64,000 bases of DNA from Microbacterium oxydans (lineage in GTDB: Bacteria > Actinomycetota > Actinomycetes > Actinomycetales > Microbacteriaceae), in assembly GCF_026559675.1 (NCBI RefSeq), contig NZ_CP092891.1:1054001-1118000 (forward strand), given 5' to 3'. The notes under the pieces are model-generated. The model was not told where the DNA came from. It made no database searches and saw only the letters and a program-made list of their open reading frames with translations. A program made the translations under genes and the position numbers. Positions 1-64,000 of this stretch are shown piece after piece. The first letter of the stretch is position 1. The number at the start of each line of letters is the position of its first letter.

Positions 1-2
1 TC

Positions 3-389
3 CGCGCGATCACCGGTGCCGCCGCCGCGCTCGCGGACGGGTCGCTCGCGCTCACGGTGGGCGACGACGGTCGGGAGCAGCGCGAGCGGCTCCTGGCGAT
101 GCCCGGCATCGGACCCTGGACCGCCGACTATGTGCGCATGCGCGTGCTCGGCGACCCCGACATCCTGCTGCCGGGCGACGTGGCGCTGCGCGCCGGTGCC
201 GCGGCCTCCGGACTGCCCGGCGAGGCGCGACCTCTCACCCTCTGGGCGGAGCGCACCGCACCCTGGCGCAGCTACCTCAGCGCCCACCTCTGGCGCGCCG
301 CCCAGGTGCGTCCGGCGGGCTCCCGGCGCAGCACCTCCCTGCCGCGCGCCGCCCGCACCGAAGACACGACCTCGAAGGAGACCTCATGA
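3..389 (+). CDS. alkA: DNA-3-methyladenine glycosylase (AlkA type), 3' end only
   Basis: The frame is open from the left edge, so only the C-terminal ~128 residues are present. They carry the helix-hairpin-helix of the base-excision glycosylase family ([14 protein letters not shown]) followed by LPGDVALR, whose Asp matches the catalytic aspartate of AlkA. The enzyme removes alkylated bases from DNA to start base excision repair. The stop overlaps the start of ogt (ATGA), so the two form one repair operon. In actinobacteria this domain is often the C-terminal part of an Ada-AlkA fusion; the N-terminal part is outside the window, so that cannot be decided here. Confidence 0.85.
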
Positions 390-883
390 CCGCCCTGATC
401 CAGACCATCGACACCCCCGACGGCGCGTTCACGATCCTCGCCGACGACCGCCAGCGCGTGCTGTCCTCCGGCTGGACGTCCGACGTCGAGGCGATCCTCG
501 GACGCCTCCCCGCCGCGATCCGTCCCGAGGCCCTCCGCGAGAGCGAGACGGACGCCGCCGCCGCAGCCCTGGCGTACTACGCGGGCGACCTCACGGCCAT
601 CGACGCCGTCGCCGTGAAGCAGTCCGGCACCGCGCTGCAGCTCGCCGGCTGGTCGGCCCTGCGCGGCATCGAGCCCGGCGACCCGCTCACCTACACGCGC
701 TTCGCCGCGCGACTGGGCAATCCGAACGCGGTGCGCGCGGCGGCCTCCATCTGCGCCCGCAACGCGCCCGCGCTGTTCGTGCCGTGCCACCGCGTGCTGC
801 GCACCGACGGCAGCCTCGGCGGCTTCGCCTGGGGGCTCGGCGTCAAGGAGAGCCTCCTCGCTCGGGAGGCCGTGACCGGTTGA
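386..883 (+). CDS. ogt: Methylated-DNA--protein-cysteine methyltransferase
   Basis: A 165-residue suicide repair protein that transfers the methyl group of O6-methylguanine to its own cysteine. The active-site motif PCHRV is present with Cys134, preceded by the helix-turn-helix recognition region ([18 protein letters not shown]) and followed by the GGFAWGL segment usual in this family. The length is normal for Ogt. The start overlaps the stop of the upstream AlkA-type gene by ATGA, so the proteins are translationally coupled and act on the same class of alkylation damage. No Ada-type regulatory cysteine domain is part of this polypeptide. Confidence 0.93.
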
Positions 884-979
884 GGCGGGGTCGTGACCAG
901 GTGACGGGGTCGTGACCAGCTGACGGGGGATCACGACGAGGGCGCGGGAAGGCGGCTCTCGACGGATCGGGAATGACTC

Positions 980-1009
980 TTGCGTTCAGCTGGTTCACAG
1001 CAATAGGCT
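980..1009 (+). promoter_or_regulatory. Candidate sigma-70 type promoter for leader peptide and ABC exporter
   Basis: TTGCGT (980-985) and TAGGCT (1004-1009) are separated by 18 nt. Transcription would start near 1016 and give about 47 nt of RNA before the leader ATG. This is read from sequence only. The rest of 884-979 holds no recognisable gene; it is GC-rich spacer with a TGACGGGG-type direct repeat just after ogt. Confidence 0.5.
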
Positions 1010-1062
1010 GGTGGGCTGTCGCGCCAACCGGACGACATCGCCGAGCCCCTGAGGAGGACACC

Positions 1063-1128
1063 ATGACCACGATCGCCACCGCGCGGATCGCAGCTCTCGG
1101 CTCGACCCCGGCGCGTCCGCTCTCCTAG
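1063..1128 (+). CDS. 21-residue leader peptide upstream of ABC exporter
   Basis: A short reading frame of 21 codons ending in TAG. Its ribosome site is far better than that of the large gene behind it: GAGGAGG at 1051-1057, 5 nt from ATG. The peptide is not a signal sequence and ends in Ala-Arg-Pro-Leu-Ser. It lies on the presumed exporter transcript, 22 nt before a stable hairpin and 104 nt before the first ABC gene. Leader peptides in this position are known to control antibiotic-exporter and resistance genes through ribosome stalling. That role is inferred; the sequence shows only the strong SD, the short frame and the hairpin. Confidence 0.6.
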   Translation: MTTIATARIAALGSTPARPLS

Positions 1129-1150
1129 AGCCACCCCGCCCCTTCTTCGT

Positions 1151-1186
1151 CGGATGCCGGACTCTGTGAGTCCGCTCTCGCATCCG
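1151..1186 (+). promoter_or_regulatory. Leader hairpin, possible attenuator
   Basis: Two nested perfect stems: outer CGGATGC/GCATCCG (1151-1157 with 1180-1186) and inner CGGACTC/GAGTCCG (1158-1164 with 1168-1174, loop TGT), with a CTCTC bulge on the 3' side. No U tract follows, so it is not a textbook terminator. The 10-mer GTCCGCTCTC in the 3' arm (1170-1179) also occurs inside the last leader codons (1115-1124). That offers a short alternative pairing with the 5' arm which a stalled ribosome could block. Confidence 0.55.
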
Positions 1187-1232
1187 TCCCCGCTTCCGCA
1201 ACCGCTGTCCATACGAAACTCGTCTGAGAGAC

Positions 1233-3164
1233 ATGTCCTCCTTGCCTTCCGCGCAGAATCCCTCGCCTTCGTCCACCCTCTCCACTCCGGCCGCACTGTG
1301 GCGCCTGAAGCCCTTCGTGAAGCCGGTCATCTGGCGACTCGCCGGCGGTGCCGCCAGCGCGCTCATCGCCGCCGTCATCGCCCTGATGATCCCGATCGTG
1401 CTCGAGCAGATCATCAGCGGACCGGTCCGCTCCGGTGAGATCAGCGCGATCGTCTGGGGCGCCCTGGCCGTCTTCGCCCTCGCCCTCGGCGAGGCTCTGA
1501 TGGTCTGGCTGCGCCGCCAGTTCGTGCTCAACCCCTCCACCGAGGTGGAGTACAAGATGCGCACCGAGCTGTACTCGCGTCTGCAGACCCTCCCGGTGTC
1601 GTTCCACGACCGGTGGGGCTCCGGCCAGCTGCTCAGCCGCATGATGCAGGACATCGGTCTCATCCGCCGCTGGCTCGCGTTCGGCCTGGTGCTGCTCGTC
1701 GTCAACATCCTCACGATCATCATCGGATCCATGCTGCTGTTCCGCTGGCACTGGCTGCTGGGCACGATCTTCCTCGTCACGGCCATCCCGCTGTGGATCC
1801 GCGGCTACCTGTTCGAGAAGCGCTACGGCGCGCTCACCCGCCGCAGCCAGGACCAGGCCGGCGACCTCGCCACCAGCGTCGAGGAGAGCGTGCACGGCAT
1901 CCGCGTGCTGAAGGCGTTCGGTCGCGGCAAGCACGCGCTCAGCCGCTTCAGCCGCCAGGCGGAGACGCTGCGCGAGACCGAGATGAGCAAGGCCGGCGCG
2001 ATCGCGTCGATCTGGTTCTGGCTCGACCTCATGCCGCAGATCGCCTTCGGCCTGAGCCTCATCTCCGGCATCTGGCTGATCTCGGTCGGACAGATCGACG
2101 AGGCGCAGCTGTTCGCGTTCTTCGCGATGGCCGTCGTGCTCCGCTGGCCCATCGAGTCGATCGGCTTCCTGTTCTCGTTCATGCTCGACGCCCGCACGGC
2201 GACCGACCGCGTGTTCGACATCTTCTCCGAGATCAACACGATCACGGACCCGGAGAACCCGGTGCACATCGAGAACCCGCGCGGAGAGCTCGCGTTCGAG
2301 AACGCGCACTTCCGCTATCAGGACGCGGGTGCGCACGAGCGCGACCTGCTCGACGGCATCGACCTGGTGCTGCGTCCCGGCGAGACCATGGCGCTGGTGG
2401 GGCTCACCGGCAGCGGCAAGACCACGCTCACCACGCTCCCGACGCGTCTGTACGACGTGACGGGCGGCAAGGTGACCCTCGACGGCGTCGACGTGCGCGA
2501 TCTCCCGCTCTCCGAGCTCCGACAGCACATCGCCATGGCGTTCGAGGACGCGACGCTGTTCTCGGCGACCGTGCGCGAGAACGTGCTGCTCGGCCGTGCC
2601 GATCTCGACGTGCACAGCGACGAGGGGGAGCGCGTGCTCCGCGAGGCTCTCGACGTCGCCCAGGCGTCGTTCGTGGACTCGCTGCCCGACGGCGTGGAGA
2701 CGGTCATCGGCGAAGAGGGGCTCAGCCTCTCCGGTGGTCAGCGTCAGCGACTCGCCCTCGCCCGCGCGGTGGCGGCGAAGCCGAAGGTGCTCGTGCTCGA
2801 CGACCCGCTGTCCGCGCTCGACGTCGACACCGAGGCCCTCGTGGAGGAAGCCCTCCGCCACGTGCTGGCCGACACCACGGCCATGATCGTGGCGCACCGT
2901 CCGTCGACGGTCGCGCTCGCCGACCGCGTCGCCCTGCTCGAGGCCGGTCGGGTGACGGCCGTCGGCACCCACTCCGACCTGCTGAAGACGAGCCGGCACT
3001 ACCGTCACGTCATCTCCAGCCTGGAAGCAGAGGAGGCGGCGCGCACCGGCGCGATCCCCGTGATCCGCGATGAACAGGCCCGGATCGACGAAGAGGTCCG
3101 CGAGGGCCTCGGGATGCAGGCCGCCGACGAAGACCCGATCACCGAGAAGGAGGTGCAGCGATGA
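1233..3164 (+). CDS. ABC exporter half-transporter, subunit 1 (degenerate site)
   Basis: 643 residues: a six-helix exporter membrane domain (about 30-320) followed by a nucleotide-binding domain. Walker A is GLTGSGKTT and the signature is LSGGQRQR. Walker B reads [12 protein letters not shown], so the catalytic glutamate is replaced by Asp, and the Q-loop position has Glu (MAFEDATLF). This is the pattern of the degenerate half of heterodimeric multidrug or lipid exporters such as TM287/288 or BmrCD. The stop overlaps the start of the partner gene (ATGA). The ATG has only a weak SD (GAGAGAC), which contrasts with the strong SD of the leader peptide upstream. The substrate is unknown. Confidence 0.9.
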
Positions 3165-4975
3165 GCTCCGCCATCACCGGAACCCAGGACGAAGACCGTT
3201 CCGAGTACACCCGCGAGGAGAGCAAGGCGATCCGTCGTCGGTCCCTCCGACTGCTCGGATCCCTGGTCAGCCCGCTGAAGCCGCAGATCGTGCTGGCCGC
3301 CGTGGTGCTGGTCATCTCGACGGCGCTCCAGGTCGCGGGACCGATCCTCATCAGCATCGGTCTCGACCGGGCGCTACCCGCCGTCCTGAAGGATGCGGAC
3401 TGGATGCCGACCTTCGTGGTCGGCGGCATCTACCTGGTCGCCGGCGCCCTCGCCGCCGTCCTGATCGCCTGGTACGTCATCATCGCCGCCAAGCTCACGC
3501 AGGCAGTGCTCCTCGATCTGCGCAAGCGGATCTTCCTGCACACCCAGCGCCTGAGCCTGGAGTTCCACGAGTCGTACACGTCCGGCCGCATCATCTCGCG
3601 CCAGACCAGTGACCTCGACTCGATCAAGGAGCTTCTCGACGGCGGTCTGAACGAGCTCGTCTCCGGCGTGCTGTTCGGACTCTTCACCTTCGTCGCCCTG
3701 TGCATCTGGGACTGGCAGTCCGGTCTCATCCTCGCGCTCGGCGGCGTGCCGCTGTTCTTCCTGATGAAGTGGTTCTACTCGCGGTCGCAGCTCGTGTACC
3801 GCGAGTCCCGCGTGATCAGCGCGAAGGTGATCGTGCAGTTCGTCGAGACGATGACCGGCATCCGCGCCGTGAAGGCATTCCGCAAGGAGCCGCGCAACGA
3901 CAAGGCGTTCCAGGAGATCGCGGGCGAGTACCGCGACGTCAACCGCCGGTCGATGCTGCTGTTCGGGACGTTCGAGCCGGGCCTCATGGGCGTCGCGGCA
4001 CTGGTGCTCGGCATCGTCGTGCTCTGGGGCGGCATCCGCGTGTCCGAGGGTGCGCTCACCGTCGGTGTGCTGCTGTCGGCCGTGCTGTACGTGCGCAACT
4101 TCTTCGCGCCGATGCAGGAGATCGCGATGTTCCTGAACTCCTACCAGTCGGCCACGGCCGCGCTGGAGAAGGTGTCGGGCGTGCTCGAGGAGGTGCCGAC
4201 GGTTCCGGACCCCGAGAAGCCGGTCGACCTCTGGGAGTCCCGCGGTCACATCGAGTTCGACGAGGTGACGTTCGGATACAACGGCGAGAAGACGATCCTC
4301 CCGAACTTCTCGCTCGACATCCCCGCCGGTCAGACCATCGCGCTGGTGGGCACGACCGGTGCGGGCAAGTCCACGCTGGCGAAGCTCATCTCGCGCTTCT
4401 ACGACCCCTCCCGGGGCCGCGTCACCCTCGACGGGGTCGACCTGCGTTCGCTGCACCCGAAGGACCTCCGCCGGGCGATCGTCATGGTCACCCAGGAGGC
4501 CTACCTGTTCAGCGGGACCGTCGCCGACAACATCGCGCTGGGCAAGCCCGACGCGACGCTCGACGAGATCAGGGCGGCGGCACGGGCGGTCGGTGCGGAC
4601 GAGTTCATCTCTTCGCTGCCCGACGGGTACGGCACCGACGTGAACAAGCGCGGTGGACGGGTCTCGGCCGGTCAGCGCCAGCTCATCTCGTTCGCCCGGG
4701 CCTTCCTCGCCGACCCGGCGGTGCTGATCCTCGACGAGGCGACGGCATCGCTGGACATTCCGTCCGAGCGCCTGATCCAGGACGCACTGCAGACCCTGCT
4801 CAAGGACCGCACCGCGATCATCATCGCGCACCGTCTCTCGACGGTCGCGATCGCCGACCGGGTGCTGGTGATGGAGCACGGGCGGATCATCGAGGACGAC
4901 AGCCCGGATGCCCTCATCGGCGGAACGGGCAAGTTCGCGCAGCTGCACGCGGCCTGGCAGGAGACGCTGGTCTGA
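3161..4975 (+). CDS. ABC exporter half-transporter, subunit 2 (catalytic site)
   Basis: 604 residues with a six-helix membrane domain and a C-terminal ATPase. Walker A is GTTGAGKST, Walker B is [12 protein letters not shown] with the catalytic Glu intact, and the Q-loop (VTQEAYLF) and H-loop (IIAHRLST) are normal. The signature is VSAGQRQ rather than LSGGQ. In the dimer this altered signature faces the Asp-substituted Walker B of subunit 1, so one composite site is degenerate on both sides and the other is competent. It is translationally coupled to subunit 1. Heterodimeric exporters of this kind usually expel drugs or lipids; the substrate cannot be read from sequence. Confidence 0.9.
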
Positions 4976-5105
4976 GCATGCCTGTGACGGCGGCGGCCAC
5001 GCACGACCTCACCGACTCGGTGGGGCGGGCGTGGCCGCGGTCGTCCCGGCGGGTCTCGGTCGTCGCGGGAGAGCGCGGAGACCGACGCGTGGGTAGCATC
5101 GAGGT

Positions 5106-5924
5106 ATGGACCCGTTGCTGCTCGCTGCCGAGTGGTGGTGGATCGCGCCGACCGCGGTCGCCGCGGGAACGGTCGGGGTGATGGGTCTTCGTCGACGCAG
5201 CAGCACCGTGAGCGGACGTCGTCTCGCCGTCGACGCCGCGCGCCACGACCTCAGGGAAGCGCAGCTGGTGGCGGGCGAGCGGCGCACCGCGCTGAAGATC
5301 GCCCGAGCCGATCTCGCTCGCGTCTCCGCCGAGCGGGCGGCGCAGCGAGCGACCGCCGAGCAGGTCGCCGGAGCCCGCCGGATGCTCCGCGAGAGGGAGC
5401 GCGACGCGAAGGCCGCCGCCGCCGATGTGCGCGCGCGTCAGGTCCGGCTCAACGCCGCGAGGGCCGCCGTGCCCTCGGCGTCGGAGCCGCGCCCCCTGGA
5501 GCGACTGCACGCCGCGCATGACGCGGTGACGACGCGGTGGATGCGCTACGAGACCGACCCCGCCCTGCAGATCGCCTATCCGGCCATGACCGACGTCAAG
5601 AATCCCGCCACGGCCGCGTACTTCCGTGCCGCCGGACACGCCGTCGACAGGCGACGCGAGGCGGCGGGCAAGGTCACCCCCGCGGAGTTCGCTGCGTACC
5701 GTGACGCGGTCGCCGAGCTGGAGCGGGCGTTCGAGGCGGCCGAGCACGCTGCGAAGGTGCAGGCGGGCGAGGCACCGTCGAACGCGGCCTGGCAGGATGC
5801 CGCGCAGGACATGCTCAGTCGCTCGGCCGAGGCCATCGACCGCGCCGCCGGTGCCGCTGCCGCCGCACTCTCGTCCTGGACGAGCCGCGGGCGCAAGGGC
5901 CCGCCGCCCGACCAGCAGCGCTGA
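5106..5924 (+). CDS. Hypothetical membrane-anchored coiled-coil protein
   Basis: 272 residues, no family recognised. One hydrophobic segment near the N-terminus (about 2-27, rich in Trp and Ala) is followed by basic residues, then a long Ala/Arg/Glu helical region (about 45-120) that looks like a coiled coil, then a less charged helical part to the end. This suggests a single membrane anchor with a cytoplasmic helical body. A -10-like TAGCAT ends 6 nt before ATG, and GAGGT touches the start, so the transcript may be nearly leaderless. It stands alone between the ABC exporter and the convergent glycosidase gene. Confidence 0.7.
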   Translation: MDPLLLAAEWWWIAPTAVAAGTVGVMGLRRRSSTVSGRRLAVDAARHDLREAQLVAGERRTALKIARADLARVSAERAAQRATAEQVAGARRMLRERERDAKAAAADVRARQVRLNAARAAVPSASEPRPLERLHAAHDAVTTRWMRYETDPALQIAYPAMTDVKNPATAAYFRAAGHAVDRRREAAGKVTPAEFAAYRDAVAELERAFEAAEHAAKVQAGEAPSNAAWQDAAQDMLSRSAEAIDRAAGAAAAALSSWTSRGRKGPPPDQQR

Positions 5925-5927
5925 CCG

Positions 5928-7418
5928 TCACCCGACCGGCCTCCGGCCGCCTCCCTCGGTCGTCTCGGCGAGAGCCGAGGACGCCCCCACGGTCCTCGTC
6001 CGCACGAGCTCGCGGTACCAGTGCCCCGAGTCCTTGACCGTGCGCTCCAGGGAGTCGAAGTCGACCCGCACGATGCCGAAGCGCTTGGCGTAGCCGTAGC
6101 CCCACTCGAAGTTGTCGAGCAGCGACCAGACGAAGTAGCCGCGCAGGTCCACGCCGCGCTCGAGCGCCCGGTGCGCCGCGGTGAAGTGACGGCGGAGGTA
6201 GTCGATGCGCTCGGGGTCGGGCACGGAGCCGTCCTCCGCGACCTCGTCGTCGAACGCCGCACCGTTCTCGGTCACCATCAGGGCCTGCTCCGGGAACTGC
6301 TCCGAGAGCGACACCAGCAGCTCCTCCAGGCCCTCCGGGGCGATGTTCCACCCCATCGCGGTGTACGGCCCCGGCTGCTCGACGAACTCGACCAGCTCGT
6401 CGCTCCCCGGCCACGCCGTGCCGCCCTCCGCGCCCTTGTGGCCGTCGTTCTGCTGCTTCGGAGAGAGCCCGTCCCAGAGGCGGACCGTCGCGGTGGAGTA
6501 GTAGTTCACCCCGAGCACGTCGATCGGCTGGTGGATGGTGTCGAGGTCGCCCTCGCGCACGAAGTCCCAGTCGGTGACCGACGCGGTGTCCGCGAGCAGA
6601 TCGGCCGGGTACTCGCCGCGCAGCATCGGACCGGTGAACGCCCGGTTCGCGAGCGCGTCGATCCGGCGCATCGCCTCGGCCGCTCCGTCGCCCTGCCCCC
6701 GCAGGACGTGGAAGTTCAGCGTGACCGAGTAGTCGGGGTCACCGGTCGAGGTGGCCCGCAGCGCCTGCACGGCTCGCCCGTGCGCGAGGTTGAGATGGTG
6801 CACGGCCGACAGCGCGGAGATCGGCTCGTGCCGACCCGGTGCGTGCCCGCCCTGCCCGTAGCCGAGGTACGCGGAGCACCACGGCTCGTTGAGCGTCGTC
6901 CAGGTGTGCACGCGATCCCCGAGAGCCGTGCCCATGATCTCGGCGTAGCGCTCGAAGGCATCGGTCGTCGCGCGGGAGGTCCAGCCGCCCGCATCCTCCA
7001 GGTACTGCGGAAGGTCCCAGTGGTACAGCGTGGCCACCGGACGGATGCCGCGTTCGAGCAGGCCGTCGACGAGGCGCGAGTAGAAGTCCACGCCCGCCCG
7101 GTTGACCTCGCCCGAGGCGGCCGGCACGATGCGCGGCCAGGCGATCGAGAACCGGTAGGCCTGCAGCCCGAGGTCGCTCATCAGGTCGAGATCCTCGTCG
7201 ACGCGGTGGTAGTGGTCGCACGCCACGTCACCGGTGTCGCCGTTCCACACGCGCCCCGGTGTCCTGCTGAAGGTGTCCCAGATCGAGGGCGTGCGCCCGT
7301 CCTCGGCCGCCGCGCCCTCGATCTGGTACGACGCGGTGGCGGAGCCGAATGTGAAGCCCTCGGGGAAGACGAGGCCGGAGCCGCGATAGTCGTCCCGGGG
7401 CGTGAGGGGGAGGGTCAT
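5928..7418 (-). CDS. GH1 beta-glucosidase
   Basis: 496 residues, full length for glycoside hydrolase family 1. The acid/base motif TLNEPW (Glu178) and the nucleophile motif VTENG (Glu384) are both present, as is the substrate-pocket segment YHWDLPQYL. There is no signal peptide, so it acts in the cytoplasm on imported beta-linked disaccharides or oligosaccharides. It is the last gene of the LacI-regulated importer operon; its ATG overlaps the stop of the GH31 gene and a GAGGAG site lies within that gene. Together with the alpha-xylosidase this suggests stepwise trimming of xyloglucan-type oligosaccharides, which is inference. Confidence 0.93.
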
Positions 7419-9649
7419 GCGGTGATCTCCTCGAGGTCGGCGGTGTAGGTCTCGGTGCGTCCGTCGGGGTTCGTCACGGTGACGGCGACGCTGCCGGTGC
7501 CGCCCGGGAAGACCCGGAGCCGCAGACCGTCATGGTAGTCGTAGTCCGGCCGGTCCACCCGGGCGCCCCAGGGGAGCGCGGTCCCGGGCCGCACGTACAG
7601 CGGCAGGGAGTCGAAGCCGTGCCGCTCCCGGCGCCAGCCCCCGCCCGTGACGGTCTCACCCGTGAGCAGCGAGGTCCATTCCCCAGCCGGCAGGTAGAAC
7701 TCGACCTCGCCGTCCTCCGTGAAGACCGGGGCGACGAGGAGGTCCGGGCCGAGCATGTACTGCCGGTCGAGGTACGCCGTCGCCGGGTCGTCGGGGAACT
7801 CCAGCACCATCGGGCGCATCAGCGGGACACCCGTCGCCGCCGCCTCCAGGCCGTGCTGGTACAGGTACGGCATCAGCCGCATCTTGAGGTGGGTGAACTG
7901 CCTCGTCACCTCGACGGCCTCCTCGTCGAACGCCCACGGCACCCGGTACGAGCTGGAGCCGTGGAAGCGCGAGTGCGAGCCGAGCAGTCCGAAGGCGGTC
8001 CAGCGCTTGTACACCCCGGCGTCCGGCATGCCCTCGAAGCCCCCGATGTCGTGGCTCCAGAACGCGAAGCCGGACAGCGCGAGCGAGAGGCCGCCGCGGA
8101 GCGTCTCGGCCATCGAGGTGTACGTCGACGTCGAGTCGCCGCCCCAGTGCACGGGCATGCTCTGCCCGCCCGTGGTCGCCGACCGCGCGAACAGCACCGC
8201 GTCGCCCTCTCCGCGCGTCTCGGTGAGCACATCGTGCACCGCCCGGTTGTAGAGGTCGGTGTAGAGGTTGTGCATGCGCTCGGGATCGGCGCCGTCGGCC
8301 CACACCACGTCGGTCGGGATGCGCTCGCCGAAGTCGGTCTTGAAGCAGTCGACACCCTGCGCCACGAGGGCGCGCAGCTTCGCCTGGTACCAGGCCGTCG
8401 CGTCGGGGTTCGTGAAGTCGACCAGCCCCATGCCGGCCTGCCACAGGTCCCACTGCCACACGGTGCCGTCGGCCCGCTTCACGAGGAAGCCCTGGTCGGC
8501 GGCCTCGCGGAAGAGCGGCGATCGCTGGGCGATGTAGGGGTTGATCCACACGCACACCCGGAGGTCGCGCTCGTGCAGACGGCCGAGCATGCCCTCGGGG
8601 TCGGGGAACACCCGGGGGTCCCACTCGAAGTCGCACCAGTTGAACTCGCGCATCCAGAAGCAGTCGAAGTGGAACACCGACACGGGCAGCTCGCGGGCGG
8701 CCATCTCGTCGAGGAACGAGTTCACGGTCTGCTCGTCGTAGTCGGTCGTGAAACTGGTCGACAGCCACAGCCCGTACGACCAGGCGGGCACGATCGGCGG
8801 ACGCCCGGTGAGCGCCGTGTAGCGACCGAGCACGTCCTTGGGCGTGGGGCCCGCGATCACGAAGTACTCCAGCACCTCCCCGGAGACGGAGAACTGCACC
8901 CGCTCCACGGCTTCGGAGCCGATCTCGTAGGACACATGCCCCGGATCGTTCACGAGCACGCCGTACCCGCGGCTGGAGAGGTGGAACGGCACGTTCTTGT
9001 ACGCCTGTTCGCTGGAGGTGCCGCCATCGGCGTTCCACACGTCGACGGTCTGCCCGTTCTTCACGAGGGGGCCGAAGCGCTCGCCGAGTCCGTAGATCTG
9101 CTCGCCGACGCCGAGGTCGAGCTGCTCGTGCACGAAGGTCGAGGCCGCGGGTGCCCCGCCGCCCTGGCGCGCGTTGCCCACGATTCCGGGATCCACCTGC
9201 GCGTCGTCGGCGAGGCGGATGTAGCCCTGCGCCTTGTGCCCGCTGCCGGTCACCCGTCGACCGTCGACCGCGAACGAGAGGTTCCACGGCGCACCGGTCG
9301 CGATCGTCGCGACGAGGGAGCCCGCGTCGACCACGCCCGCGGTGTCGGTCACCGAGACGGAGGGCTCGGCCGTGCCTGCACCGGGAAGGGCGAAGCCGTG
9401 GGGCGGACGACCTCCGGTGTGGTGGGCGATCCGCACCCGGATCACCCCCTCCGCGGGGGAGGAGAGCGTCGTGGTGAGCACGGGGCGGTTGAGGGTGTCG
9501 CCGCGTCCCGCGATCACCTTGGTGGGAGCGGTGATGACGATCCCGGGACCGTCAGGGGTGTCCGAGGTCTCGGCGACGTCGTACGCCTCCTGCGCGTGGA
9601 GCGCGGTGACGCCGGGACGCAGCTGCCAGAACCCGTCGGTGAACTTCAT
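7415..9649 (-). CDS. yicI: GH31 alpha-xylosidase (YicI type)
   Basis: 744 residues, close to the 772 of E. coli YicI. The N-terminus ([14 protein letters not shown]) has the YicI pattern. The nucleophile motif is [12 protein letters not shown] and the acid/base region is [10 protein letters not shown]. The family hydrolyses alpha-xylosides such as isoprimeverose in the cytoplasm; no signal peptide is seen here. ATG 9649 is chosen because it shares one base with the permease stop (TAATG) and has GGAG upstream; the frame stays open upstream only as a shadow of the permease gene. It is coupled to the permease and to the GH1 gene. Confidence 0.93.
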
Positions 9650-10536
9650 TACTTGACTGCTCCTGCCGTGATGCCCCGGGTGAGGGTGCGCTGGAAGATG
9701 AGGAAGAAGATGAGCGTGGGGATGATGCCCAGCAGGGCGGAGGCACTCGTGGTGGTGACGTCCATGAGCCGGTCGCCCTGCAGCACGCTGATCGCGACGG
9801 GCACGGTCTGGTTCGCGTTCGAGGCGAGGAACGTCAGGGGGATGAGGAACTCGTTCCACGTCCAGATGAAGAAGAAGATGAGCAGCACCGACAGCGTCGG
9901 GCGGCTGATCGGGAACACGACGCGCCAGAGGATCTGCCAGCGCGTGGCGCCGTCGAGCGACGCCGCCTCGAGCACCTCCTTGGGGAAGGTGCCGTACACC
10001 GACGAGAGCAGATACGTGCCGAACGCCGCCTGGATGACGGTGAACACGATGATGACCGACCACACGTTGTCGTACAGGCCGACGGATTTGAACATGTAGT
10101 ACAGCGGGTAGAGCAGCGCCTCCTGCGGCAGCAGGTTCGCGAGCAGGAAGAGCAGCACGATCCAGGAACGGCCGCGGACGCGTCCGATGCCGATCGCGAA
10201 CGCGTTGAGCATCGAGATCACCACGGCGAGGACCGCGACGATGCCGGAGATGAAGATCGAGTTCCAGACCTTCTCGGGGAAGTTCACGCGCTCCCAGAAT
10301 TTGATGATCCCGCCGAAGTCGAGCGTCTCGGGGAGCGCGAGCGGACCGGAGGTCGCATAGTCGACCGGGGACTTGAACGAGTTCACCAGCACGAGGTAGA
10401 ACGGCGCGATGACCAGCAGGGCGCCGATGACGACGAGTGCCAGCAGCAGCCAGTCGACCGGGCGCTTCTTGGTCATGCCGCCGCGGGGACGGCTCTTGGC
10501 GGGCTTGCCGGTGACGATGGCGGTGGTGGCGTGCAT
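9649..10536 (-). CDS. Carbohydrate ABC transporter permease (MalG/UgpE type)
   Basis: 295 residues with about six membrane helices, the first at roughly residues 30-50. The permease EAA loop is recognisable in EVLEAASLDGATRWQILW, which contacts the ATPase. It pairs with the MalF-type permease encoded just upstream, whose stop overlaps this ATG (TGATG). No ATPase is encoded in the cluster, which is normal for actinobacterial CUT1 systems that share an MsiK-type ATPase. The operon glycosidases suggest xyloside or beta-glucoside oligosaccharides as cargo. Confidence 0.92.
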   Translation of the reverse strand: MHATTAIVTGKPAKSRPRGGMTKKRPVDWLLLALVVIGALLVIAPFYLVLVNSFKSPVDYATSGPLALPETLDFGGIIKFWERVNFPEKVWNSIFISGIVAVLAVVISMLNAFAIGIGRVRGRSWIVLLFLLANLLPQEALLYPLYYMFKSVGLYDNVWSVIIVFTVIQAAFGTYLLSSVYGTFPKEVLEAASLDGATRWQILWRVVFPISRPTLSVLLIFFFIWTWNEFLIPLTFLASNANQTVPVAISVLQGDRLMDVTTTSASALLGIIPTLIFFLIFQRTLTRGITAGAVK

Positions 10537-11501
10537 CACAGACCCGCCCTTTCCTTGCGCTCGAGCGAGTTCTGGACGCGGATGAAGATGATCGACACGA
10601 TCACCACGACGATGGTGAGGACGGTGGCGATCGTGGCGCCGTAGCCGACGTTCCGCTTCGTGAAGAACTCCTGGTAGGCGTAGTACGCGGGCACGAGGGT
10701 CGCGCCGGCCGGTCCGCCGCGCGTGATGATGTACACCGGTCCGAAGACCTTCAGCGCGGCGATCGTGCAGGTGAGGGTGACGACGAAGATCTCGGGCCGG
10801 ATGATGCTCATCGTGATCGCCGTGAAGCGCTGGAGCCAGTTCGCCCCGTCGAGCTCCGCGGCCTCGTAGAGCTCGGGGTCCACGCGCTGCAGCGCCGCCA
10901 TGAACACCACGACGGGGTAGCCGAGCTGCACCCACACCATGACGACCATCAGCACGATGAGGGCGGAGGGCATCTGCCCGAGCCAGTCGTAGGCGGGGAC
11001 GCCGAACCATCCGAGGATCTGGTTGAGGGCGCCGTCACCGCCGGGGCGCACGATCCAGCCGATCACGATGCCGGCGACGGCGATCGGGAGGATCTGCGGG
11101 AGGTAGTAGGTGGCCCGCAGGAAGCTGCCGACCTTGCCGCCGAACTTGCGTCCGACGACGTCGAACAGCAGGGCGGCGACGATGAGACCGACGATCGTCG
11201 GCACGACGACCATGGCGATGATCATCCACACCGAGTTCGTGAACGAGGTCCAGAAGTCGCTGTCGGTGAGGATCTTCTGCCAGTTCTCGAGACCGATGAA
11301 CTCCGGCGTGCGCACACCCTTCCACTTCGTGAAGGTCAGGTACACGTTCCAGATCAGCGGGACGATCACGACGATCAGCAGCAGCACGAAGCCGGGCAGC
11401 AGGTACATCCAGTAGGCCCCGGTCCCACCGCTGCGCTGCGGGATCGTCGGCTGCTCGGGCGGCAGTTTGGTGCGGCCCTCGCGTCGGGTGGCGAGTGACA
11501 T
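10536..11501 (-). CDS. Carbohydrate ABC transporter permease (MalF/UgpA type)
   Basis: 321 residues with a charged cytoplasmic N-terminus, about six helices and an EAA loop (LYEAAELDGANWLQRF). I chose ATG 11501 because GGAG lies 6 nt upstream; the in-frame ATG at 11507 touches that same GGAG and has no usable spacing. It is the membrane partner of the MalG-type permease and is fed by the lipoprotein encoded upstream. The inter-gene stem-loop at 11519-11549 lies just before it and probably keeps its level below that of the binding protein. Confidence 0.9.
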   Translation of the reverse strand: MSLATRREGRTKLPPEQPTIPQRSGGTGAYWMYLLPGFVLLLIVVIVPLIWNVYLTFTKWKGVRTPEFIGLENWQKILTDSDFWTSFTNSVWMIIAMVVVPTIVGLIVAALLFDVVGRKFGGKVGSFLRATYYLPQILPIAVAGIVIGWIVRPGGDGALNQILGWFGVPAYDWLGQMPSALIVLMVVMVWVQLGYPVVVFMAALQRVDPELYEAAELDGANWLQRFTAITMSIIRPEIFVVTLTCTIAALKVFGPVYIITRGGPAGATLVPAYYAYQEFFTKRNVGYGATIATVLTIVVVIVSIIFIRVQNSLERKERAGL

Positions 11502-11518
11502 GTTCATCTCCAGACGAT

Positions 11519-11549
11519 GCGGGGGCGGCCGTCGGACGACCGCCCCCGC
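11519..11549 (-). promoter_or_regulatory. Intercistronic stem-loop between binding protein and permease genes
   Basis: A perfect 10-bp stem GCGGGGGCGG/CCGCCCCCGC with an 11-nt loop lies in the 55-nt gap after the binding-protein gene. Such hairpins in sugar ABC operons protect the 3' end of the binding-protein message or partly terminate, giving more lipoprotein than permease. It has no U tract. An unrelated palindrome CGGAATTCCG (11561-11570) lies within the last codons of the binding-protein gene. Confidence 0.6.
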
Positions 11550-11556
11550 GGGTGGA

Positions 11557-12864
11557 TCAACGGAATTCCGCGGTGCCCTCGTCGTACTGCTCGCCGAGGT
11601 TCTTGTTGGTGGTCTCGACGTCCTGCACGCCGGTGACGAGGCCCTGCAGCTCCTGCACGATCACGTCGTAGAAGCCGGGCGCGGGCCAGTCCGGGTAGAA
11701 GGAGAGACCGTCGGCGTCGAGCACGCCGTTGAACGTCTCGATGAGCGCCGCGCTCTTCTCGTCGGTGATGTCGGCCGTGTCGGCCGCGACCGGGAGTCCG
11801 CCGTTGTTGCCGATGATCGCCTGGATCTCGGGGCGCATCGTGATGTCGATGAACTCGTAGGCGAGCTCCTTGTTCGCGGCGTTCTCCGGCACGACCCACA
11901 GGTTGCCCGAGGAGCCGAGCGAGAGGTCGGCACCCGGGAAGGCGCTCATCGACCAGTCGAAGCCGGTGGCCTCGGCGACGAAGCGTCCGAACCACCAGGA
12001 GCCCGACACGAAGATCGGCGAGGTGCCGTTGATGAAGGACACGCCGGCGTCCTCGGCCTTGACCGAGGAGACGTCGGAGGCGATGTAGCCCTTGTCGACG
12101 TACTCCTTCAGCGTCTCGGTCGCGGACGTGACCTCCGGTCCCTGCCAGTCGACCGGGTTCTTGTACAGCTGGTAGTCGTCGACGAAGCCGCGGTCGCCCT
12201 CGAGCAGCGCGAGCTGGTACCAGAGCTGACCGAGGGGGTACTCGGCTCCGGCCTCGGCGAGCGGGGTGACGCCCTGGGCGACGAACGCGTCGAGCACGTC
12301 GACGAACTCGTCGTAGGTGGTCGGGATCTCCAGGCCGGCCTTCGCGAACGCGTCCTCGTTGTAGTAGACGCCGACGAACTCGCCGTAGTTCGGAACGCCG
12401 AACCAGGTGTCGCCGCCCATCACGCCGTCCTCGGTGTACTTCGCCGTGGTCTGCAGCGACGGGGCGAGCTTGTCGTCCCATCCGTGCTCCTCGACGGCAT
12501 CCGAGATGTCGGCGATCAGACCGGTGGAGGCGAGGAAGCCCGCCGTGGCGTTGCCCTTGTTGAACTCCATGAGGTCGGGCGCGGCATCGGTGTCGAGCAC
12601 CTGGCTCGCGGTCTTCTGGATCTGCTCGAAGGACTTCTCCTCGAACTCGACCTTCGCTCCGGTCTCCTTCTCGAAGACCTTGATGGCCTCGGCCCAGGCC
12701 TTGCCCATCGCGCTGTCGGCGCCCTCGTAGTGCCAGAGCTTGAGGGTCTTGCCGTCGCCGCCGTCGTCGCCGGAGCCGGCGGTGCAGCCGCTCAATGCGA
12801 TCCCGGTCGCGGTGAGCGCGGCCAGAACGGCCAGCGCCTTCGTCCTGCGGGTGGTGCGTGCCAT
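11557..12864 (-). CDS. Sugar ABC transporter substrate-binding lipoprotein
   Basis: 435 residues. The N-terminus is a lipoprotein signal (MARTTRRTK, hydrophobic stretch, lipobox ALSGC), then a Gly/Asp-rich linker and a family 1 extracellular solute-binding domain. ATG 12864 is chosen for AAAGGAG about 9 nt upstream; the longer frame would place residues before the signal peptide. It captures the sugar outside the cell and hands it to the two downstream permeases. A LacI-type operator lies 77 nt upstream of the start. Confidence 0.92.
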   Translation of the reverse strand: MARTTRRTKALAVLAALTATGIALSGCTAGSGDDGGDGKTLKLWHYEGADSAMGKAWAEAIKVFEKETGAKVEFEEKSFEQIQKTASQVLDTDAAPDLMEFNKGNATAGFLASTGLIADISDAVEEHGWDDKLAPSLQTTAKYTEDGVMGGDTWFGVPNYGEFVGVYYNEDAFAKAGLEIPTTYDEFVDVLDAFVAQGVTPLAEAGAEYPLGQLWYQLALLEGDRGFVDDYQLYKNPVDWQGPEVTSATETLKEYVDKGYIASDVSSVKAEDAGVSFINGTSPIFVSGSWWFGRFVAEATGFDWSMSAFPGADLSLGSSGNLWVVPENAANKELAYEFIDITMRPEIQAIIGNNGGLPVAADTADITDEKSAALIETFNGVLDADGLSFYPDWPAPGFYDVIVQELQGLVTGVQDVETTNKNLGEQYDEGTAEFR

Positions 12865-12940
12865 CGTCGGCACTCCTTTCTCTGCGGCCGCTCGGGCCGA
12901 CACTTCATCGGGTCAGGTGTTCAGTTGTGGAAGAGCATCA

Positions 12941-12954
12941 TCGAAGCGTTTCGA
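12941..12954. promoter_or_regulatory. LacI-family operator before the binding-protein gene
   Basis: TCGAAGCGTTTCGA is a 14-bp near-palindrome with the central CG typical of LacI/GalR operators. A second copy (TCGAAGCGCTTCGC) lies upstream of the lacI-type gene itself. The matching pair flanking one LacI gene makes repression of the transport operon by that protein very likely, with sugar as inducer. Confidence 0.75.
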
Positions 12955-12988
12955 CAAAGAGCGTGCTCAGAGGAGATCTGGTCGCCGC

Positions 12989-13999
12989 TCAGTCCCCGGC
13001 GGGGGAGACGGAGCCGACGGCTCGGTACTCGGGCGGGATGAGGTGGATCCGGGGCGCCGCCTCGCCGTCGAGGCTGCGGACGGCGAGGTCGACCGCGAGC
13101 TCGCAGGACTGCTGCGGGATGAGCGGGATCGTGTCGATCGGCACCGAGAGCATCGCGGTGTCGAAGGAGGCGGCGGCGGAGATGACGGCGACGTCCGCTC
13201 CGACGGTCAGGCCGTGCTCGTCGAGGACGGACAGCAGGATCTCGTGCACGTCGTCGACCGCGTGCACGATGAAGGCGCGATCACCGCGGGCGAGTGCCTC
13301 CTCCGCGGCGGCGCGGACGGCGGCCGGCTCGGTGGACGCCGCGCCGGTCACCGACCAGGTGAGCGCGATGCCGCGTGCCGCGATCCGCTCCTGCACGCCG
13401 TGCAGCAGGCGGCGCGGGAAGTTCGACCGGCGGTACGACACCTCGGTCTGGCCGAGCAGCGTGATGCGCTCGTGCCCGGCGTCCGCGAGACGGTCGACGG
13501 CGAGATGGCCGACGGCCTCGAAGTCGAGGTCGACGCAGGTGAGCCCCTCGCTGTCGTCGGGAAGGCCGATGAAGACGGTGGGCGTGCGGACGGTCCGGGC
13601 GATCGCCACCCGTTCGTCATCGGGGGCGACGTCGAGCACCAGGATCGCGTCGACCAGGTTGCTGGCGGCGACGCGGTTCATGCCCTCGGATGTCTGCTCG
13701 TCGGTCAGCAGGAGGATGTCGTAGCCCTGCCGCCGCGCGGCGACGGCGGTCGCGAGGACGAACGCCATGTGCGTCGGGGCATGGGTGTCGGCGCGCAGCG
13801 GCTCCGTCAGCGCGAAGATGTGGGTGCGACGGCCGGCCAGCATGCGGGCTCCGGCGTCCGGTTCATAGCCCAGCGTGTGCACCGCGTCCTCGATGCGCTT
13901 GCGCGTCTTCTCGGAGACCGGACGCTTGCCGCTGAGCGCGTAGGAGACGGTGCTGATCGATACCCCGGCGGCGTGCGCCACCTCGTGGATCGTCGTCAT
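12989..13999 (-). CDS. LacI-family transcriptional repressor
   Basis: 336 residues. The N-terminal helix-turn-helix and hinge are classic (TIHEVAHAAGVSISTVSYAL, then KTRKRIEDAVHTLGY), followed by a periplasmic-binding-protein-like effector domain. It lies directly upstream of the transport/glycosidase operon in the same direction. Matching operators stand before the gene itself and before the operon, so it most likely represses both and responds to an imported sugar or its hydrolysis product. The effector cannot be named from sequence. Confidence 0.93.
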   Translation of the reverse strand: MTTIHEVAHAAGVSISTVSYALSGKRPVSEKTRKRIEDAVHTLGYEPDAGARMLAGRRTHIFALTEPLRADTHAPTHMAFVLATAVAARRQGYDILLLTDEQTSEGMNRVAASNLVDAILVLDVAPDDERVAIARTVRTPTVFIGLPDDSEGLTCVDLDFEAVGHLAVDRLADAGHERITLLGQTEVSYRRSNFPRRLLHGVQERIAARGIALTWSVTGAASTEPAAVRAAAEEALARGDRAFIVHAVDDVHEILLSVLDEHGLTVGADVAVISAAASFDTAMLSVPIDTIPLIPQQSCELAVDLAVRSLDGEAAPRIHLIPPEYRAVGSVSPAGD

Positions 14000-14032
14000 G
14001 CGGACTCCATCGTCATCGGGGCGACCGCATCG

Positions 14033-14046
14033 TCGAAGCGCTTCGC
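14033..14046. promoter_or_regulatory. LacI-family operator before the regulator gene
   Basis: TCGAAGCGCTTCGC matches the operator at 12941-12954 in 12 of 14 bases and lies about 20 nt downstream of the -10 element of the regulator promoter, as expected for autorepression. Confidence 0.75.
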
Positions 14047-14062
14047 CTGTTCCTTCTCAGCG

Positions 14063-14092
14063 ATGATAGACAGCCGATGTCGGGGAGCGCAA
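14063..14092 (-). promoter_or_regulatory. Promoter of the LacI-family gene
   Basis: On the minus strand TTGCGC (14092-14087) and TATCAT (14068-14063) are 18 nt apart, close to the housekeeping consensus. Further upstream (14099-14118) lies an imperfect palindrome centred on TTGCGCGCAA whose role is unclear. Confidence 0.65.
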
Positions 14093-14160
14093 GCTTTTTG
14101 TGGTTGCGCGCAACAAATTCGTCCACGGTGCATGGGAGCGGTCCCGCCGGAGGGCGACGA

Positions 14161-14189
14161 GGTCTCGATGGGGGAGGGGATTCGAGACC
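14161..14189 (-). terminator. Hairpin downstream of the acetyltransferase gene
   Basis: GGTCTCGA (14161-14168) pairs with TCGAGACC (14182-14189) around a 13-nt loop, 11 nt after the GNAT stop. There is no U tract, as is common in high-GC actinobacteria. It may also be a short dispersed repeat. Confidence 0.5.
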
Positions 14190-14200
14190 CCGCCGCCGGT

Positions 14201-14659
14201 CTAGGTCGTGACGCGGATCTCGGCGATGACCTCGCCGTAGGCGGTCTCGCCGACGGGGGTGAACCCGACGCGGTGGAAGAACGTCTCCGGTCCTCCCTCA
14301 CCCGCCTCGTAGATCACGTCGACGTGGTCGACGCCGCGTGCGCGGGCCTCGTCGACCAGTGCCTCGACGGCGTAGCGGCCGACACCGCGACCCTGGTCGT
14401 CGGCGTCGACGTTGATGCGCCACAGCACGGAGCGGAAGTGCTCCTCCGGCGCCTCGGGGTCGAAGTTCGCGCTGACGAAGCCGACGACCTCGTTGCGGTC
14501 GAGGATGACCCGCTGCCAGGACGTCTGCGGGTTGATGACGGTGGCCGCGATCCCGTACGAGACCGGAGCGAGGAACTGCTCCTGTCCGGGCTTGAGCGAC
14601 AGGTTGTTCACGGCGACGATCGTCGCAGCGGAGAGTTCGACCATGCGCAGTTCGGACAT
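14201..14659 (-). CDS. GNAT family N-acetyltransferase
   Basis: 152 residues with the acetyl-CoA binding signature of the Gcn5 fold: NVDADDQGRGVGRYAVEAL (the Q/R-x-x-G-x-G/A motif) at about residues 82-100, and a following FFHRVGF strand. The order of motifs is normal for a complete small GNAT. The substrate cannot be assigned. It is monocistronic, divergent from icd, with a hairpin behind it. Confidence 0.85.
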   Translation of the reverse strand: MSELRMVELSAATIVAVNNLSLKPGQEQFLAPVSYGIAATVINPQTSWQRVILDRNEVVGFVSANFDPEAPEEHFRSVLWRINVDADDQGRGVGRYAVEALVDEARARGVDHVDVIYEAGEGGPETFFHRVGFTPVGETAYGEVIAEIRVTT

Positions 14660-14833
14660 GTCCCCAGGCTAACCCCTCGCGCGCGGAGGTACACGTTTCG
14701 GGCGAACATTTCACCTCGGCGTCGTCGACCCGCGCCGTGGAGAGCGTGCGCGTCACCGCCCCGAATACGCGATCCAGGCCACTCAGGTATCTTGGTATCG
14801 AGACAAATAGCCCCGTGAACGGAGAACCTCCCG

Positions 14834-17053
<2,220 letters not shown>

Positions 17054-17059
17054 CACACG

Positions 17060-17099
17060 GAAGAAGGGGGCGGATGCTGCGGCATCCGCCCCCTTCTTC
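17060..17099 (+). terminator. Strong intrinsic terminator after icd
   Basis: An 18-bp perfect stem (17060-17077 with 17082-17099) closed by a 4-nt loop, starting 7 nt after the icd stop. The 3' arm ends in CCCCCTTCTTC, giving a partly U-rich tail. It is symmetrical and may also stop transcription from the right. Nothing gene-like is seen in 17100-17270. Confidence 0.85.
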
Positions 17100-17270
17100 G
17101 TACCCGCCGTGGCCGGTCGACGGCAGGCGCACGGGCCGAAACCCAGACGAGAGCGTCACGCCACGGCGCGTCCGGCGCGGACACGCGGGTGCGCCGGCAT
17201 CCGCTCTCCGCTCTGGATCCGCGCTGGATCAGCTTTGTCCGCGGGCGCGCCGGTCAGCGACCGGTGCGGG

Positions 17271-18770
17271 TCAGTTGTAGACGGAGACCTCGAGGCCCTC
17301 GGGGGACCAGTCGTAGACGTACTTGGCGAGGTCGATCGGCAGGTTGACGCAGCCGTGGCTCATCCGGTTGCCGAAGTTGTTGTGCCAGTAGGTGCCGTGG
17401 AAGCCGATGTTCGGCGCGAACCAGGTGATCCAGGGCACGTCCTCGGTGCAGTAGGGGGCGCCTTCGTAGCAGCCCATGTCCTGCATCGCGGTGTGCGCGA
17501 ACACCTTGAAGTTGCCGGTCGGCGTCGGTGTGCCCGGCAGGCCGGTGGAGACCGCCCAGGACTTCACGACCTCGTTGTTCTGGAAGAGGTACGCACGCTG
17601 CTGGCTGAGGTTGATCTCGATGCGGCGGGCCAGGTTCACGGTCTTGAACGGGGTCTCGCTCACGGTGAGTGCGAACACGCCGTCGCCCGCGGCGAGCTGC
17701 TGGGCGAACTGGTCGGCGACGCCCGAGGTGTCTCCGACCGCGCGCCCCGTGGCACCCGTCTGCTCCGCGCGCAGCACGTTGCCGGCGGAGTCGACGATGT
17801 TGGTGGCGTTGACCGGGGCACGGTCGACGAGCTTGGGGAGCGTGTCGACGGTCGCCTGGATGGCCTGCGCGTCGGCTTCGATGCGCAGCTGTCCGTCGTC
17901 GTCGACGACCTTCAGCCAGGTCGCGGCCACCGCGGGCTTGACCGGCACGGTGCGCTCGTCGCCGACGTAGAAGCCGATCTTCCCGAGCATCGTGTTCAGC
18001 TCGGCGGCCGTGGCCGTCGCATCGTCGTCGGACACGGCGGGCAGCGCCTCGGCGGGGCCGCCGGGGTAGTCGAACGACGCGCTGCCGGCGGCGACCGCGT
18101 CGACGAAGGCGGCGTTGAGATCGGCGACGTCGATGCCGGTACCGGCATCGGACGGCGTGATGATGTACTTCCCGGTGGTGGCGTCGAAGGCGACACCCGC
18201 GTCCACGGGGTCGACGAAGCTGGCCGGGACCGCGTCGCGCAGAGCCGCGGTCGCCTTGTCGGCGTCGAGGGCGATCTCGGCGGGAACCGGGTCGCCCATC
18301 CAGGATCCGAGGTTCCACATCGGCCGCTCGGCGAACGCGGTGTCGGCCAGGGCGGTCGCATCGACGGTCGCGCCCAGGTCGGCGCCGGAGAGGACGGTGC
18401 CGTCCCCGTCTCCGGTGAGCGTGACCTCGGTCTCGGCGAGGTGGGAGTTGATGGCCTCGGCGGCGGCGCCCGGGGTCATCCACCCGACGGGGATGCCGGC
18501 GACCGTGGTGCCGGGGGCGATGAGGATCATGGAGGCGGCGCCCGCGCCCAGCACGACGGCTCCGACGCCCAGGCCGATCCAGAGGCCGAGGCGGCGCTTC
18601 TTGGGGGACGGCTCGACGGGAGCCCAGGCCAGGGGCTGCTCGCCCGTGTTCGGCGGCACGACCTCGGTGGAGGCCTCGCCCGGCGTGAGTACGGCGGTGG
18701 GTGCGGAATCGTCACCGTGCGCCTCGGCTGCTGCGCCCGGCGCAGAAATCAGATCGGTCACGAACTTCAC
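17271..18770 (-). CDS. L,D-transpeptidase with peptidoglycan-binding domains
   Basis: 499 residues. A cytoplasmic Pro/Glu-rich N-terminus (about 1-75) is followed by one membrane helix (GLWIGLGVGAVVLGAG), then two tandem putative peptidoglycan-binding repeats (about 110-370) and a C-terminal YkuD catalytic domain with HGTYWHNNFG and SHGCVNL, whose Cys is the nucleophile. It makes 3-3 cross-links or attaches groups to peptidoglycan outside the membrane. The start is uncertain: GTG 18770 lies after a GGGGG run, and GTG 18761 three codons later is also possible. It is transcribed alone toward the icd terminator. Confidence 0.9.
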   Translation of the reverse strand: MKFVTDLISAPGAAAEAHGDDSAPTAVLTPGEASTEVVPPNTGEQPLAWAPVEPSPKKRRLGLWIGLGVGAVVLGAGAASMILIAPGTTVAGIPVGWMTPGAAAEAINSHLAETEVTLTGDGDGTVLSGADLGATVDATALADTAFAERPMWNLGSWMGDPVPAEIALDADKATAALRDAVPASFVDPVDAGVAFDATTGKYIITPSDAGTGIDVADLNAAFVDAVAAGSASFDYPGGPAEALPAVSDDDATATAAELNTMLGKIGFYVGDERTVPVKPAVAATWLKVVDDDGQLRIEADAQAIQATVDTLPKLVDRAPVNATNIVDSAGNVLRAEQTGATGRAVGDTSGVADQFAQQLAAGDGVFALTVSETPFKTVNLARRIEINLSQQRAYLFQNNEVVKSWAVSTGLPGTPTPTGNFKVFAHTAMQDMGCYEGAPYCTEDVPWITWFAPNIGFHGTYWHNNFGNRMSHGCVNLPIDLAKYVYDWSPEGLEVSVYN

Positions 18771-18868
18771 CCCCCGGCTCTCAAACGTGTCCTGACGTCC
18801 AATGGTACGGGATGGGAGGTAACGGGGAGGCAACGGAAGTGATATCGTGCGCCTCCCCGCCCGGGGAA

Positions 18869-19273
18869 TCAGTCGACGATCGCGATGCCGTCGATCTCGA
18901 CGAGCATCTCCTCACGCGGCAGGCCCGTGAAGACGGTGGTGCGCGAGGGCAGCACGTCGCCCGTCGTGTGGGCGCTGACGAAGGCGCCGTAGGCGTCGTT
19001 CATGATGGGGAAGTCCTCGCGCTTGGTGAGGTAGACGCGCAGCATCACGACGTCGTCGAACGTCGCGCCGGAGGCCTCGACGATCGCCTTGACGTTCTCG
19101 AGCGTGCGGGTGGTCTGCGCGGCGACGTCTCCCGGGAAGAGGTACTCGTTCGTCGTCGGGTCGACGGGGCCCTGGCCGGAGACCTGGACGAACGGGCCCT
19201 TGCGCACTCCCTGCGAGAAGGTGTGTGCGGGGGCGGGGGCGGCGTCGGTGGAAACTCGGGTCTTCGCGGTCAT
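18869..19273 (-). CDS. ridA: RidA family enamine/imine deaminase
   Basis: 134 residues. The family core is present: VQVSGQGPVDP, the carboxylate-binding Arg79 in VVMLRVYL, and the C-terminal EEMLVEIDGIAIV. RidA hydrolyses 2-aminoacrylate and related enamines released by PLP-dependent dehydratases, preventing damage to other PLP enzymes. It is divergently transcribed, 25 bp from a D-serine-dehydratase-like PLP enzyme whose expected product is exactly such an enamine, so the pair is functionally coherent. The N-terminal 15 residues are an Ala/Pro-rich extension compared with the core family. Confidence 0.9.
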   Translation of the reverse strand: MTAKTRVSTDAAPAPAHTFSQGVRKGPFVQVSGQGPVDPTTNEYLFPGDVAAQTTRTLENVKAIVEASGATFDDVVMLRVYLTKREDFPIMNDAYGAFVSAHTTGDVLPSRTTVFTGLPREEMLVEIDGIAIVD

Positions 19274-19298
19274 GCCGCCAGCCTAGTAGCCTTGTTAG

Positions 19299-20528
19299 AT
19301 GCCTCTACAAATTCCGGATCCCGTTCTCGGCGCCTGGACGAAGGGGTTCCCGGCGCAGGCCGCGGGACTCCGTCTCTCGGAGGTCGCCGCAGCCGGCCTG
19401 CACCTCTCGGACCTGGTCACGCCGGTCCTCACGGTGCATGAGGATGCGCTCACGCACAACGAGGAGACCGTCTTCGCCTGGGCCGAGGGCCGCGGAGTGC
19501 TGCTCGCGCCGCACGGCAAGACCACGATGGCGCCGGCGCTGTGGCAGCGGCTGCTCGATGCGGGCGCGTGGGGGATCTCGGTGGCGACGCCGTGGCAGGC
19601 CGAGGTGGCCGTGGATGCGGGCGTCGCGACCGTGCTGATCGCCAACGCCGTCACCGACCCCGCCGCCGTGCGCCAGCTGGGCGCCTTGCTCGCCGCGGAC
19701 GAGGGGCTGCGCGTGCTGTGCTGGGCGGACTCGCTCGTCGGCGTCGAGATCCTGGCCGCAGGGATGCGCGACGCCGCGCGACCGCTGGACGTGCTGGTGG
19801 AGCTCGGCGGTGCGCACGGACGCACGGGCGCCCGCACGCTCGACGAGGGGGAGCGGATCGCCCGGGCGATCGCCGAGGCCCCGGGGCTGCGGCTCGCGGG
19901 TGTCGCGGGATACGAGGGGCCCTTCGGCCCGGACCGCAGCGCGGCTTCCGTCGCCGCGGTCGACGCCTACCTGCGCACGCTCATCGAGCTGCACGAGCGA
20001 CTGACGTACGACGACGACGTGCGGCCGGTGCTCACGGCCGGCGGCAGCTCGTTCCCCGACCGCGCCGCGGAGGTGCTGGCGCCGCAGAACGGCACGGCCG
20101 ACATCGTGCTGCGCTCCGGGGCGTTCCAGATCCACGACGACGGGTTCTACTCGCGGATGTCGCCGTTCGGGCCACTGACCGGCACCGCGCCGCTGCGCTC
20201 CGCGATGCACGCCTGGTCGCGCGTCGTGTCCCACCCCGAGAACGGCCTCGCTCTGCTCGACGCAGGGCGGCGGGATGTGCCGTTCGACCTCGACCTGCCG
20301 GTTCCGCAATCGGTTGCGGGGGAGATCACCGCGCTGAACGATCAGCACGCGTTCCTCCGACTCGCGGCCGACGACGGTGACGCCGCGGGTGCCGAGGTCG
20401 GCGATGTCGTGCGCCTCGGACTCTCGCACCCGTGCACCGCCTTCGACAAGTGGCGGGTGGTCGCGGTGATCGACGATCCGGACGCCGCCGATCCCCGCGT
20501 GATCGGAGCGGTCGCGACATGCTTCTGA
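19299..20528 (+). CDS. PLP-dependent D-serine dehydratase-like / D-amino acid enzyme
   Basis: 409 residues of the fold-type III alanine-racemase-like family that includes eukaryotic-type D-serine dehydratase and D-threonine aldolase. The PLP lysine lies in PHGKTTMAP (near residue 70), and the C-terminal HPCTAFDKW carries the His/Cys pair that binds zinc in DSD. It probably removes or cleaves D-serine or a related D-amino acid. There is no SD; a -10-like TAGCCT ends 8 nt before ATG, so the message is probably leaderless. The stop overlaps the start of the D-aminoacylase fusion gene, so the two are coupled. Confidence 0.85.
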   Translation: MPLQIPDPVLGAWTKGFPAQAAGLRLSEVAAAGLHLSDLVTPVLTVHEDALTHNEETVFAWAEGRGVLLAPHGKTTMAPALWQRLLDAGAWGISVATPWQAEVAVDAGVATVLIANAVTDPAAVRQLGALLAADEGLRVLCWADSLVGVEILAAGMRDAARPLDVLVELGGAHGRTGARTLDEGERIARAIAEAPGLRLAGVAGYEGPFGPDRSAASVAAVDAYLRTLIELHERLTYDDDVRPVLTAGGSSFPDRAAEVLAPQNGTADIVLRSGAFQIHDDGFYSRMSPFGPLTGTAPLRSAMHAWSRVVSHPENGLALLDAGRRDVPFDLDLPVPQSVAGEITALNDQHAFLRLAADDGDAAGAEVGDVVRLGLSHPCTAFDKWRVVAVIDDPDAADPRVIGAVATCF

Positions 20529-23500
20529 GCGCGGAGAAGGCCGCTGACGGCCTGGTACGGATCTACCGCGGAGCGACCGTCGTCGACGGCACCGGATCGC
20601 CGCGCCAGGTGGCGGACGTCGCCGTCGAGGGCGCCAGGATCGTCGCGGTGCTGCCCGGGGGAGCGGACTCCGACGCCCTCGAGCTTCCCGAGGGAGCGGT
20701 CGAGGTGGACGCGACCGGCCTCGTCCTCGCCCCCGGCTTCATCGACATGCACGCGCACAGCGACTTGGCCGTCCTGACCGGAGCCGCCCACGACGCCAAG
20801 ATCCGGCAGGGCGTCACGACCGAGGTGCTCGGGCAGGACGGTCTCGGCTATGCGCCGCTCGACGACGCCACGGCCGCCGTCATCCCCGCCCAGATCGCCG
20901 GCTGGAACGGGCTGCCGCCCGTCGCACCGTGGCGGACCATGGACGACCTGCTCGCGGCGATCGACGAGGCGGCGGTCACGAACGCCGCCGTCCTGGTCCC
21001 GCAGGGGAACCTCCGGATGATCGTCGTCGGACACGAGAACCGTCCCGCGACGTCGGACGAGATCGCCGCGATGGCCGAGATGCTCGGGGCCGCGCTGGAC
21101 GCGGGCGCCTTCGGGATGTCGAGCGGCCTCACCTACACGCCGGGGATGTATGCCGACGTCGCCGAGCTGGAGGCCCTGTGCCGTGTCGTCGCCGAGCGCG
21201 GCGGCTACTGGGCTCCGCACACCCGCAGCTACGGCGGGGGAGCGCTCGACGCCTACCGGGAGGCGCTGGACATCGGCCGCCGCACCGGCTGCCCCGTGCA
21301 CCTCACCCACGCGACCATGAACTTCACCCCGAACCGGGGGCGCGCGGATGAGCTCCTCGCGCTGATCGACGAGGCGATCGCCGACGGCGTCGACGTCACG
21401 CTGGACACGTACCCGTATCTGCCGGGTGCGACCACGCTCGCCGCCCTGCTCCCGAGCCGGCTGGCCGCGACGGGCGACCTGCTGCGGACGCTCTCCGCGC
21501 TCGACGCCGACGGCCGCGAGGCCGTGCGCGTGGAGCTCGAGGAGATCGGCTGCGACGGCTTCCACGGGGAGAGGGCCGACTGGACCCAGATCCAGATCTC
21601 CGGCACCGCGAATCCCGCCCTCGCGGACCTCGTCGGCCGCACGGTCGCGGAGATCGCCGCGGACACGGGTCGCCGGGCCGTCGACGTCGTGCTCGACACG
21701 GTGATCGCGGACGGCGGGGCCACCGGCATCCTCATGCACATCGGCGACGAGGACAACGTGCGCGCCATCATGCGCCACCCCCAGCACGCGGGCGGAAGCG
21801 ACGGGATCCTGATCGGCGCCCGTCCGCACCCGCGGGGTCGCGGCACGTTCCCGCGCTACCTGGGTCACTACGTGCGCGAACTCGGCATCCTCACCCTGGA
21901 GGAGGCCGTGCGCCATCTGGCCGGCACGCCCGCGCGGCGTCTGGGACTCGACCGTGGTGACGCGCCGCGCGGCATCATCCGTGCGGGAGCCGTCGCCGAC
22001 CTGGTGCTGTTCGACCCGGATCTGATCGCCGCCGGAGCGACGTTCGACGATCCTCTCGCCACCCCGCAGGGCATCGTCGAGGTGCTGGTGAGCGGTGTCG
22101 CCGTGCTCACCGACGGCGAGCCGACCGGCGCCACGCCCGGGCGGGCTCTGCGGATGCCGCCTCCGGCGCACCGGTCGACCGTGCCGCGCATCGAGGCCCG
22201 CATCGACCCCCTGGCACCCGGGTTCCGCTGGTCCGGAGCGACTCCGGTCCTCGTCTCCTCCGAAACCGCCACCTTCGACAACGCCGCCTCCGCGCTCGCC
22301 GCCTCCGTGGCACGGCTCAGCGGGGGAGCGCACGACGACGCACTGCCGCCCATCCGCCTGCTGATCGACGAGGGGCTCGGAGCGGACGCCGCATCGGCAG
22401 GGCGCATCGGAGCCGAGGCCTTCCGGGTGAGCGTCACCGAGGCCGGCGTCGAGATCAGAGGGGCGAGCCCCGCGGGCGTCTACCGCGGAGCCACCACGCT
22501 GCGACAGCTCCGCGATCCGGATGCGGCCACGGCGCTGATCCCCGCCGGAGTCTGGGAGGGAGCGCCTGCGTACGCCTGGCGGGGGACGATGCTCGACGTC
22601 GCCCGGCACTTCCGACCCGTCGACGAGGTCCGACGCCTCATCGACCTGCTCGTCGATCATCACCTCAACGTCCTGCACCTGCACCTCACGGACGATCAGG
22701 GGTGGCGCTTCGAGGTGCCCGGGTACCCGCGCCTCACCGAGGTCGGCGCCCGTCGCGCGTCGACGCAGCTCGGACACGGCCCGCTCGCGACCGTCGAGCC
22801 CGGCGTGCATGAGGGGTTCTACTCCACGGCGGATCTGCGGGAGCTCGTGGCCTATGCCGCCGAGCGCTTCGTGACGCTCGTCCCGGAGGTCGAGCTGCCC
22901 GGCCACGTGCAGGCGGCGCTGGCGGCGTATCCCGAGCTCGGGAACGTCGACGTCGGCGAACCGGTCGCCTCGGCGTGGGAGCGCTTCGGCGTCAACCGTC
23001 GCACGCTCGCGCCGACCGAGGCCTCGCTGGCTTTCGGGCGTGCCGCGATCGATGCCCTGTGCGACGTGTTCGACGCGGAGTGGATCGGCATCGGCGGTGA
23101 CGAGGTGCCCGTGACGGAATGGGCGGAGAGCGCCGCCGCGGCCGAGCGGATGCGCGAGCTGGGTCTCGCCGACGCGCACGACGTGCAGCCCTGGTTCACG
23201 GCGCACTTCGTGGCCCACGTCCGTGCCAGGGGCAGGACCGCCCTGGCCTGGGACGAGGTGCTCGAGGGCGACGTGCCGGAGGGAGTGCGGATCCTCGCCT
23301 GGCGGGGACCCGTGGCGATGCGCGATGCCCTGCGCCGCGGCATCCCGGTGGTCGCATGCCCCGACCTCGAGGTGTACCTCGACTACCCGCAGTCGGCGTC
23401 CGCGGAGGAGCCGATCCGGGTGGGGCCGCCGCTGACGATCGAGCGTGCCTACACGCTGCGGGTCGAAGACGGCGCGGTCGGCGGCCAGGCGAACATCTGG

Positions 23501-23815
23501 AGCGAGCATCTGCCCACCCGCGATCGCATCGACTTCGCCGTGTTCCCGCGCCTCGCGGCGATCGCGGAACGGCTCTGGGAGGGCGGGGAACCGGCCCCCT
23601 ACGCCGACTTCGGGCGGCGCCTGCCGACCCATCTGCGCCGTCTCCGCGCTGCGGGGGTGCGGTATCGTCCCCTGGACGGCCCCACCCCGGATCAGCGTCG
23701 CCCCGGCGTGCCGGGCAAACCGCTCACGATCGAGGCGCGGGAGGACATCGTCGCGGGGCTGGTCGCCCGCCTCGTGGAGCGCTCGCAGACCGCCCCCGCC
23801 GAGTATCGAAAGTAA
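20519..23815 (+). CDS. Fusion: N-acyl-D-amino-acid deacylase + GH20 beta-N-acetylhexosaminidase
   Basis: One 1098-residue frame holding two complete enzymes. Residues 1-545 are a D-aminoacylase of the amidohydrolase superfamily: PGFIDMHAHSDL near the start, a metal-bridging region, HLTHATMN and a C-terminal strand ending GRALR. Residues 546-1098 are a GH20 hexosaminidase: HHLNVLHLHLTDDQGWR, then GIGGDEVP with the catalytic Asp-Glu pair, and a C-terminal NIWSEHL. The second half begins with Met546 (22154-22156), as if two adjacent genes lost the stop/start between them. No signal peptide is seen. It is coupled to the upstream D-amino-acid gene and followed by a terminator and the ROK/nag genes. 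A sequencing indel at the junction is the main alternative. Confidence 0.85.
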   Translation: MLLSAEKAADGLVRIYRGATVVDGTGSPRQVADVAVEGARIVAVLPGGADSDALELPEGAVEVDATGLVLAPGFIDMHAHSDLAVLTGAAHDAKIRQGVTTEVLGQDGLGYAPLDDATAAVIPAQIAGWNGLPPVAPWRTMDDLLAAIDEAAVTNAAVLVPQGNLRMIVVGHENRPATSDEIAAMAEMLGAALDAGAFGMSSGLTYTPGMYADVAELEALCRVVAERGGYWAPHTRSYGGGALDAYREALDIGRRTGCPVHLTHATMNFTPNRGRADELLALIDEAIADGVDVTLDTYPYLPGATTLAALLPSRLAATGDLLRTLSALDADGREAVRVELEEIGCDGFHGERADWTQIQISGTANPALADLVGRTVAEIAADTGRRAVDVVLDTVIADGGATGILMHIGDEDNVRAIMRHPQHAGGSDGILIGARPHPRGRGTFPRYLGHYVRELGILTLEEAVRHLAGTPARRLGLDRGDAPRGIIRAGAVADLVLFDPDLIAAGATFDDPLATPQGIVEVLVSGVAVLTDGEPTGATPGRALRMPPPAHRSTVPRIEARIDPLAPGFRWSGATPVLVSSETATFDNAASALAASVARLSGGAHDDALPPIRLLIDEGLGADAASAGRIGAEAFRVSVTEAGVEIRGASPAGVYRGATTLRQLRDPDAATALIPAGVWEGAPAYAWRGTMLDVARHFRPVDEVRRLIDLLVDHHLNVLHLHLTDDQGWRFEVPGYPRLTEVGARRASTQLGHGPLATVEPGVHEGFYSTADLRELVAYAAERFVTLVPEVELPGHVQAALAAYPELGNVDVGEPVASAWERFGVNRRTLAPTEASLAFGRAAIDALCDVFDAEWIGIGGDEVPVTEWAESAAAAERMRELGLADAHDVQPWFTAHFVAHVRARGRTALAWDEVLEGDVPEGVRILAWRGPVAMRDALRRGIPVVACPDLEVYLDYPQSASAEEPIRVGPPLTIERAYTLRVEDGAVGGQANIWSEHLPTRDRIDFAVFPRLAAIAERLWEGGEPAPYADFGRRLPTHLRRLRAAGVRYRPLDGPTPDQRRPGVPGKPLTIEAREDIVAGLVARLVERSQTAPAEYRK

Positions 23816-23833
23816 TGTAACGTTTCGGTAACC

Positions 23834-23855
23834 CTCCCCGCGCGTCCGCGGGGAG
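23834..23855 (+). terminator. Terminator after the fusion gene
   Basis: A 9-bp perfect stem CTCCCCGCG/CGCGGGGAG with a 4-nt loop, followed by AGGTTGCGTAAATTTT. It begins 18 nt after the stop and separates the D-amino-acid operon from the ROK repressor gene. Confidence 0.7.
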
Positions 23856-23868
23856 AGGTTGCGTAAAT

Positions 23869-23893
23869 TTTGTTCGTAAGGTCTACTAACAAA
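23869..23893. promoter_or_regulatory. ROK/XylR-type operator overlapping the ROK promoter
   Basis: TTTGTTCGTAAG (23869-23880) and TCTACTAACAAA (23882-23893) form an inverted repeat about G23881 with 9 of 12 positions matching. TTTGTT...AACAAA is the known core of XylR/ROK operators. TTGCGT (23859-23864) and TACTAA (23884-23889) could be the promoter, so a bound repressor would block its own leaderless start at 23895. Confidence 0.65.
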
Positions 23894-23894
23894 C

Positions 23895-25082
23895 ATGTCC
23901 GTTTCGGATGAACAGCGTCCAGCGCCGCCGTCAGAGTACGCCGGCGCGAGCACGCACGCCTTCGGCCCCGGGCGCCACCTGCGCTCGCGCACGAAAGTGC
24001 TCCCCGAGCACGCGCGCGGGCACAACCGCGCCCTGGTCCTGCAGACGCTGTACCACGCCGGCGCGATGAGCCGTGCCGACCTCTCCCGCGAGACGGGACT
24101 GACCAGGGTCACCATCTCCGACCTGGTCGCGGAGTTCATCGCCGACGGCATCGTCATCGAGATGGGCGTCCGCGAGGCCGTAGGGCCGGGCAAGCCGCCG
24201 ATCCTCATCGACATCGACCGCTTCGGCCACCAGATCCTCGGGCTCGACCTCTCCGGACCGAACGCGTTCGCCGGCGCCGTGCTCAGCCTCGACGGGGACG
24301 TGATCGAGCGGCGTGAGGTCGCGCGTCCGGACTCGGCCGACGGAGAGGCCGCCTACACCGCCCTCCGCGACCTCGCGCAGACGCTCGTCGCCGCCTCCAC
24401 CCAGCCGCTCCTCGGTGTCGGCATCGGCACTCCCGGTGTCGTGCGCCCGGACGGCGTCGTGCTCAGCTCGCCGAACCTCGGCTGGACGAACTTCCCGCTC
24501 GAGGCGAAGCTCGGCGTCGACCTCGATCTGCCCGTCCTCGCCCGCAACGACGCCAACGCGGCCGTGCTCGCCGAGTACACGTTCGGCGACGCGAAGGCCG
24601 ACTTCATGCTGATCAAGATCGGCAAGGGCGTCGGCGCCGGTCTCATCACCGGCAGCCAGCCGCTGCTGGGCAGCCGCTTCGCGGCAGGGGAGATCGGACA
24701 CGTCGTCGTCGGCACCGACGGCGGCCCTCGCTGCGCCTGCGGCAAGGACGGCTGCCTCGAAGCCTGGCTCAGCGTCACCCGTCTTCGCGCGGCGCTCGCC
24801 GCCGACCCCGACGCGCGCGACGAGATCCTCCGCGATGCGGGCACGCGCATGGCGATCGCCATCGCCCCGATCGTCGCGGCACTCGACCTCTCGGAGGTCG
24901 TCCTCTCCGGACCCGCCGACCTGCTCGACGGCATCCTGATCGAGGCCGCCATCGAGACCCTGCACGCGCGGACGCTCGAGGGCGTCTTCGAAGACGTCAC
25001 CGTGCGCCTGACCCACCAGGACGACATCGTCCTGCGCGGAGCCGCGGTGATGGTGCTCTCCGGGCAGCTGGGAGTGTCGTGA
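23895..25082 (+). CDS. ROK family transcriptional repressor (NagC/XylR type)
   Basis: 395 residues. A winged helix-turn-helix near residues 45-90 (LSRETGLTRVTISDLVAEF) precedes a ROK sugar-kinase-like domain with a zinc site (CACGKDGCLEAW). The N-terminal ATP loop reads LGLDLSGPNAFAG rather than the DxGGTK of kinases, which fits a repressor that binds sugar without phosphorylating it. No SD precedes the ATG; the operator palindrome abuts it, implying autoregulation and a leaderless message. The downstream kinase and nagB make GlcNAc or its phosphate the likely inducer. Confidence 0.9.
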   Translation: MSVSDEQRPAPPSEYAGASTHAFGPGRHLRSRTKVLPEHARGHNRALVLQTLYHAGAMSRADLSRETGLTRVTISDLVAEFIADGIVIEMGVREAVGPGKPPILIDIDRFGHQILGLDLSGPNAFAGAVLSLDGDVIERREVARPDSADGEAAYTALRDLAQTLVAASTQPLLGVGIGTPGVVRPDGVVLSSPNLGWTNFPLEAKLGVDLDLPVLARNDANAAVLAEYTFGDAKADFMLIKIGKGVGAGLITGSQPLLGSRFAAGEIGHVVVGTDGGPRCACGKDGCLEAWLSVTRLRAALAADPDARDEILRDAGTRMAIAIAPIVAALDLSEVVLSGPADLLDGILIEAAIETLHARTLEGVFEDVTVRLTHQDDIVLRGAAVMVLSGQLGVS

Positions 25083-25128
25083 TCTCCTCCTTCACGGCCG
25101 CCGGCACCATCGCTCGGAGCGGCATCCG

Positions 25129-26094
25129 ATGAGCGGCGTGCGCACGGCCGACCCGACGGGTCGGCAGATTCGAGTGGGCCTGGACGTCGGCGGCACCAAG
25201 ATCGACGCGGTCGCCGTCGACCCCTCGGGGGAGATCATCGGTCGCCTTCGCCGTCCCACCGGCTGGGGCGAGGACGCGGTCGTCGAGAGCATCGTCACGT
25301 CGGTCACCGCCCTCGCCGACGAGGTCGGCTTCCGGATCTCCGACATCGGCTCCGTCGGCATCGGCATCCCCGGACTCGTCGACGCCGACTCCGGGCGCGT
25401 GGATCACGCGGTCAACCTCGGCGTGGAGTCCCTGGACCTCGCCGGTCGGGCGGAGCAGGCTCTCGGCGTGCCGTTCCGCGTCGAGAACGACGTCAAGGCC
25501 GCGGCGCTCGGCGCCGCCGTGCTGAGCGGCGTCGCCGGATCGATGGCGTATCTCAACCTCGGCACCGGCGTCGCCGCCGGCATCGTGATCGACGGACGCA
25601 TCTGGCGCGGCTCCCGCGGCACCGCGGGCGAGGTCGGGCATCTCTCCGTCGACCCGCGCGGCCGCCTGTGCGGCTGCGGGCAGCACGGCTGCGTCGAGAC
25701 CTTCTGCGGCGGCGGCGCCCTCGCGAAGGCCTGGGGACGCCCCGGCGCGCTGCCCATCCGGGACATCTTCGACGCCGCCGAGGCGGACGACCCGCTGGGG
25801 GTCGCGCTCCGCGACGATCTGTTCCACGGCGCGGCCGCCGCGGTGCGCGTGCTCGTGCTGTCGGCCGACGTCGAGACCGTCGTCATCGGGGGAGGGCTCA
25901 CGGCCCTCGGCGACCGCCTCGAGAACGGCATCCGGGCGGCCCTGCACGCCGGGGCGGAGGCGTCGCCGTTCATGCGGTCGCTGCGCCTGGATGAGAGAAT
26001 CGAACTGTTGCCCGCGGGGTCCCCCGCTGCGGCTTTCGGCGCCGCACTGGTCGGCGCATCCATCACCGAGAAGGAGATCGTTCCGCATGGCTGA
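25129..26094 (+). CDS. ROK family sugar kinase, probable N-acetylglucosamine kinase
   Basis: 321 residues with a full kinase signature: ATP loop VGLDVGGTKIDAVAVD near residue 15, GIGIPGLVD, the catalytic Asp in RVENDVKAAALGAA, and the zinc motif CGCGQHGCVETFCGGGAL. It phosphorylates a hexose or amino sugar at O6 in the cytoplasm. Its place between a ROK repressor and nagB, with two GH20 enzymes nearby, favours GlcNAc over glucose, but glucokinases share the same motifs. The nagB ATG lies inside its 3' end, so the two are translationally coupled. Confidence 0.88.
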   Translation: MSGVRTADPTGRQIRVGLDVGGTKIDAVAVDPSGEIIGRLRRPTGWGEDAVVESIVTSVTALADEVGFRISDIGSVGIGIPGLVDADSGRVDHAVNLGVESLDLAGRAEQALGVPFRVENDVKAAALGAAVLSGVAGSMAYLNLGTGVAAGIVIDGRIWRGSRGTAGEVGHLSVDPRGRLCGCGQHGCVETFCGGGALAKAWGRPGALPIRDIFDAAEADDPLGVALRDDLFHGAAAAVRVLVLSADVETVVIGGGLTALGDRLENGIRAALHAGAEASPFMRSLRLDERIELLPAGSPAAAFGAALVGASITEKEIVPHG

Positions 26095-26866
26095 GGTCGT
26101 CATCGTCGAGAATGCCGAGGCCGCCGGTGCGCTGGTCGCCACCGAGATCGTCGAGCTGATCGAACGTCGCGCGGACGCGGTCCTCGGCCTCGCCACCGGA
26201 TCGACTCCGCTTCCCGTGTACCAGGCGCTCCGCTCGCAGCTCGCCGGTCGGGATGTGTCGCAGGTGCGCGGCTTCGCCCTGGACGAGTACGTCGGCATCG
26301 ACCCGGCGCACCCGGAGAGCTACCGCTCCGTCATCACGCGCGAGGTCGTCGAGCCGCTCGGACTCGACCCGCGCCGCATCCACGTCCCCAACGGCGCCCA
26401 GGCCACGATCCAGCACGCCGGCGACGACTACGAGGCGGCCATCGATGCCGCCGGCGGCGTCGACCTGCAGATCCTCGGCATCGGCACCGACGGGCACATC
26501 GGCTTCAACGAGCCCGGTTCCTCCTTCGCCTCACGGACGCGCGTGAAGACGCTCACGGAGCAGACCCGCGAGGACAACGCCCGCTTCTTCGACTCCATCG
26601 ACGACGTGCCGATGCACTGCATCACGCAGGGACTCGGCACGATCCTCAAGGCGCGCCACCTCGTGCTGCTCGCGTTCGGTGAGGGCAAGGCGGCGGCGGT
26701 CGCCGGGGCTGTCGAGGGGCCGCTCACCGCGCTCCTGCCGGGGTCCGCGATCCAGCTGCACCCGCATGCGACGATCGTTGTCGACGAGGCCGCGGCATCG
26801 CGTCTCGCTCTCGCCGACTACTACCGCTACACGTTCGCCAACAAGCCCTCCTGGCAGGGCATCTGA
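26087..26866 (+). CDS. nagB: Glucosamine-6-phosphate deaminase
   Basis: 259 residues, full length for NagB. Motifs include the phosphate loop GLATGSTPLPVY, the catalytic Asp in FALDEYVGI, and GIGTDGHIGFNEPGS with the Asp-His-Glu relay. It converts glucosamine-6-P to fructose-6-P and ammonia, the last step of amino-sugar salvage. ATG 26087 is chosen for AAGGAG at 26071-26076. It overlaps the kinase stop by 8 nt. Its pathway partner nagA is not in this operon but lies 5 kb downstream behind a GH20 gene. Confidence 0.96.
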   Translation: MAEVVIVENAEAAGALVATEIVELIERRADAVLGLATGSTPLPVYQALRSQLAGRDVSQVRGFALDEYVGIDPAHPESYRSVITREVVEPLGLDPRRIHVPNGAQATIQHAGDDYEAAIDAAGGVDLQILGIGTDGHIGFNEPGSSFASRTRVKTLTEQTREDNARFFDSIDDVPMHCITQGLGTILKARHLVLLAFGEGKAAAVAGAVEGPLTALLPGSAIQLHPHATIVVDEAAASRLALADYYRYTFANKPSWQGI

Positions 26867-26874
26867 CGCACCCG

Positions 26875-26893
26875 CGGCGGGCTCAGCCCGCCG
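26875..26893. terminator. Bidirectional hairpin between nagB and NUDIX gene
   Basis: CGGCGGGC/GCCCGCCG with a 3-nt loop (TCA), where the loop is the reverse complement of the NUDIX stop codon. It serves both convergent genes. Confidence 0.65.
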
Positions 26894-27290
26894 GCGTCGG
26901 CCAGGCGAGGGGGAGCAGGTGCTCCACGCTCAGCGGGGCGAGGGGGAGCGTCGCCAGGTCGGCGGGGGTGATCCACCGCAGCTCGGCGAGCTCTGCCTGA
27001 ACGGTGACGGACCCCGGATCGACGGAGGTCGCGAAGGCCTCGGCGACGACCCGGTGCCCCGGCTCGTTTGCGGCCGCGGAGATGAACGTCCCGAGCGGAC
27101 GGAGGTCGGCCTCGTCGAGCAGCAGTCCGAGCTCCTCGTGCAGCTCCCGGATCAGCGTCTCGGCGGCCGACTCGCCGGCTTCGGGCTTGCCGCCCGGCTG
27201 CATGAACCGGGTCGTGCCCTGCTTGCGCACGACCAGGACCCGTCCTTCGTCGTCGACGATCACGGCCGCGCTCACATGGATGTCAGGCAT
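26883..27290 (-). CDS. NUDIX hydrolase
   Basis: 135 residues. The complete NUDIX box is visible near residues 37-59 as GKPEAGES then RELHEELGL, matching G-x5-E-x7-R-E-x2-E-E-x-G. It cleaves a nucleoside diphosphate linked to another group; the substrate is not predictable, and MutT-like sanitising is one option. The ATG lies upstream of the stop of the FAD oxidase gene (8-nt overlap), so it is the second gene of that operon. Confidence 0.9.
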   Translation of the reverse strand: MPDIHVSAAVIVDDEGRVLVVRKQGTTRFMQPGGKPEAGESAAETLIRELHEELGLLLDEADLRPLGTFISAAANEPGHRVVAEAFATSVDPGSVTVQAELAELRWITPADLATLPLAPLSVEHLLPLAWPTPAG

Positions 27291-28647
27291 CGGGGCTGAA
27301 CACCTTTCCGGGGTTGAGGATGCCGAGGGGATCGAACACCGCGGCGATCTGACGCTGGAGCTGCCACTGGTCGTCGCCCAGCTCGTCGGCGAGCCAGCGG
27401 CGCTTCAGGACGCCGATGCCGTGCTCTCCGGTCAGCGTGCCGCCGAGACGGATCGCGGCGCGGAAGAGCTCGTCGGCCGCCGCCCAGACGTGCGGCGGCG
27501 TCTCCGTCCCCTCGAAAACGAAGTTCGGGTGCAGATTGCCGTCGCCGGCATGCGCCACGGTGGGGATCGGGATTCCGTACTCGCGCTCGATCCGGGCGAT
27601 CTCGTCGAACATCGCCGGCATCGCGCTGCGCGGCACGGAGACGTCCTCGATCAGCGTCGTGCCCAACGAGGCCATGGCGGGGTGCATCGAGCGCCGGATG
27701 GCGAGCAGACGCTCACCCTCCTCGCGGTCGTGGGAGACCACGGTCACGCCGTCGTGGGCCTGCAGGATCGCGGCGATCGCGTCGGCCTCGGACCGGGCTG
27801 CGGGGCCGTCGGTCTGAATGGTCAGCTGCGCGGCGCCGGGTGTCGGCGCGGGAAGGTCGAGCAGGGCGTGCACGGCCGCGAGGCTCGCAGCATCCATGAG
27901 CTCCATGATCGCGGGCTGCACCCCGGCAGCGGTCACCGCGGCGGACGCGGCGGCGGCGGCGCGGACTCCGGGGAACGTCGCGGTCACCGTGCAGGTCTCG
28001 CCCGGCACGAGTCTGCGCAGTTTGAGAGTCGCGCCGACCACGACGCCGAGCGTGCCCTCCGAGCCGACCACGAGCGCGGTCAGGTCGAGGCCCGTGACGC
28101 CCTTGACGCTGCGGTGTCCGAGGTGGAGGAGTCGGCCGTCGGCGAGCACGAGGTCGACGCCGAGCACCGCGTCGCGCACGACACCGTACTTCGCGCAGAG
28201 CAGGCCGCCCGCTCCGGTCGCGATGTTGCCGCCCACCGTGGAGATGTCGCGGCTGGCCGGGTCCGGCGGCCACCACAGGCCGTGGTCGGCGAGCTCCGTG
28301 TTGAGGTCGGCGTTCAGGATGCCGGGCTCGACGACCGCGAGAAGGTCATCCGGGCGGATCTCGTGGATCGCGGTCATGCGTCGCAGGGACAGCACGATCT
28401 CCCCGGTGCCCGCGTTGGCCGCACCCGCGAGGCCCGTGCCGGCGCCGCGGACCACCACGGGCGTGCGTGTGGCCGTCGCGATCCGCATCACCTGCTGGAC
28501 GTGCTCGACCCGCTCGGCGTGCACGACGGCGAGCGGACGACCCGTGGCGGCGTGGCCGGAGCGGTCGGCTCTCGCCTCTTCGAGCGACGCCGCGTCGGTG
28601 GCGACGAGAGCACCGAGCGACTCCCGGAGGAGGGACAGGACGCTCAC
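27283..28647 (-). CDS. FAD-linked oxidase, GlcD / D-lactate dehydrogenase family
   Basis: 454 residues. The N-terminal PCMH-type FAD domain is clear (VVVRGAGTGLAGAAN, then STVGGNIATGAGGLLCAKYG), followed by the C-terminal cap with HAGDGNLHP and the terminal GEHGIGVLKR. The family oxidises 2-hydroxyacids such as glycolate or D-lactate at the membrane, passing electrons to the respiratory chain. The start is GTG at 28647 with a poor SD, so it is somewhat uncertain. It is co-transcribed with the NUDIX gene. Confidence 0.92.
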   Translation of the reverse strand: MSVLSLLRESLGALVATDAASLEEARADRSGHAATGRPLAVVHAERVEHVQQVMRIATATRTPVVVRGAGTGLAGAANAGTGEIVLSLRRMTAIHEIRPDDLLAVVEPGILNADLNTELADHGLWWPPDPASRDISTVGGNIATGAGGLLCAKYGVVRDAVLGVDLVLADGRLLHLGHRSVKGVTGLDLTALVVGSEGTLGVVVGATLKLRRLVPGETCTVTATFPGVRAAAAASAAVTAAGVQPAIMELMDAASLAAVHALLDLPAPTPGAAQLTIQTDGPAARSEADAIAAILQAHDGVTVVSHDREEGERLLAIRRSMHPAMASLGTTLIEDVSVPRSAMPAMFDEIARIEREYGIPIPTVAHAGDGNLHPNFVFEGTETPPHVWAAADELFRAAIRLGGTLTGEHGIGVLKRRWLADELGDDQWQLQRQIAAVFDPLGILNPGKVFSPDA

Positions 28648-28685
28648 GACGGGCGGCTCATGGCAGGCGGCTCACGCGCGAGGTC

Positions 28686-29057
28686 TCAGGACAGGGCGCG
28701 TCGGCCGCTGAGGACGCCCGTGACGACCGCCACGAGGGCGAAGGCCGTGCCGATGAGGGCCTGCCCCATCGACCACCAGGCGATCGTGACGCCGACATAG
28801 ATCAGCAGCTCCACGGCGGCGCCGAGGAACGGGTGCACGCGCAGCACCGGGCGCGGGGACAGGAACAGCGCCCAGATCAGCAGCACGAGGACGGGGGCGC
28901 CGATCCCGATGATGATGTTCCACGGAAGGTCCCAGCTGGCGAAGCCCCACAGCGCGAGAGACGCCACCGCGACGATCAGGACGATGACGCGGACGATGTC
29001 GAGCGCGGTGATGATCGGGCGGTCGACGCCGGGGACGGGTGCGGGATCCGAGGACAT
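28686..29057 (-). CDS. YrdB-like small membrane protein (DUF2568)
   Basis: 123 residues with about four hydrophobic helices: DIVRVIVLIVAVASLALWGF, IIIGIGAPVLVLLIWALF, a LGAAVELLIYVGVTIAWW segment, and a C-terminal helix. This is the pattern of the YrdB family of unknown function. It sits between the ECF sigma gene and the FAD oxidase gene, all on the minus strand; 9 nt separate its start from the sigma gene stop, so it could be read from the sigma transcript. Confidence 0.75.
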   Translation of the reverse strand: MSSDPAPVPGVDRPIITALDIVRVIVLIVAVASLALWGFASWDLPWNIIIGIGAPVLVLLIWALFLSPRPVLRVHPFLGAAVELLIYVGVTIAWWSMGQALIGTAFALVAVVTGVLSGRRALS

Positions 29058-29066
29058 GGATCCAGT

Positions 29067-31190
29067 CTATTCGGCGGCCGGAGCGTCCTCGTCCGAGACG
29101 GCGGCGTCGGCGGGCACTGCGGCAGCGGGCGCCGCGAGAGCTGCGGCAGCCTCGGCGGCGGGCTCAGCCTCCGCCGGAGCGGGTGCCGGAGCGGGTGGCG
29201 CGGGCTCGGCGGGAGCGGGTGCTTCCGGTGCCGGTGCGTCGGGAGCGGGCACGACGGCTTCGACCGGTGCCGCGGGTGCAGCCTCGGGCTCCGGCGTCGA
29301 CGTGACTGTGGCGTCGGCGTCGGCGTCGGCTTCGGGTGCCGGGGCGTCGGCCGGAGCATCTCCGAGAAGCGGACGGTCGGGTCCGAGGGCCAGCAGCGAC
29401 GTGCTGGTCGACGGACCGGCTTCGCCGTTCAGCAGATAGCGGAACGTGACCGTCGTCCAGCGTGCGAGGACGTACTGCGTGAGGTTCGGACGGAGGTCGA
29501 TCGTCCCTGCTCCGGTCGCGTCGAGGACGATGCGGTCTCCGCCGCCTCCGCGGCCGTCGAGCAGCGCCTCCACCGTCGTCCCCGGAGCGCCGGTGATCGG
29601 AACGCTGTAGTGGACGGCCAGTTCGTCGTCGAAGGCGATCGTCGCGAGCGACCACGCCGGGCCCTCCGTCGGGTTCGCCGGGTCGACGGGGTCGACGGGA
29701 TCGACGGGGTCCACGGGGTCGACGGGGTCCACGGGATCGACGGGGTCCACGGGATCGACGGGGTCCACGGGATCGACCGGGTCCACCGGATCGACGGGGT
29801 CGACCGGGTCGACGGGGTCGACCGGATCGACGGGGTCGACCGGGTCGACGGGGTCGACCGGGTCGACGGGAATCACGGGAGTGGTGGGAGCCTTCGGCGG
29901 CGCGACGACCGGCCCGGTCTGCTCGACGGGCGGCTCCGTGGTCGTGTCCTCCACCGGGGCGACGGGTGCCTCGTCGGGCTCGGTGATCGGCACCTCGACG
30001 GCGTCGGACTCGTCGAGCTTCATCGACTCGTCCGGCTCGACGTCTGCGGCGATCGAGGACGCATCCTTGTCGCCGGCGCTGGGAAGGGACGTCGCGGGAT
30101 CGGCTCCCGCGAGTCCGGGGATGATGGCGGCGGCGGCGACGACACCGGCCACGACGAGCGCGGCCGAGCCTGCACCGACGAGCGCACCGAGACCGGTGAA
30201 CACTCCTCCGGTCGAACCTGCACCGGCGCCGCCGGTGGTCCCTCCAGCCGCGCCTCCTCCGCTTCCGGATCCCGCTCCGCCGCCGGACGCGGCGATCCCG
30301 GTGGTGGCGTGGCCGGCGAGGTCACCGCCGAACACGGCTCCGGGGATGCTCGAGGGCATGGCGGCCAGGGCGACGATCGGCGTTCCCGCGCCCTGCAGCG
30401 TCGCGAGGTAGCCGGACGCGCCGGTGACGCCGAGCACGAGCGGCAGCAGCACGAGGGCGAGGCGCTTGGAGACGTCCTTCGCTTCGGCGGCGACGATCAT
30501 GCAGCGGGCGCAGTCGTCGAGGTGCAGCTCGAGGCGCTTGTGGTCGCGGGTGCTGAGGTTGCCGCGTGAGTAGGCGCCGAGGTGCTCGATCGTCCACTGG
30601 CACTCGGAGCCTTCGGCCGCGCTGCGGAGGTGTGCCTGGATCCATGCCTCGCGAAGACCCTCGCGAGCGCGGAAGGCCAGCTGGGACACGGCGCCGGACT
30701 TCATGCCGAGGAGGTGGCCGACCTCCTGAGGCTTCATCTGCTCGATCTCGGTGTACCAGAGCACCTCCTGCCAGCGGGAGGGGAGGCTGCGGAACGCCTG
30801 GGCGGTCAGGCTGCGGTCGAGCGCTTCGTTCGCCGCCTGATCGGTGGTCTCGGGGTCGGGGACCGTGTCGAGCTCGTCGATCGCGCTCTCCCGGCGTGCG
30901 CGTCCCCAGCCGGCTGCGGTGTTGCGGATGCTGGTGAAGAGATAGGCGCGGAAGGAGCCGTTCGGGCCGCCGCCCTTGATGATCGCCTGGTAGATGCGCG
31001 TGTACGCCTCCTGCACCAGGTCGTCGGGATCGATGGACGAGGTGATGGACCGCGCGACGGCGATGCCGGAGGGGTAGTGGCGTCGCCAGAGTTCGCCGAA
31101 CGCTCCCGTGTCGCCCGAGCGGGCACGCAGGATCAGGTCGGCATCACCGATCGGTTCGTCGTGGGTCGTGTTCTCTTCGTGCACAATCAT
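29067..31190 (-). CDS. ECF sigma factor fused to zinc finger, membrane segments and VDP-repeat tail
   Basis: 707 residues. Sigma region 2 ([15 protein letters not shown], about 54-68) and region 4 ([15 protein letters not shown], about 136-180) are normal. Next comes an anti-sigma-type zinc finger with Cys197, His223, Cys227 and Cys230, a membrane helix (about 244-265), a Gly/Ser-rich stretch, a second helix (about 330-357), an acidic region, 21 VDP tripeptides (about 441-503), a beta-rich domain (about 510-600) and an acidic Pro/Ala tail. So sigma and a putative anti-sigma are one polypeptide. Topology is unclear because two helices would return the tail to the cytoplasm. No strong SD is seen. 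Its promoter box occurs twice more next door. Confidence 0.9.
29682..29870 (-). repeat. 21-unit 9-bp minisatellite encoding VDP repeats
   Basis: Twenty-one uninterrupted 9-bp units, mostly GTCGACGGG, ATCGACGGG, GTCCACGGG or GTCGACCGG, encode Val-Asp-Pro repeats in the tail of the sigma fusion protein. Substitutions are nearly all third-codon changes, so the peptide is kept while the DNA drifts. Copy number is expected to vary between strains. Confidence 0.95.
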
Positions 31191-31214
31191 CCATCTGTCG
31201 CGGGGCGCTGGTGC

Positions 31215-31262
31215 GTCTCTACGAGGTGAGACGCGCGAGAGCGCCTCTCATCACGCGACTTC
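31215..31262 (-). promoter_or_regulatory. Promoter of the ECF fusion gene, copy S of a three-copy element
   Basis: On the minus strand GAAGTCGCGTGATGA (31262-31248) is followed by 14 nt, then CGTCTCA (31233-31227), 5 nt and TAGAGAC (31221-31215). The sigma ATG is 25 nt further on. CGTC is a frequent ECF -10 core, and the 15-nt box covers the expected -35. The same layout recurs at 31382 and 31632 on the plus strand, pointing to autoregulation by this sigma factor. Confidence 0.7.
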
Positions 31263-31381
31263 TCCATTCTCTCGCGAATCTCCCAGGGAAGCCACCCTTC
31301 CTGCGAACTCCGAGGCGATGCCGAGGCGATGCACGGCGGGCGCACGGCCCCGACCGGCGGAGCCCCGCAGAAGTTTTCTCG

Positions 31382-31429
31382 GAAGTCGCGTAATGAATCG
31401 ACCGGGGTGCCGTCTCATCCCATAGAGAC
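31382..31429 (+). promoter_or_regulatory. Promoter copy A of the ECF-type element
   Basis: GAAGTCGCGTAATGA (31382-31396), 14-nt spacer, CGTCTCA (31411-31417), 5 nt, TAGAGAC (31423-31429). Identical in arrangement to the promoter of the sigma gene, but oriented away from it and toward a structured region without a protein gene. The segment 31263-31381 between the divergent copies shows no gene. Confidence 0.7.
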
Positions 31430-31600
31430 AGCCGTACGGATCCCTCCGGGGGGCGGGATCCAGGTGCCGACGCGAGGGGTATTCGCGCCGGTCGGGCGGG
31501 TCGGGAGCCTCGGGGGAGGAGTGCCCGGCCGCCCGTCTCAGGAGGGGGAAGGGGGCCGTCGCTCTGGGGAACGGCGGCCTCCCCCGCACCTGCGGATCGG
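31423..31600 (+). ncRNA. Candidate structured small RNA, copy A
   Basis: Behind promoter copy A lies a series of stems: GGATCCC/GGGATCC (31438-31444 with 31455-31461, loop TCCGGGGGGC), a 9-pair stem with one mismatch (31467-31475 with 31483-31491), a long arm GGGCGG...CCGCCC (31494-31534) with an inner CCT/AGG, and GGCCGTCG/CGGCGGCC (31554-31579, loop CTCTGGGGAA). The 3' end is a guess after the last stem. Copy B keeps the loops but changes stem bases in matched pairs, which supports a functional RNA rather than a coding region. Confidence 0.6.
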
Positions 31601-31631
31601 GGGTGCGGAAATCTCTCCGAAGAATTTCTGA

Positions 31632-31678
31632 GAAGTCGCGTAATGAATCGGTGAGTGCTTCGTCTCATCCATAGAGAC
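31632..31678 (+). promoter_or_regulatory. Promoter copy B of the ECF-type element
   Basis: GAAGTCGCGTAATGA (31632-31646), 14-nt spacer, CGTCTCA (31661-31667), 4 nt, TAGAGAC (31672-31678). The spacer sequence differs from copies A and S while its length is fixed at 14 nt, as expected for a promoter under selection. Confidence 0.7.
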
Positions 31679-31835
31679 AGCCGTACGAACTCCTCCGGGG
31701 GGCGGAGTTCAGGCGCTGGTGCGGGGGCAATCGCACCGGTGGGGCGGGTCGGGAACCTCGGGGGAGGAGTGCCCGACCGCCCCTCTCACGAGGGGGACGA
31801 GGCCGCCGATCTGGGGAACGGCGGCCTCCCGCCCC
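31672..31835 (+). ncRNA. Candidate structured small RNA, copy B
   Basis: Tandem partner of copy A with the same order of stems: GAACTCC/GGAGTTC (31687-31693 with 31704-31710, loop identical to copy A), an 8-9-bp stem (31716-31739), GGGGCGG...CCGCCCC (31741-31783) and GGCCGCCG/CGGCGGCC (31801-31826, loop ATCTGGGGAA). In the first stem three base pairs differ from copy A and all three stay complementary. It runs toward the 3' end of nagA; the last stem, extended by GA/TC, could end transcription. 31836-31886 holds nothing recognisable. Confidence 0.6.
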
Positions 31836-31886
31836 GACACGAAGGACCGGAGAGCGCAGAGCTGCGCGTCGCGCGGTGCGCTGTTC

Positions 31887-33059
31887 CTAAGCGAGCAGCC
31901 GGGGCCCTGACCACACTCGCGCGACGTGCAGTTCCGCATCCAGGAGCACCGCATCCCCGAGCATGCCGGGCTGCAAGGCGCCCAGCGCCTCGTCACGTCC
32001 GATCGCCCGCGCCGGCGTCTCGGTGAGCGCGCGGACAGCCTCCGCGAGCACGACTCCCGCCGCGACCGCGCGCTGCAGCGCCACGTCCTGCGTGAGCGTC
32101 GATCCGGCGATCGAGCCGGTGTTATCGGCTCGGGCGATGCCGTTCTCGACCGTCACGCTCACGGCGCCGAGGTCGTAGTGGCCGTCCGCGCTTCCGGCGG
32201 CGGCCATCGCATCCGTGATCAGCGCCACCCGGCCCGGGGCGGAGTCGAACACGAGCTTCACGACGTGCGGGTCCAGGTGCACGTCGTCGGCGATCGCCTC
32301 CAGCACGACCCGGTGGTCGGCCGCAGCCGCGAGCACGGGGCCGGGAGCACGGTGGTGGATGCCGGGCATGGCGTTGAACGCATGGGTCAGGATCGAGGCA
32401 CCCGCTTCGAACGCGGCGACCGCCATCGAGGCATCGGCGTCGGTGTGACCCACCGCGGCCGCCGACCCCGCGGCGACGATCTGCCGGATCGCGTCGAGCC
32501 CGCCGGGGAGCTCGGGGGCGATCGTCACCTGGCGGATCGTGCCGCGCCCGGCCTCCAGTAGCGCCGCGACATCGGCGGCCACCGGGTGACGCAGCAGCGA
32601 CGGCTCGTGCGCGCCGTGGTGCCCGGGGTCGAGGAACGGCCCCTCGAGGTGCGAGCCGAGGATGTCAGCATCCGTCTCCGTCAGATCGGCGATCGTCGCG
32701 ACGCTGAGCGCGAGTGCGTCCAACGGCGCGGTCACGAGCGACACCACGGCGCGGGTCGTCCCGTGCGCGCGGTGCAGATCGCGAGCGGTGCGGATCGCCT
32801 CCACGCCGTCGTCGAACGAGGCTCCGGCGCCGCCGTGGCCGTGGATGTCGACGAAACCCGGTGTGAGCAGAGCGCCGGGGCCGGCGACCGACGCGGCATC
32901 GACGACCTCGTCGGCGGGCGTCCAGTCGGAGCCCGTGCCGCGGCCGACGACGAGGCCGTCCTCGATGCGGACCCAGCCGTCCTCGGTGATCTCGCCGCGA
33001 TCGACGATCCGGGCGGAGTGGAGGACCAGTGAACCGGTCGCGGAGGAGTGGGTGCTCAA
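31887..33059 (-). CDS. nagA: N-acetylglucosamine-6-phosphate deacetylase
   Basis: 390 residues of the amidohydrolase fold. Metal and substrate motifs are present: DIHGHGGAG, HLEGPFLDPGHHGAH, AVGHTDAD, HAFNAMPGIHHR and the catalytic Asp in LITDAMAAAG. It removes acetate from GlcNAc-6-P, giving glucosamine-6-P for NagB. The start appears to be TTG at 33059, overlapping the GH20 stop as TTGA, with GGAG about 8 nt upstream; no ATG or GTG alternative precedes the conserved N-terminus. It is the second gene of a GH20-nagA operon. Confidence 0.95.
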   Translation of the reverse strand: MSTHSSATGSLVLHSARIVDRGEITEDGWVRIEDGLVVGRGTGSDWTPADEVVDAASVAGPGALLTPGFVDIHGHGGAGASFDDGVEAIRTARDLHRAHGTTRAVVSLVTAPLDALALSVATIADLTETDADILGSHLEGPFLDPGHHGAHEPSLLRHPVAADVAALLEAGRGTIRQVTIAPELPGGLDAIRQIVAAGSAAAVGHTDADASMAVAAFEAGASILTHAFNAMPGIHHRAPGPVLAAAADHRVVLEAIADDVHLDPHVVKLVFDSAPGRVALITDAMAAAGSADGHYDLGAVSVTVENGIARADNTGSIAGSTLTQDVALQRAVAAGVVLAEAVRALTETPARAIGRDEALGALQPGMLGDAVLLDAELHVARVWSGPRLLA

Positions 33060-34567
33060 CGTTCGCTCCAGGGGATCTCGTCTGCGGGGTGGAAGTCGAC
33101 CCCCTCAGCCTTCCACAGGGGCGCGAGCGAGCCGACGCGCACGCGGAACGACTCCCAGACGCGCTCCGGGCCCTCCTGCGGCGACCAGGCCACCTCGGCC
33201 TGAGCGGCTGCGCGCGGGAAGACCAGCTGCTCGACGTCGTCGAGGGTCCGGGTCGTCTCGGACCACAGCGGTGCCTCGACACCGAGGATCGCGGCATCCG
33301 GCACGTCGAGGACAGCGGTCGGCTCCCACTCGTAGGCGGAGCGCACGTCGATGATGGCGGCCCAGGTCAGCCCGAGGGGGAAGTCCTCCGTGTACTTCAT
33401 GTCGAGGTACGTGACGTTCGCGGCGGACATGATCAGCGCGCCTCCGCGCTCGACGAAGTGGGCGGCTTCCTCGGCGTGCGTGCCCTCGGGGGTGGTCTTG
33501 CCCCAGTACTGCCCGACCGTGCCCTCGGCGATGCCCGCGGCGGAGCCCATCTCGTGCCACGCCACCGGCGTCTTGCCCGCCTCGACGACGATCGCGGTCG
33601 CACGCTCGGCGAACAGGTCGAAGTCGGCCTGCGGAGTGCCGAGCGACTCGTCGCCGCCGATGTGGATGTACGGGCCGGGGGTCATCTCGGCCAGCTCCCG
33701 CACGACGTCGCGCACGAAGTCGTAGGTGCGCTCCTCGTGGATGCGGACGCTGGAGTGACCCACGCCCCAGCCCAGGTAGGTCTCGCCGGCGACGGGCAGC
33801 GGCTGCCCCAACCGGGTGGAGTCCGCGATGAGGTTGTCGTTGAGGACCGGGGCCTCGACCAGCTCGGGGTAGGCGACGCCGATGGCGTGGGTGTGGCCGG
33901 GCAGATCGATCTCGGGGATCACGATCATGTGCCGCGAGGCCGCGTAGGAGACGATCTCCCGGTAGTCGTCCTTCGTGTAGAAGCCGCCGGGGTCGCCGTT
34001 CGCCGAGGTGGCCGCCGCGCGCTCTGTCAGCAGCGGCCAGGAGTCGATGTGCACGCGCCACCCCTGGTCGTCGCTCAGGTGCAGATGCAGGTGGTTGAGC
34101 TTGAGCGCGCTCGTGCTGTCGATGAACTTCTTCACGTCGTCGACACCGAAGAAGTGCCGCGCCACGTCGAGCATGACGCCGCGCCGCGGGAAGCGCGGGG
34201 AGTCCGCGACATCGGCGCCGAGCAGGCCCCAGCCGGAGTCGTCCTGCCGCAGCAGCTGCAGCAGCGTCTGCACGCCGTAGAACAGCCCGGCCTCGTCCGC
34301 GCCGACGACGACCGCGCGGTCGCCGATCTCGAGCGTGTAGCCCTCCGACGCCGAGGACTCCGGATCGACCAGCAGCTCGATCTCCGCCGGTGCGACATCG
34401 ACGCGGGTGAGGCGGAGTCCGGTGCGGCGCTCGACGGCGTCGATCAGCTGGGCGGTGGCGGGCGAGGAGCCGAGCACGCGCGTCGTCGCGGTGACCGGCA
34501 TCCGTCCTTCTCGTGCGACGGCGGACACGGGCGCGGGGACGAGGGGAAGAGGATGAGGAAGGACCAT
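33056..34567 (-). CDS. GH20 beta-N-acetylhexosaminidase
   Basis: 503 residues, complete GH20: LNHLHLHLSDDQGWR, EIDLPGHTHA and the catalytic pair in HIGGDESLG. It releases terminal GlcNAc (or GalNAc) from chitin or muropeptide fragments. There is no signal peptide, so it works on imported oligosaccharides. ATG 34567 is preferred over an in-frame TTG at 34573; no SD is seen, but a promoter whose -10 ends 6 nt before the ATG suggests a leaderless message. nagA is coupled behind it. It is distinct from the GH20 half of the fusion at 20519, so the window holds two such enzymes. Confidence 0.94.
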   Translation of the reverse strand: MVLPHPLPLVPAPVSAVAREGRMPVTATTRVLGSSPATAQLIDAVERRTGLRLTRVDVAPAEIELLVDPESSASEGYTLEIGDRAVVVGADEAGLFYGVQTLLQLLRQDDSGWGLLGADVADSPRFPRRGVMLDVARHFFGVDDVKKFIDSTSALKLNHLHLHLSDDQGWRVHIDSWPLLTERAAATSANGDPGGFYTKDDYREIVSYAASRHMIVIPEIDLPGHTHAIGVAYPELVEAPVLNDNLIADSTRLGQPLPVAGETYLGWGVGHSSVRIHEERTYDFVRDVVRELAEMTPGPYIHIGGDESLGTPQADFDLFAERATAIVVEAGKTPVAWHEMGSAAGIAEGTVGQYWGKTTPEGTHAEEAAHFVERGGALIMSAANVTYLDMKYTEDFPLGLTWAAIIDVRSAYEWEPTAVLDVPDAAILGVEAPLWSETTRTLDDVEQLVFPRAAAQAEVAWSPQEGPERVWESFRVRVGSLAPLWKAEGVDFHPADEIPWSER

Positions 34568-34573
34568 GAACAA

Positions 34574-34602
34574 AACCTACCGGTCGGCGTCGCCCAGCGG
34601 AA
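34574..34602 (-). promoter_or_regulatory. Leaderless promoter of GH20-nagA
   Basis: On the minus strand TTCCGC (34602-34597) and TAGGTT (34579-34574) are 17 nt apart, and TAGGTT ends 6 nt before the GH20 ATG. The overlapping TTTTGTTC resembles one half of the ROK operator at 23869, a possible but weak link to the same repressor. Confidence 0.55.
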
Positions 34603-34736
34603 TGGCCGATGTCGAATCGATTCTGCGATTCGCGGACGGGTCGCCAGGTGTAACGGTCGGGTCCCGATTTCCTTCCGCCACGATCCGCGACGGATAGCGT
34701 GATCACCGCCATGCGGTCGAGCCGGGAGGAGCGGTC

Positions 34737-35381
34737 ATGGAGACACCCGGGGGAGCGGTCGGGGCGACAGCGGAGACGCCTGAGGAGCGGTGCGAGCGTG
34801 TCGCCGAGGAACGAGACGTCTGGCGCCGTCGTGCCCGCATCGGCTTCGTCTTCCTCGGCATCTGCGCGATCCTCGGGACCTTCATGCGCTGCCGTCTGGC
34901 CACCCTGCCCGGGAACCGGAGCGTGGCGGTGGCCACGCCGCTGGAGTGTCGCGTCAGCGCGGACGGCACGCAGCTGTTCGCGACCATCCGGCTCGCGGCG
35001 CTGCAGCCCTCGTACGTGAACAAGGTCATCGTGGACGACGATGTGGACCGTGAGCTGGCGGGCCAGGACGTGGGGTCGGCGCTGATCCTGGGCGATCTCC
35101 GAGATCTCGACGAGCTCGCGGACACGGATGTGCGGGAGCTCCTGGCCGGCGGCGAGCAGGCAGACCCGGCGCCGTTCGCTTTCGGAGACCCCGGGGAGGA
35201 AGACGGTGTGCTCGTCGTCGCGATCGATCTGCCCGACGGTGCCTCCCAGGGGCGGGCCGAGGGGATCAGGTTGCGCGGGAGCTCTGGAGAGCTCGCGAAT
35301 GAACAGCAGATCCCCCTCGGGATCCGCTTCGGGCCCACGCAGTGCGAGCTGGCGGTCTCCCGGCCGTTCGAAGGGTATTGA
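34737..35381 (+). CDS. Hypothetical single-pass membrane protein
   Basis: 214 residues, family not recognised. A charged N-terminus of about 33 residues ([16 protein letters not shown]) leads to one hydrophobic helix ([15 protein letters not shown]), then an acidic beta-rich domain with two spaced cysteines (LECRVSAD and TQCELAV) that could form a disulfide outside the membrane. The start is supported by GGGAGGAG at 34723-34730. It stands alone, divergent from the GH20 operon and upstream of the ZTP riboswitch. Confidence 0.75.
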
Positions 35382-35412
35382 GAAGTCGGCGTACGCCCCC
35401 ACTCGCATCCGC

Positions 35413-35505
35413 TATGCTCATACCGTCGCGACTGGCGTCTGGGTGGACTACCACCGGGGAGCGACTGACCACGGAATTCGACCGCGCGCCTGGGCCGATA
35501 GGAAC
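35413..35505 (+). promoter_or_regulatory. ZTP (pfl) riboswitch with upstream -10, before glyA
   Basis: A -10 TATGCT (35413-35418) is followed by the hallmark ZTP aptamer blocks: GTCGCGACTGGCG (35425-35437), the GGTGG...CCACC hairpin (35442-35454), GGGGAGCGAC, and the 3' block CCGCGCGCCTGGGC (35482-35495). This RNA senses the purine precursor ZTP/ZMP, which builds up when 10-formyl-tetrahydrofolate is short, and switches on one-carbon genes. The two genes behind it, glyA and folD, are classic members of this regulon in actinobacteria. The expression platform probably involves 35500-35540 and the SD AAAGGAG. Confidence 0.9.
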
Positions 35506-35541
35506 ACCCCTTCGAATCCGTCGTCAAAGGAGCACGTCATC

Positions 35542-36816
35542 ATGACCGACCGTTACTTCAACGCCCCGCTCTCCGAGGTCGACCCGGAGATCGCCCAGGT
35601 CCTCGATCGCGAGCTGAAGCGTCAGCAGACGTTCCTCGAGATGATCGCCTCGGAGAACTTCGTGCCGGTCTCGGTGCTGCAGTCGCAGGGTTCCGTGCTC
35701 ACCAACAAGTACGCCGAGGGCTACCCCGGCCGCCGCTACTACGGCGGCTGCGAAGAGGTCGATGTCGCGGAATCCCTCGCGATCGAGCGGGCGAAGAGCC
35801 TCTTCGGCGCCGAGTTCGCGAACGTGCAGCCGCACTCCGGCGCCTCGGCGAACGCGGCGGTCCTGCACGCGATCGCGCGCCCCGGTGACACGCTCCTCGG
35901 CCTCTCCCTCGACCAGGGCGGCCACCTCACGCACGGCATGAAGATCAACTTCTCCGGCCGCCTGTACGACATCGTCGCCTACGGCGTCGACCCGGAGACC
36001 TCGACGATCGACATGGCCGAGGTCCGTCGCCTCGCGATCGAGCACAAGCCGAAGGTCATCATCGCCGGCTGGTCGGCCTACCCGCGCACGATGGACTTCG
36101 CGGCGTTCCGCGAGATCGCCGACGAGGTCGGCGCGCTGCTCTGGGTCGACATGGCGCACTTCGCCGGTCTGGTCGCCGCGGGTCTGCACCCGAACCCGGT
36201 GCCCCACGCGCACGTCGTCTCCTCGACCGTGCACAAGACGATCGGCGGCCCGCGCTCGGGCTTCATCCTCACCAACGACGCCGAGCTCGCCAAGAAGATC
36301 AACACCGCGGTCTTCCCCGGGCAGCAGGGCGGCCCGCTCATGCACGTGATCGCCGCGAAGGCGACCGCGTTCAAGCTCGCCGGCACGCCGGAGTTCAAGG
36401 AGCGTCAGGAGCGTGTGCTGCGTGGCGCGAAGCTCATCGCCGAGCGTCTCTCGCAGCAGGACGTGAAGGATGCCGGCATCGCCGTGCGCTCGGGCGGCAC
36501 CGACGTGCATCTGGTGCTGGTCGACCTGCGCGACGCCGAGATCGACGGCAAGCAGGCGGAGGACCTCCTCCACGACATCCACATCACGGTGAACCGCAAC
36601 GCCGTCCCGAACGACCCGCGTCCGCCGATGGTGACCTCGGGTCTGCGCATCGGCACACCCGCACTCGCGACCCGTGGCTTCGGCGACGTCGAGTTCACCG
36701 AGGTGGCCGACATCATCGCGCTCGCGCTGCTCCCGGGTGCGGACGTGGAGGCACTGCGCACGCGTGTCGACGCGCTCGCCGCCGCGTTCCCGCTCTACCC
36801 CGACCTGCAGCAGTAA
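35542..36816 (+). CDS. glyA: Serine hydroxymethyltransferase
   Basis: 424 residues, full length. The PLP lysine lies in [14 protein letters not shown], and the N-terminal folate/PLP motifs LIASENF-type ([10 protein letters not shown]) and [13 protein letters not shown] are intact. It interconverts serine and glycine, charging tetrahydrofolate with a methylene group. ATG 35542 is chosen for AAAGGAG about 10 nt upstream; the frame is open further upstream only through the riboswitch. It is regulated by the ZTP riboswitch and followed by folD. Confidence 0.97.
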
Positions 36817-36838
36817 GTCCGCAGCAACTCTCCTCTCG

Positions 36839-36916
36839 CGAGTGCACGGGATACTGCCGAGCGCACGGCTTGTCGACGTGAACAAGCCGTGCGCTCGGCG
36901 GGAAGCCGTGCACTCG
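36839..36916. repeat. Nested perfect palindromes between glyA and folD
   Basis: An inner perfect 18-bp inverted repeat (36856-36873 with 36882-36899, 8-nt loop) sits inside an outer perfect 11-bp inverted repeat CGAGTGCACGG/CCGTGCACTCG (36839-36849 with 36906-36916). The arms share GTGC-CGG themes, so the whole looks like a duplicated hairpin element. It may stop part of the transcription before folD or stabilise the glyA message. Confidence 0.85.
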
Positions 36917-36941
36917 GCGGTGACGACGTAAGGAAGAAACC

Positions 36942-37820
36942 ATGACCGCGAAGATCCTGGATGGGAAGGCGGCCTCCGCCGCCATCCGCGCCGAACTGAC
37001 CGAGCGCGTCGCCGCGCTGAAGGCGAAGGGGATCACCCCGGGTATCGCGACGGTGCTGGTGGGTGCGGATCCGGCCTCGCAGCTCTATGTCGGGATGAAG
37101 CACCGTCAGTCCGAGGCGATCGGGATGAACTCGATCCAGCGCGAGCTGTCGGCCGACGCGACCCAGGCCGACGTGGAAGCGCTGATCGACGAGCTCAACG
37201 CCGACCCCGCATGCCACGGCTATATCGTGCAGCTGCCGCTGCCGAAGCACCTGGACACGGATGCGATCCTCGAGCGGATCGACCCGGCGAAGGACGCCGA
37301 CGGACTGCACCCGACCAACCTCGGGCGGCTCGTGCTCAACGTGAACAGCCCGATCCACACGCCGCTGCCGTGCACGCCGCGCGGCGTGATCGAGCTGCTG
37401 CTGCGCAACGACTACGACCTCAAGGGCAAGCACGTCGTGGTGGTCGGGCGCGGGGTCACGATCGGCCGTTCGATCGGACTGCTGCTCACGCGTCGCGATT
37501 TGAACGCCACCGTCACGCTCACGCACACGGGCACCGTCGACATGCCGCGGTACCTGCGCGAGGCCGATGTGATCGTCGCCGCTGCCGGCGTCAAGCACCT
37601 GATCCGTGCGGAGGACGTCAAGCCCGGTGCGGCCGTGCTCGACGTGGGCGTCACGCGCGAGAGCGACCCGGAGACCGGCAAGAACCTGGTGTTCGGCGAC
37701 GTCGCGCCCGATGTCGCGGACGTCGCGGGCTACATCTCCCCGAACCCCGGTGGCGTCGGCCCGATGACGGTCGCTCTGCTCATGACGAACGTGGTCGAGG
37801 CGGCCGAGAGGTCGGTCTGA
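36942..37820 (+). CDS. folD: Methylenetetrahydrofolate dehydrogenase / cyclohydrolase
   Basis: 292 residues. The catalytic lysine segment [14 protein letters not shown], the [12 protein letters not shown] region and the NADP loop [17 protein letters not shown] are present. It converts methylene-THF from GlyA to 10-formyl-THF for purine synthesis. AAGGAAG lies 8-14 nt before the ATG. It is probably co-transcribed with glyA under the ZTP riboswitch, though the intervening nested hairpin could uncouple them. Confidence 0.96.
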
Positions 37821-37840
37821 TCGTCCGCACGTGCTCTGTA

Positions 37841-37881
37841 CGGAAAAGGCGCCCATCCGTGGAGGAGGGGCGCCTTTTCCG
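37841..37881 (+). terminator. Terminator after folD
   Basis: A perfect 14-bp stem CGGAAAAGGCGCCC/GGGCGCCTTTTCCG (37841-37854 with 37868-37881) with a 13-nt loop, 20 nt after the folD stop. Confidence 0.85.
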
Positions 37882-37944
37882 GTTCTCGGAGGCTCCGGTT
37901 CTCGGAGGCTCCGGTTCTCGGAGGCTCCGGTTCTCGGAGGCGCC
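37881..37944. repeat. Four tandem 16-bp repeats
   Basis: Three identical units GGTTCTCGGAGGCTCC and a fourth with one change (GCGCC end), starting on the last base of the folD terminator. They are followed by two to three imperfect copies of GCGTCGCGGATCAGAGG up to the stop of the next, convergent gene. Noncoding; likely slipped-strand expansion. Confidence 0.9.
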
Positions 37945-37989
37945 GGCGTCGCGGATCAGAGGGCGTCGCGGATCGGAGCTCGCCGCGGA

Positions 37990-38547
37990 TCAGAGCTCGT
38001 CGAGCATCCGGCGCTGCTCGGGCGTCAGGCCGTCGCTGAGCTCGTCGCGGGCCGCGCTGGTCTCGGGGGATTCCGGTGCCGCGGCGGGGGGAGTCGCGGC
38101 GGTCTTCGTGCCGCCGCCCTTCACGCGCGCCTGCACGGAATCGTAGATCTCGCCGGCCTTGGCGCGGAGCCGGTCGTCGATCTGGTCGTAGATCATCCAG
38201 CCGAACAGCAGCGCCAGCGGCGGCAGCACGAACGCCCAGAAGCCCGAGGCGCGCACGCCGCTCAGCCAGACGGTCAGCACCCAGATGATGAGCTCGACGA
38301 GATACACGAGCACGTACTGCACGACCTTCTCGCCGGTCTTGGTGCGATCGGCGGCGGACTTCGCGGCAGACCTGCGGAACGCGCCGGCGAGCAGCGGCTT
38401 CACGAAGAGAGCGGCGAGGGTCAGGATGACCGACGCCCACAGCGCGTTCCACCCGACGGAGACACCGGGCAGCAGCAGGCCGATCAGGAGCAGCACGGCG
38501 ACGTTGAACACGTAGAGCGCGGCGAACCGGACGATTCCGTTCTTCAT
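37990..38547 (-). CDS. Small four-helix membrane protein, holin-like family
   Basis: 185 residues with about four hydrophobic helices in two pairs: FAALYVFNVAVLLLIGLLL and ALWASVILTLAALFV, then VVQYVLVYLVELIIWVL and FWAFVLPPLALLFGWMIYD. A hydrophilic C-terminal tail of about 70 residues follows (KGGGTKTAATPPAAAP). It resembles the small phage-holin-superfamily-like proteins that are common and uncharacterised in actinobacteria. There is no sign of a prophage here. ATG 38547 is used; the frame upstream lacks hydrophobic character. Function unknown. Confidence 0.75.
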   Translation of the reverse strand: MKNGIVRFAALYVFNVAVLLLIGLLLPGVSVGWNALWASVILTLAALFVKPLLAGAFRRSAAKSAADRTKTGEKVVQYVLVYLVELIIWVLTVWLSGVRASGFWAFVLPPLALLFGWMIYDQIDDRLRAKAGEIYDSVQARVKGGGTKTAATPPAAAPESPETSAARDELSDGLTPEQRRMLDEL

Positions 38548-38675
38548 GCGAACAGAATCCCACATCGTCGCGCGGAGGGCACCCCTCGGGTGCACCGGCC
38601 ACGGACGGGCGGGGGTGTGCGGTCGTACACTGATCTCCGGCACCTGTTCCTTCCCCCTCCGCGTCTGGAGCCGTC

Positions 38676-39440
38676 ATGACGATCGACCCGGATCCGCTGC
38701 TGGACTCGATCGACATCCTGACCACGGCCGACGGGGCGCAGTGGCCGGCGCACGTGCACGACGATCACGAACTGCTCTCCGCGATCACCCACTCCGTGAC
38801 CGTGGTCACTCCGGATGCCGTGTACATCGCGCCACGGGGGACCAGCATCTGGATTCCGGCCGGTGTGGTGCACGAGGTGACCGCGGTGCCCGGCAATAGC
38901 ATGCGGTGCACCTGGTTCGAGCCGGATGCCGGCGCCATGCTCACGAGTCGTGTGGTGGTGACCACGGTGCCTCCGCTGCTCGATCGGGTGCTCGCCGAGC
39001 TGGTGCGCTACACCGACCCTCCCCGCCGGGCGCGGGCGGAGGCGTTCGCCCTCGACCTGCTCGCGGACTCGCGGGAGACGGATGTCGGGCTGCCCACCCC
39101 GGCGAGCCACTGGCTGCGTGCGGTGACGGATGCGCTCATCGCCGACCCGGCTGATCGTCGCACGGTCGACGCCTGGGCGGCCCAGGCGTCGGTGAGCGTG
39201 CGCACCTTCATGCGTCAGTTCACGGCGGAGACCGGGATGACGTTCTCGCGCTGGCGGGGGGAGCTGCGGCTGCAACTGGCGATGTCGATGCTCGCGAACG
39301 GGGCCGAGGTGGGACGCACGGCGCGGACGGTCGGCTTCGAATCGCTCGCCGCGTTCTCGGCCGCGTTCCGACGACGTGCGGGGGTCTCGCCACGGACGTT
39401 CGCCCGGACCCACGGTTTGATGACCGATTCCCGCGCATAG
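38676..39440 (+). CDS. AraC family transcriptional regulator
   Basis: 254 residues: an N-terminal cupin-like sensor (HVHDDHELLSAI, then PRGTSIWIPAGVVHEV) and a C-terminal double helix-turn-helix (VSVRTFMRQFTAETGMTFSR, then IGFESLAAFS-type VGFESLAAFSAAFRRRAG). It probably binds a small ligand and activates a nearby gene. The iron-siderophore operon starts 84 nt downstream in the same direction, so it may act with the iron box there, as AraC-type siderophore regulators do; this is inference from position. Confidence 0.9.
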   Translation: MTIDPDPLLDSIDILTTADGAQWPAHVHDDHELLSAITHSVTVVTPDAVYIAPRGTSIWIPAGVVHEVTAVPGNSMRCTWFEPDAGAMLTSRVVVTTVPPLLDRVLAELVRYTDPPRRARAEAFALDLLADSRETDVGLPTPASHWLRAVTDALIADPADRRTVDAWAAQASVSVRTFMRQFTAETGMTFSRWRGELRLQLAMSMLANGAEVGRTARTVGFESLAAFSAAFRRRAGVSPRTFARTHGLMTDSRA

Positions 39441-39493
39441 TCGACCGATCGACGCAACTCTCTCCCTGAACCGGGCAAGCGGGCGCGCCATAA

Positions 39494-39513
39494 TTAGGTA
39501 ACCCTTGCCTTAA
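39494..39513. promoter_or_regulatory. DtxR/IdeR-type iron box
   Basis: TTAGGTAACCCTTGCCTTAA is an imperfect palindrome matching the two ends of the DtxR consensus TTAGGTTAGSCTAACCTAA, extended by AATT on both sides. It lies 11 nt before the GTG start of the siderophore-binding lipoprotein, where an iron-loaded repressor would block expression. Confidence 0.75.
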
Positions 39514-39524
39514 TTGGAGATCCC

Positions 39525-40514
39525 GTGCGCCCATCACCGCGCCTGCGAGCCGCGCTCGCAGCAGCCGTCATCGTCCCCCTCTTCGCCGTCACCGCCTGCG
39601 CCTCGGCCGCAGGGCCCTCCGGAAGCGACTCCGCGGCCGGAGACACCGTCGTCGTCGACACCGTCTACGGCGAGGTGACGGTTCCCGCAGAGCCCGAACG
39701 CGTCGCCGCGATCTCGTACGACACGCCCTGGCAGGTCATGTCGTTCGACGTTCCCGTCGTCGCGACCATCGACTACACCCAGTGGATCGACAGCTACACC
39801 GAGGAGCAGCAGGCCTACGTCGCCGACGCCGCGAAGGTCGGCAGCTACGGCGAGATCAACTTCGAGGCGCTCGCCGGTGCCGCCCCCGACATCATCGTCG
39901 GCGACGCCTACGAGGTGGACGAGGCGACCTTCACGCGACTGAGCGAGATCGCGCCGACGGTCATCGTCGGCGGCGACGAGCGCGGTGACTGGCAGTCGCT
40001 CACCGAAGACCTCGCGACCGCCCTCGGCGTGCACGGCACCTGGGCGAAGGCGAAGGAGTCCTACGTGGCCCGACGCGACGAGGTGAAGGAGCAGTACGCC
40101 GACGTCATCTCCGCCAACACCTGGGCGAACTTCTCGCTCGGCGACGAGGCCGGACAGTTCTCCATCCAGTTGCCGACCGGCTCGACCGGCAACCTGATCG
40201 TCAACGAGATGGGCCTCACCTATGGCGAGGGCATCCCCCTGGAGGACGAGGGCGGTTTCGGCTACGCCTCGTTCTCGCTGGAGCAGATCGGCACCATCCT
40301 GGACGGCGTGACCGTCGGTCTCACGTTCGAGAACCCGGACGGCACCATGATGCCCGCTATCCAGGACGTCATCGACAGCAGCCTCTTCCAGCAGCTGGAG
40401 ATCGCGAAGACCGGTCAGGTGTACGGCCTGTCGACGAGCGTCACCGATTACCGCAGCGCCGAGGCCTGGATCGACGAGCTCACCACCAAGGTGCTCGAAC
40501 CGCTGTCGAAGTGA
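39525..40514 (+). CDS. Iron-siderophore ABC transporter binding lipoprotein
   Basis: 329 residues. The N-terminus is a lipoprotein signal with Cys in FAVTAC, followed by a FepB/FecB-type class III binding fold (VNEMGLTYG, and the PEPERVAAISYD opening strand). The start is GTG 39525 with GGAG upstream. It captures ferric siderophore outside the membrane for the two permeases encoded next. The operon has five genes with overlapping ends, under the iron box. Confidence 0.93.
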   Translation: MRPSPRLRAALAAAVIVPLFAVTACASAAGPSGSDSAAGDTVVVDTVYGEVTVPAEPERVAAISYDTPWQVMSFDVPVVATIDYTQWIDSYTEEQQAYVADAAKVGSYGEINFEALAGAAPDIIVGDAYEVDEATFTRLSEIAPTVIVGGDERGDWQSLTEDLATALGVHGTWAKAKESYVARRDEVKEQYADVISANTWANFSLGDEAGQFSIQLPTGSTGNLIVNEMGLTYGEGIPLEDEGGFGYASFSLEQIGTILDGVTVGLTFENPDGTMMPAIQDVIDSSLFQQLEIAKTGQVYGLSTSVTDYRSAEAWIDELTTKVLEPLSK

Positions 40515-41551
40515 CGGCTCTCGCCACGGACGGACGGCGGCGCGCCCGTCGTCCGTCCGACGCGATCGTGCTGCCGATCGTGCTGCTGCTCCTGATCATC
40601 GCGATCGGGGTCAGCATCGCGGTCGGCCCGCGCACCCTGTCCTTCGACGAGCTCCTGGCCGCACTCTCCGCGCCGACCGGCACGGAGGCGGACCTCATCG
40701 TGCGCGACGTGCGGCTGCCGCGCACGTTCATCGGGATCGCCGCCGGCAGCGCGCTCGCGGTCGCCGGCGTGATCATGCAGACCCTCACCCGCAACCCGCT
40801 CGCCGAGCCGGGGCTGCTCGGCGTCAACGCCGGCGCCTCCCTGGCGGTCGCCGTCGCGATCGTCGTCCTCGGCGTCGGGGACTTCGGATCCACGATGTGG
40901 TTCGCGTTCGCCGGTGCCGCGATCGCCAGCGCCCTGGTGGCGCTCATCGGAGGAGTCGGTCGCGGTGCCTCGATCGGCCGCCTCGCGCTCACCGGCGTCG
41001 CGGTCGCCGCCGTACTGTCCGCCGCGACCTCCGCGCTCAGCCTGATCGATCCCGCGTCGTATCAGCAGATGCGGCTGTGGGGAGCGGGTGCGCTCGGTGG
41101 CCGATCGCTCGAGGCCGCCACGCTCACGCTCGCGGTGGTCGGCATCGGGCTCCTCCTCGTCGTCGTGATCGCCCCGGGTATCGGACTCCTCGCGCTGGGG
41201 GAGGACACCGCGCGTGCCCTCGGCGGTCGGGTCGGCGCCGTGCGGACGGGCGGCTTCATCGCGATCGCCGTGCTCTGCGGCGCGGCGACCGCGGCGGCAG
41301 GGCCGATCGCTTTCGTGGGGCTGCTCGTACCGCACGCACTGCGGGCGGTCTTCGGGCCGGACACCCGTCGTCTGCTGATCTACAGCGTGCTCGCAGGTCC
41401 TCTCCTGCTGCTGTTCGCCGATGCGCTGGGAGGCGTCCTGATCGCCCCGCGCTCGATCCCGGTGGGCGTGATGACGGCGTTCCTCGGCGCACCGGTGCTG
41501 GTCGCCCTCGTGCTCTCGCGGCGTGTGCAGGCCGAGGGAGCACCCTCATGA
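40511..41551 (+). CDS. FecCD-family iron-siderophore permease 1
   Basis: 346 residues with about nine to ten membrane helices. The family landmarks RLPRTFIGIAAGSALAVAG and TRNPLAEPGLLGVNAGAS are clear. The GTG start overlaps the binding-protein stop (GTGA). It forms a heterodimeric channel with permease 2 for import of ferric siderophore, driven by the ATPase encoded at 43391. Confidence 0.94.
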   Translation: MTALATDGRRRARRPSDAIVLPIVLLLLIIAIGVSIAVGPRTLSFDELLAALSAPTGTEADLIVRDVRLPRTFIGIAAGSALAVAGVIMQTLTRNPLAEPGLLGVNAGASLAVAVAIVVLGVGDFGSTMWFAFAGAAIASALVALIGGVGRGASIGRLALTGVAVAAVLSAATSALSLIDPASYQQMRLWGAGALGGRSLEAATLTLAVVGIGLLLVVVIAPGIGLLALGEDTARALGGRVGAVRTGGFIAIAVLCGAATAAAGPIAFVGLLVPHALRAVFGPDTRRLLIYSVLAGPLLLLFADALGGVLIAPRSIPVGVMTAFLGAPVLVALVLSRRVQAEGAPS

Positions 41552-42573
41552 TCGCTGCCGCCTCGGTCGTCGCCGCGCCGGCGGCCACGCGTCGCCGCCG
41601 CACGATCATCTGGGTGTGCTCCGCCGTCGTGCTGCTGGCGCTGGGGGTGGCGGGGCTCACGCTCGGCGACGCCCCCGTGTCGGTGTCGGATGCCGTCAGC
41701 GCTCTGCTCGGCGGAGGGGAGAGCGGCACGCGATTGATCGTGGTCGGCTGGCGGCTCCCGCGGGTCGCACTGGGAGCGGTGATCGGCGCGATGCTCGCCC
41801 TTTCCGGAGCACTGTTCCAGGTGGTCACGCGCAACCCGCTCGGCAGCCCCGACATCCTCGGATTCTCGGCTGGCGCCTACACCGGCGCGCTGATCGTGAT
41901 CGTCGGCGGTTCGGTGGGCACCGTCGCCCTCACGGTCGGCGCGATCGGCGGCGGCATCCTCTCCGCAGCTCTCGTCTTCGCCCTCGTGGCCTGGCGCGGC
42001 GCGAGCGGCACGCGCCTCATCATCGTGGGCATCGCGCTCACCGCCATGCTCGGCGCCGTGAACACGATGATCGAGCTCGCCGCCGACGACGTGGTCTCGC
42101 GCAGCGCCGCCATGTGGGGCGCCGGGTCGCTCAACGGCATCGACGGAAGATGGATGCCGGTGATGATCGTCACCCTTCTGCTCGGAGCGTTCGCGATCGC
42201 GGGGCTCCGGCCGGCGCTCGCGCTGTACGAGCTGGGCGAGGATCGTGCCGCGTCCCTCGGCGTCCGGCCCGTGCGCCTGCGCCTGTCGGCGATGATCGTG
42301 GGCGTGGTGCTGCTCGCCGTCACGATCGCGGCCGCAGGGCCCCTCGCCTTCATCGCGCTCGCCGCCCCGCAGATCGCCCGGCGGCTGTGGCGCAGCGGCC
42401 CCATGCCGTTCGCGGCATCCGCCATGACCGGAGCGGTGCTCCTCGTCTCGAGCGACCTGATCGCGATGCGGCTGTTCGCTCCCACCATGCTCCCCACCGG
42501 CCTCGTCACGATCGGGGTCGGCGGACTCTATCTCGCCTGGATGCTGTCCGGCGCGAATCGAAGGAGGCGCTGA
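41548..42573 (+). CDS. FecCD-family iron-siderophore permease 2
   Basis: 341 residues, again about nine to ten helices, with RLPRVALGAVIGAMLALSG and TRNPLGSPDILGFSAGA. ATG 41548 overlaps the permease 1 stop (ATGA); longer in-frame starts lie inside permease 1. The basic N-terminus (ATRRRRTI) marks the cytoplasmic side. Its stop overlaps the ATG of the siderophore-interacting protein gene (TGATG). Confidence 0.94.
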   Translation: MIAAASVVAAPAATRRRRTIIWVCSAVVLLALGVAGLTLGDAPVSVSDAVSALLGGGESGTRLIVVGWRLPRVALGAVIGAMLALSGALFQVVTRNPLGSPDILGFSAGAYTGALIVIVGGSVGTVALTVGAIGGGILSAALVFALVAWRGASGTRLIIVGIALTAMLGAVNTMIELAADDVVSRSAAMWGAGSLNGIDGRWMPVMIVTLLLGAFAIAGLRPALALYELGEDRAASLGVRPVRLRLSAMIVGVVLLAVTIAAAGPLAFIALAAPQIARRLWRSGPMPFAASAMTGAVLLVSSDLIAMRLFAPTMLPTGLVTIGVGGLYLAWMLSGANRRRR

Positions 42574-43394
42574 TGCGCACCGATGTCCCCCTGTTCCGCG
42601 CCGAGGTGGCCGCCCGCACCGTCGTCACCCCGAACATGCTGCGGATCACGCTGCACGGCGCCCGCACGGACCGCGGGGAGCGGTTCGTGTCGAGCGGACG
42701 GCCGGACGAGTTCTTCGGGCTGTGGCTCACCGCCGTCGACGGTCAGGAGGCCAAGCGCTACTACTCCGTACGAGCGTGGCGGCCCGAGTCCGACGAGCTC
42801 GACATCGACTTCGTCGTGCATGCACACGGGCCGGCGACGCAGTGGGCGCGGCGGGCCCTTCCTGGGGATCGCGTAGCCTTCGATGCTCCGCGCGGGCATT
42901 TCCAGCCGCCGCAGGGGACCGAGCGCGTGCTCCTCGTCGGTGACGCCACGGCCCTGCCGGCCATCGGTCGCATCCTCGAGGAGCGGAGCCCCGCCGATCC
43001 TCCCGTCTGCGTGATCGTGTCGGTCGATGACGTCGGAGACCGGCAGGACCTCCCGATCGGGGAGGACGACGCGCTGCACTGGGTGGACGGCGACGAGATG
43101 CTCGCTCGGACGGTGTCCGAGACGGCGACCGGAGCGGACGCGACCTATCTCTGGTTCTCGGGGGAGGCGACGGTCATGCGCGACGTCCGCCGGCACCTGC
43201 GTCACACGCTCGGCTGGCCGACCTCGCGGTACATGACGATGGGGTACTGGCGCCGCGATGAAGAGCGCTGGGCCGCCGAGTTCACCCGCCGTCCCGATCT
43301 CGATGAGCAGATCGCCGCCATCTGGGAGAACGGCGAGGACGACGAGACCCAGCGCGATCGGATCGACGAACTGCTGACGAGGAACGGACTGTGA
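42573..43394 (+). CDS. Siderophore-interacting protein (ferric-siderophore reductase)
   Basis: 273 residues of the ViuB/SIP family: an FAD-binding barrel (KRYYSVRAWRPESDELDIDF) and an NAD(P)H-binding domain (VLLVGDATALPAI), with the C-terminal MGYWRRDEE. It reduces Fe(III) in the imported siderophore in the cytoplasm to release iron. ATG 42573 shares its A with the preceding stop. Its place inside the uptake operon, between permease and ATPase, supports this role. Confidence 0.93.
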   Translation: MRTDVPLFRAEVAARTVVTPNMLRITLHGARTDRGERFVSSGRPDEFFGLWLTAVDGQEAKRYYSVRAWRPESDELDIDFVVHAHGPATQWARRALPGDRVAFDAPRGHFQPPQGTERVLLVGDATALPAIGRILEERSPADPPVCVIVSVDDVGDRQDLPIGEDDALHWVDGDEMLARTVSETATGADATYLWFSGEATVMRDVRRHLRHTLGWPTSRYMTMGYWRRDEERWAAEFTRRPDLDEQIAAIWENGEDDETQRDRIDELLTRNGL

Positions 43395-44179
43395 CCGACA
43401 CCACCTTCGACATCCGCGGACTCACCGCCGGATACCCGCACGGGCGGCCGATCTCGGTCGATCTCGACCTGACGATCGACCGGGGGTCCTTCGTCGCGAT
43501 CATCGGACCGAACGCCTGCGGCAAGTCGACCCTGCTGCGCACGATCGCCCGACTGCTCCCGGTGCTCGCCGGATCGGTGCTGCTCGACGGCCGTGACATC
43601 CGTGCCCGCGGAGCGAAGGAGCTGGCGCGGGAGCTCGGCCTGCTCAGCCAGTCCGCCGAGGCTCCGGATGGCATGCGGGTGGCCGACCTCATCGCCCGCG
43701 GACGCTACCCGCACCGTCGGGCCTTCTCGAGCTGGAGCGCGGCGGATGAGCAGGCCGTGGCCACGGCGATGGAGCGCACCGCCGTGCAGGAGCTGTCGGA
43801 GCGGCCTGTCGACGAGCTTTCCGGGGGACAGCGCCAGCGCGTCTGGCTGGCGATGGCGCTCGCGCAGGAGACCGACGTGTTGCTGCTGGACGAGCCGACG
43901 ACCTTCCTCGACATCACGCACCAGCTCGACATGCTCGACCTGTTCCGCGCGATCAACCGGGACCACGGGACGACCGTCGTCGCCGTGCTGCACGACCTCA
44001 ACCAGGCGGCCCGGTACGCCGATCGCATCGTCGCGATGCGCGACGGCGCGATCGTCCGCACGGGACCGCCGGAGGACGTGCTCACGCCCGAGGTGATGAT
44101 GCGGGTGTTCGATCTGGACTGCACGGTGATCCCCGACCCGGAGACGGGGACCCCGATGGTCGTGCCTCGGCGTCGCTGA
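43391..44179 (+). CDS. Iron-siderophore ABC transporter ATPase (FecE/FepC type)
   Basis: 262 residues. Walker A GPNACGKSTLL, signature [15 protein letters not shown] and Walker B VLLLDEPTTFLD are intact, as is the H-loop (VAVLHDLNQAARYADR). The GTG start overlaps the previous stop (GTGA). It energises the FecCD permease pair. It is the last gene of the iron operon; the next gene converges 17 nt later. Confidence 0.95.
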   Translation: MTDTTFDIRGLTAGYPHGRPISVDLDLTIDRGSFVAIIGPNACGKSTLLRTIARLLPVLAGSVLLDGRDIRARGAKELARELGLLSQSAEAPDGMRVADLIARGRYPHRRAFSSWSAADEQAVATAMERTAVQELSERPVDELSGGQRQRVWLAMALAQETDVLLLDEPTTFLDITHQLDMLDLFRAINRDHGTTVVAVLHDLNQAARYADRIVAMRDGAIVRTGPPEDVLTPEVMMRVFDLDCTVIPDPETGTPMVVPRRR

Positions 44180-44196
44180 GCAGCCGAGCAGCGGGC

Positions 44197-45285
44197 TCAG
44201 AGCGCGCGGTACAGATCCCAGGAACGCTGACACGCCTCGGCGACCGCGCGCACGTGCGCCGGGTCTTCGTGGATCCAGTCCGTTCCCGGCCGGTGCAGCT
44301 CGTCGACGGCCGCCGGGCCGAGCAGGTATTCGCGCAGGAACTCCGCCTGCACGGCGTCGAGCTCGAGGGCGGCGTCGGCCGCCCGATCGGCCAGCTCGCG
44401 GAAGTGGGCCCCGGCGGCACGGATCTCCTGGCTGCCCAGATACGGGGTGTTCAGGGCGACGTCGTCGGGCTGCTCGACGCGGAACCCGGCACGGTGGGCC
44501 TCCGCGAGTGCGCGCAGGCGCTCCGGATCCATCGTGGGCGGATCTTCGGGGGTGCGCTCGTCGCCGCGGGGGTCGCCGCGGTTGGAGAGGGCGACGACCG
44601 CCGGCAGTCGATCCTGCGGGGCGCGGGCGACGTCCACCGCCCCGTCGCGCGTCGTCGTCGTGTTCATGGTGTCGTGGAAGGACAGCCGCGTGAAGCGTCC
44701 GCCCGTGCGGAGCTTGTCGGCGAGGAAGCGCTCGGTCAGCTCGTCCCTGGTGCGTTCGTAGACCCCGAGCCCGCGCTCGCCGACCTCCACGAAGGTGCTC
44801 ACGAGGCGCGCGAGCTCGGCGTCGTCCTGCGGAACCTCGAGGATCGGGAAGAACGAGAACGTCACGGGACGGATCGCGTCGACGCCGGAGAGATCGACCT
44901 TCTGCCAGGGCCCGGCGGCGCGGGTGCGCTGGATCGCCGTCGTCAGGTCGGTGGCGATGTCGGCCGGACGTGCGCGGTTCGGATCGCGCACCAGACGCGG
45001 ATGCGGGTTGATCACCGCGACGATGCGACGATCGTGCCGCGCCCATTCCCGCACGATCGCGGCGGTGGCGACGTCGGTGAAGTCGTACTGCAACCGCCGT
45101 GTCAGCGCGGGGGAGAGGAACGGCACGAGCTCCTCCGGGATGCGCGCGCCGGCGTGCGGGCAGCTCACCAGCACGTCGGCTTCCGCGATCGCCTCGTCGA
45201 GCGTCCGATGCTCGCTGTCGGCGAAGGCGATGATCTCCTGCGGGGTGAACGTGTGTCCGGCGGGGATGAGGTCGAGGTCGCTCAT
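44197..45285 (-). CDS. N-formylglutamate amidohydrolase family protein
   Basis: 362 residues. The family motifs SCPHAGARIPEEL (near residue 42), YDFTDVATAAIV, NPHPRLVRDPNR and the later RLSFHDTMNTTT are visible, with His residues likely to bind zinc. Members hydrolyse N-formyl-L-glutamate in histidine degradation. No hut genes lie nearby, so the physiological substrate is uncertain and another N-acyl amino acid is possible. It is monocistronic and converges on the iron operon. Confidence 0.85.
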   Translation of the reverse strand: MSDLDLIPAGHTFTPQEIIAFADSEHRTLDEAIAEADVLVSCPHAGARIPEELVPFLSPALTRRLQYDFTDVATAAIVREWARHDRRIVAVINPHPRLVRDPNRARPADIATDLTTAIQRTRAAGPWQKVDLSGVDAIRPVTFSFFPILEVPQDDAELARLVSTFVEVGERGLGVYERTRDELTERFLADKLRTGGRFTRLSFHDTMNTTTTRDGAVDVARAPQDRLPAVVALSNRGDPRGDERTPEDPPTMDPERLRALAEAHRAGFRVEQPDDVALNTPYLGSQEIRAAGAHFRELADRAADAALELDAVQAEFLREYLLGPAAVDELHRPGTDWIHEDPAHVRAVAEACQRSWDLYRAL

Positions 45286-45316
45286 GCGCTCATGCTAACG
45301 ACCGCCCTCGACGCGG

Positions 45317-46039
45317 TCAGCCCTGAGCGTGCAACGAGCTCTCGATGCCGCTGATGCGCGCCTGCTCGTCGAAGCGGAACGTCGCCGTGCCGCTCGCGTC
45401 CGACACCGTCGCGCCGGAGAACGCCTCATCGGTCCAGGTGAGGGTCCAACCGGCGAGCCGTGCGAGGTCCCAGACCGCGGTGCGCGCGTCGGCGAGGCTC
45501 GTGGCGGAGAGCACGCGGGGCAGGGCGATGACGGCGTCGGCCACGGTGAGCGGCGCGAGCGGAGCGTCGAGCAGGAAGACGGCACGCGTGCCGCTGCCGA
45601 CGGGAGCGGAGTAGTACGGGGAGCGTCCGGTCAGCTCGACCGCGACGCCGCCGACGGTGTGCGCGGCCTGCGCGATCCAGTCGTCGTCACCGGCGGCGTC
45701 CGTCGGGAACGGCACCTCGGAGGTGGTGAGGTCGGCGATCCCGTGCTCGGTGCCGTAGGCGTGCAGCTGTGCCGCGACGCCCTGGGGGTCGCCGCTCGGG
45801 TGCGCCCAGGCCCAGAGCAGCGAACGCGGCCCCGGCGCGATCGTCGCGATCAGGTGCGCGCGGGTGACGAGCCGGCGCGAGGGGTCGTCGTTCGCCGTGA
45901 AGGTCAGGGTGCCCGCGGTCATGTCGGCGTCCCACCGGTGCTCGCCGAGGGCATCGGCGGCGGCGGAGAGGGCGTCCTGTCGCAGGGCGACGAAGAGGGC
46001 GGCACGATCGGCGAGGGGCTGGAGCGCGGCGAAGGTCAT
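45317..46039 (-). CDS. Uncharacterised protein, DUF6882-like
   Basis: 240 residues, soluble, with no signal or membrane helix. The opening helix (ADRAALFVALRQDALSAAADA), the strand GTLTFT and the segment LLWAWAHPSGDP recall the DUF6882 family, whose function is unknown. I base this on recall of the pattern, not on a search. It lies between the formylglutamate amidohydrolase gene and the hpa operon terminator. Confidence 0.65.
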   Translation of the reverse strand: MTFAALQPLADRAALFVALRQDALSAAADALGEHRWDADMTAGTLTFTANDDPSRRLVTRAHLIATIAPGPRSLLWAWAHPSGDPQGVAAQLHAYGTEHGIADLTTSEVPFPTDAAGDDDWIAQAAHTVGGVAVELTGRSPYYSAPVGSGTRAVFLLDAPLAPLTVADAVIALPRVLSATSLADARTAVWDLARLAGWTLTWTDEAFSGATVSDASGTATFRFDEQARISGIESSLHAQG

Positions 46040-46080
46040 GCCGACAGTCTCGCCGGGAATGCTATGAATCCGCTAGTTCG

Positions 46081-46108
46081 CCGTCGGGACCGGGTGCGGC
46101 CCCGACGG
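46081..46108 (-). terminator. Terminator of the hpa operon
   Basis: CCGTCGGG/CCCGACGG with a 12-nt loop, about 60 nt downstream of the hpaI stop on the minus strand. The gap also contains a short direct repeat of ACGACCTCGCC. Confidence 0.6.
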
Positions 46109-46167
46109 GACGGTGCGACGGCCACCACGACAGCGCTACGACCTCGCCACGACCTCGCCACGACGGG

Positions 46168-46968
46168 TCAGTAGCTGGCGCGCGCGGTCCCGTCGGCGGC
46201 GATGAAGCGTCCGGCCAGGGCCTCGGAGGCGCGGGCCAGCAGAGCCACATCCGCGCCGACGGCCACGAAGTCGGCTCCGGCGGCGAGATAGGCATCGGCG
46301 GCCGTGGGGTCGAACGCGTTCACACCCACCGCCTTGCCCGCAGCCCTGACCGCCGCGAACACGGTCTCGACCGCGGCCGTGACCTCGGGGTGCGTCTGCT
46401 GCCCGAGGAGCCCCATCGAGGCGGACAGGTCGGACGGTCCGACGAACACCGCATCGACGCCGTCGACCGCGGCGATCTCGGACGCGACCTCGACGCCCGC
46501 CGCGGTCTCGATCTGCACCGTGAGCGAGGTGTGCTGCGCGGATTCCTGCAGGTAGCCGTCGACGCGGTTCCAGCGGGCGCTGCGGGCCAGAGCGCTGCCG
46601 ACTCCGCGCACGCCCTCCGGCGGGTAGCGGGTGGCGGCGACGGCTGCGCGGGCCTCGTCGGCGGAGGACACCATCGGGACGATCAGGTTCTGCGCGCCCA
46701 GGTCGAGCACCTGCTTGATCGCGACGGCGTCGTTGGCGGGCACCCGCACGAGCGGGGCGATCGGGTAGGCGGCGACCGCCTGGAGCTGCAGGAGCACGGA
46801 CTCGAGCGTGTTCGCCGAGTGCTCCATGTCGATCAGCAGCCAGTCGAGCCCCGAGCCCGCGGCGACCTCGGCGAGGAGCGGGCTGCCCGAGCAGACCCAC
46901 ATCCCCACGAAGGGGCGATCGGCGTCCGCGAGCTGCTCGCGGAAGGAGGGGGCTAGACGAAGCGGCAT
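46168..46968 (-). CDS. hpaI: HpcH/HpaI aldolase (2-oxohept-3-ene-dioate pathway)
   Basis: 266 residues of the class II metal-dependent aldolase family: IDMEHSANT near residue 45, VQIETAAGVE and VFVGPSDLSASMG with the metal ligands Glu and Asp. In homoprotocatechuate breakdown it splits 4-hydroxy-2-oxoheptanedioate into pyruvate and succinic semialdehyde. ATG 46968 lies inside the 3' end of hpaH (16-nt overlap). It is the last gene of the operon. Confidence 0.92.
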   Translation of the reverse strand: MPLRLAPSFREQLADADRPFVGMWVCSGSPLLAEVAAGSGLDWLLIDMEHSANTLESVLLQLQAVAAYPIAPLVRVPANDAVAIKQVLDLGAQNLIVPMVSSADEARAAVAATRYPPEGVRGVGSALARSARWNRVDGYLQESAQHTSLTVQIETAAGVEVASEIAAVDGVDAVFVGPSDLSASMGLLGQQTHPEVTAAVETVFAAVRAAGKAVGVNAFDPTAADAYLAAGADFVAVGADVALLARASEALAGRFIAADGTARASY

Positions 46969-47738
46969 GCGATTGTTCCCATCGGTCCGTAATCGCACAG
47001 CACCTCGTCGCCGCGCGACACCCACATCGGGCGTGTGAACGATCCTGCCAGGATGATCTCCCCGGCCTCGAGACGCGCGCCGTGCTGGTGGAACTTGTTC
47101 GCCAGCCACGCGACGCCGGTGGCGGGGTGGCCGAGCACACCCGCAGCGACGCCCGTCTCCTCGATCTCGCCGTTGCGGGAGAGCACGCCGGGCACCCAGC
47201 GCAGATCGATCTCATCCGGGCGCTTGCGCACGGTGCCGAGCACCATCGCCCCGTAGGCGGCGTTGTCGCTGATCGTGTCGACGATCGTGCGCCCCTCGAG
47301 CTCGATGTGCGAGTTCAGCACCTCCAGGGCCGGGACCGCGTAGTCGATCGCGGCGAGGGCGTCATCGAGCGTGCAGTCCGGCCCCTCGAGCGGGTGCTTC
47401 AGCACGAACGCCAGCTCGACCTCGATGCGCACGTTCGAGAAGTGGTCGGTCGGGATCTCGGCGCCGGACTCGTAGACGGTGTCGTCGAACATCACGCCGT
47501 AGTCGGGCTCCGTGATGCCGGTGGCCTGCTGCATCGCTTTCGACGTCAGCCCGATCTTGCGACCGACGAGCCTGCGCCCTGCGGCGATCTGCGCGTCACG
47601 CCACACGCCCTGGATGGCGTACGAGTCCTCGACCGTCGCCTCCGGGTACCGCGCCGTGATGCGCGGGATCACCCCGTGCGTCCGATCGGCCTCGGCGAGC
47701 TCCGCCGCGATCTGCGTGATGGTGTCGTGTGACAGCAT
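46953..47738 (-). CDS. hpaH: 2-oxohept-4-ene-1,7-dioate hydratase
   Basis: 261 residues of the MhpD/HpaH hydratase family: [25 protein letters not shown] and the metal Glu residues in [10 protein letters not shown]. It adds water to 2-oxohept-4-ene-1,7-dioate, making the substrate of HpaI. ATG 47738 is supported by AGAGGAGGAA just upstream. It is coupled to hpaI by overlap and lies 70 nt after hpaD. Confidence 0.92.
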
Positions 47739-47808
47739 CCGTTCCTCCTCTGTCTGACTGCCGGCCGGATCATGTCGCGATCGGACGGCCTCCGGCGCCT
47801 CGTACGAC

Positions 47809-48945
47809 TTAGAGCTGATGCCCCAGCTTCTTCTCGCCCTCTTCCGCACGCGTGTACGAGAAGCCGTCGGCGCCGATGGTCACCGCCATCTCGCTGGAGT
47901 CGGTGCGGGCGACGACCGGCTGCGGGTTGCCGTCGAGGTCGAGCACCAGCGACGCATCCGTGTACCAGGAGGGCACGACCGGGTTGCCCCACCAGTCGCG
48001 GCGCTGATTGTCGTGCACGTCCCACGTGACGACCGGGTTGTCGGGGTCGCCCGTGTAGTAGTCCTGCGTGTACACCTCGACGCGGTGGCCATCGGGGTCG
48101 CGCAGGTAGAGGTAGAACGCGTTCGAGACGCCGTGACGGCCGGGGCCGCGCTCGATCGAGTCCGAGCGGCGCAGGGCCCCGAGCTTGTCGCAGATCGCGA
48201 GGATGTTGTGCTTCTCGTGCGTCGCGAAGCACACGTGGTGCATGCGGGGTCCGTCGCCGCCGGTCATGGCCGTGTCGTGCACGGTGGGCTTGCGGCGCAT
48301 CCACGCGGCGTAGACCGTGCCCTCCTCGTCCTGGATGTCCTCCGTGACGCGGAAGCCGAGATCCTGCATGAACCCCACGGCGCGCGGCACATCCGGGGTG
48401 ACCTGGTTGAAGTGGTCGAGCCGCACCAGCTCACCGGGGATGTGCAGGTCGTAGCGCCACGACATCCGCTCGACGTGCTCGGTGGCGTGGAAGAACTCGT
48501 ACGGGAAGCCGAGCGGGTCGACGACGCGGACCGAGTCGCCGATGCCCTTCACGAAGCCGTCGGGGTTCCGGCGCACGTCGCAGCCGAGCTCGGTGTAGAA
48601 CTCGACGGCACGATCGAGGTCCTCGGGCGTCCGGACCCGGTACGAGAACGCGGCCACGGCCGCGATCGGGCCCTTGCGCAGCACGAGGTTGTGGTGGATG
48701 AACTCCTCGGTGGAGCGCAGGTAGATCGCCTCGTCGTCCTCCGCGGTCACGTACAGCCCGAGGATGTCGACGTAGAACTGGCGCGAGGCGGCGAGGTCGG
48801 TGACCACGAGCTCCATATACGCGCAGCGGAGGATGTCCGGCGGCGAGCTCTGCGGCGTCGCGACGGGGTTGTCCGAGCTGATCGGCGCCTCCTGGGATAC
48901 GTAGAAGCCCGAGGAGGTCAGGGTCATGTCTTCGCGGTGTGTCAT
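47809..48945 (-). CDS. hpaD: Homoprotocatechuate 2,3-dioxygenase (VOC extradiol type)
   Basis: 378 residues with two VOC modules. The metal triad is His178 (RLDHFNQV), His237 (MHHVCF) and Glu290 (HRVEVYTQ); the spacings of 59 and 53 equal those of the Brevibacterium fuscum enzyme (His155, His214, Glu267), so this is the type I extradiol form and not the E. coli HpaD type. It cleaves 3,4-dihydroxyphenylacetate next to the hydroxyls. ATG 48945 has AAGGA upstream; ATG 48927 is a weaker alternative. Confidence 0.94.
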   Translation of the reverse strand: MTHREDMTLTSSGFYVSQEAPISSDNPVATPQSSPPDILRCAYMELVVTDLAASRQFYVDILGLYVTAEDDEAIYLRSTEEFIHHNLVLRKGPIAAVAAFSYRVRTPEDLDRAVEFYTELGCDVRRNPDGFVKGIGDSVRVVDPLGFPYEFFHATEHVERMSWRYDLHIPGELVRLDHFNQVTPDVPRAVGFMQDLGFRVTEDIQDEEGTVYAAWMRRKPTVHDTAMTGGDGPRMHHVCFATHEKHNILAICDKLGALRRSDSIERGPGRHGVSNAFYLYLRDPDGHRVEVYTQDYYTGDPDNPVVTWDVHDNQRRDWWGNPVVPSWYTDASLVLDLDGNPQPVVARTDSSEMAVTIGADGFSYTRAEEGEKKLGHQL

Positions 48946-48970
48946 GTCAGCGTCCTTGCTTTCGTGGGCC

Positions 48971-49035
48971 GTTTCGTCTCGCGTCGCTCGCTCGGCCATC
49001 GATCGTTGAGCGAGGGGCGAAGCGACGAGACGAAA
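48971..49035. repeat. REP-like inverted repeat between hpaE and hpaD
   Basis: Left arm TTTCGTCTCGCGTCGCT (48972-48988) and right arm AGCGACGAGACGAAA (49021-49035) are complementary apart from one extra C. The right-arm 19-mer GCGAAGCGACGAGACGAAA recurs with one change inside the coding region of the FAH-RraA gene (51977-51995). It could form an intercistronic hairpin. Confidence 0.75.
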
Positions 49036-49047
49036 TGGGACAGTGGG

Positions 49048-50544
49048 TCAGTTCTTGCCGAAGGTCGGGTTGTGGGCGCCGCCGAGCGTGATGTGCACGC
49101 TCTGCTGGTCGGTGTAGAAGTCGATCGAGCGGTAGCCGCCCTCATGACCGAGGCCCGAGGCCTTCACGCCGCCGAACGGGGTGCGCAGGTCGCGCACGTT
49201 GTTGCTGTTCAGCCACACCATGCCCGCCTCGACCGACTGCGCGAAGTTGTGCGCGCGGGTGAGGTCGTTGGTCCAGATGTAGGCCGCGAGTCCGTACTTG
49301 GTGTTGTTCGCGAGCGACAGCGCCTCCTCGTCGGAGTCGAACGGTGTGATCGCCACGACCGGGCCGAAGATCTCCTCCTGGAAGATGCGCGCGTCGGGGG
49401 AGACGTCGGCGAACACGGTCGGCGCGACGAAGTTGCCCTCCTCGAAGCCCTCGGGGCGACCGCCGCCGGCGACGAGGCGGCCCTCGCCCTTGCCGATCTC
49501 CACGTAGCTCATGACCTTGTCGTAGTGCTCGGGGTGCACGAGCGCGCCGACCTCGGTCGCCGGGTCGTGCGGGTAGCCGACCTTGACCCGCTTCGCCTGC
49601 GCACCGTAGCGCTCGACGAACTCCTCGTAGATCGAGCGCTCGACGAGGATGCGCGAACCGGCGGTGCAGCGCTCGCCGTTGAGGGAGAAGACGCCGAAGA
49701 TCGTCGCGTCGACCGCGGCCTCCAGGTCGGCATCCGCGAAGACGACGGCGGGGGACTTGCCGCCGAGTTCCATCGACAGGCCCTTGAGGAACGGTGCGGC
49801 GTTGCCGAAGATGATCTGTCCGGTGCGGCTCTCGCCCGTGAAGGAGATGAGCGGCACGTCGGGGTGCTTCACGAGCGCGTCGCCCGCGTCCTCTCCGAGG
49901 CCGTTGACGAGGTTGAAGACGCCCTTCGGCAGCCCCGCCTCCTCGAAGATGCCCGCCCACAGCGAGGCGGAGAGCGGCGTGAACTCGGCTGGCTTGAGCA
50001 CGACCGTGTTGCCGGTCGCGAGCGCAGGACCGAGCTTCCACGACTCGAGCATGAAGGGGGTGTTCCACGGGGTGATGAGGCCGGCGACGCCGATCGGCTT
50101 GCGGTTGACGTAGTTCATCTGGCGGCCGGGCACCTTGAAGGCGTCGTCGGACTGCGCCACGATCAGGTCGGCGAAGAAGCGGAAGTTCTCGGCGGCGCGG
50201 CGGGCCTGGCCCAGCGCCTGGGTGATGGGGAGGCCGGAGTCGTAGGACTCGAGCTCGGCCAGACGTGCATCGCGGGACTCGACGATGTCGGCGATCTTGT
50301 GCAGGACGCGCGAACGCTCGCGGGGGAGCATCCGCGGCCACGGGCCCTCGTCGAACGCGCGCTTCGCGGCGGCGACGGCGCGCTCGATGTCGGCCTTCTT
50401 GCCGGCGGCGGCCGTCGTGTACGTCTGGTTGGTGACCGGGTCGAGCACGTCGAACGTGTCGCCGTCGACGGAGTCGACGAACGCGCCGTCGATGTAGTGC
50501 TGGATGTGGTCGGGGAGGTCGGCGGGGATGCGCGAATCGGTCAT
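49048..50544 (-). CDS. hpaE: 5-carboxymethyl-2-hydroxymuconate semialdehyde dehydrogenase
   Basis: 498 residues of the NAD(P) aldehyde dehydrogenase superfamily: ITPWNTPFMLESWK, the cofactor segment SFTGESRTGQ, the general base in MELGGKSP and the nucleophile Cys in LNGERCTAGSR. It oxidises the ring-cleavage semialdehyde made by HpaD. ATG 50544 is chosen for GGAGAAA upstream and an ATGA overlap with the gntR stop. The operon position makes the hpaE assignment firm; from sequence alone it would only be an aldehyde dehydrogenase. Confidence 0.93.
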   Translation of the reverse strand: MTDSRIPADLPDHIQHYIDGAFVDSVDGDTFDVLDPVTNQTYTTAAAGKKADIERAVAAAKRAFDEGPWPRMLPRERSRVLHKIADIVESRDARLAELESYDSGLPITQALGQARRAAENFRFFADLIVAQSDDAFKVPGRQMNYVNRKPIGVAGLITPWNTPFMLESWKLGPALATGNTVVLKPAEFTPLSASLWAGIFEEAGLPKGVFNLVNGLGEDAGDALVKHPDVPLISFTGESRTGQIIFGNAAPFLKGLSMELGGKSPAVVFADADLEAAVDATIFGVFSLNGERCTAGSRILVERSIYEEFVERYGAQAKRVKVGYPHDPATEVGALVHPEHYDKVMSYVEIGKGEGRLVAGGGRPEGFEEGNFVAPTVFADVSPDARIFQEEIFGPVVAITPFDSDEEALSLANNTKYGLAAYIWTNDLTRAHNFAQSVEAGMVWLNSNNVRDLRTPFGGVKASGLGHEGGYRSIDFYTDQQSVHITLGGAHNPTFGKN

Positions 50545-51239
50545 GACATTTCTCCGGTCGTCTGTGCGGAAGTCGTCTGTGCGGAACGGGTGTGCAGCGC
50601 GTCGAGGAACGCGTCCATCGTGCGCCAGCGGTGGTTGCGGGCGGCGAGTTCGATCTCGAGCGGGTCGGCGCCCGCGCGGATGAGGTCGAGGATCTCGGCG
50701 TGCTCCTCCACCGAGTGCTGGGCGCGTCCGGGGATCGAGGCGAAGGTGGTGTCGCGGATGCCCGAGAGGCGGGACCAGCCGCGGTGCACGAGGTCGAGCA
50801 GGTGCGGGTTGGGGCACGGCTCGAACAGCACCGAGTGGAACTGGCGGTTGAGCTCGGTGAAGGCGCGGGCGTCGAGGTGGTCGAGCATCTGCGCCATCCG
50901 CTCGTTGATGCGGGCGGCCTCGTCGAGCGCGGCATCGTCCAGCAGGGGAGCGGAGAGCGCGGTCGCGGAGCCCTCGACGATGCCGAGCGTCTGCATGGTG
51001 TGCGCGTACTCGCTCTCGTCGACGAGGGTCACCCGCGCTCCGACGTTGCGCTCGAACGTCACCAGCCCTTCGGCCTCGAGGCGGCGGATCGCCTCGCGCA
51101 CCGGGACGACGCTCATCTTCAGGTCTTCGGCGATCGAGCCGAGCACCAGACGGTACCCGGGGCTGAACATGTGCCCGGTGATGCGCGAGCGGAGCCACTC
51201 GTAGGCGACCTCGGACTTGCTGGCGGCCGTCGTGGTCAT
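50541..51239 (-). CDS. GntR family regulator (FCD domain) of the hpa operon
   Basis: 232 residues. The N-terminal winged helix is clear (FSPGYRLVLGSIAEDLKMS, then VPVREAIRRLEAEGLV), followed by an all-helical FCD domain with metal/ligand residues (FTELNRQFHSVLF). It is embedded in the operon, overlapping its neighbours on both sides by ATGA, so it is co-expressed with what it controls. The AT-rich site before hpaG is its likely operator. The tail has a short duplicated segment (SAQTTSAQTT). Confidence 0.92.
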   Translation of the reverse strand: MTTTAASKSEVAYEWLRSRITGHMFSPGYRLVLGSIAEDLKMSVVPVREAIRRLEAEGLVTFERNVGARVTLVDESEYAHTMQTLGIVEGSATALSAPLLDDAALDEAARINERMAQMLDHLDARAFTELNRQFHSVLFEPCPNPHLLDLVHRGWSRLSGIRDTTFASIPGRAQHSVEEHAEILDLIRAGADPLEIELAARNHRWRTMDAFLDALHTRSAQTTSAQTTGEMS

Positions 51240-52753
51240 CGTGCACTCCGGTCGCCTGCGCTCCGGTCTGCCGCGCTCCGGTCCGAGGTGGCCTCCTCGT
51301 AGCGGGCTCGCCACTCGGCGTTCAGGGGGAACAGCCCGTCGACCGGGTGGCCGGCGGCGACCTGCTCGGCGATCCAGGCGTCCTCGATCTCCTGCGCGAC
51401 CGCAGCGGCCGCGACCTCCGCGGCCAGCGCCGGCGGGATGACGATGACGCCGTCGCTGTCGCCGACGATGATATCGCCGGGCTGCACGGTCGCGCCGCCG
51501 CAGGAGATCGTGACGTCGACGTCCCACGGCACGTGCTTGCGGCCGAGTACCGAGGGGTGCGCGCCCTGCGAGAACACCGGCAGGCCGATCTCGGCGACGG
51601 CGTCGAAGTCGCGGACGCCGCCGTCGGTCACGACACCGGCCGCTCCGCGCACCTTCGCGCGCAGGGCGAGGATGTCGCCGAGCGTGCCGGTGGTGGCATC
51701 TCCGCGGGCCTCGATCACGATGATCTCGCCCTCTTCGACGGCGTCGAACGCGCGCTTCTGGGCGTTGTAGCCGCCGCCGTGCGCGGCGAAGAGGTCTTCG
51801 CGGAACGGGACGAAGCGCAGGGTCTTCGCGGTGCCGACGATCTTGCGGTCGGAGATGTTCACGGACACGCCGTCGATGAAGCAGGAGTGGTGTCCGCGCT
51901 TGCGGAGCTGGGCGGAGAGCCCAGCCGTCGGAGCCTCGAGGAGCTGGGCGCGCAGTTCAGGGGAGAGCGTGGGGCGTTTCGTCTCGTCGCTGCGCTCCTC
52001 GCCCGCGGGCAGGCCCGCCTCCTCGCGGGAGCCCCAGGCCTCGGTGCGCTGCAGGTCGTCGACCGCGGGGAGGGATCCGAGCTCGCCGTCGAACGGGGTC
52101 TCGCCCTGCGTCACGGTCGTGACGAGGCGCCCGGAGGTCGGGGCGCCGGGAGCATCAGGCGCATCCACCTCGACCTCGACGACATCGCCGGGGACGATGA
52201 CGGAGGATCCTGCGGGTGTGCCGGTGAGGATCACGTCGCCGGGCTCGAGAGTGAAGTGCTGCGAGAGGTCGGCCACGAGCTGCGCGAGGGGGAAGATGAG
52301 GCCCGCCGTCGTATCGTCCTGGCGGAGCTCTCCGTTCACCCAGGCGCGTACGCGGAGGGCAGCGGGGTCGACGGTGCGGGCGTCGATCAGGTCGGGACCG
52401 AGCGGCGTGTAGCCGTCACCGCCCTTGGAGCGGACGTTCGAGCCCTTGTCGTTGGCGCGCAGGTCGTACAGCCCGAGGTCGTTCGAGGCGGTGACCGCGC
52501 CGACGTGCGACCAGGCTTCGTCGAGGGAGACCCGGCGCGCGGCCGTGCCGATCACGAGCGCGATCTCGCCCTCGAAGGCGAGCAGTTCGGTGCCGGCGGG
52601 GCGCTCGACGGTGCCGCCGGTCACGCCGACCGAGCTGGCCGGCTTGAAGAAGTACGAGGGGGATGCGGGGCGTCTGCCGCGCTGATCGGCGCGAGACGCA
52701 TAGCTCAGGTGGATCGCGATGATCTTGCCGGGGCGGCTGATGGGATCCGTCAC
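51236..52753 (-). CDS. Fusion: FAH-family isomerase/hydrolase + RraA-like aldolase/decarboxylase
   Basis: 505 residues. Residues 1 to about 245 are a complete fumarylacetoacetate-hydrolase domain (metal residues in FEGEIALVIG and ASNDLGLYDL). About 270-500 is an RraA-like domain with TGTLGDILALRAK and DGGVRDFD, the Arg-Asp pair used by RraA-type aldolases and oxaloacetate decarboxylases. E. coli HpaG does the isomerase and decarboxylase steps with two FAH domains; here the second is replaced by an unrelated fold. The linker near residues 250-260 (EERSDETK) is encoded by the REP-like 19-mer. GTG 52753 is chosen for GAGGAGG upstream. It is the first gene of the hpa operon. Confidence 0.88.
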   Translation of the reverse strand: MTDPISRPGKIIAIHLSYASRADQRGRRPASPSYFFKPASSVGVTGGTVERPAGTELLAFEGEIALVIGTAARRVSLDEAWSHVGAVTASNDLGLYDLRANDKGSNVRSKGGDGYTPLGPDLIDARTVDPAALRVRAWVNGELRQDDTTAGLIFPLAQLVADLSQHFTLEPGDVILTGTPAGSSVIVPGDVVEVEVDAPDAPGAPTSGRLVTTVTQGETPFDGELGSLPAVDDLQRTEAWGSREEAGLPAGEERSDETKRPTLSPELRAQLLEAPTAGLSAQLRKRGHHSCFIDGVSVNISDRKIVGTAKTLRFVPFREDLFAAHGGGYNAQKRAFDAVEEGEIIVIEARGDATTGTLGDILALRAKVRGAAGVVTDGGVRDFDAVAEIGLPVFSQGAHPSVLGRKHVPWDVDVTISCGGATVQPGDIIVGDSDGVIVIPPALAAEVAAAAVAQEIEDAWIAEQVAAGHPVDGLFPLNAEWRARYEEATSDRSAADRSAGDRSAR

Positions 52754-52796
52754 GGGGCGCCTCCTCGCGCTCGTCTGCGTTGTCGTGCGGGACGCC

Positions 52797-52844
52797 TTGT
52801 GCGTCGTATTCGAAATCATATATCATCGGTTCACCCCTCGGCAA
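52797..52844. promoter_or_regulatory. Overlapping divergent promoters of hpa operon and MHS gene with AT-rich operator
   Basis: Leftward: TTGCCG (52844-52839), 18 nt, TATGAT (52820-52815). Rightward: TTGTGC (52797-52802), then TATATC (52819-52824) or TATCAT (52821-52826). Both -10 regions fall in AAATCATATATCAT (52813-52826), a marked AT-rich island that fits the ATxATATxAT-like sites of FCD-type GntR proteins. One bound repressor could silence both sides. Confidence 0.65.
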
Positions 52845-52906
52845 GCACTTCGGATCCGCTCCGCTGCACGCCGTGACAATGCGGTCACAACCAAAGGAGA
52901 CACCCC

Positions 52907-54286
52907 ATGAGCGGGCAGTCACAGGATGGGTTCACACCCACCGGAACCATCGCGACGGCGGCCGATCGGCGCCGCGTCGTGTTCGCCACCGTCGTCGGCA
53001 CCACCGTCGAGTGGTACGACTTCTTCATCTACGCCACGGCCGTCGGGCTCGTGTTCGGACAGCTGTTCTTCGAGCCGCTGGGGGCGAACAGCGCCCTGAT
53101 CGCGTTCGCGACTGTCGGCGTCAGCTTCCTCTTCCGTCCCCTCGGCGCGTTCCTCGCCGGCCACTTCGGCGACAAGCTCGGACGCAAGACGGTCCTGATG
53201 TGGACGCTGATCCTCATGGGCGCCGCCACCGCCCTCATCGGACTCCTGCCCACGTACGAGACGATCGGCGTCATGGCGCCCATCCTGCTGGTGCTCCTGC
53301 GCATCGTCCAGGGCATCTCGGCCGGCGGTGAGTGGGGCGGCGCGGTGCTCATGGCCGTCGAGCACGCACCGCGCAAGAAGCGCGGCATCTTCGGCGCCTC
53401 CCCGCAGATCGGCGTGCCCCTCGGCCTGCTGCTCGCCTCGGGTGTCATGGCGCTGATGACCGCGATCGCCCCGGGGGAGCAGTTCGCGGCCTGGGGCTGG
53501 CGCGTGCCGTTCCTGCTCAGCGTGGTGCTGATCCTCGTCGGCTACTACGTGCGGCGCAAGGTCGAGGAGAGCCCCGTCTTCACCGAGCTCGCCGCGCGCA
53601 AGGAGAAGGCGCGCATGCCGATCGTGCAGCTGTTCCGCAAGCACGCGCTGCTGGTGATCATCGCGGCGCTCGTCTTCGCCGGCAACAACGCGGTCGGGTA
53701 CATGACGACCGGCGGCTACATCCAGGGCTACGCCACGAACCCGGAGGGGCCGATCGGCCTCGAGCGCGGTCCGGTGCTGTGGGCCGTCGCCGGGTCGGCG
53801 GTCAGCTGGCTGCTCACGACGCTGCTGGCCGGCTGGGTCTCCGATCGGATCGGGCGGCGCTCGACCTACATCATCGGCTGGGTGCTGCAGCTCGTCGGCG
53901 TGTTCACGCTGTTCCCGCTCGTCAACACGGGCGAGATCGGACTGCTGTTCGCCGGGCTCGCGATCCTCACGATCGGTCTCGGCTTCACCTACGGTCCGCA
54001 GGCCGCGCTCTACACCGAGCTGTTCCCCGCGAGCATCCGCTTCTCCGGCGTCTCGATCTCGTACGCGATCGGCGCGATCGCCGGTGGCGCGTTCGCACCC
54101 CTGATCGCGACCGCCATCGTGCAGGCGACCGGGTCGACGAACGGCGTGACCTGGTACCTCGCGGGCATGACGGTCCTCGGGCTCATCGCCACGCTCCTGC
54201 TCCGCGACCGCTCCGGCATCCCGCTCGGACCGGACCACGAGGACGAGCAGTCGGTCAGCCCCATCCGCGGACTCGCGAAGGTCTGA
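52907..54286 (+). CDS. MHS-family MFS transporter, probable aromatic acid importer
   Basis: 459 residues, twelve-helix major facilitator of the metabolite:H+ symporter type. The opening TTVEWYDFFIYATAVGLVF and the loop GHFGDKLGRKTVL are signature features, repeated as WVSDRIGRRS in the second half. It is divergent from the hpa operon and shares its control region, so uptake of hydroxyphenylacetate or homoprotocatechuate is the likely task. ATG 52907 has AAAGGAG upstream. It ends at a strong terminator. Confidence 0.92.
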   Translation: MSGQSQDGFTPTGTIATAADRRRVVFATVVGTTVEWYDFFIYATAVGLVFGQLFFEPLGANSALIAFATVGVSFLFRPLGAFLAGHFGDKLGRKTVLMWTLILMGAATALIGLLPTYETIGVMAPILLVLLRIVQGISAGGEWGGAVLMAVEHAPRKKRGIFGASPQIGVPLGLLLASGVMALMTAIAPGEQFAAWGWRVPFLLSVVLILVGYYVRRKVEESPVFTELAARKEKARMPIVQLFRKHALLVIIAALVFAGNNAVGYMTTGGYIQGYATNPEGPIGLERGPVLWAVAGSAVSWLLTTLLAGWVSDRIGRRSTYIIGWVLQLVGVFTLFPLVNTGEIGLLFAGLAILTIGLGFTYGPQAALYTELFPASIRFSGVSISYAIGAIAGGAFAPLIATAIVQATGSTNGVTWYLAGMTVLGLIATLLLRDRSGIPLGPDHEDEQSVSPIRGLAKV

Positions 54287-54318
54287 TCCGCAGGGCGGTC
54301 GTCTCTCGCGACCGCCGG

Positions 54319-54360
54319 ACACGAACGCACGCCCGCTCTCCGGTGGGCGTGCGTTCGTGT
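54319..54360. terminator. Terminator between MHS gene and iclR
   Basis: A perfect 16-bp stem ACACGAACGCACGCCC/GGGCGTGCGTTCGTGT with a 10-nt loop, followed by CTGTGTGTGT. It lies between convergent genes and can serve both. Confidence 0.85.
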
Positions 54361-54419
54361 CTGTGTGTGTCGGGTCCGTGCGCGTTCGTGCCTGCGCCCG
54401 TTCGCCCGTGCGGCGCGGA

Positions 54420-55130
54420 TCAGCCGTCGAGGGCCTCGCGGATGACGGAGGCGGAGCGCTGCAGCCGTACGGCGATCTCGGCGTCGTCGAGGTCGGTGGC
54501 CACATGCACCACGGCGATCGCGGCCGGGCGCTGCCCCCGGAGTGCGAGGGGCACCGACACCGACTGCACCGTGGGGATGACCTCGTCGTGGCTCGTCGCG
54601 AAGCCGCGGGTTCGGGCCGTCTCCACATCGGCGGCCAGGGAGGCGGGTGCGTCGTCGGGCCAGTCGGTGCTCGGCAGCTGGGACAGGATCGCCTTCCCCG
54701 GAGCCCCCACGGTCACGGGATGCCGTGCGCCGGGCCGCTGCGCGACGCTCGCGACCGCGTGGCGGGGCTCGACGCTCGCCAGGGTGATGCACTCGGCGCC
54801 GTCGAGCACGGCGAGGAAGCAGGTCATGCCGAGCTCGTTGGCGATCGCGGTGAGCTCGGGGAGGGCCTCGGCCTGCAGGTCGTGCGCGACCCCGGCCGCG
54901 AGGGCCGCCATCCGGGCGCCGAGACTCACCGCGCCCGAGGCGTCGCGGGTGACGAGCCCGTGGTCTTCGAGCGTGCGCAGCAGGCGATACGCGATCGAGC
55001 GGTGCACGCCGAGACGGGTCGCGATCTCGTCGATCGTCAGCGGGCCGTGCGCGTCGGCGAGCACCTCCAGGATGCGGATGCCCCGGCTGAGGGTCTGCGA
55101 GGCCGGGGAGGTGGTCTGGCTCTCGGGCAT
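54420..55130 (-). CDS. IclR family transcriptional regulator
   Basis: 236 residues: an N-terminal winged helix (PLTIDEIATRLGVHRSIAYR) and a C-terminal effector domain (GAPGKAILSQLP, then TRGFATSHDEVIPTVQSVSV). The family controls aromatic catabolism genes. It is divergent from the MobA-type hydroxylase with 147 bp between starts, where two GTTC-N7-GAAC sites lie, so it very probably regulates the hydroxylase and itself. An aromatic acid is the likely effector. Confidence 0.93.
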   Translation of the reverse strand: MPESQTTSPASQTLSRGIRILEVLADAHGPLTIDEIATRLGVHRSIAYRLLRTLEDHGLVTRDASGAVSLGARMAALAAGVAHDLQAEALPELTAIANELGMTCFLAVLDGAECITLASVEPRHAVASVAQRPGARHPVTVGAPGKAILSQLPSTDWPDDAPASLAADVETARTRGFATSHDEVIPTVQSVSVPLALRGQRPAAIAVVHVATDLDDAEIAVRLQRSASVIREALDG

Positions 55131-55173
55131 GCGGGCGCTCCCTTGCGATCGCGGAGGACGCGGTTTAGGCTGT

Positions 55174-55208
55174 GTTCAATAGTAGAACTCTGCGTTCCAA
55201 TATAGAAC
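55174..55208. promoter_or_regulatory. Pair of IclR operators
   Basis: GTTCAATAGTAGAAC (55174-55188) and GTTCCAATATAGAAC (55194-55208) are both GTTC-N7-GAAC palindromes with centres 20 bp apart, about two helical turns, so two dimers would bind the same face. A third partial site (GAGTTCG) follows at 55212. Confidence 0.8.
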
Positions 55209-55277
55209 ACGGAGTTCGCCCGCGCAAGACCCGATGCGCAGGACCCCGACGAAGAAGTCCGGAAGGAATCGACGACG

Positions 55278-57149
55278 ATGCAGTTCCACCACCACGGCTA
55301 CGTCTCCGCTGACCCGCGCGTGCAGGACGCCGCCGGCATCGGAGCGGCCCGCCCGGCCGATCTCCCCGACGAGATCGACGTGCTGATCGTCGGCTCCGGG
55401 CCCGCGGGGATGCTGCTCGCCGCGCAGATGGCGCAGTACCCCGGCATCTCCACGCGCATCATCGAGAAGCGCGACGGGCGCCTTCCGCTCGGCCAGGCGG
55501 ACGGCATCCAGCCGCGCAGCGTCGAGACGTTCCAGGCGTTCGGGTTCGCCGAGCGGATCATCGCCGAGGCGTACAACATCGGCTGGATGAACTTCTGGGG
55601 CCCGAACCCCGAGAAGCGCGAGGAGATCATCCGCACCTCGCGGACCGCGGACTACGCCTACGACATCTGCGAGTTCCCGCACCTGATCGTGAACCAGGCG
55701 CGTGTGCTCGACTACTTCGCGGAGGCGGCCGCGAACGGCCCCGGGCGCATCGTCCCCGACTACGGGGTGGAGTTCACCGGACTCACGGTCCATGACGAGG
55801 GGGAGTACCCCGTCGAGGTGGGCATCCGCTACGTCGCCGGGGAGCGTGCCGGGGAGGAGCGCACGATCCGCGCCAAGTTCGTCGCCGGATGCGACGGTGC
55901 CCGCAGCGGGGTGCGCCAGGCGATCGGCCGCACGCACGTCGGCGCCTCCGCCGCGCACGCCTGGGGCGTCATGGACGTGCTCGTGAACACCGACTTCCCG
56001 GACTGGCGCACCAAGTGCGCGATCAACTCCGAGGCGGGGAACATCCTGCACATCCCCCGCGAGGGCGGGTACCTCTCCCGTATGTACATCGACCTGGGCG
56101 AGGTCGCCGACGACGATGACCACCGCGTGCGTCAGACGCCCATCGGGGAGATCATCCGGCGCGCCAACGAGATCCTCCACCCGTACACGCTCGACGTGCG
56201 CGAGGTCGCCTGGCACAGCGTGTACGAGGTCGGCCACCGCGTGACCGACGGCTTCGACGACGTCGTCGACGGCTCCGGGCGCACGCCTCGGGTGTTCCTC
56301 ACCGGCGACGCCTGCCACACGCACAGCGCCAAGGCCGGGCAGGGCATGAATGTGTCGATGCAGGACGGCTTCAACCTCGGATGGAAGCTCGGCTCGGTGC
56401 TCACCGGCCGCGCTCCCGAGTCGCTCCTGGCCACCTATGGTGCCGAGCGACGGCCCGTGGCCCAGCAGCTCATCGACTTCGACCGCGAGTGGTCGAGCCT
56501 GATGGCGCGCAAGCCGGAGGAGATCTCCGACCCCAACGAGCTGGCGACCTACTACCTCGCCACGGCGGAGTTCCCGTCCGGCTTCATGACGCAGTACACC
56601 TCGTCGATGATCACCGGAACCGACGCCCATCAGGCGCTCGCCGCGGGCTACCCGCTGGGCAAGCGGTTCAAATCGGCCGAGGTCGTGCGCGTCGGGGACG
56701 GCAACGTCGTGCACCTCGGACACCACGCCAAGGCGGACGGCCGCTGGCGCGTCTATGCGTTCGGCGACCGGACGGGTGCGGCGCTCGCTGCGTGGGCCGA
56801 GAGCGCCGAGCCGCTGTTCGCCCGCTTCACCCCGGCGGATGCCGACGCCGACGCGGTGTTCGACGTGAAGGCCGTGTACCAGCAGCCGTTCGAGGAGGTG
56901 GAGGTGACCTCCGCCCCCGCGCTCTTCCAGCCGAAGACCGGTCCGCTCGGGCTCACCGACTGGGAGAAGGTCTACGCGGCCGGACCCAGCAAGTGGACCG
57001 AGACCGACATCTTCGCGGCGCGCGAGCTGTCCCGTGACGGCGTGGTGGTCGTCGTGCGACCCGACCAGTACGTGGCGGCCGTCCTGCCCCTCGACGACAC
57101 GACCGGGCTCGCCGAGTTCTTCGACGGGGCGCTGCTCCCCGCGCGCTGA
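55278..57149 (+). CDS. FAD aromatic hydroxylase, MobA / phenol 2-monooxygenase type
   Basis: 623 residues. The FAD site VLIVGSGPAGMLLAAQM, the DG motif in FVAGCDGARSGVRQ and the GD motif FLTGDACHTHSAKAGQGMN are in order, and a thioredoxin-like C-terminal domain (about 450-623) completes the phenol-hydroxylase type. The closest recalled family is 3-hydroxybenzoate 4-monooxygenase. No protocatechuate genes are in the window, whereas homoprotocatechuate genes end 1 kb away, so 3- or 4-hydroxyphenylacetate is a real alternative substrate. GGAAGGA precedes the ATG. Divergent IclR regulator. Confidence 0.9.
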   Translation: MQFHHHGYVSADPRVQDAAGIGAARPADLPDEIDVLIVGSGPAGMLLAAQMAQYPGISTRIIEKRDGRLPLGQADGIQPRSVETFQAFGFAERIIAEAYNIGWMNFWGPNPEKREEIIRTSRTADYAYDICEFPHLIVNQARVLDYFAEAAANGPGRIVPDYGVEFTGLTVHDEGEYPVEVGIRYVAGERAGEERTIRAKFVAGCDGARSGVRQAIGRTHVGASAAHAWGVMDVLVNTDFPDWRTKCAINSEAGNILHIPREGGYLSRMYIDLGEVADDDDHRVRQTPIGEIIRRANEILHPYTLDVREVAWHSVYEVGHRVTDGFDDVVDGSGRTPRVFLTGDACHTHSAKAGQGMNVSMQDGFNLGWKLGSVLTGRAPESLLATYGAERRPVAQQLIDFDREWSSLMARKPEEISDPNELATYYLATAEFPSGFMTQYTSSMITGTDAHQALAAGYPLGKRFKSAEVVRVGDGNVVHLGHHAKADGRWRVYAFGDRTGAALAAWAESAEPLFARFTPADADADAVFDVKAVYQQPFEEVEVTSAPALFQPKTGPLGLTDWEKVYAAGPSKWTETDIFAARELSRDGVVVVVRPDQYVAAVLPLDDTTGLAEFFDGALLPAR

Positions 57150-57155
57150 ACCGTG

Positions 57156-57179
57156 TCGGCATGACACGTGTCATGCCGA
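57156..57179. promoter_or_regulatory. 24-bp perfect palindrome before the ABC-2 operon
   Basis: TCGGCATGACAC and its exact complement meet without a spacer, 6 nt after the hydroxylase stop and 54 nt before the ABC gene. The core ATGACACGTGTCAT resembles operators of TetR-type repressors, and a further ATGACAC follows at 57185. It could instead be a short terminator; no repressor gene is adjacent. Confidence 0.6.
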
Positions 57180-57232
57180 GGAGATGACACCGCCCTCCGG
57201 TTTGTTCGCGCCCGCGCGGCGAGGCTGGAGGC

Positions 57233-58207
57233 ATGAACAACTCCTCCGTGGACGGGTCGGCGACGCGGGTCACCGCGCGACCGGCATCCGAAGTCCTGAT
57301 CGACGGGCCGGTGGTGCTCGAGCTGAACGGCGTCACGCGTCACTTCGGCTCGGGCGACCGCCGCGTGCAGGCCGTCGGCGGGGTCGACCTGTCGATCCGG
57401 CGCGGCGAGGTCGTCGCGCTGCTGGGCCCCAACGGTGCCGGCAAGACGACCACGCTCGACATGCTCCTCGGACTCACCGAGCCGAGCAGCGGCACCGTGC
57501 GGGTGCTCGGGGTCACTCCCGACCGCGCCACGTCGAGCGGCGCGATCGGTGCGGTGCTGCAGACCGGGGGGTTGCTCGGCGACCTGACGGTGGGCGAGAC
57601 CGTGCGGCTGATCGCCTCGCTCTATGGCGCGGAGGCGCTGGGCAGGGTGGACGAGGTCATGGCGCGCGCCGACCTGAGCCCGCTCGCCCGTCGCCGGGTG
57701 TCGAAGTGCTCCGGAGGGGAGCAGCAACGGGTGAAGTTCGCTCTCGCGATGGTCTCCGACCCGGACATCCTGGTGCTCGACGAGCCGACCGCCGGGATGG
57801 ACGTCACGGCCCGGCGTCACTTCTGGGACGTGATGCGCGCCGATGCAGATGCCGGCCGCACGATCATCTTCGCCACGCACTACCTGGAGGAGGCGGAGCA
57901 GTTCGCCCGCCGGACCGTGGTGATGCATCGGGGAGCGGTCGTCGCGGATGCCCCGACCGCGCTGCTGCGGGCCAGCCTGGGCGAGCGCACGGTATCGGCG
58001 ACGGTCGACGGGACGGCCACGGCACTCGTCGAGACCCTGCGCGCGGCCGACGGGGTGACGGCGGTGCGACTGGACGGCGATCGTGTGAGCCTGCGCGCCA
58101 CCGACTCCGACGCCGCGGCCCGCATCCTGCTCGACCACGGCGCGCACGACCTCGAGATCGCCGCCCCCACCCTCGAAACCGCCTTCACGGCTCTGACGGA
58201 GAACTGA
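57233..58207 (+). CDS. ABC-2 type transporter ATPase
   Basis: 324 residues. Walker A GPNGAGKTTTLDML, signature CSGGEQQRVKFAL, Walker B ILVLDEPTAGMD and the H-loop FATHYLEEAEQ are intact, with the extra C-terminal domain of DrrA-like drug exporters (about 235-324). It pairs with the permease encoded 1 nt later. A two-component system follows in the same direction, a common layout for antibiotic or envelope-stress efflux modules (LiaRS/DesKR-like). The substrate is unknown. Confidence 0.94.
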   Translation: MNNSSVDGSATRVTARPASEVLIDGPVVLELNGVTRHFGSGDRRVQAVGGVDLSIRRGEVVALLGPNGAGKTTTLDMLLGLTEPSSGTVRVLGVTPDRATSSGAIGAVLQTGGLLGDLTVGETVRLIASLYGAEALGRVDEVMARADLSPLARRRVSKCSGGEQQRVKFALAMVSDPDILVLDEPTAGMDVTARRHFWDVMRADADAGRTIIFATHYLEEAEQFARRTVVMHRGAVVADAPTALLRASLGERTVSATVDGTATALVETLRAADGVTAVRLDGDRVSLRATDSDAAARILLDHGAHDLEIAAPTLETAFTALTEN

Positions 58208-58208
58208 C

Positions 58209-58964
58209 ATGCTCGTCTCACCCACCATGCTGCGCATCGAAGGCGTCCGCCAGCTGCGCAACCCGTACACGCTCGCGTTCACCCTGGCGATGCCGGTCGC
58301 GATGTACCTGCTGTTCGGTGCCGGAATGGGCTACGGCTCGCTCTCCGCCGGTCACGGCAACGTCTCCTTCTACGTCATGACCTCGATGGCCGCGTACGGC
58401 ACGGCGGTCGCGATGAGCTCGCTGACCTCGCTCGCCGCGACGGAGGCGAAGCAGGGCTGGGGCCGCCAGCTCGCGATGACCCCGCTCACCACGGCCGGTT
58501 ACGCGCTGACCAAGCTGCTCACGGCCGTCGCGTTCGCGGCGCTGGCCCTGGTGGCGGTGTTCGCCGCGGGCATGATGACCGGCGCGCAGGCCGAAGACGC
58601 CTGGCGCTGGGTCGCCACGGCGGGCATCATCCTCGGGATCGGCCTGATGTACGGGCTGTTCGGGCTCGGGGTGGGGCTGTTCTTCAGCTCGGACTCCGCT
58701 GCTGCTCTCGCCTCGATCTCGATGACGTTCTTCGCGTTCTTCGGCAACGTCTTCATGCCGCTCGACGGGGTCATGCTCGACATCGCCCGCTTCACGCCCC
58801 TTTACGGCTTCGTGGCTCTGAGTCGTTGGCCGCTGACGGACGGGGTGCTGACGACGGGGCAGACCGATCCGCTCTGGATGCTCTTCCTCAACGTCGTCGT
58901 GTGGCTCGCCCTGTTCGTCCTGCTGGTCATGATGGGCATGAAGCGCTCCCGGGCGCGGCAGTAG
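58209..58964 (+). CDS. ABC-2 type transporter permease
   Basis: 251 residues with about six helices, among them LAFTLAMPVAMYLLFGAG, VAFAALALVAVFAAGMM and GIILGIGLMYGLFGLGVGLFF. The C-terminus is short and basic (GMKRSRARQ). It is the membrane half of an exporter with the preceding ATPase, which ends 1 nt before this ATG. Confidence 0.92.
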   Translation: MLVSPTMLRIEGVRQLRNPYTLAFTLAMPVAMYLLFGAGMGYGSLSAGHGNVSFYVMTSMAAYGTAVAMSSLTSLAATEAKQGWGRQLAMTPLTTAGYALTKLLTAVAFAALALVAVFAAGMMTGAQAEDAWRWVATAGIILGIGLMYGLFGLGVGLFFSSDSAAALASISMTFFAFFGNVFMPLDGVMLDIARFTPLYGFVALSRWPLTDGVLTTGQTDPLWMLFLNVVVWLALFVLLVMMGMKRSRARQ

Positions 58965-58992
58965 CGCCCGGCGGCGACAGTAGGTTGGACGG

Positions 58993-60213
58993 ATGACGCA
59001 GCACTCGAAGCGCGAGGCGCCGGCAGAAGCCGGGGCCTCGCGCGACGCCTCCCGCGATGCCGCGCGGTTCGCCGCCGCCGGTGCGCCTCCCGCGGCCTGG
59101 TCGGCTCCGGGTGCGCGGCGTTCCCGCGCCGTCGGCAAGGACCCGTGGGCGCGGTTCGGATGGCTGATGGCCGTGATCTGGCTGGTCTTCCTGGTCTATC
59201 CGGTGATCGCGCTGCTGCACTCCGAAGCGCCGCTCGTCTGGGTGGTCGTCGGCTGGGCTGCGCTGGTCGCCTTCGCCGTGCTGTACGTCACGGGCTTCAT
59301 CCACGGCATGCGCGGCGGAGGCGGACTCGGGCGGCCACCGTCCGTGCGGCAGTGGATCACGTTCGGCGCACTGATCGTGTGCATGGTGATCTCCATCCCG
59401 GCGGCGAGCGGCTCGGCGCTGAGCTTCCTGCCGTTCATCATGGCGTTCGCGTCCTACGGTCTGACGCGACTGTGGCACTGGATCACGACGGTCGCGGCCG
59501 TCGTGATCACGGCACTGTGCGTGTTCCTGCTGCCGGGTGGGACCAGCTACTTCTCCGTCCTCGCGATCGTGGTGATGCTGGGCGTGGTCAACACCGTGTC
59601 GACGTGGCTCATCCTGCGTTCCGCCGAGGCGGAGCAGCTCGGGCTGGAGCTGGCGACGAGCGAGGGGCGCGAGGCGGTGGCGCGCGACGTGCACGACCTG
59701 ATCGGGCATTCGCTCACGGTGGTCGGGCTGAAGGCGCAGCTGGTACGGAGGCTCATCGACTCTGACCCCGAGCGGGCGAAGGCCGAGCTCGCCGACATCG
59801 AGCAGCTGACGGCCGAGGCGATCGCCGGCGTGCGGTCGACCGTGGCGGGAGCGCGCGCGACCACCCTCGTCGAGCAGCTCGCCTCGTCCCGGGACTCGCT
59901 GCGGGCGGCGGACATCGAGATGACGGTCACGGGCGAGTCGAGTGCGCTGTCACCCGTGCAGGCGATCACCGCGAGCTGGATTCTCCGTGAGGCGACGACC
60001 AACACCCTCCGGCATTCGCGGGCGCGCACGGTGAAGGTGCTGCTCGCGCCGGGGCGACTGCTGATCGAGGACGACGGCGTGGGCATCGGCGGGGTGGAGG
60101 GCAACGGCATCCGCGGTATGCGCGAGCGGGCGGCGACGGCGGGCGCCGGATTCACGGTCGGCGCGGCGGGCGAGGCGTCGGATGCCGGCACGCGGGTGGA
60201 GGTGACGTGGTGA
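58993..60213 (+). CDS. Sensor histidine kinase (HisKA_3, NarL-partner type)
   Basis: 406 residues. A disordered Ala-rich N-terminus (about 1-50) precedes five to six membrane helices, then the phosphoacceptor helix with VHDLIGHSLTVV and a HATPase domain with EATTNTLRHS and EDDGVGIGG. This is the DesK/LiaS type that senses membrane or envelope state. It overlaps the response regulator gene by GTGA. Coupling to the exporter operon suggests it controls that exporter. Confidence 0.93.
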   Translation: MTQHSKREAPAEAGASRDASRDAARFAAAGAPPAAWSAPGARRSRAVGKDPWARFGWLMAVIWLVFLVYPVIALLHSEAPLVWVVVGWAALVAFAVLYVTGFIHGMRGGGGLGRPPSVRQWITFGALIVCMVISIPAASGSALSFLPFIMAFASYGLTRLWHWITTVAAVVITALCVFLLPGGTSYFSVLAIVVMLGVVNTVSTWLILRSAEAEQLGLELATSEGREAVARDVHDLIGHSLTVVGLKAQLVRRLIDSDPERAKAELADIEQLTAEAIAGVRSTVAGARATTLVEQLASSRDSLRAADIEMTVTGESSALSPVQAITASWILREATTNTLRHSRARTVKVLLAPGRLLIEDDGVGIGGVEGNGIRGMRERAATAGAGFTVGAAGEASDAGTRVEVTW

Positions 60214-60839
60214 CGGCGTCGGACGACAGCCCCCGGATCCGACTGCTGATCGCGGACGATCAGGCTCTGGTGCGCGGTGCCCTCGGCGCGCTGCTCGACC
60301 TGGAGCCCGACCTGACGGTGGTCGGGATGGCCTCGGACGGCGCCGAGGCGGTGCGGCTCGCCGCGGAGCTGCGACCGGACGTGTGCCTCATGGACATCCA
60401 GATGCCGGGCATGGACGGGGTGGAGGCGACGCGCCGCATCCGGGAGGCGAGTGCGGAGACGCGGGTGCTCGTCGTGACGACCTTCGCGCGGCCCGGCTAT
60501 CTGCGCTCCGCGCTGGACTCCGGCGCCAGCGGGTTCATCGTGAAGGACACCCCTGCCGAGCAGCTGGCCGAGGCCGTGCGACGTGTGCACTCGGGGCTGC
60601 GGGTGCTCGATCCCGTGCTCGCCGCGGACAGTCTCTTCGACGGGGCGAATCCGTTGAGCGATCGGGAGCGGCAGGTGCTGCGTCTCGCGGCGGACGGGCG
60701 TTCGGCCGCGGCGATCGCCGCCGAGGTGTTCCTCTCGGCGGGGACGGTGCGCAACCACCTCTCAGCCGCGATCGGGAAGACCGGTGCGGCGAATCGGGCG
60801 CAAGCCGTGCGGATCGCGCTCGACAAGGGGTGGATCTGA
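60210..60839 (+). CDS. LuxR/NarL family response regulator
   Basis: 209 residues: a receiver domain with LIADDQALVRGAL, the phosphoacceptor Asp in CLMDIQMPGMDG and the Lys in FIVKDTPAEQ, then a C-terminal LuxR helix-turn-helix (LSDRERQVLRLAADGRSAAA). Two GTG codons are adjacent; 60210 is preferred because GGAGG is 8 nt upstream and the start then overlaps the kinase stop (GTGA). It probably activates the exporter operon upstream. Confidence 0.94.
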   Translation: MTASDDSPRIRLLIADDQALVRGALGALLDLEPDLTVVGMASDGAEAVRLAAELRPDVCLMDIQMPGMDGVEATRRIREASAETRVLVVTTFARPGYLRSALDSGASGFIVKDTPAEQLAEAVRRVHSGLRVLDPVLAADSLFDGANPLSDRERQVLRLAADGRSAAAIAAEVFLSAGTVRNHLSAAIGKTGAANRAQAVRIALDKGWI

Positions 60840-60914
60840 CGCTCCTGGCATGCGTGGCCGGTTGATCTGGGAAGGGGCGGAGCGACGGTCGCGTTACGGG
60901 TGGCCCACCGATCT

Positions 60915-61147
60915 GCGGCGCGGCGCGGCGGGTGCTCGATGCGATGCGATGCGATGCTCGGTTCGGTTCGGTTCGGTTCGGTCCGGTTTGGTTCGGTTTG
61001 GTTCGGTTCGGTTCGGCTCGTTTCGGCTCGGCTCGGCTCGGCTTGGCTCGGCTTGGCTCGGCTTGGCTCGGCTCGTCTCGGTTCGGTTCGGCCCGTCGTT
61101 CGGCCCGGTTCGGCTCGGCCCGTGGCTCGGCCCGGTTCGGTTCGGCC
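60915..61147. repeat. Pentanucleotide microsatellite cluster
   Basis: About 230 bp with almost unbroken 5-bp periodicity and changing unit: GCGGC x3, then GATGC x4, then about 38 units of GGTTC, GGTTT, GGCTC, GGCTT or GGCCC type. Noncoding spacer between the response regulator and a VOC gene; the in-frame translation through it is low-complexity and lacks a start of its own. The remainder of 60840-61219 holds only the SD of the next gene. Confidence 0.9.
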
Positions 61148-61219
61148 CTGGTAGAAGGTCGGTGGCCGCGCGTACCGTGGACGCCGACGGGCGACGGCGC
61201 CCGACAAGAGGAGTGCGTG

Positions 61220-61597
61220 ATGGATTGGAAGATCGAACTCATCTTCGTGCCGGTCACCGATGTGGACCGCTCGAAGGACTTCTACGAGAAGATCGGCTTC
61301 AACGCCGACTGGGACCAGACGCCGGTCGACGGGCTGCGCTTCGTGCAGATGACGCCTCCGGGGTCGGCTTGTTCGATCGCTTTCGGCACCGGGTTGGGCA
61401 TCGACCTCGAGCCGGGGCGGCAGAACACGATCCAGGTCGTGGTGCCGGACGCAGACGAGGCCCTGGCGCATCTGAAGGGTCTCGGCGTGGAAGCTCGCGG
61501 CGTCCAAGACCTGGACTGGGGCAGATTCGTCTCGTTCGACGACCCCGACGGCAACTCGTGGACGCTGCAGCAGCTCCCTGACTACGGCGCATCCTAA
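61220..61597 (+). CDS. VOC (glyoxalase/bleomycin-resistance-like) family protein
   Basis: 125 residues, one complete VOC module pair: IELIFVPVTDVDRSKDFYEK at the start, then GRFVSFDDPDGNSWTLQQL at the end. Members bind or modify small molecules, often with a metal or as a drug-sequestering protein. ATG 61220 is chosen for AGAGGAG at 61207-61213; longer frames run into the microsatellite. Repeats flank it on both sides. Confidence 0.88.
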   Translation: MDWKIELIFVPVTDVDRSKDFYEKIGFNADWDQTPVDGLRFVQMTPPGSACSIAFGTGLGIDLEPGRQNTIQVVVPDADEALAHLKGLGVEARGVQDLDWGRFVSFDDPDGNSWTLQQLPDYGAS

Positions 61598-61598
61598 G

Positions 61599-61700
61599 CT
61601 CGGGCTGCTCGGGCTGCTCGGGCTGCTCGGGCTGCTCGGGCGACTCGGGCGGCTCGGGCGGCTCGGGCGACTCGGGTGGCTCGGGCTGCTCGGGCGGCTC
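61599..61700. repeat. 9-bp tandem repeats after the VOC gene
   Basis: About eleven units of CTCGGGCTG, CTCGGGCGA, CTCGGGCGG or CTCGGGTGG, beginning at the VOC stop. Noncoding, between convergent genes; unlike the VDP array, there is no coding frame to preserve. Confidence 0.9.
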
Positions 61701-61764
61701 AGTGACGCGGTGACTCCGTGAGTGCGGGTCAGGTCAGGACTCGGCGCTGAAAGCGGTGTCGGTG

Positions 61765-62202
61765 TCAGTGTCGGTGTCCGGGCCCGTCAGTGCCAGCTGC
61801 GGTGTGTGAGTCGGCTGTGTCGGCGACGACCTCGATCTTGAAGCCCGAGGCGTTCTCGAGCCAGCCGGCGTAGTGCTGCTTCCCTCCGGCGTGCGGGTAA
61901 CGCTCCGCGTACAGGGGGCGCCAGCCGTGCGCGGGGGCCTCGGCCATGAGGGCGTCGACGGCTGTGCGCTCGCCGCCGTGGAACGCGAGGTGGTTGAGGC
62001 CCGCGCGACGACGGTCGTGCACAGCATCGCTCAGGTTCGGTGAAGCCGTGAGGGTGAGGTAGGTGCCACCGACAGACCAGGTCTCCCCATCGGCCCATTC
62101 GCTGTCGAACGCGAACCCGAGCCGGTCGAGGATCCAGCGCCACTCCGCGCGCACCGCGTCGAGGTCGGCGATCCACAGTTCGACGTGATGGAGACCCGGC
62201 AT
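61765..62202 (-). CDS. VOC family protein
   Basis: 145 residues with the VOC pattern: LHHVELWIADLDAVRAEWRW at the start, a central GLNHLAFHGGERTAVDAL and the final GFKIEVVAD, so the His/Glu metal positions of the fold are partly retained. The His/Gly-rich tail (GTDGPGHRH) is encoded by a GTGTCG-type short repeat, which probably extends the gene beyond the ancestral end. Its function is not predictable. It is convergent with the other VOC gene. Confidence 0.85.
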   Translation of the reverse strand: MPGLHHVELWIADLDAVRAEWRWILDRLGFAFDSEWADGETWSVGGTYLTLTASPNLSDAVHDRRRAGLNHLAFHGGERTAVDALMAEAPAHGWRPLYAERYPHAGGKQHYAGWLENASGFKIEVVADTADSHTAAGTDGPGHRH

Positions 62203-62223
62203 CGTCCGAGTCTGCCATGCGCC

Positions 62224-63991
62224 TCATGTGCGCCGGATCATCGAGAGACTGCGCGAGCGGGCGGACCCGGTGGCGGTGATGGTCGTCGTCCTCGTACCTG
62301 TGCTGGTCATCGTCCTGGTGCTGGTCCGCATCCTGGTGCTGATGCTCGTCCTCGTCCTCGTCCTGGCGGTGGCGCCGGTGGAGGTGGAGGTGGAGGTGGA
62401 GGTGGAGGGAGAGCGGGGTGTGCGCCATTGCCGGAGGGGATCCCACCAGGCAGGGCCACGGACCTGTGGGGTGCCGTGTCGCATGCGGATCTCCCACCCC
62501 GACGTGTCGAGGGTGCGGTGGTGGTGCCAGCAGAGCGCGACGCCGTTGTCGGTGTGGGTGGGGCCACCATGGGAGTGCTCATGGACGTGGTGGATCTCGC
62601 ACCAGGTCGCGGGGACATGGCATCCCGGGATGAGGCATTCTCTGTCGCGGAGGGTGATCGCCCGTCTCTGGTGGGTGGTGAAGATGCGGTCGGTGGTGGT
62701 GATCCCGATGATCCGCGCGCTCGGGTCGAACAGCACCCGCTGCACTCCTCCCGCGCACGCCGTGTGCGCGGCCACCCGCATGGAGACGGGGGTGTCGATC
62801 CCGTCGACGTGTGCCCACCCGCTCCCGGTCGCGTAGTCCTCCGCCGTGACGGACACGACCAGCGTCGGTGCCGCGCCGCCCAGGCGTGGCATGTCGTCGT
62901 GGCGGGCGGCGATCCCGAGGGCGGCGGCGAGGGCGTCGTGCTGCTTCTGCGCGTGCGTGCGGGTGTCCACCGTCTGCCCCGCGTCGCCGGAGGGCAGGAC
63001 ACCCTCGTCCATCCCGTGCTGCGCCTGCGGGCGGCGTTCCCCGTCGGCGACCCCGTCCTCGGCGTCCGTCTCTTGCGAGTCTGTTTCTTGCGGGTCCGCC
63101 TCCTCGGCGTCCGTCTCCTCCGGGTCCGTCTCTTCGGAGGGGCGGAACATCACCCCGGGCAGGGGTGGGCCGTCGACTCTGGGGTTCAGGTAGGCGTCGA
63201 AGATCCGTTGCAGCTGTCCCGCGACCTCGGGCAGCAGTCCTCCCCGGATCGGGATCACGCCGTCCTTGGCTCGTCCGAGGATGACTCCCCGCGCGCGCAT
63301 CGCGATCTCCTCCGCCGGTTCGGCCCCGTCCGGGTCGAGATACTGCACGATCACCTGGGCCAGGACGCGAAGGTCCTCCGGCGTCGCCGACGGCGCGGTG
63401 TCATCCGCATCACCGCTCTCCGCACTGCTCTCGGCGCTGCCCTCCGCACCGACCTCCACCTCCGCCGCCGGGATCCCGCGCGCAAAAGCGGCGAGTTCCG
63501 TATACGCTCGCAAACGGTCCTCTGTCCCCACCCGGTGCCCGGCCTGTTCCACGGGTCCGGTCGCGGCGAGGAGCCCTGCCACTCCGATCACCCCGTCTTG
63601 CAGGGCGGTCCGGAGCGCGGGCCATCGGGCCGGCAGCCAGCCACCGGACGACAGATCCATCTCCCGGGCGTACGGCTTTCGCGGCCTTCACCACCCGCCC
63701 CGCACCCACCGCGTCGGTCCGCAGCACCCGCTGCAGGAGTTCACCCACCGTCCGGCAGCCGAACTGTCCGCAGAACGCGGTATCGCCCGACCCCGCCGGC
63801 CGTGGATCCGTGGAGGCGATCGTCTCCACGATCACGGCGTCGACCCGTCGCTGCGCCTCGCCCGCCACCCGCAACAGGTGCATCTTCTCGGCGTCAGGCA
63901 ACTCCGTGATCGCCTCCGAGCGCAGCACCTCATCCAGGTCGGCCACGACCTGTTCGAGGAGCTCCACCGCGGTGTTCATGTCCCCAGTCAA
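62224..63991 (-). pseudogene. DUF222 / HNH endonuclease domain protein, frameshifted
   Basis: Two frames encode one protein. The N-terminal part (63991 down to about 63665) reads into KAAKAVRPGD, while the continuation starts as YAREMDLSSGGWLPARWP one frame away. Reading ...AAKA-YAREMDL would need removal of one base near 63670-63674, so a single-base insertion is implied. The rest holds DUF222 and a C-terminal HNH motif (LIPGCHVPATWCEIHHVHEH...HHHR). An acidic (D/E/T)-rich region and a Ser/Thr/Arg tail derive from short repeats. The true start (ATG 63979 or beyond the edge) is unknown. Sequencing error is possible. DUF222/HNH genes are multicopy in actinobacteria. Confidence 0.8.
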
Positions 63992-64000
63992 CTCGGGGCC

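Follow-up and report, generated by a model that had tools for sequence, protein, structure and literature searches.

Tandem structured RNAs with G-rich apical loops beside an ECF52-like sigma factor gene in Microbacterium oxydans, and their possible relation to 6C RNA

What is encoded by two adjacent hairpin-rich stretches between a sigma factor gene and nagA in Microbacterium oxydans, what switches them on, and what might they bind? In the window, by which we mean the whole stretch of DNA that was analysed (64,000 nucleotides), positions 31382-31836 hold two tandem units at a spacing of ~250 bp, each made up of a promoter, GCGTAATGAATCG-N10-CGTCTC, followed by a hairpin-folding region. A first-pass annotation had read the region 31382..31835 as two paralogous structured RNAs with G-rich loops, not recognised as a named family, with ECF-type promoters and under the control of the neighbouring sigma factor, and both units are indeed present at these positions.

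Layout of the locus

The features of the locus are as follows, in window coordinates.

29067..31190, - strand: ECF sigma factor-zf-HC2 fusion, ECF52-like, with a long C-terminal extension containing Asp-Pro-Val repeats
31228..31256, - strand: promoter motif of the sigma gene, GCGTGATGAGAGG ... CGTCTC, a motif common to both RNAs and indicative of autoregulation
31388..31416, + strand: ECF-type promoter of RNA copy A, with -35 GCGTAATGAATCG at 31388-31400 and -10 CGTCTC at 31411-31416, conserved in homologues
31421..31589, + strand: RNA copy A, whose four hairpins carry G-rich apical loops (144 bits; ends are those of the match to covariance model R1)
31438..31461, + strand: copy A hairpin 1, GGATCCC-TCCGGGGGGC-GGGATCC, with covariation
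31476..31482, + strand: copy A hairpin 2, apical loop and closing pair GGGGTAT, with 4 contiguous bases complementary to the 6C loops
31508..31519, + strand: tip of copy A hairpin 3, CCTCGGGGGAGG, where conservation of the RNA is highest
31563..31572, + strand: copy A hairpin 4 loop, TCTGGGGAAC, in which GGGGAAC is complementary to GUUCCCC of loop 1 of the genome's own 6C RNA
31638..31666, + strand: ECF-type promoter of RNA copy B, with -35 at 31638-31650 and -10 at 31661-31666
31670..31836, + strand: RNA copy B, with the architecture of copy A (R1 match, 157.5 bits)
31687..31710, + strand: copy B hairpin 1, GAACTCC-TCCGGGGGGC-GGAGTTC
31756..31767, + strand: copy B hairpin 3 tip, CCTCGGGGGAGG
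31810..31819, + strand: copy B hairpin 4 loop, TCTGGGGAAC
31887..33059, - strand: nagA, convergent neighbour outside the RNA, used as a synteny marker

The RNA units are flanked by a divergent sigma gene on one side and by nagA, which points at them, on the other, and they are therefore independent units and the leader of neither gene. Elsewhere in the window, at 35418-35502 (+), a ZMP/ZTP riboswitch (RF01750, 52 bits) stands upstream of a glyA-like ORF (named by eye), which is a known arrangement.

A structured, noncoding RNA family

As the first-pass annotation had noticed, three of the seven pairs of the first stem differ on both sides between copies A and B while the TCCGGGGGGC loop is identical, a C-G pair of the second stem becomes U-A, and a U-G pair of the last stem becomes C-G with the TCTGGGGAA(C) loop retained. 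Single-sequence folding of the + strand gave z = -1.2 for copy A and z = -4.0 for copy B, and folding of the - strand of copy A gave z = -3.0; folding of this kind is insufficient as proof on its own, and it is the comparative evidence that decides. Iterative profiles run on the fetched loci yielded 77 distinct copies spanning nearly the whole profile, of which 59 were left at <93% identity and 53 were aligned. The six left out were those of L071 and L072 (insertions), L027, L044 and L054 (one degenerate copy each) and L021 (hairpin 2 lost).

Across the 53 homologues, 91.7% of the cells of a 50-pair structure are standard pairs (86.1% in shuffles), changes on both sides are seen in 33 of the 50 pairs (16.2 in shuffles), and such both-side changes fill 154 cells compared with 45.4 in shuffles; none of the 500 shuffles, which take no account of kinship, attained the pairing, pair or cell figures. 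Sliding the partners by 1-3 columns left a pairing of 38-56%. The weak pairs are those of columns 8-136 (22/48 sequences), 91-132 (21/52) and 88-135 (31/52), in part an effect of the alignment. The excess of both-side changes bears out the selected RNA structure that had been proposed from the two copies. The same alignment contains 171 G-U cells and 46 A-C cells, an imbalance that identifies the + strand as the RNA. Its architecture comprises an AGAG/CUCU closing stem, a GCC/GGC stem below hairpin 1, hairpin 2, a long hairpin 3, and a hairpin 4 without a U tract.

Coding conservation, which the annotation had named as a possible refutation, did not arise. The spacing from loop 1 to loop 3 is distributed over the three phases as 26/9/9 in the 44 of 53 sequences that have both loop strings, and no reading frame is open in all 53; because the spacing shifts phase and no frame is common to all, a coding sequence is ruled out and we conclude that the RNA is noncoding.

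Rfam returned no match at the gathering threshold and chance-level matches only at a relaxed one, in keeping with the earlier view that the RNAs lie outside the named families, and no description of the family was found in the open PMC literature. For 6C RNA (RF01066) there was no match at 31360-31860 on either strand at E up to 10. The hint that 6C RNA might be found here on the opposite strand is therefore wrong as stated, but its direction was sound, as a 6C RNA with complementary C loops lies elsewhere in the genome. The two copies almost certainly represent one undescribed structured RNA family, and sequence comparison favours the proposed pair of paralogous structured RNAs with G-rich loops.

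Distribution and copies

Of the 295 genomes of the genus, 79 had a blastn match to copy A, that of M. oxydans studied here included, and the covariance model search that had been suggested found homologues with the same stems, R1 reaching E<=0.01 in 103 of the 295. R1 matches at homologous sigma loci come from Microbacterium oxydans, M. paraoxydans, M. maritypicum and others. By blastn coordinates, ten genomes carry two full or partial tandem copies. Two genomes, G149 and G160, have a further copy at a second locus (L041 3081-3295 and L044 2935-3133), where it lies between hydrolase-like and aminopeptidase-like genes (named by eye) with no sigma gene within the 6 kb stretch read. Outside the genus R1 matched 3 of 349 genomes; by eye these matches had the appearance of terminators or coding sequence and were rejected. 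A plasmid search gave no matches. The promoter is accompanied by one or two GGGG loops at five of seven Agromyces loci; at two of four Leifsonia loci there is a promoter but no GGGG loop.

The sigma factor and its promoters

The sigma protein matches PF04542, PF13490 and TIGR02937 above cut-off, and PF08281 and PF04545 below theirs. An ECF sigma domain and a zf-HC2-type zinc finger thus occur in a single protein, as in ECF52, and DPV repeats and hydrophobic stretches are visible on reading its translation. Because no C-terminal carbohydrate-binding domain was found in Pfam at E 0.001, we term the sigma factor ECF52-like only.

In the genome of this strain, a strict form of the promoter motif occurs before the sigma gene, before copies A and B and at one site inside long open frames; near-exact matches (<=3 mismatches) are confined to copies A and B, and a looser pattern gives five sites, one beyond the strict set. 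Among 106 sigma loci (86 selected for the RNA and 20 selected as missed by R1), 103 have a promoter in the RNA direction and 76 have one before the sigma gene itself, and the reversed pattern occurs in none of the 106. Since the RNA promoter is kept in more loci than the sigma promoter, the most conserved of the targets seen is the RNA and not autoregulation. In the 20 loci missed by R1, the RNA-direction promoter was found 19 times and the sigma-direction promoter six times, and nagA was recognised in 18 of the stretches; the sole locus without an RNA-direction promoter, L136, has only 172 bp to nagA and no RNA. Within the smaller search space of these 20 loci, R1 matched eight at E<=0.01 and 12 at E<=0.1. 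For the 57 Microbacterium-type loci with >300 bp upstream, the corresponding counts are 49 for the RNA promoter and 35 for the sigma promoter; 22 loci, mostly of other genera but with two Microbacterium records among them, were tallied apart.

The sigma gene is present in 64 of 65 RNA-bearing genomes (R1 E<=1e-4, among 198 genomes typed for CsrA), and in the exception, G127, the RNA match lies at a contig end. Its N-terminal 245 residues match 216 of 295 genomes at E<=1e-30, a figure that may include paralogues. What these data point to is a promoter common to the RNAs and to an apparently autoregulated sigma gene, as an ECF-dependent RNA should have, and control of the RNAs by the neighbouring sigma factor is, judged from sequence, very likely. 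The presence of the same -35/-10 motif before the sigma gene on the opposite strand, and its retention across homologous loci, argue for the ECF-type promoters of the first-pass annotation and for their assignment to this factor.

The GAGAC that follows the -10 CGTCTC makes an inverted repeat with it, spanning the likely start site (31411-31431 and 31661-31680, and also at the sigma promoter); this repeat is possibly an operator. Upstream of the sigma gene's ECF promoter, at 31264-31271 (-) of the window, a GAGAATGG-like box recurs in relatives and, as seen by eye, is retained where the ECF autopromoter has been lost; it is possibly a housekeeping -10. In other species, promoter matches at five of 20 loci inspected by eye (L157, L159, L169, L171 and L175) are followed by short G-rich leaders and by ORFs for exported or small membrane proteins. 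From these matches the sigma factor may have further targets, and their G-rich leaders would make them 6C-sensitive, which we regard as a lead only. At L160 and L161 (G178, G095), another apparently noncoding structured stretch, with CCCC hairpin loops, stands behind the same promoter type.

Conserved G-rich apical loops

Loop sequences are better conserved than the stems, which drift freely while the tips CxCCGGGGGGCGG, CCTCGGGGGAGG and CTGGGGA change little. In minimum free energy (MFE) folds of 103 RNAs, the mean number of apical GGGG loops is 3.09 versus 0.29 in dinucleotide shuffles, and that of apical CCCC loops is 0.01. Four GGGG loops are found in 41 RNAs, three in 37, two in 19, one in five and none in one; the 19 RNAs that R1 missed have a mean of 1.95, short of four. 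Hairpin 2 is absent from three second copies, and hairpins have been gained in L071 and L072 (by eye). Such loss and gain of hairpins at constant loop identity, again judged by eye, is as expected of a multivalent decoy.

Considered as a possible regulon-wide signal, the hairpin 3 tip CCTCGGGGGAGG occurs at six sites in the genome, two of them in the RNAs and two inside long open frames (L150, L153); the remaining two are L155, a terminator-like hairpin, and L154. A rough estimate from base composition predicts a few such sites by chance, yet a reversed-pattern control gave none. At L155 (G000:C1:3715033), the hairpin bearing the CCTCGGGGGAGG tip lies 3' of a gene that ends in a wall-anchor-like tail.

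These loops bear on several accounts of what the region does. That it is structured DNA, or a stack of terminators between the sigma gene and nagA with no function in trans, would fit its intergenic position and the terminator-like look of hairpin 4, but the conservation of the loops above the stems, the conserved RNA-direction promoter and the further copies in G149 and G160 with no sigma gene nearby all count against this account, which we hold to be very improbable. We give equally little credence to a G-quadruplex of the G tracts as the functional element (for stability, or for ligand or metal sensing): there are ~4.9 runs of at least four G per RNA, and four G loops in the best-conserved clade, but by MFE four GGGG loops are reached in only 41 of 103 RNAs and three or fewer in 62, and hairpin 2 has been lost from the three second copies.

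A decoy of the CsrB/RsmZ type, titrating a protein that recognises GGGG in a hairpin loop, would suit a multi-hairpin array with repeated loops in tandem copies. CsrA is encoded in the same genome, and it is positively associated with the RNA, being present in 31 of 65 RNA-bearing genomes versus 17 of 133 others (p 3e-7, kinship-naive). It is, however, absent from 34 of the 65 RNA-bearing genomes (198 genomes typed), which rules it out as the general partner, and GGA is missing from the consensus of the hairpin 1 and hairpin 2 loops. We know of no other candidate protein, and a protein decoy seems to us decidedly unlikely.

6C RNA in the genus and loop complementarity

RF01066 matched 27 of 247 genomes at E<=0.01 (3 above cut-off), with the M. 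oxydans genome under study not among them. Of the 24 matches that were read, 20 had acs on one side and a tad-type ATPase gene on the other; one of the rest was next to acs where the contig ends, and three were at other sites. The 20 matches at the acs/tad site imply that 6C is real in the genus and that the Rfam model is insensitive. The strain's own 6C was located by way of the sigma-6C distance in other genomes, from which a position was predicted and a 400 kb stretch inspected. A 6C-like RNA missed by Rfam was found between acs and the tad-type ATPase gene (G000:C1:2767727-2768142, L288), with the loops GGUUCCCCCAAUC and AUUCCCCCCGUG. The synteny prediction proved correct in four of four further genomes, so that 6C was present in all five RNA-bearing genomes examined in this way. 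Both RNAs were read in 16 genomes, 14 by pattern and two (G013, G223) by eye, 11 of the 16 having been chosen because Rfam had detected 6C; a seventeenth genome, G189, shows the RNA region, and its 6C is a weak Rfam match.

6C is also at its usual place in four genomes (G059, G120, G193 and G207) that lack the sigma gene at E 1e-30, and the accessible text of PMC9569102 describes it as spread across Actinobacteria and among the few such sRNAs, from which it follows that 6C does not depend on the G-loop RNA. In mycobacteria, 6C/B11 base-pairs through its C-rich loop with mRNA leaders, according to the available parts of PMC12395582 and PMC8628891. The portions of PMC9569102 and PMC8628891 at hand report data that suggest 6C to be essential in M. 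tuberculosis and an inhibition of M. smegmatis growth by its over-production; we found in these portions no description of how 6C activity is lowered.

Loops 1, 3, 4 and 2 of copy A have 7, 6, 6 and 4 contiguous bases complementary to the loops of the strain's own 6C, so that the RNA complements another sRNA of its genome, as a sponge should. The predicted loop duplexes of both copies range from -11 to -16 kcal/mol (best per loop), and base-shuffled loops were as low in 2/300 and 11/300 cases for hairpin 4 and in 23-51/300 for the other loops. Duplex energy alone therefore proves little, hairpin 4 being the only one distinguished from shuffled loops, and good pairing with C runs is to be expected of any G-rich loop, a point against the sponge reading. 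The bases flanking RNA loop 1 and 6C loop 2 agree by eye, C with G in 7/7 genomes and U with A in 6/6, with G177 as the exception, but this agreement follows clades and is no proof of pairing.

An alternative is a base-pairing sRNA under ECF control, comparable to the sigma-E-dependent sRNAs of enteric bacteria, which would pair through its G loops with C-rich segments of mRNAs directly, the complementarity to 6C being incidental. Such an sRNA would fit the promoter, the separate transcription unit and the loop conservation that we see, C runs are plentiful in GC-rich mRNAs, and for three of the four loop types many shuffles pair with 6C equally well. Near-identical, low-information loops in varying number are nevertheless better suited to the titration of one partner, and a ready-made partner is present in 6C, so direct action on mRNAs strikes us as rather unlikely.

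A possible sigma-induced sponge for 6C

We propose that both copies encode a single trans-acting small RNA, which may act as an ECF-induced sponge for 6C, a reading whose chances we put at close to even. Its observed basis consists of the fold, the strand, the promoter motif, the synteny, the loop enrichment, the strain's own 6C and the loop complementarity. With several G-run loops, an on-demand sigma promoter and 6C in the same genome, the RNA would titrate 6C. In this mechanism an envelope signal would release the sigma-zinc-finger protein, which its domains suggest to be membrane-anchored, and the released sigma factor would transcribe the RNAs along with its own gene. Each RNA, predicted to form a branched three-hairpin domain and a fourth hairpin with up to four apical loops containing runs of 4-6 G, would bind the C-run loops of housekeeping 6C by loop-loop pairing, and 6C would thereby be drawn off mRNAs with G-rich leaders. 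The fuller proposition, that a multivalent 6C sponge is the principal and most conserved target of the ECF52-like sigma factor and relays the envelope signal through de-repressed mRNAs with G-rich leaders, in some species including the sigma factor's own protein-coding targets, is one that we advance tentatively, at somewhat less than an even chance.

If true, these proposals would describe a dedicated circuit from sigma factor to sponge and would provide 6C, for which no sponge was found in the open PMC literature, with a regulator; an ECF52-like sigma factor would also have been given a concrete output. Control of 6C would, on the sponge reading, be directly testable in Microbacterium. For the new RNA family, an alignment, a structure and a promoter are at hand.

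Comparison with known systems

The sigma-E sRNAs MicA, RybB and MicL resemble the RNAs studied here as the noncoding arm of an ECF envelope-stress sigma factor; they are, however, sigma-E-dependent, Hfq-dependent mRNA regulators of enteric bacteria that are not known to be encoded beside the sigma gene, and their folds are unlike that of the present RNA. CsrB, RsmY and RsmZ are decoy RNAs built as hairpin arrays with an ANGGA loop core. They share with our RNA the repetition of one loop motif along an array of hairpins and the principle of multivalent titration, but the loop core here is GGGG, not ANGGA, and the consensus loops of the first two hairpins have no GGA.

ECF52 SCO4117 likewise combines an ECF domain and a zinc finger in one protein, with a Pro-rich C-terminal extension to which the DPV-repeat extension described above may correspond, but the motif reported for it, CSGYN-17bps-SRHA, is unlike the motif found here (PMC5826349, PMC8999054, as far as their text was available). 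In the same available text we found no RNA output of ECF52/SCO4117, the terms 'srna' and 'non-coding' occurring 0 times. The RoxS sponge of B. subtilis is also an RNA that antagonises another sRNA, but in the accessible part of PMC8216469 we found no link to the sequence studied here or to an ECF factor.

6C RNA itself (RF01066; B11) resembles its proposed partner in general character, both being actinobacterial RNAs with strong hairpins and homopolymeric loops. In Microbacterium, however, 6C has C runs in two loops and lies between acs and the tad-type ATPase gene, whereas the RNA described here, which has no Rfam match, is encoded on the + strand behind an ECF-type promoter, and its hairpins, in place of the two C-run loops that define 6C on its transcribed strand, present G runs in up to four loops.
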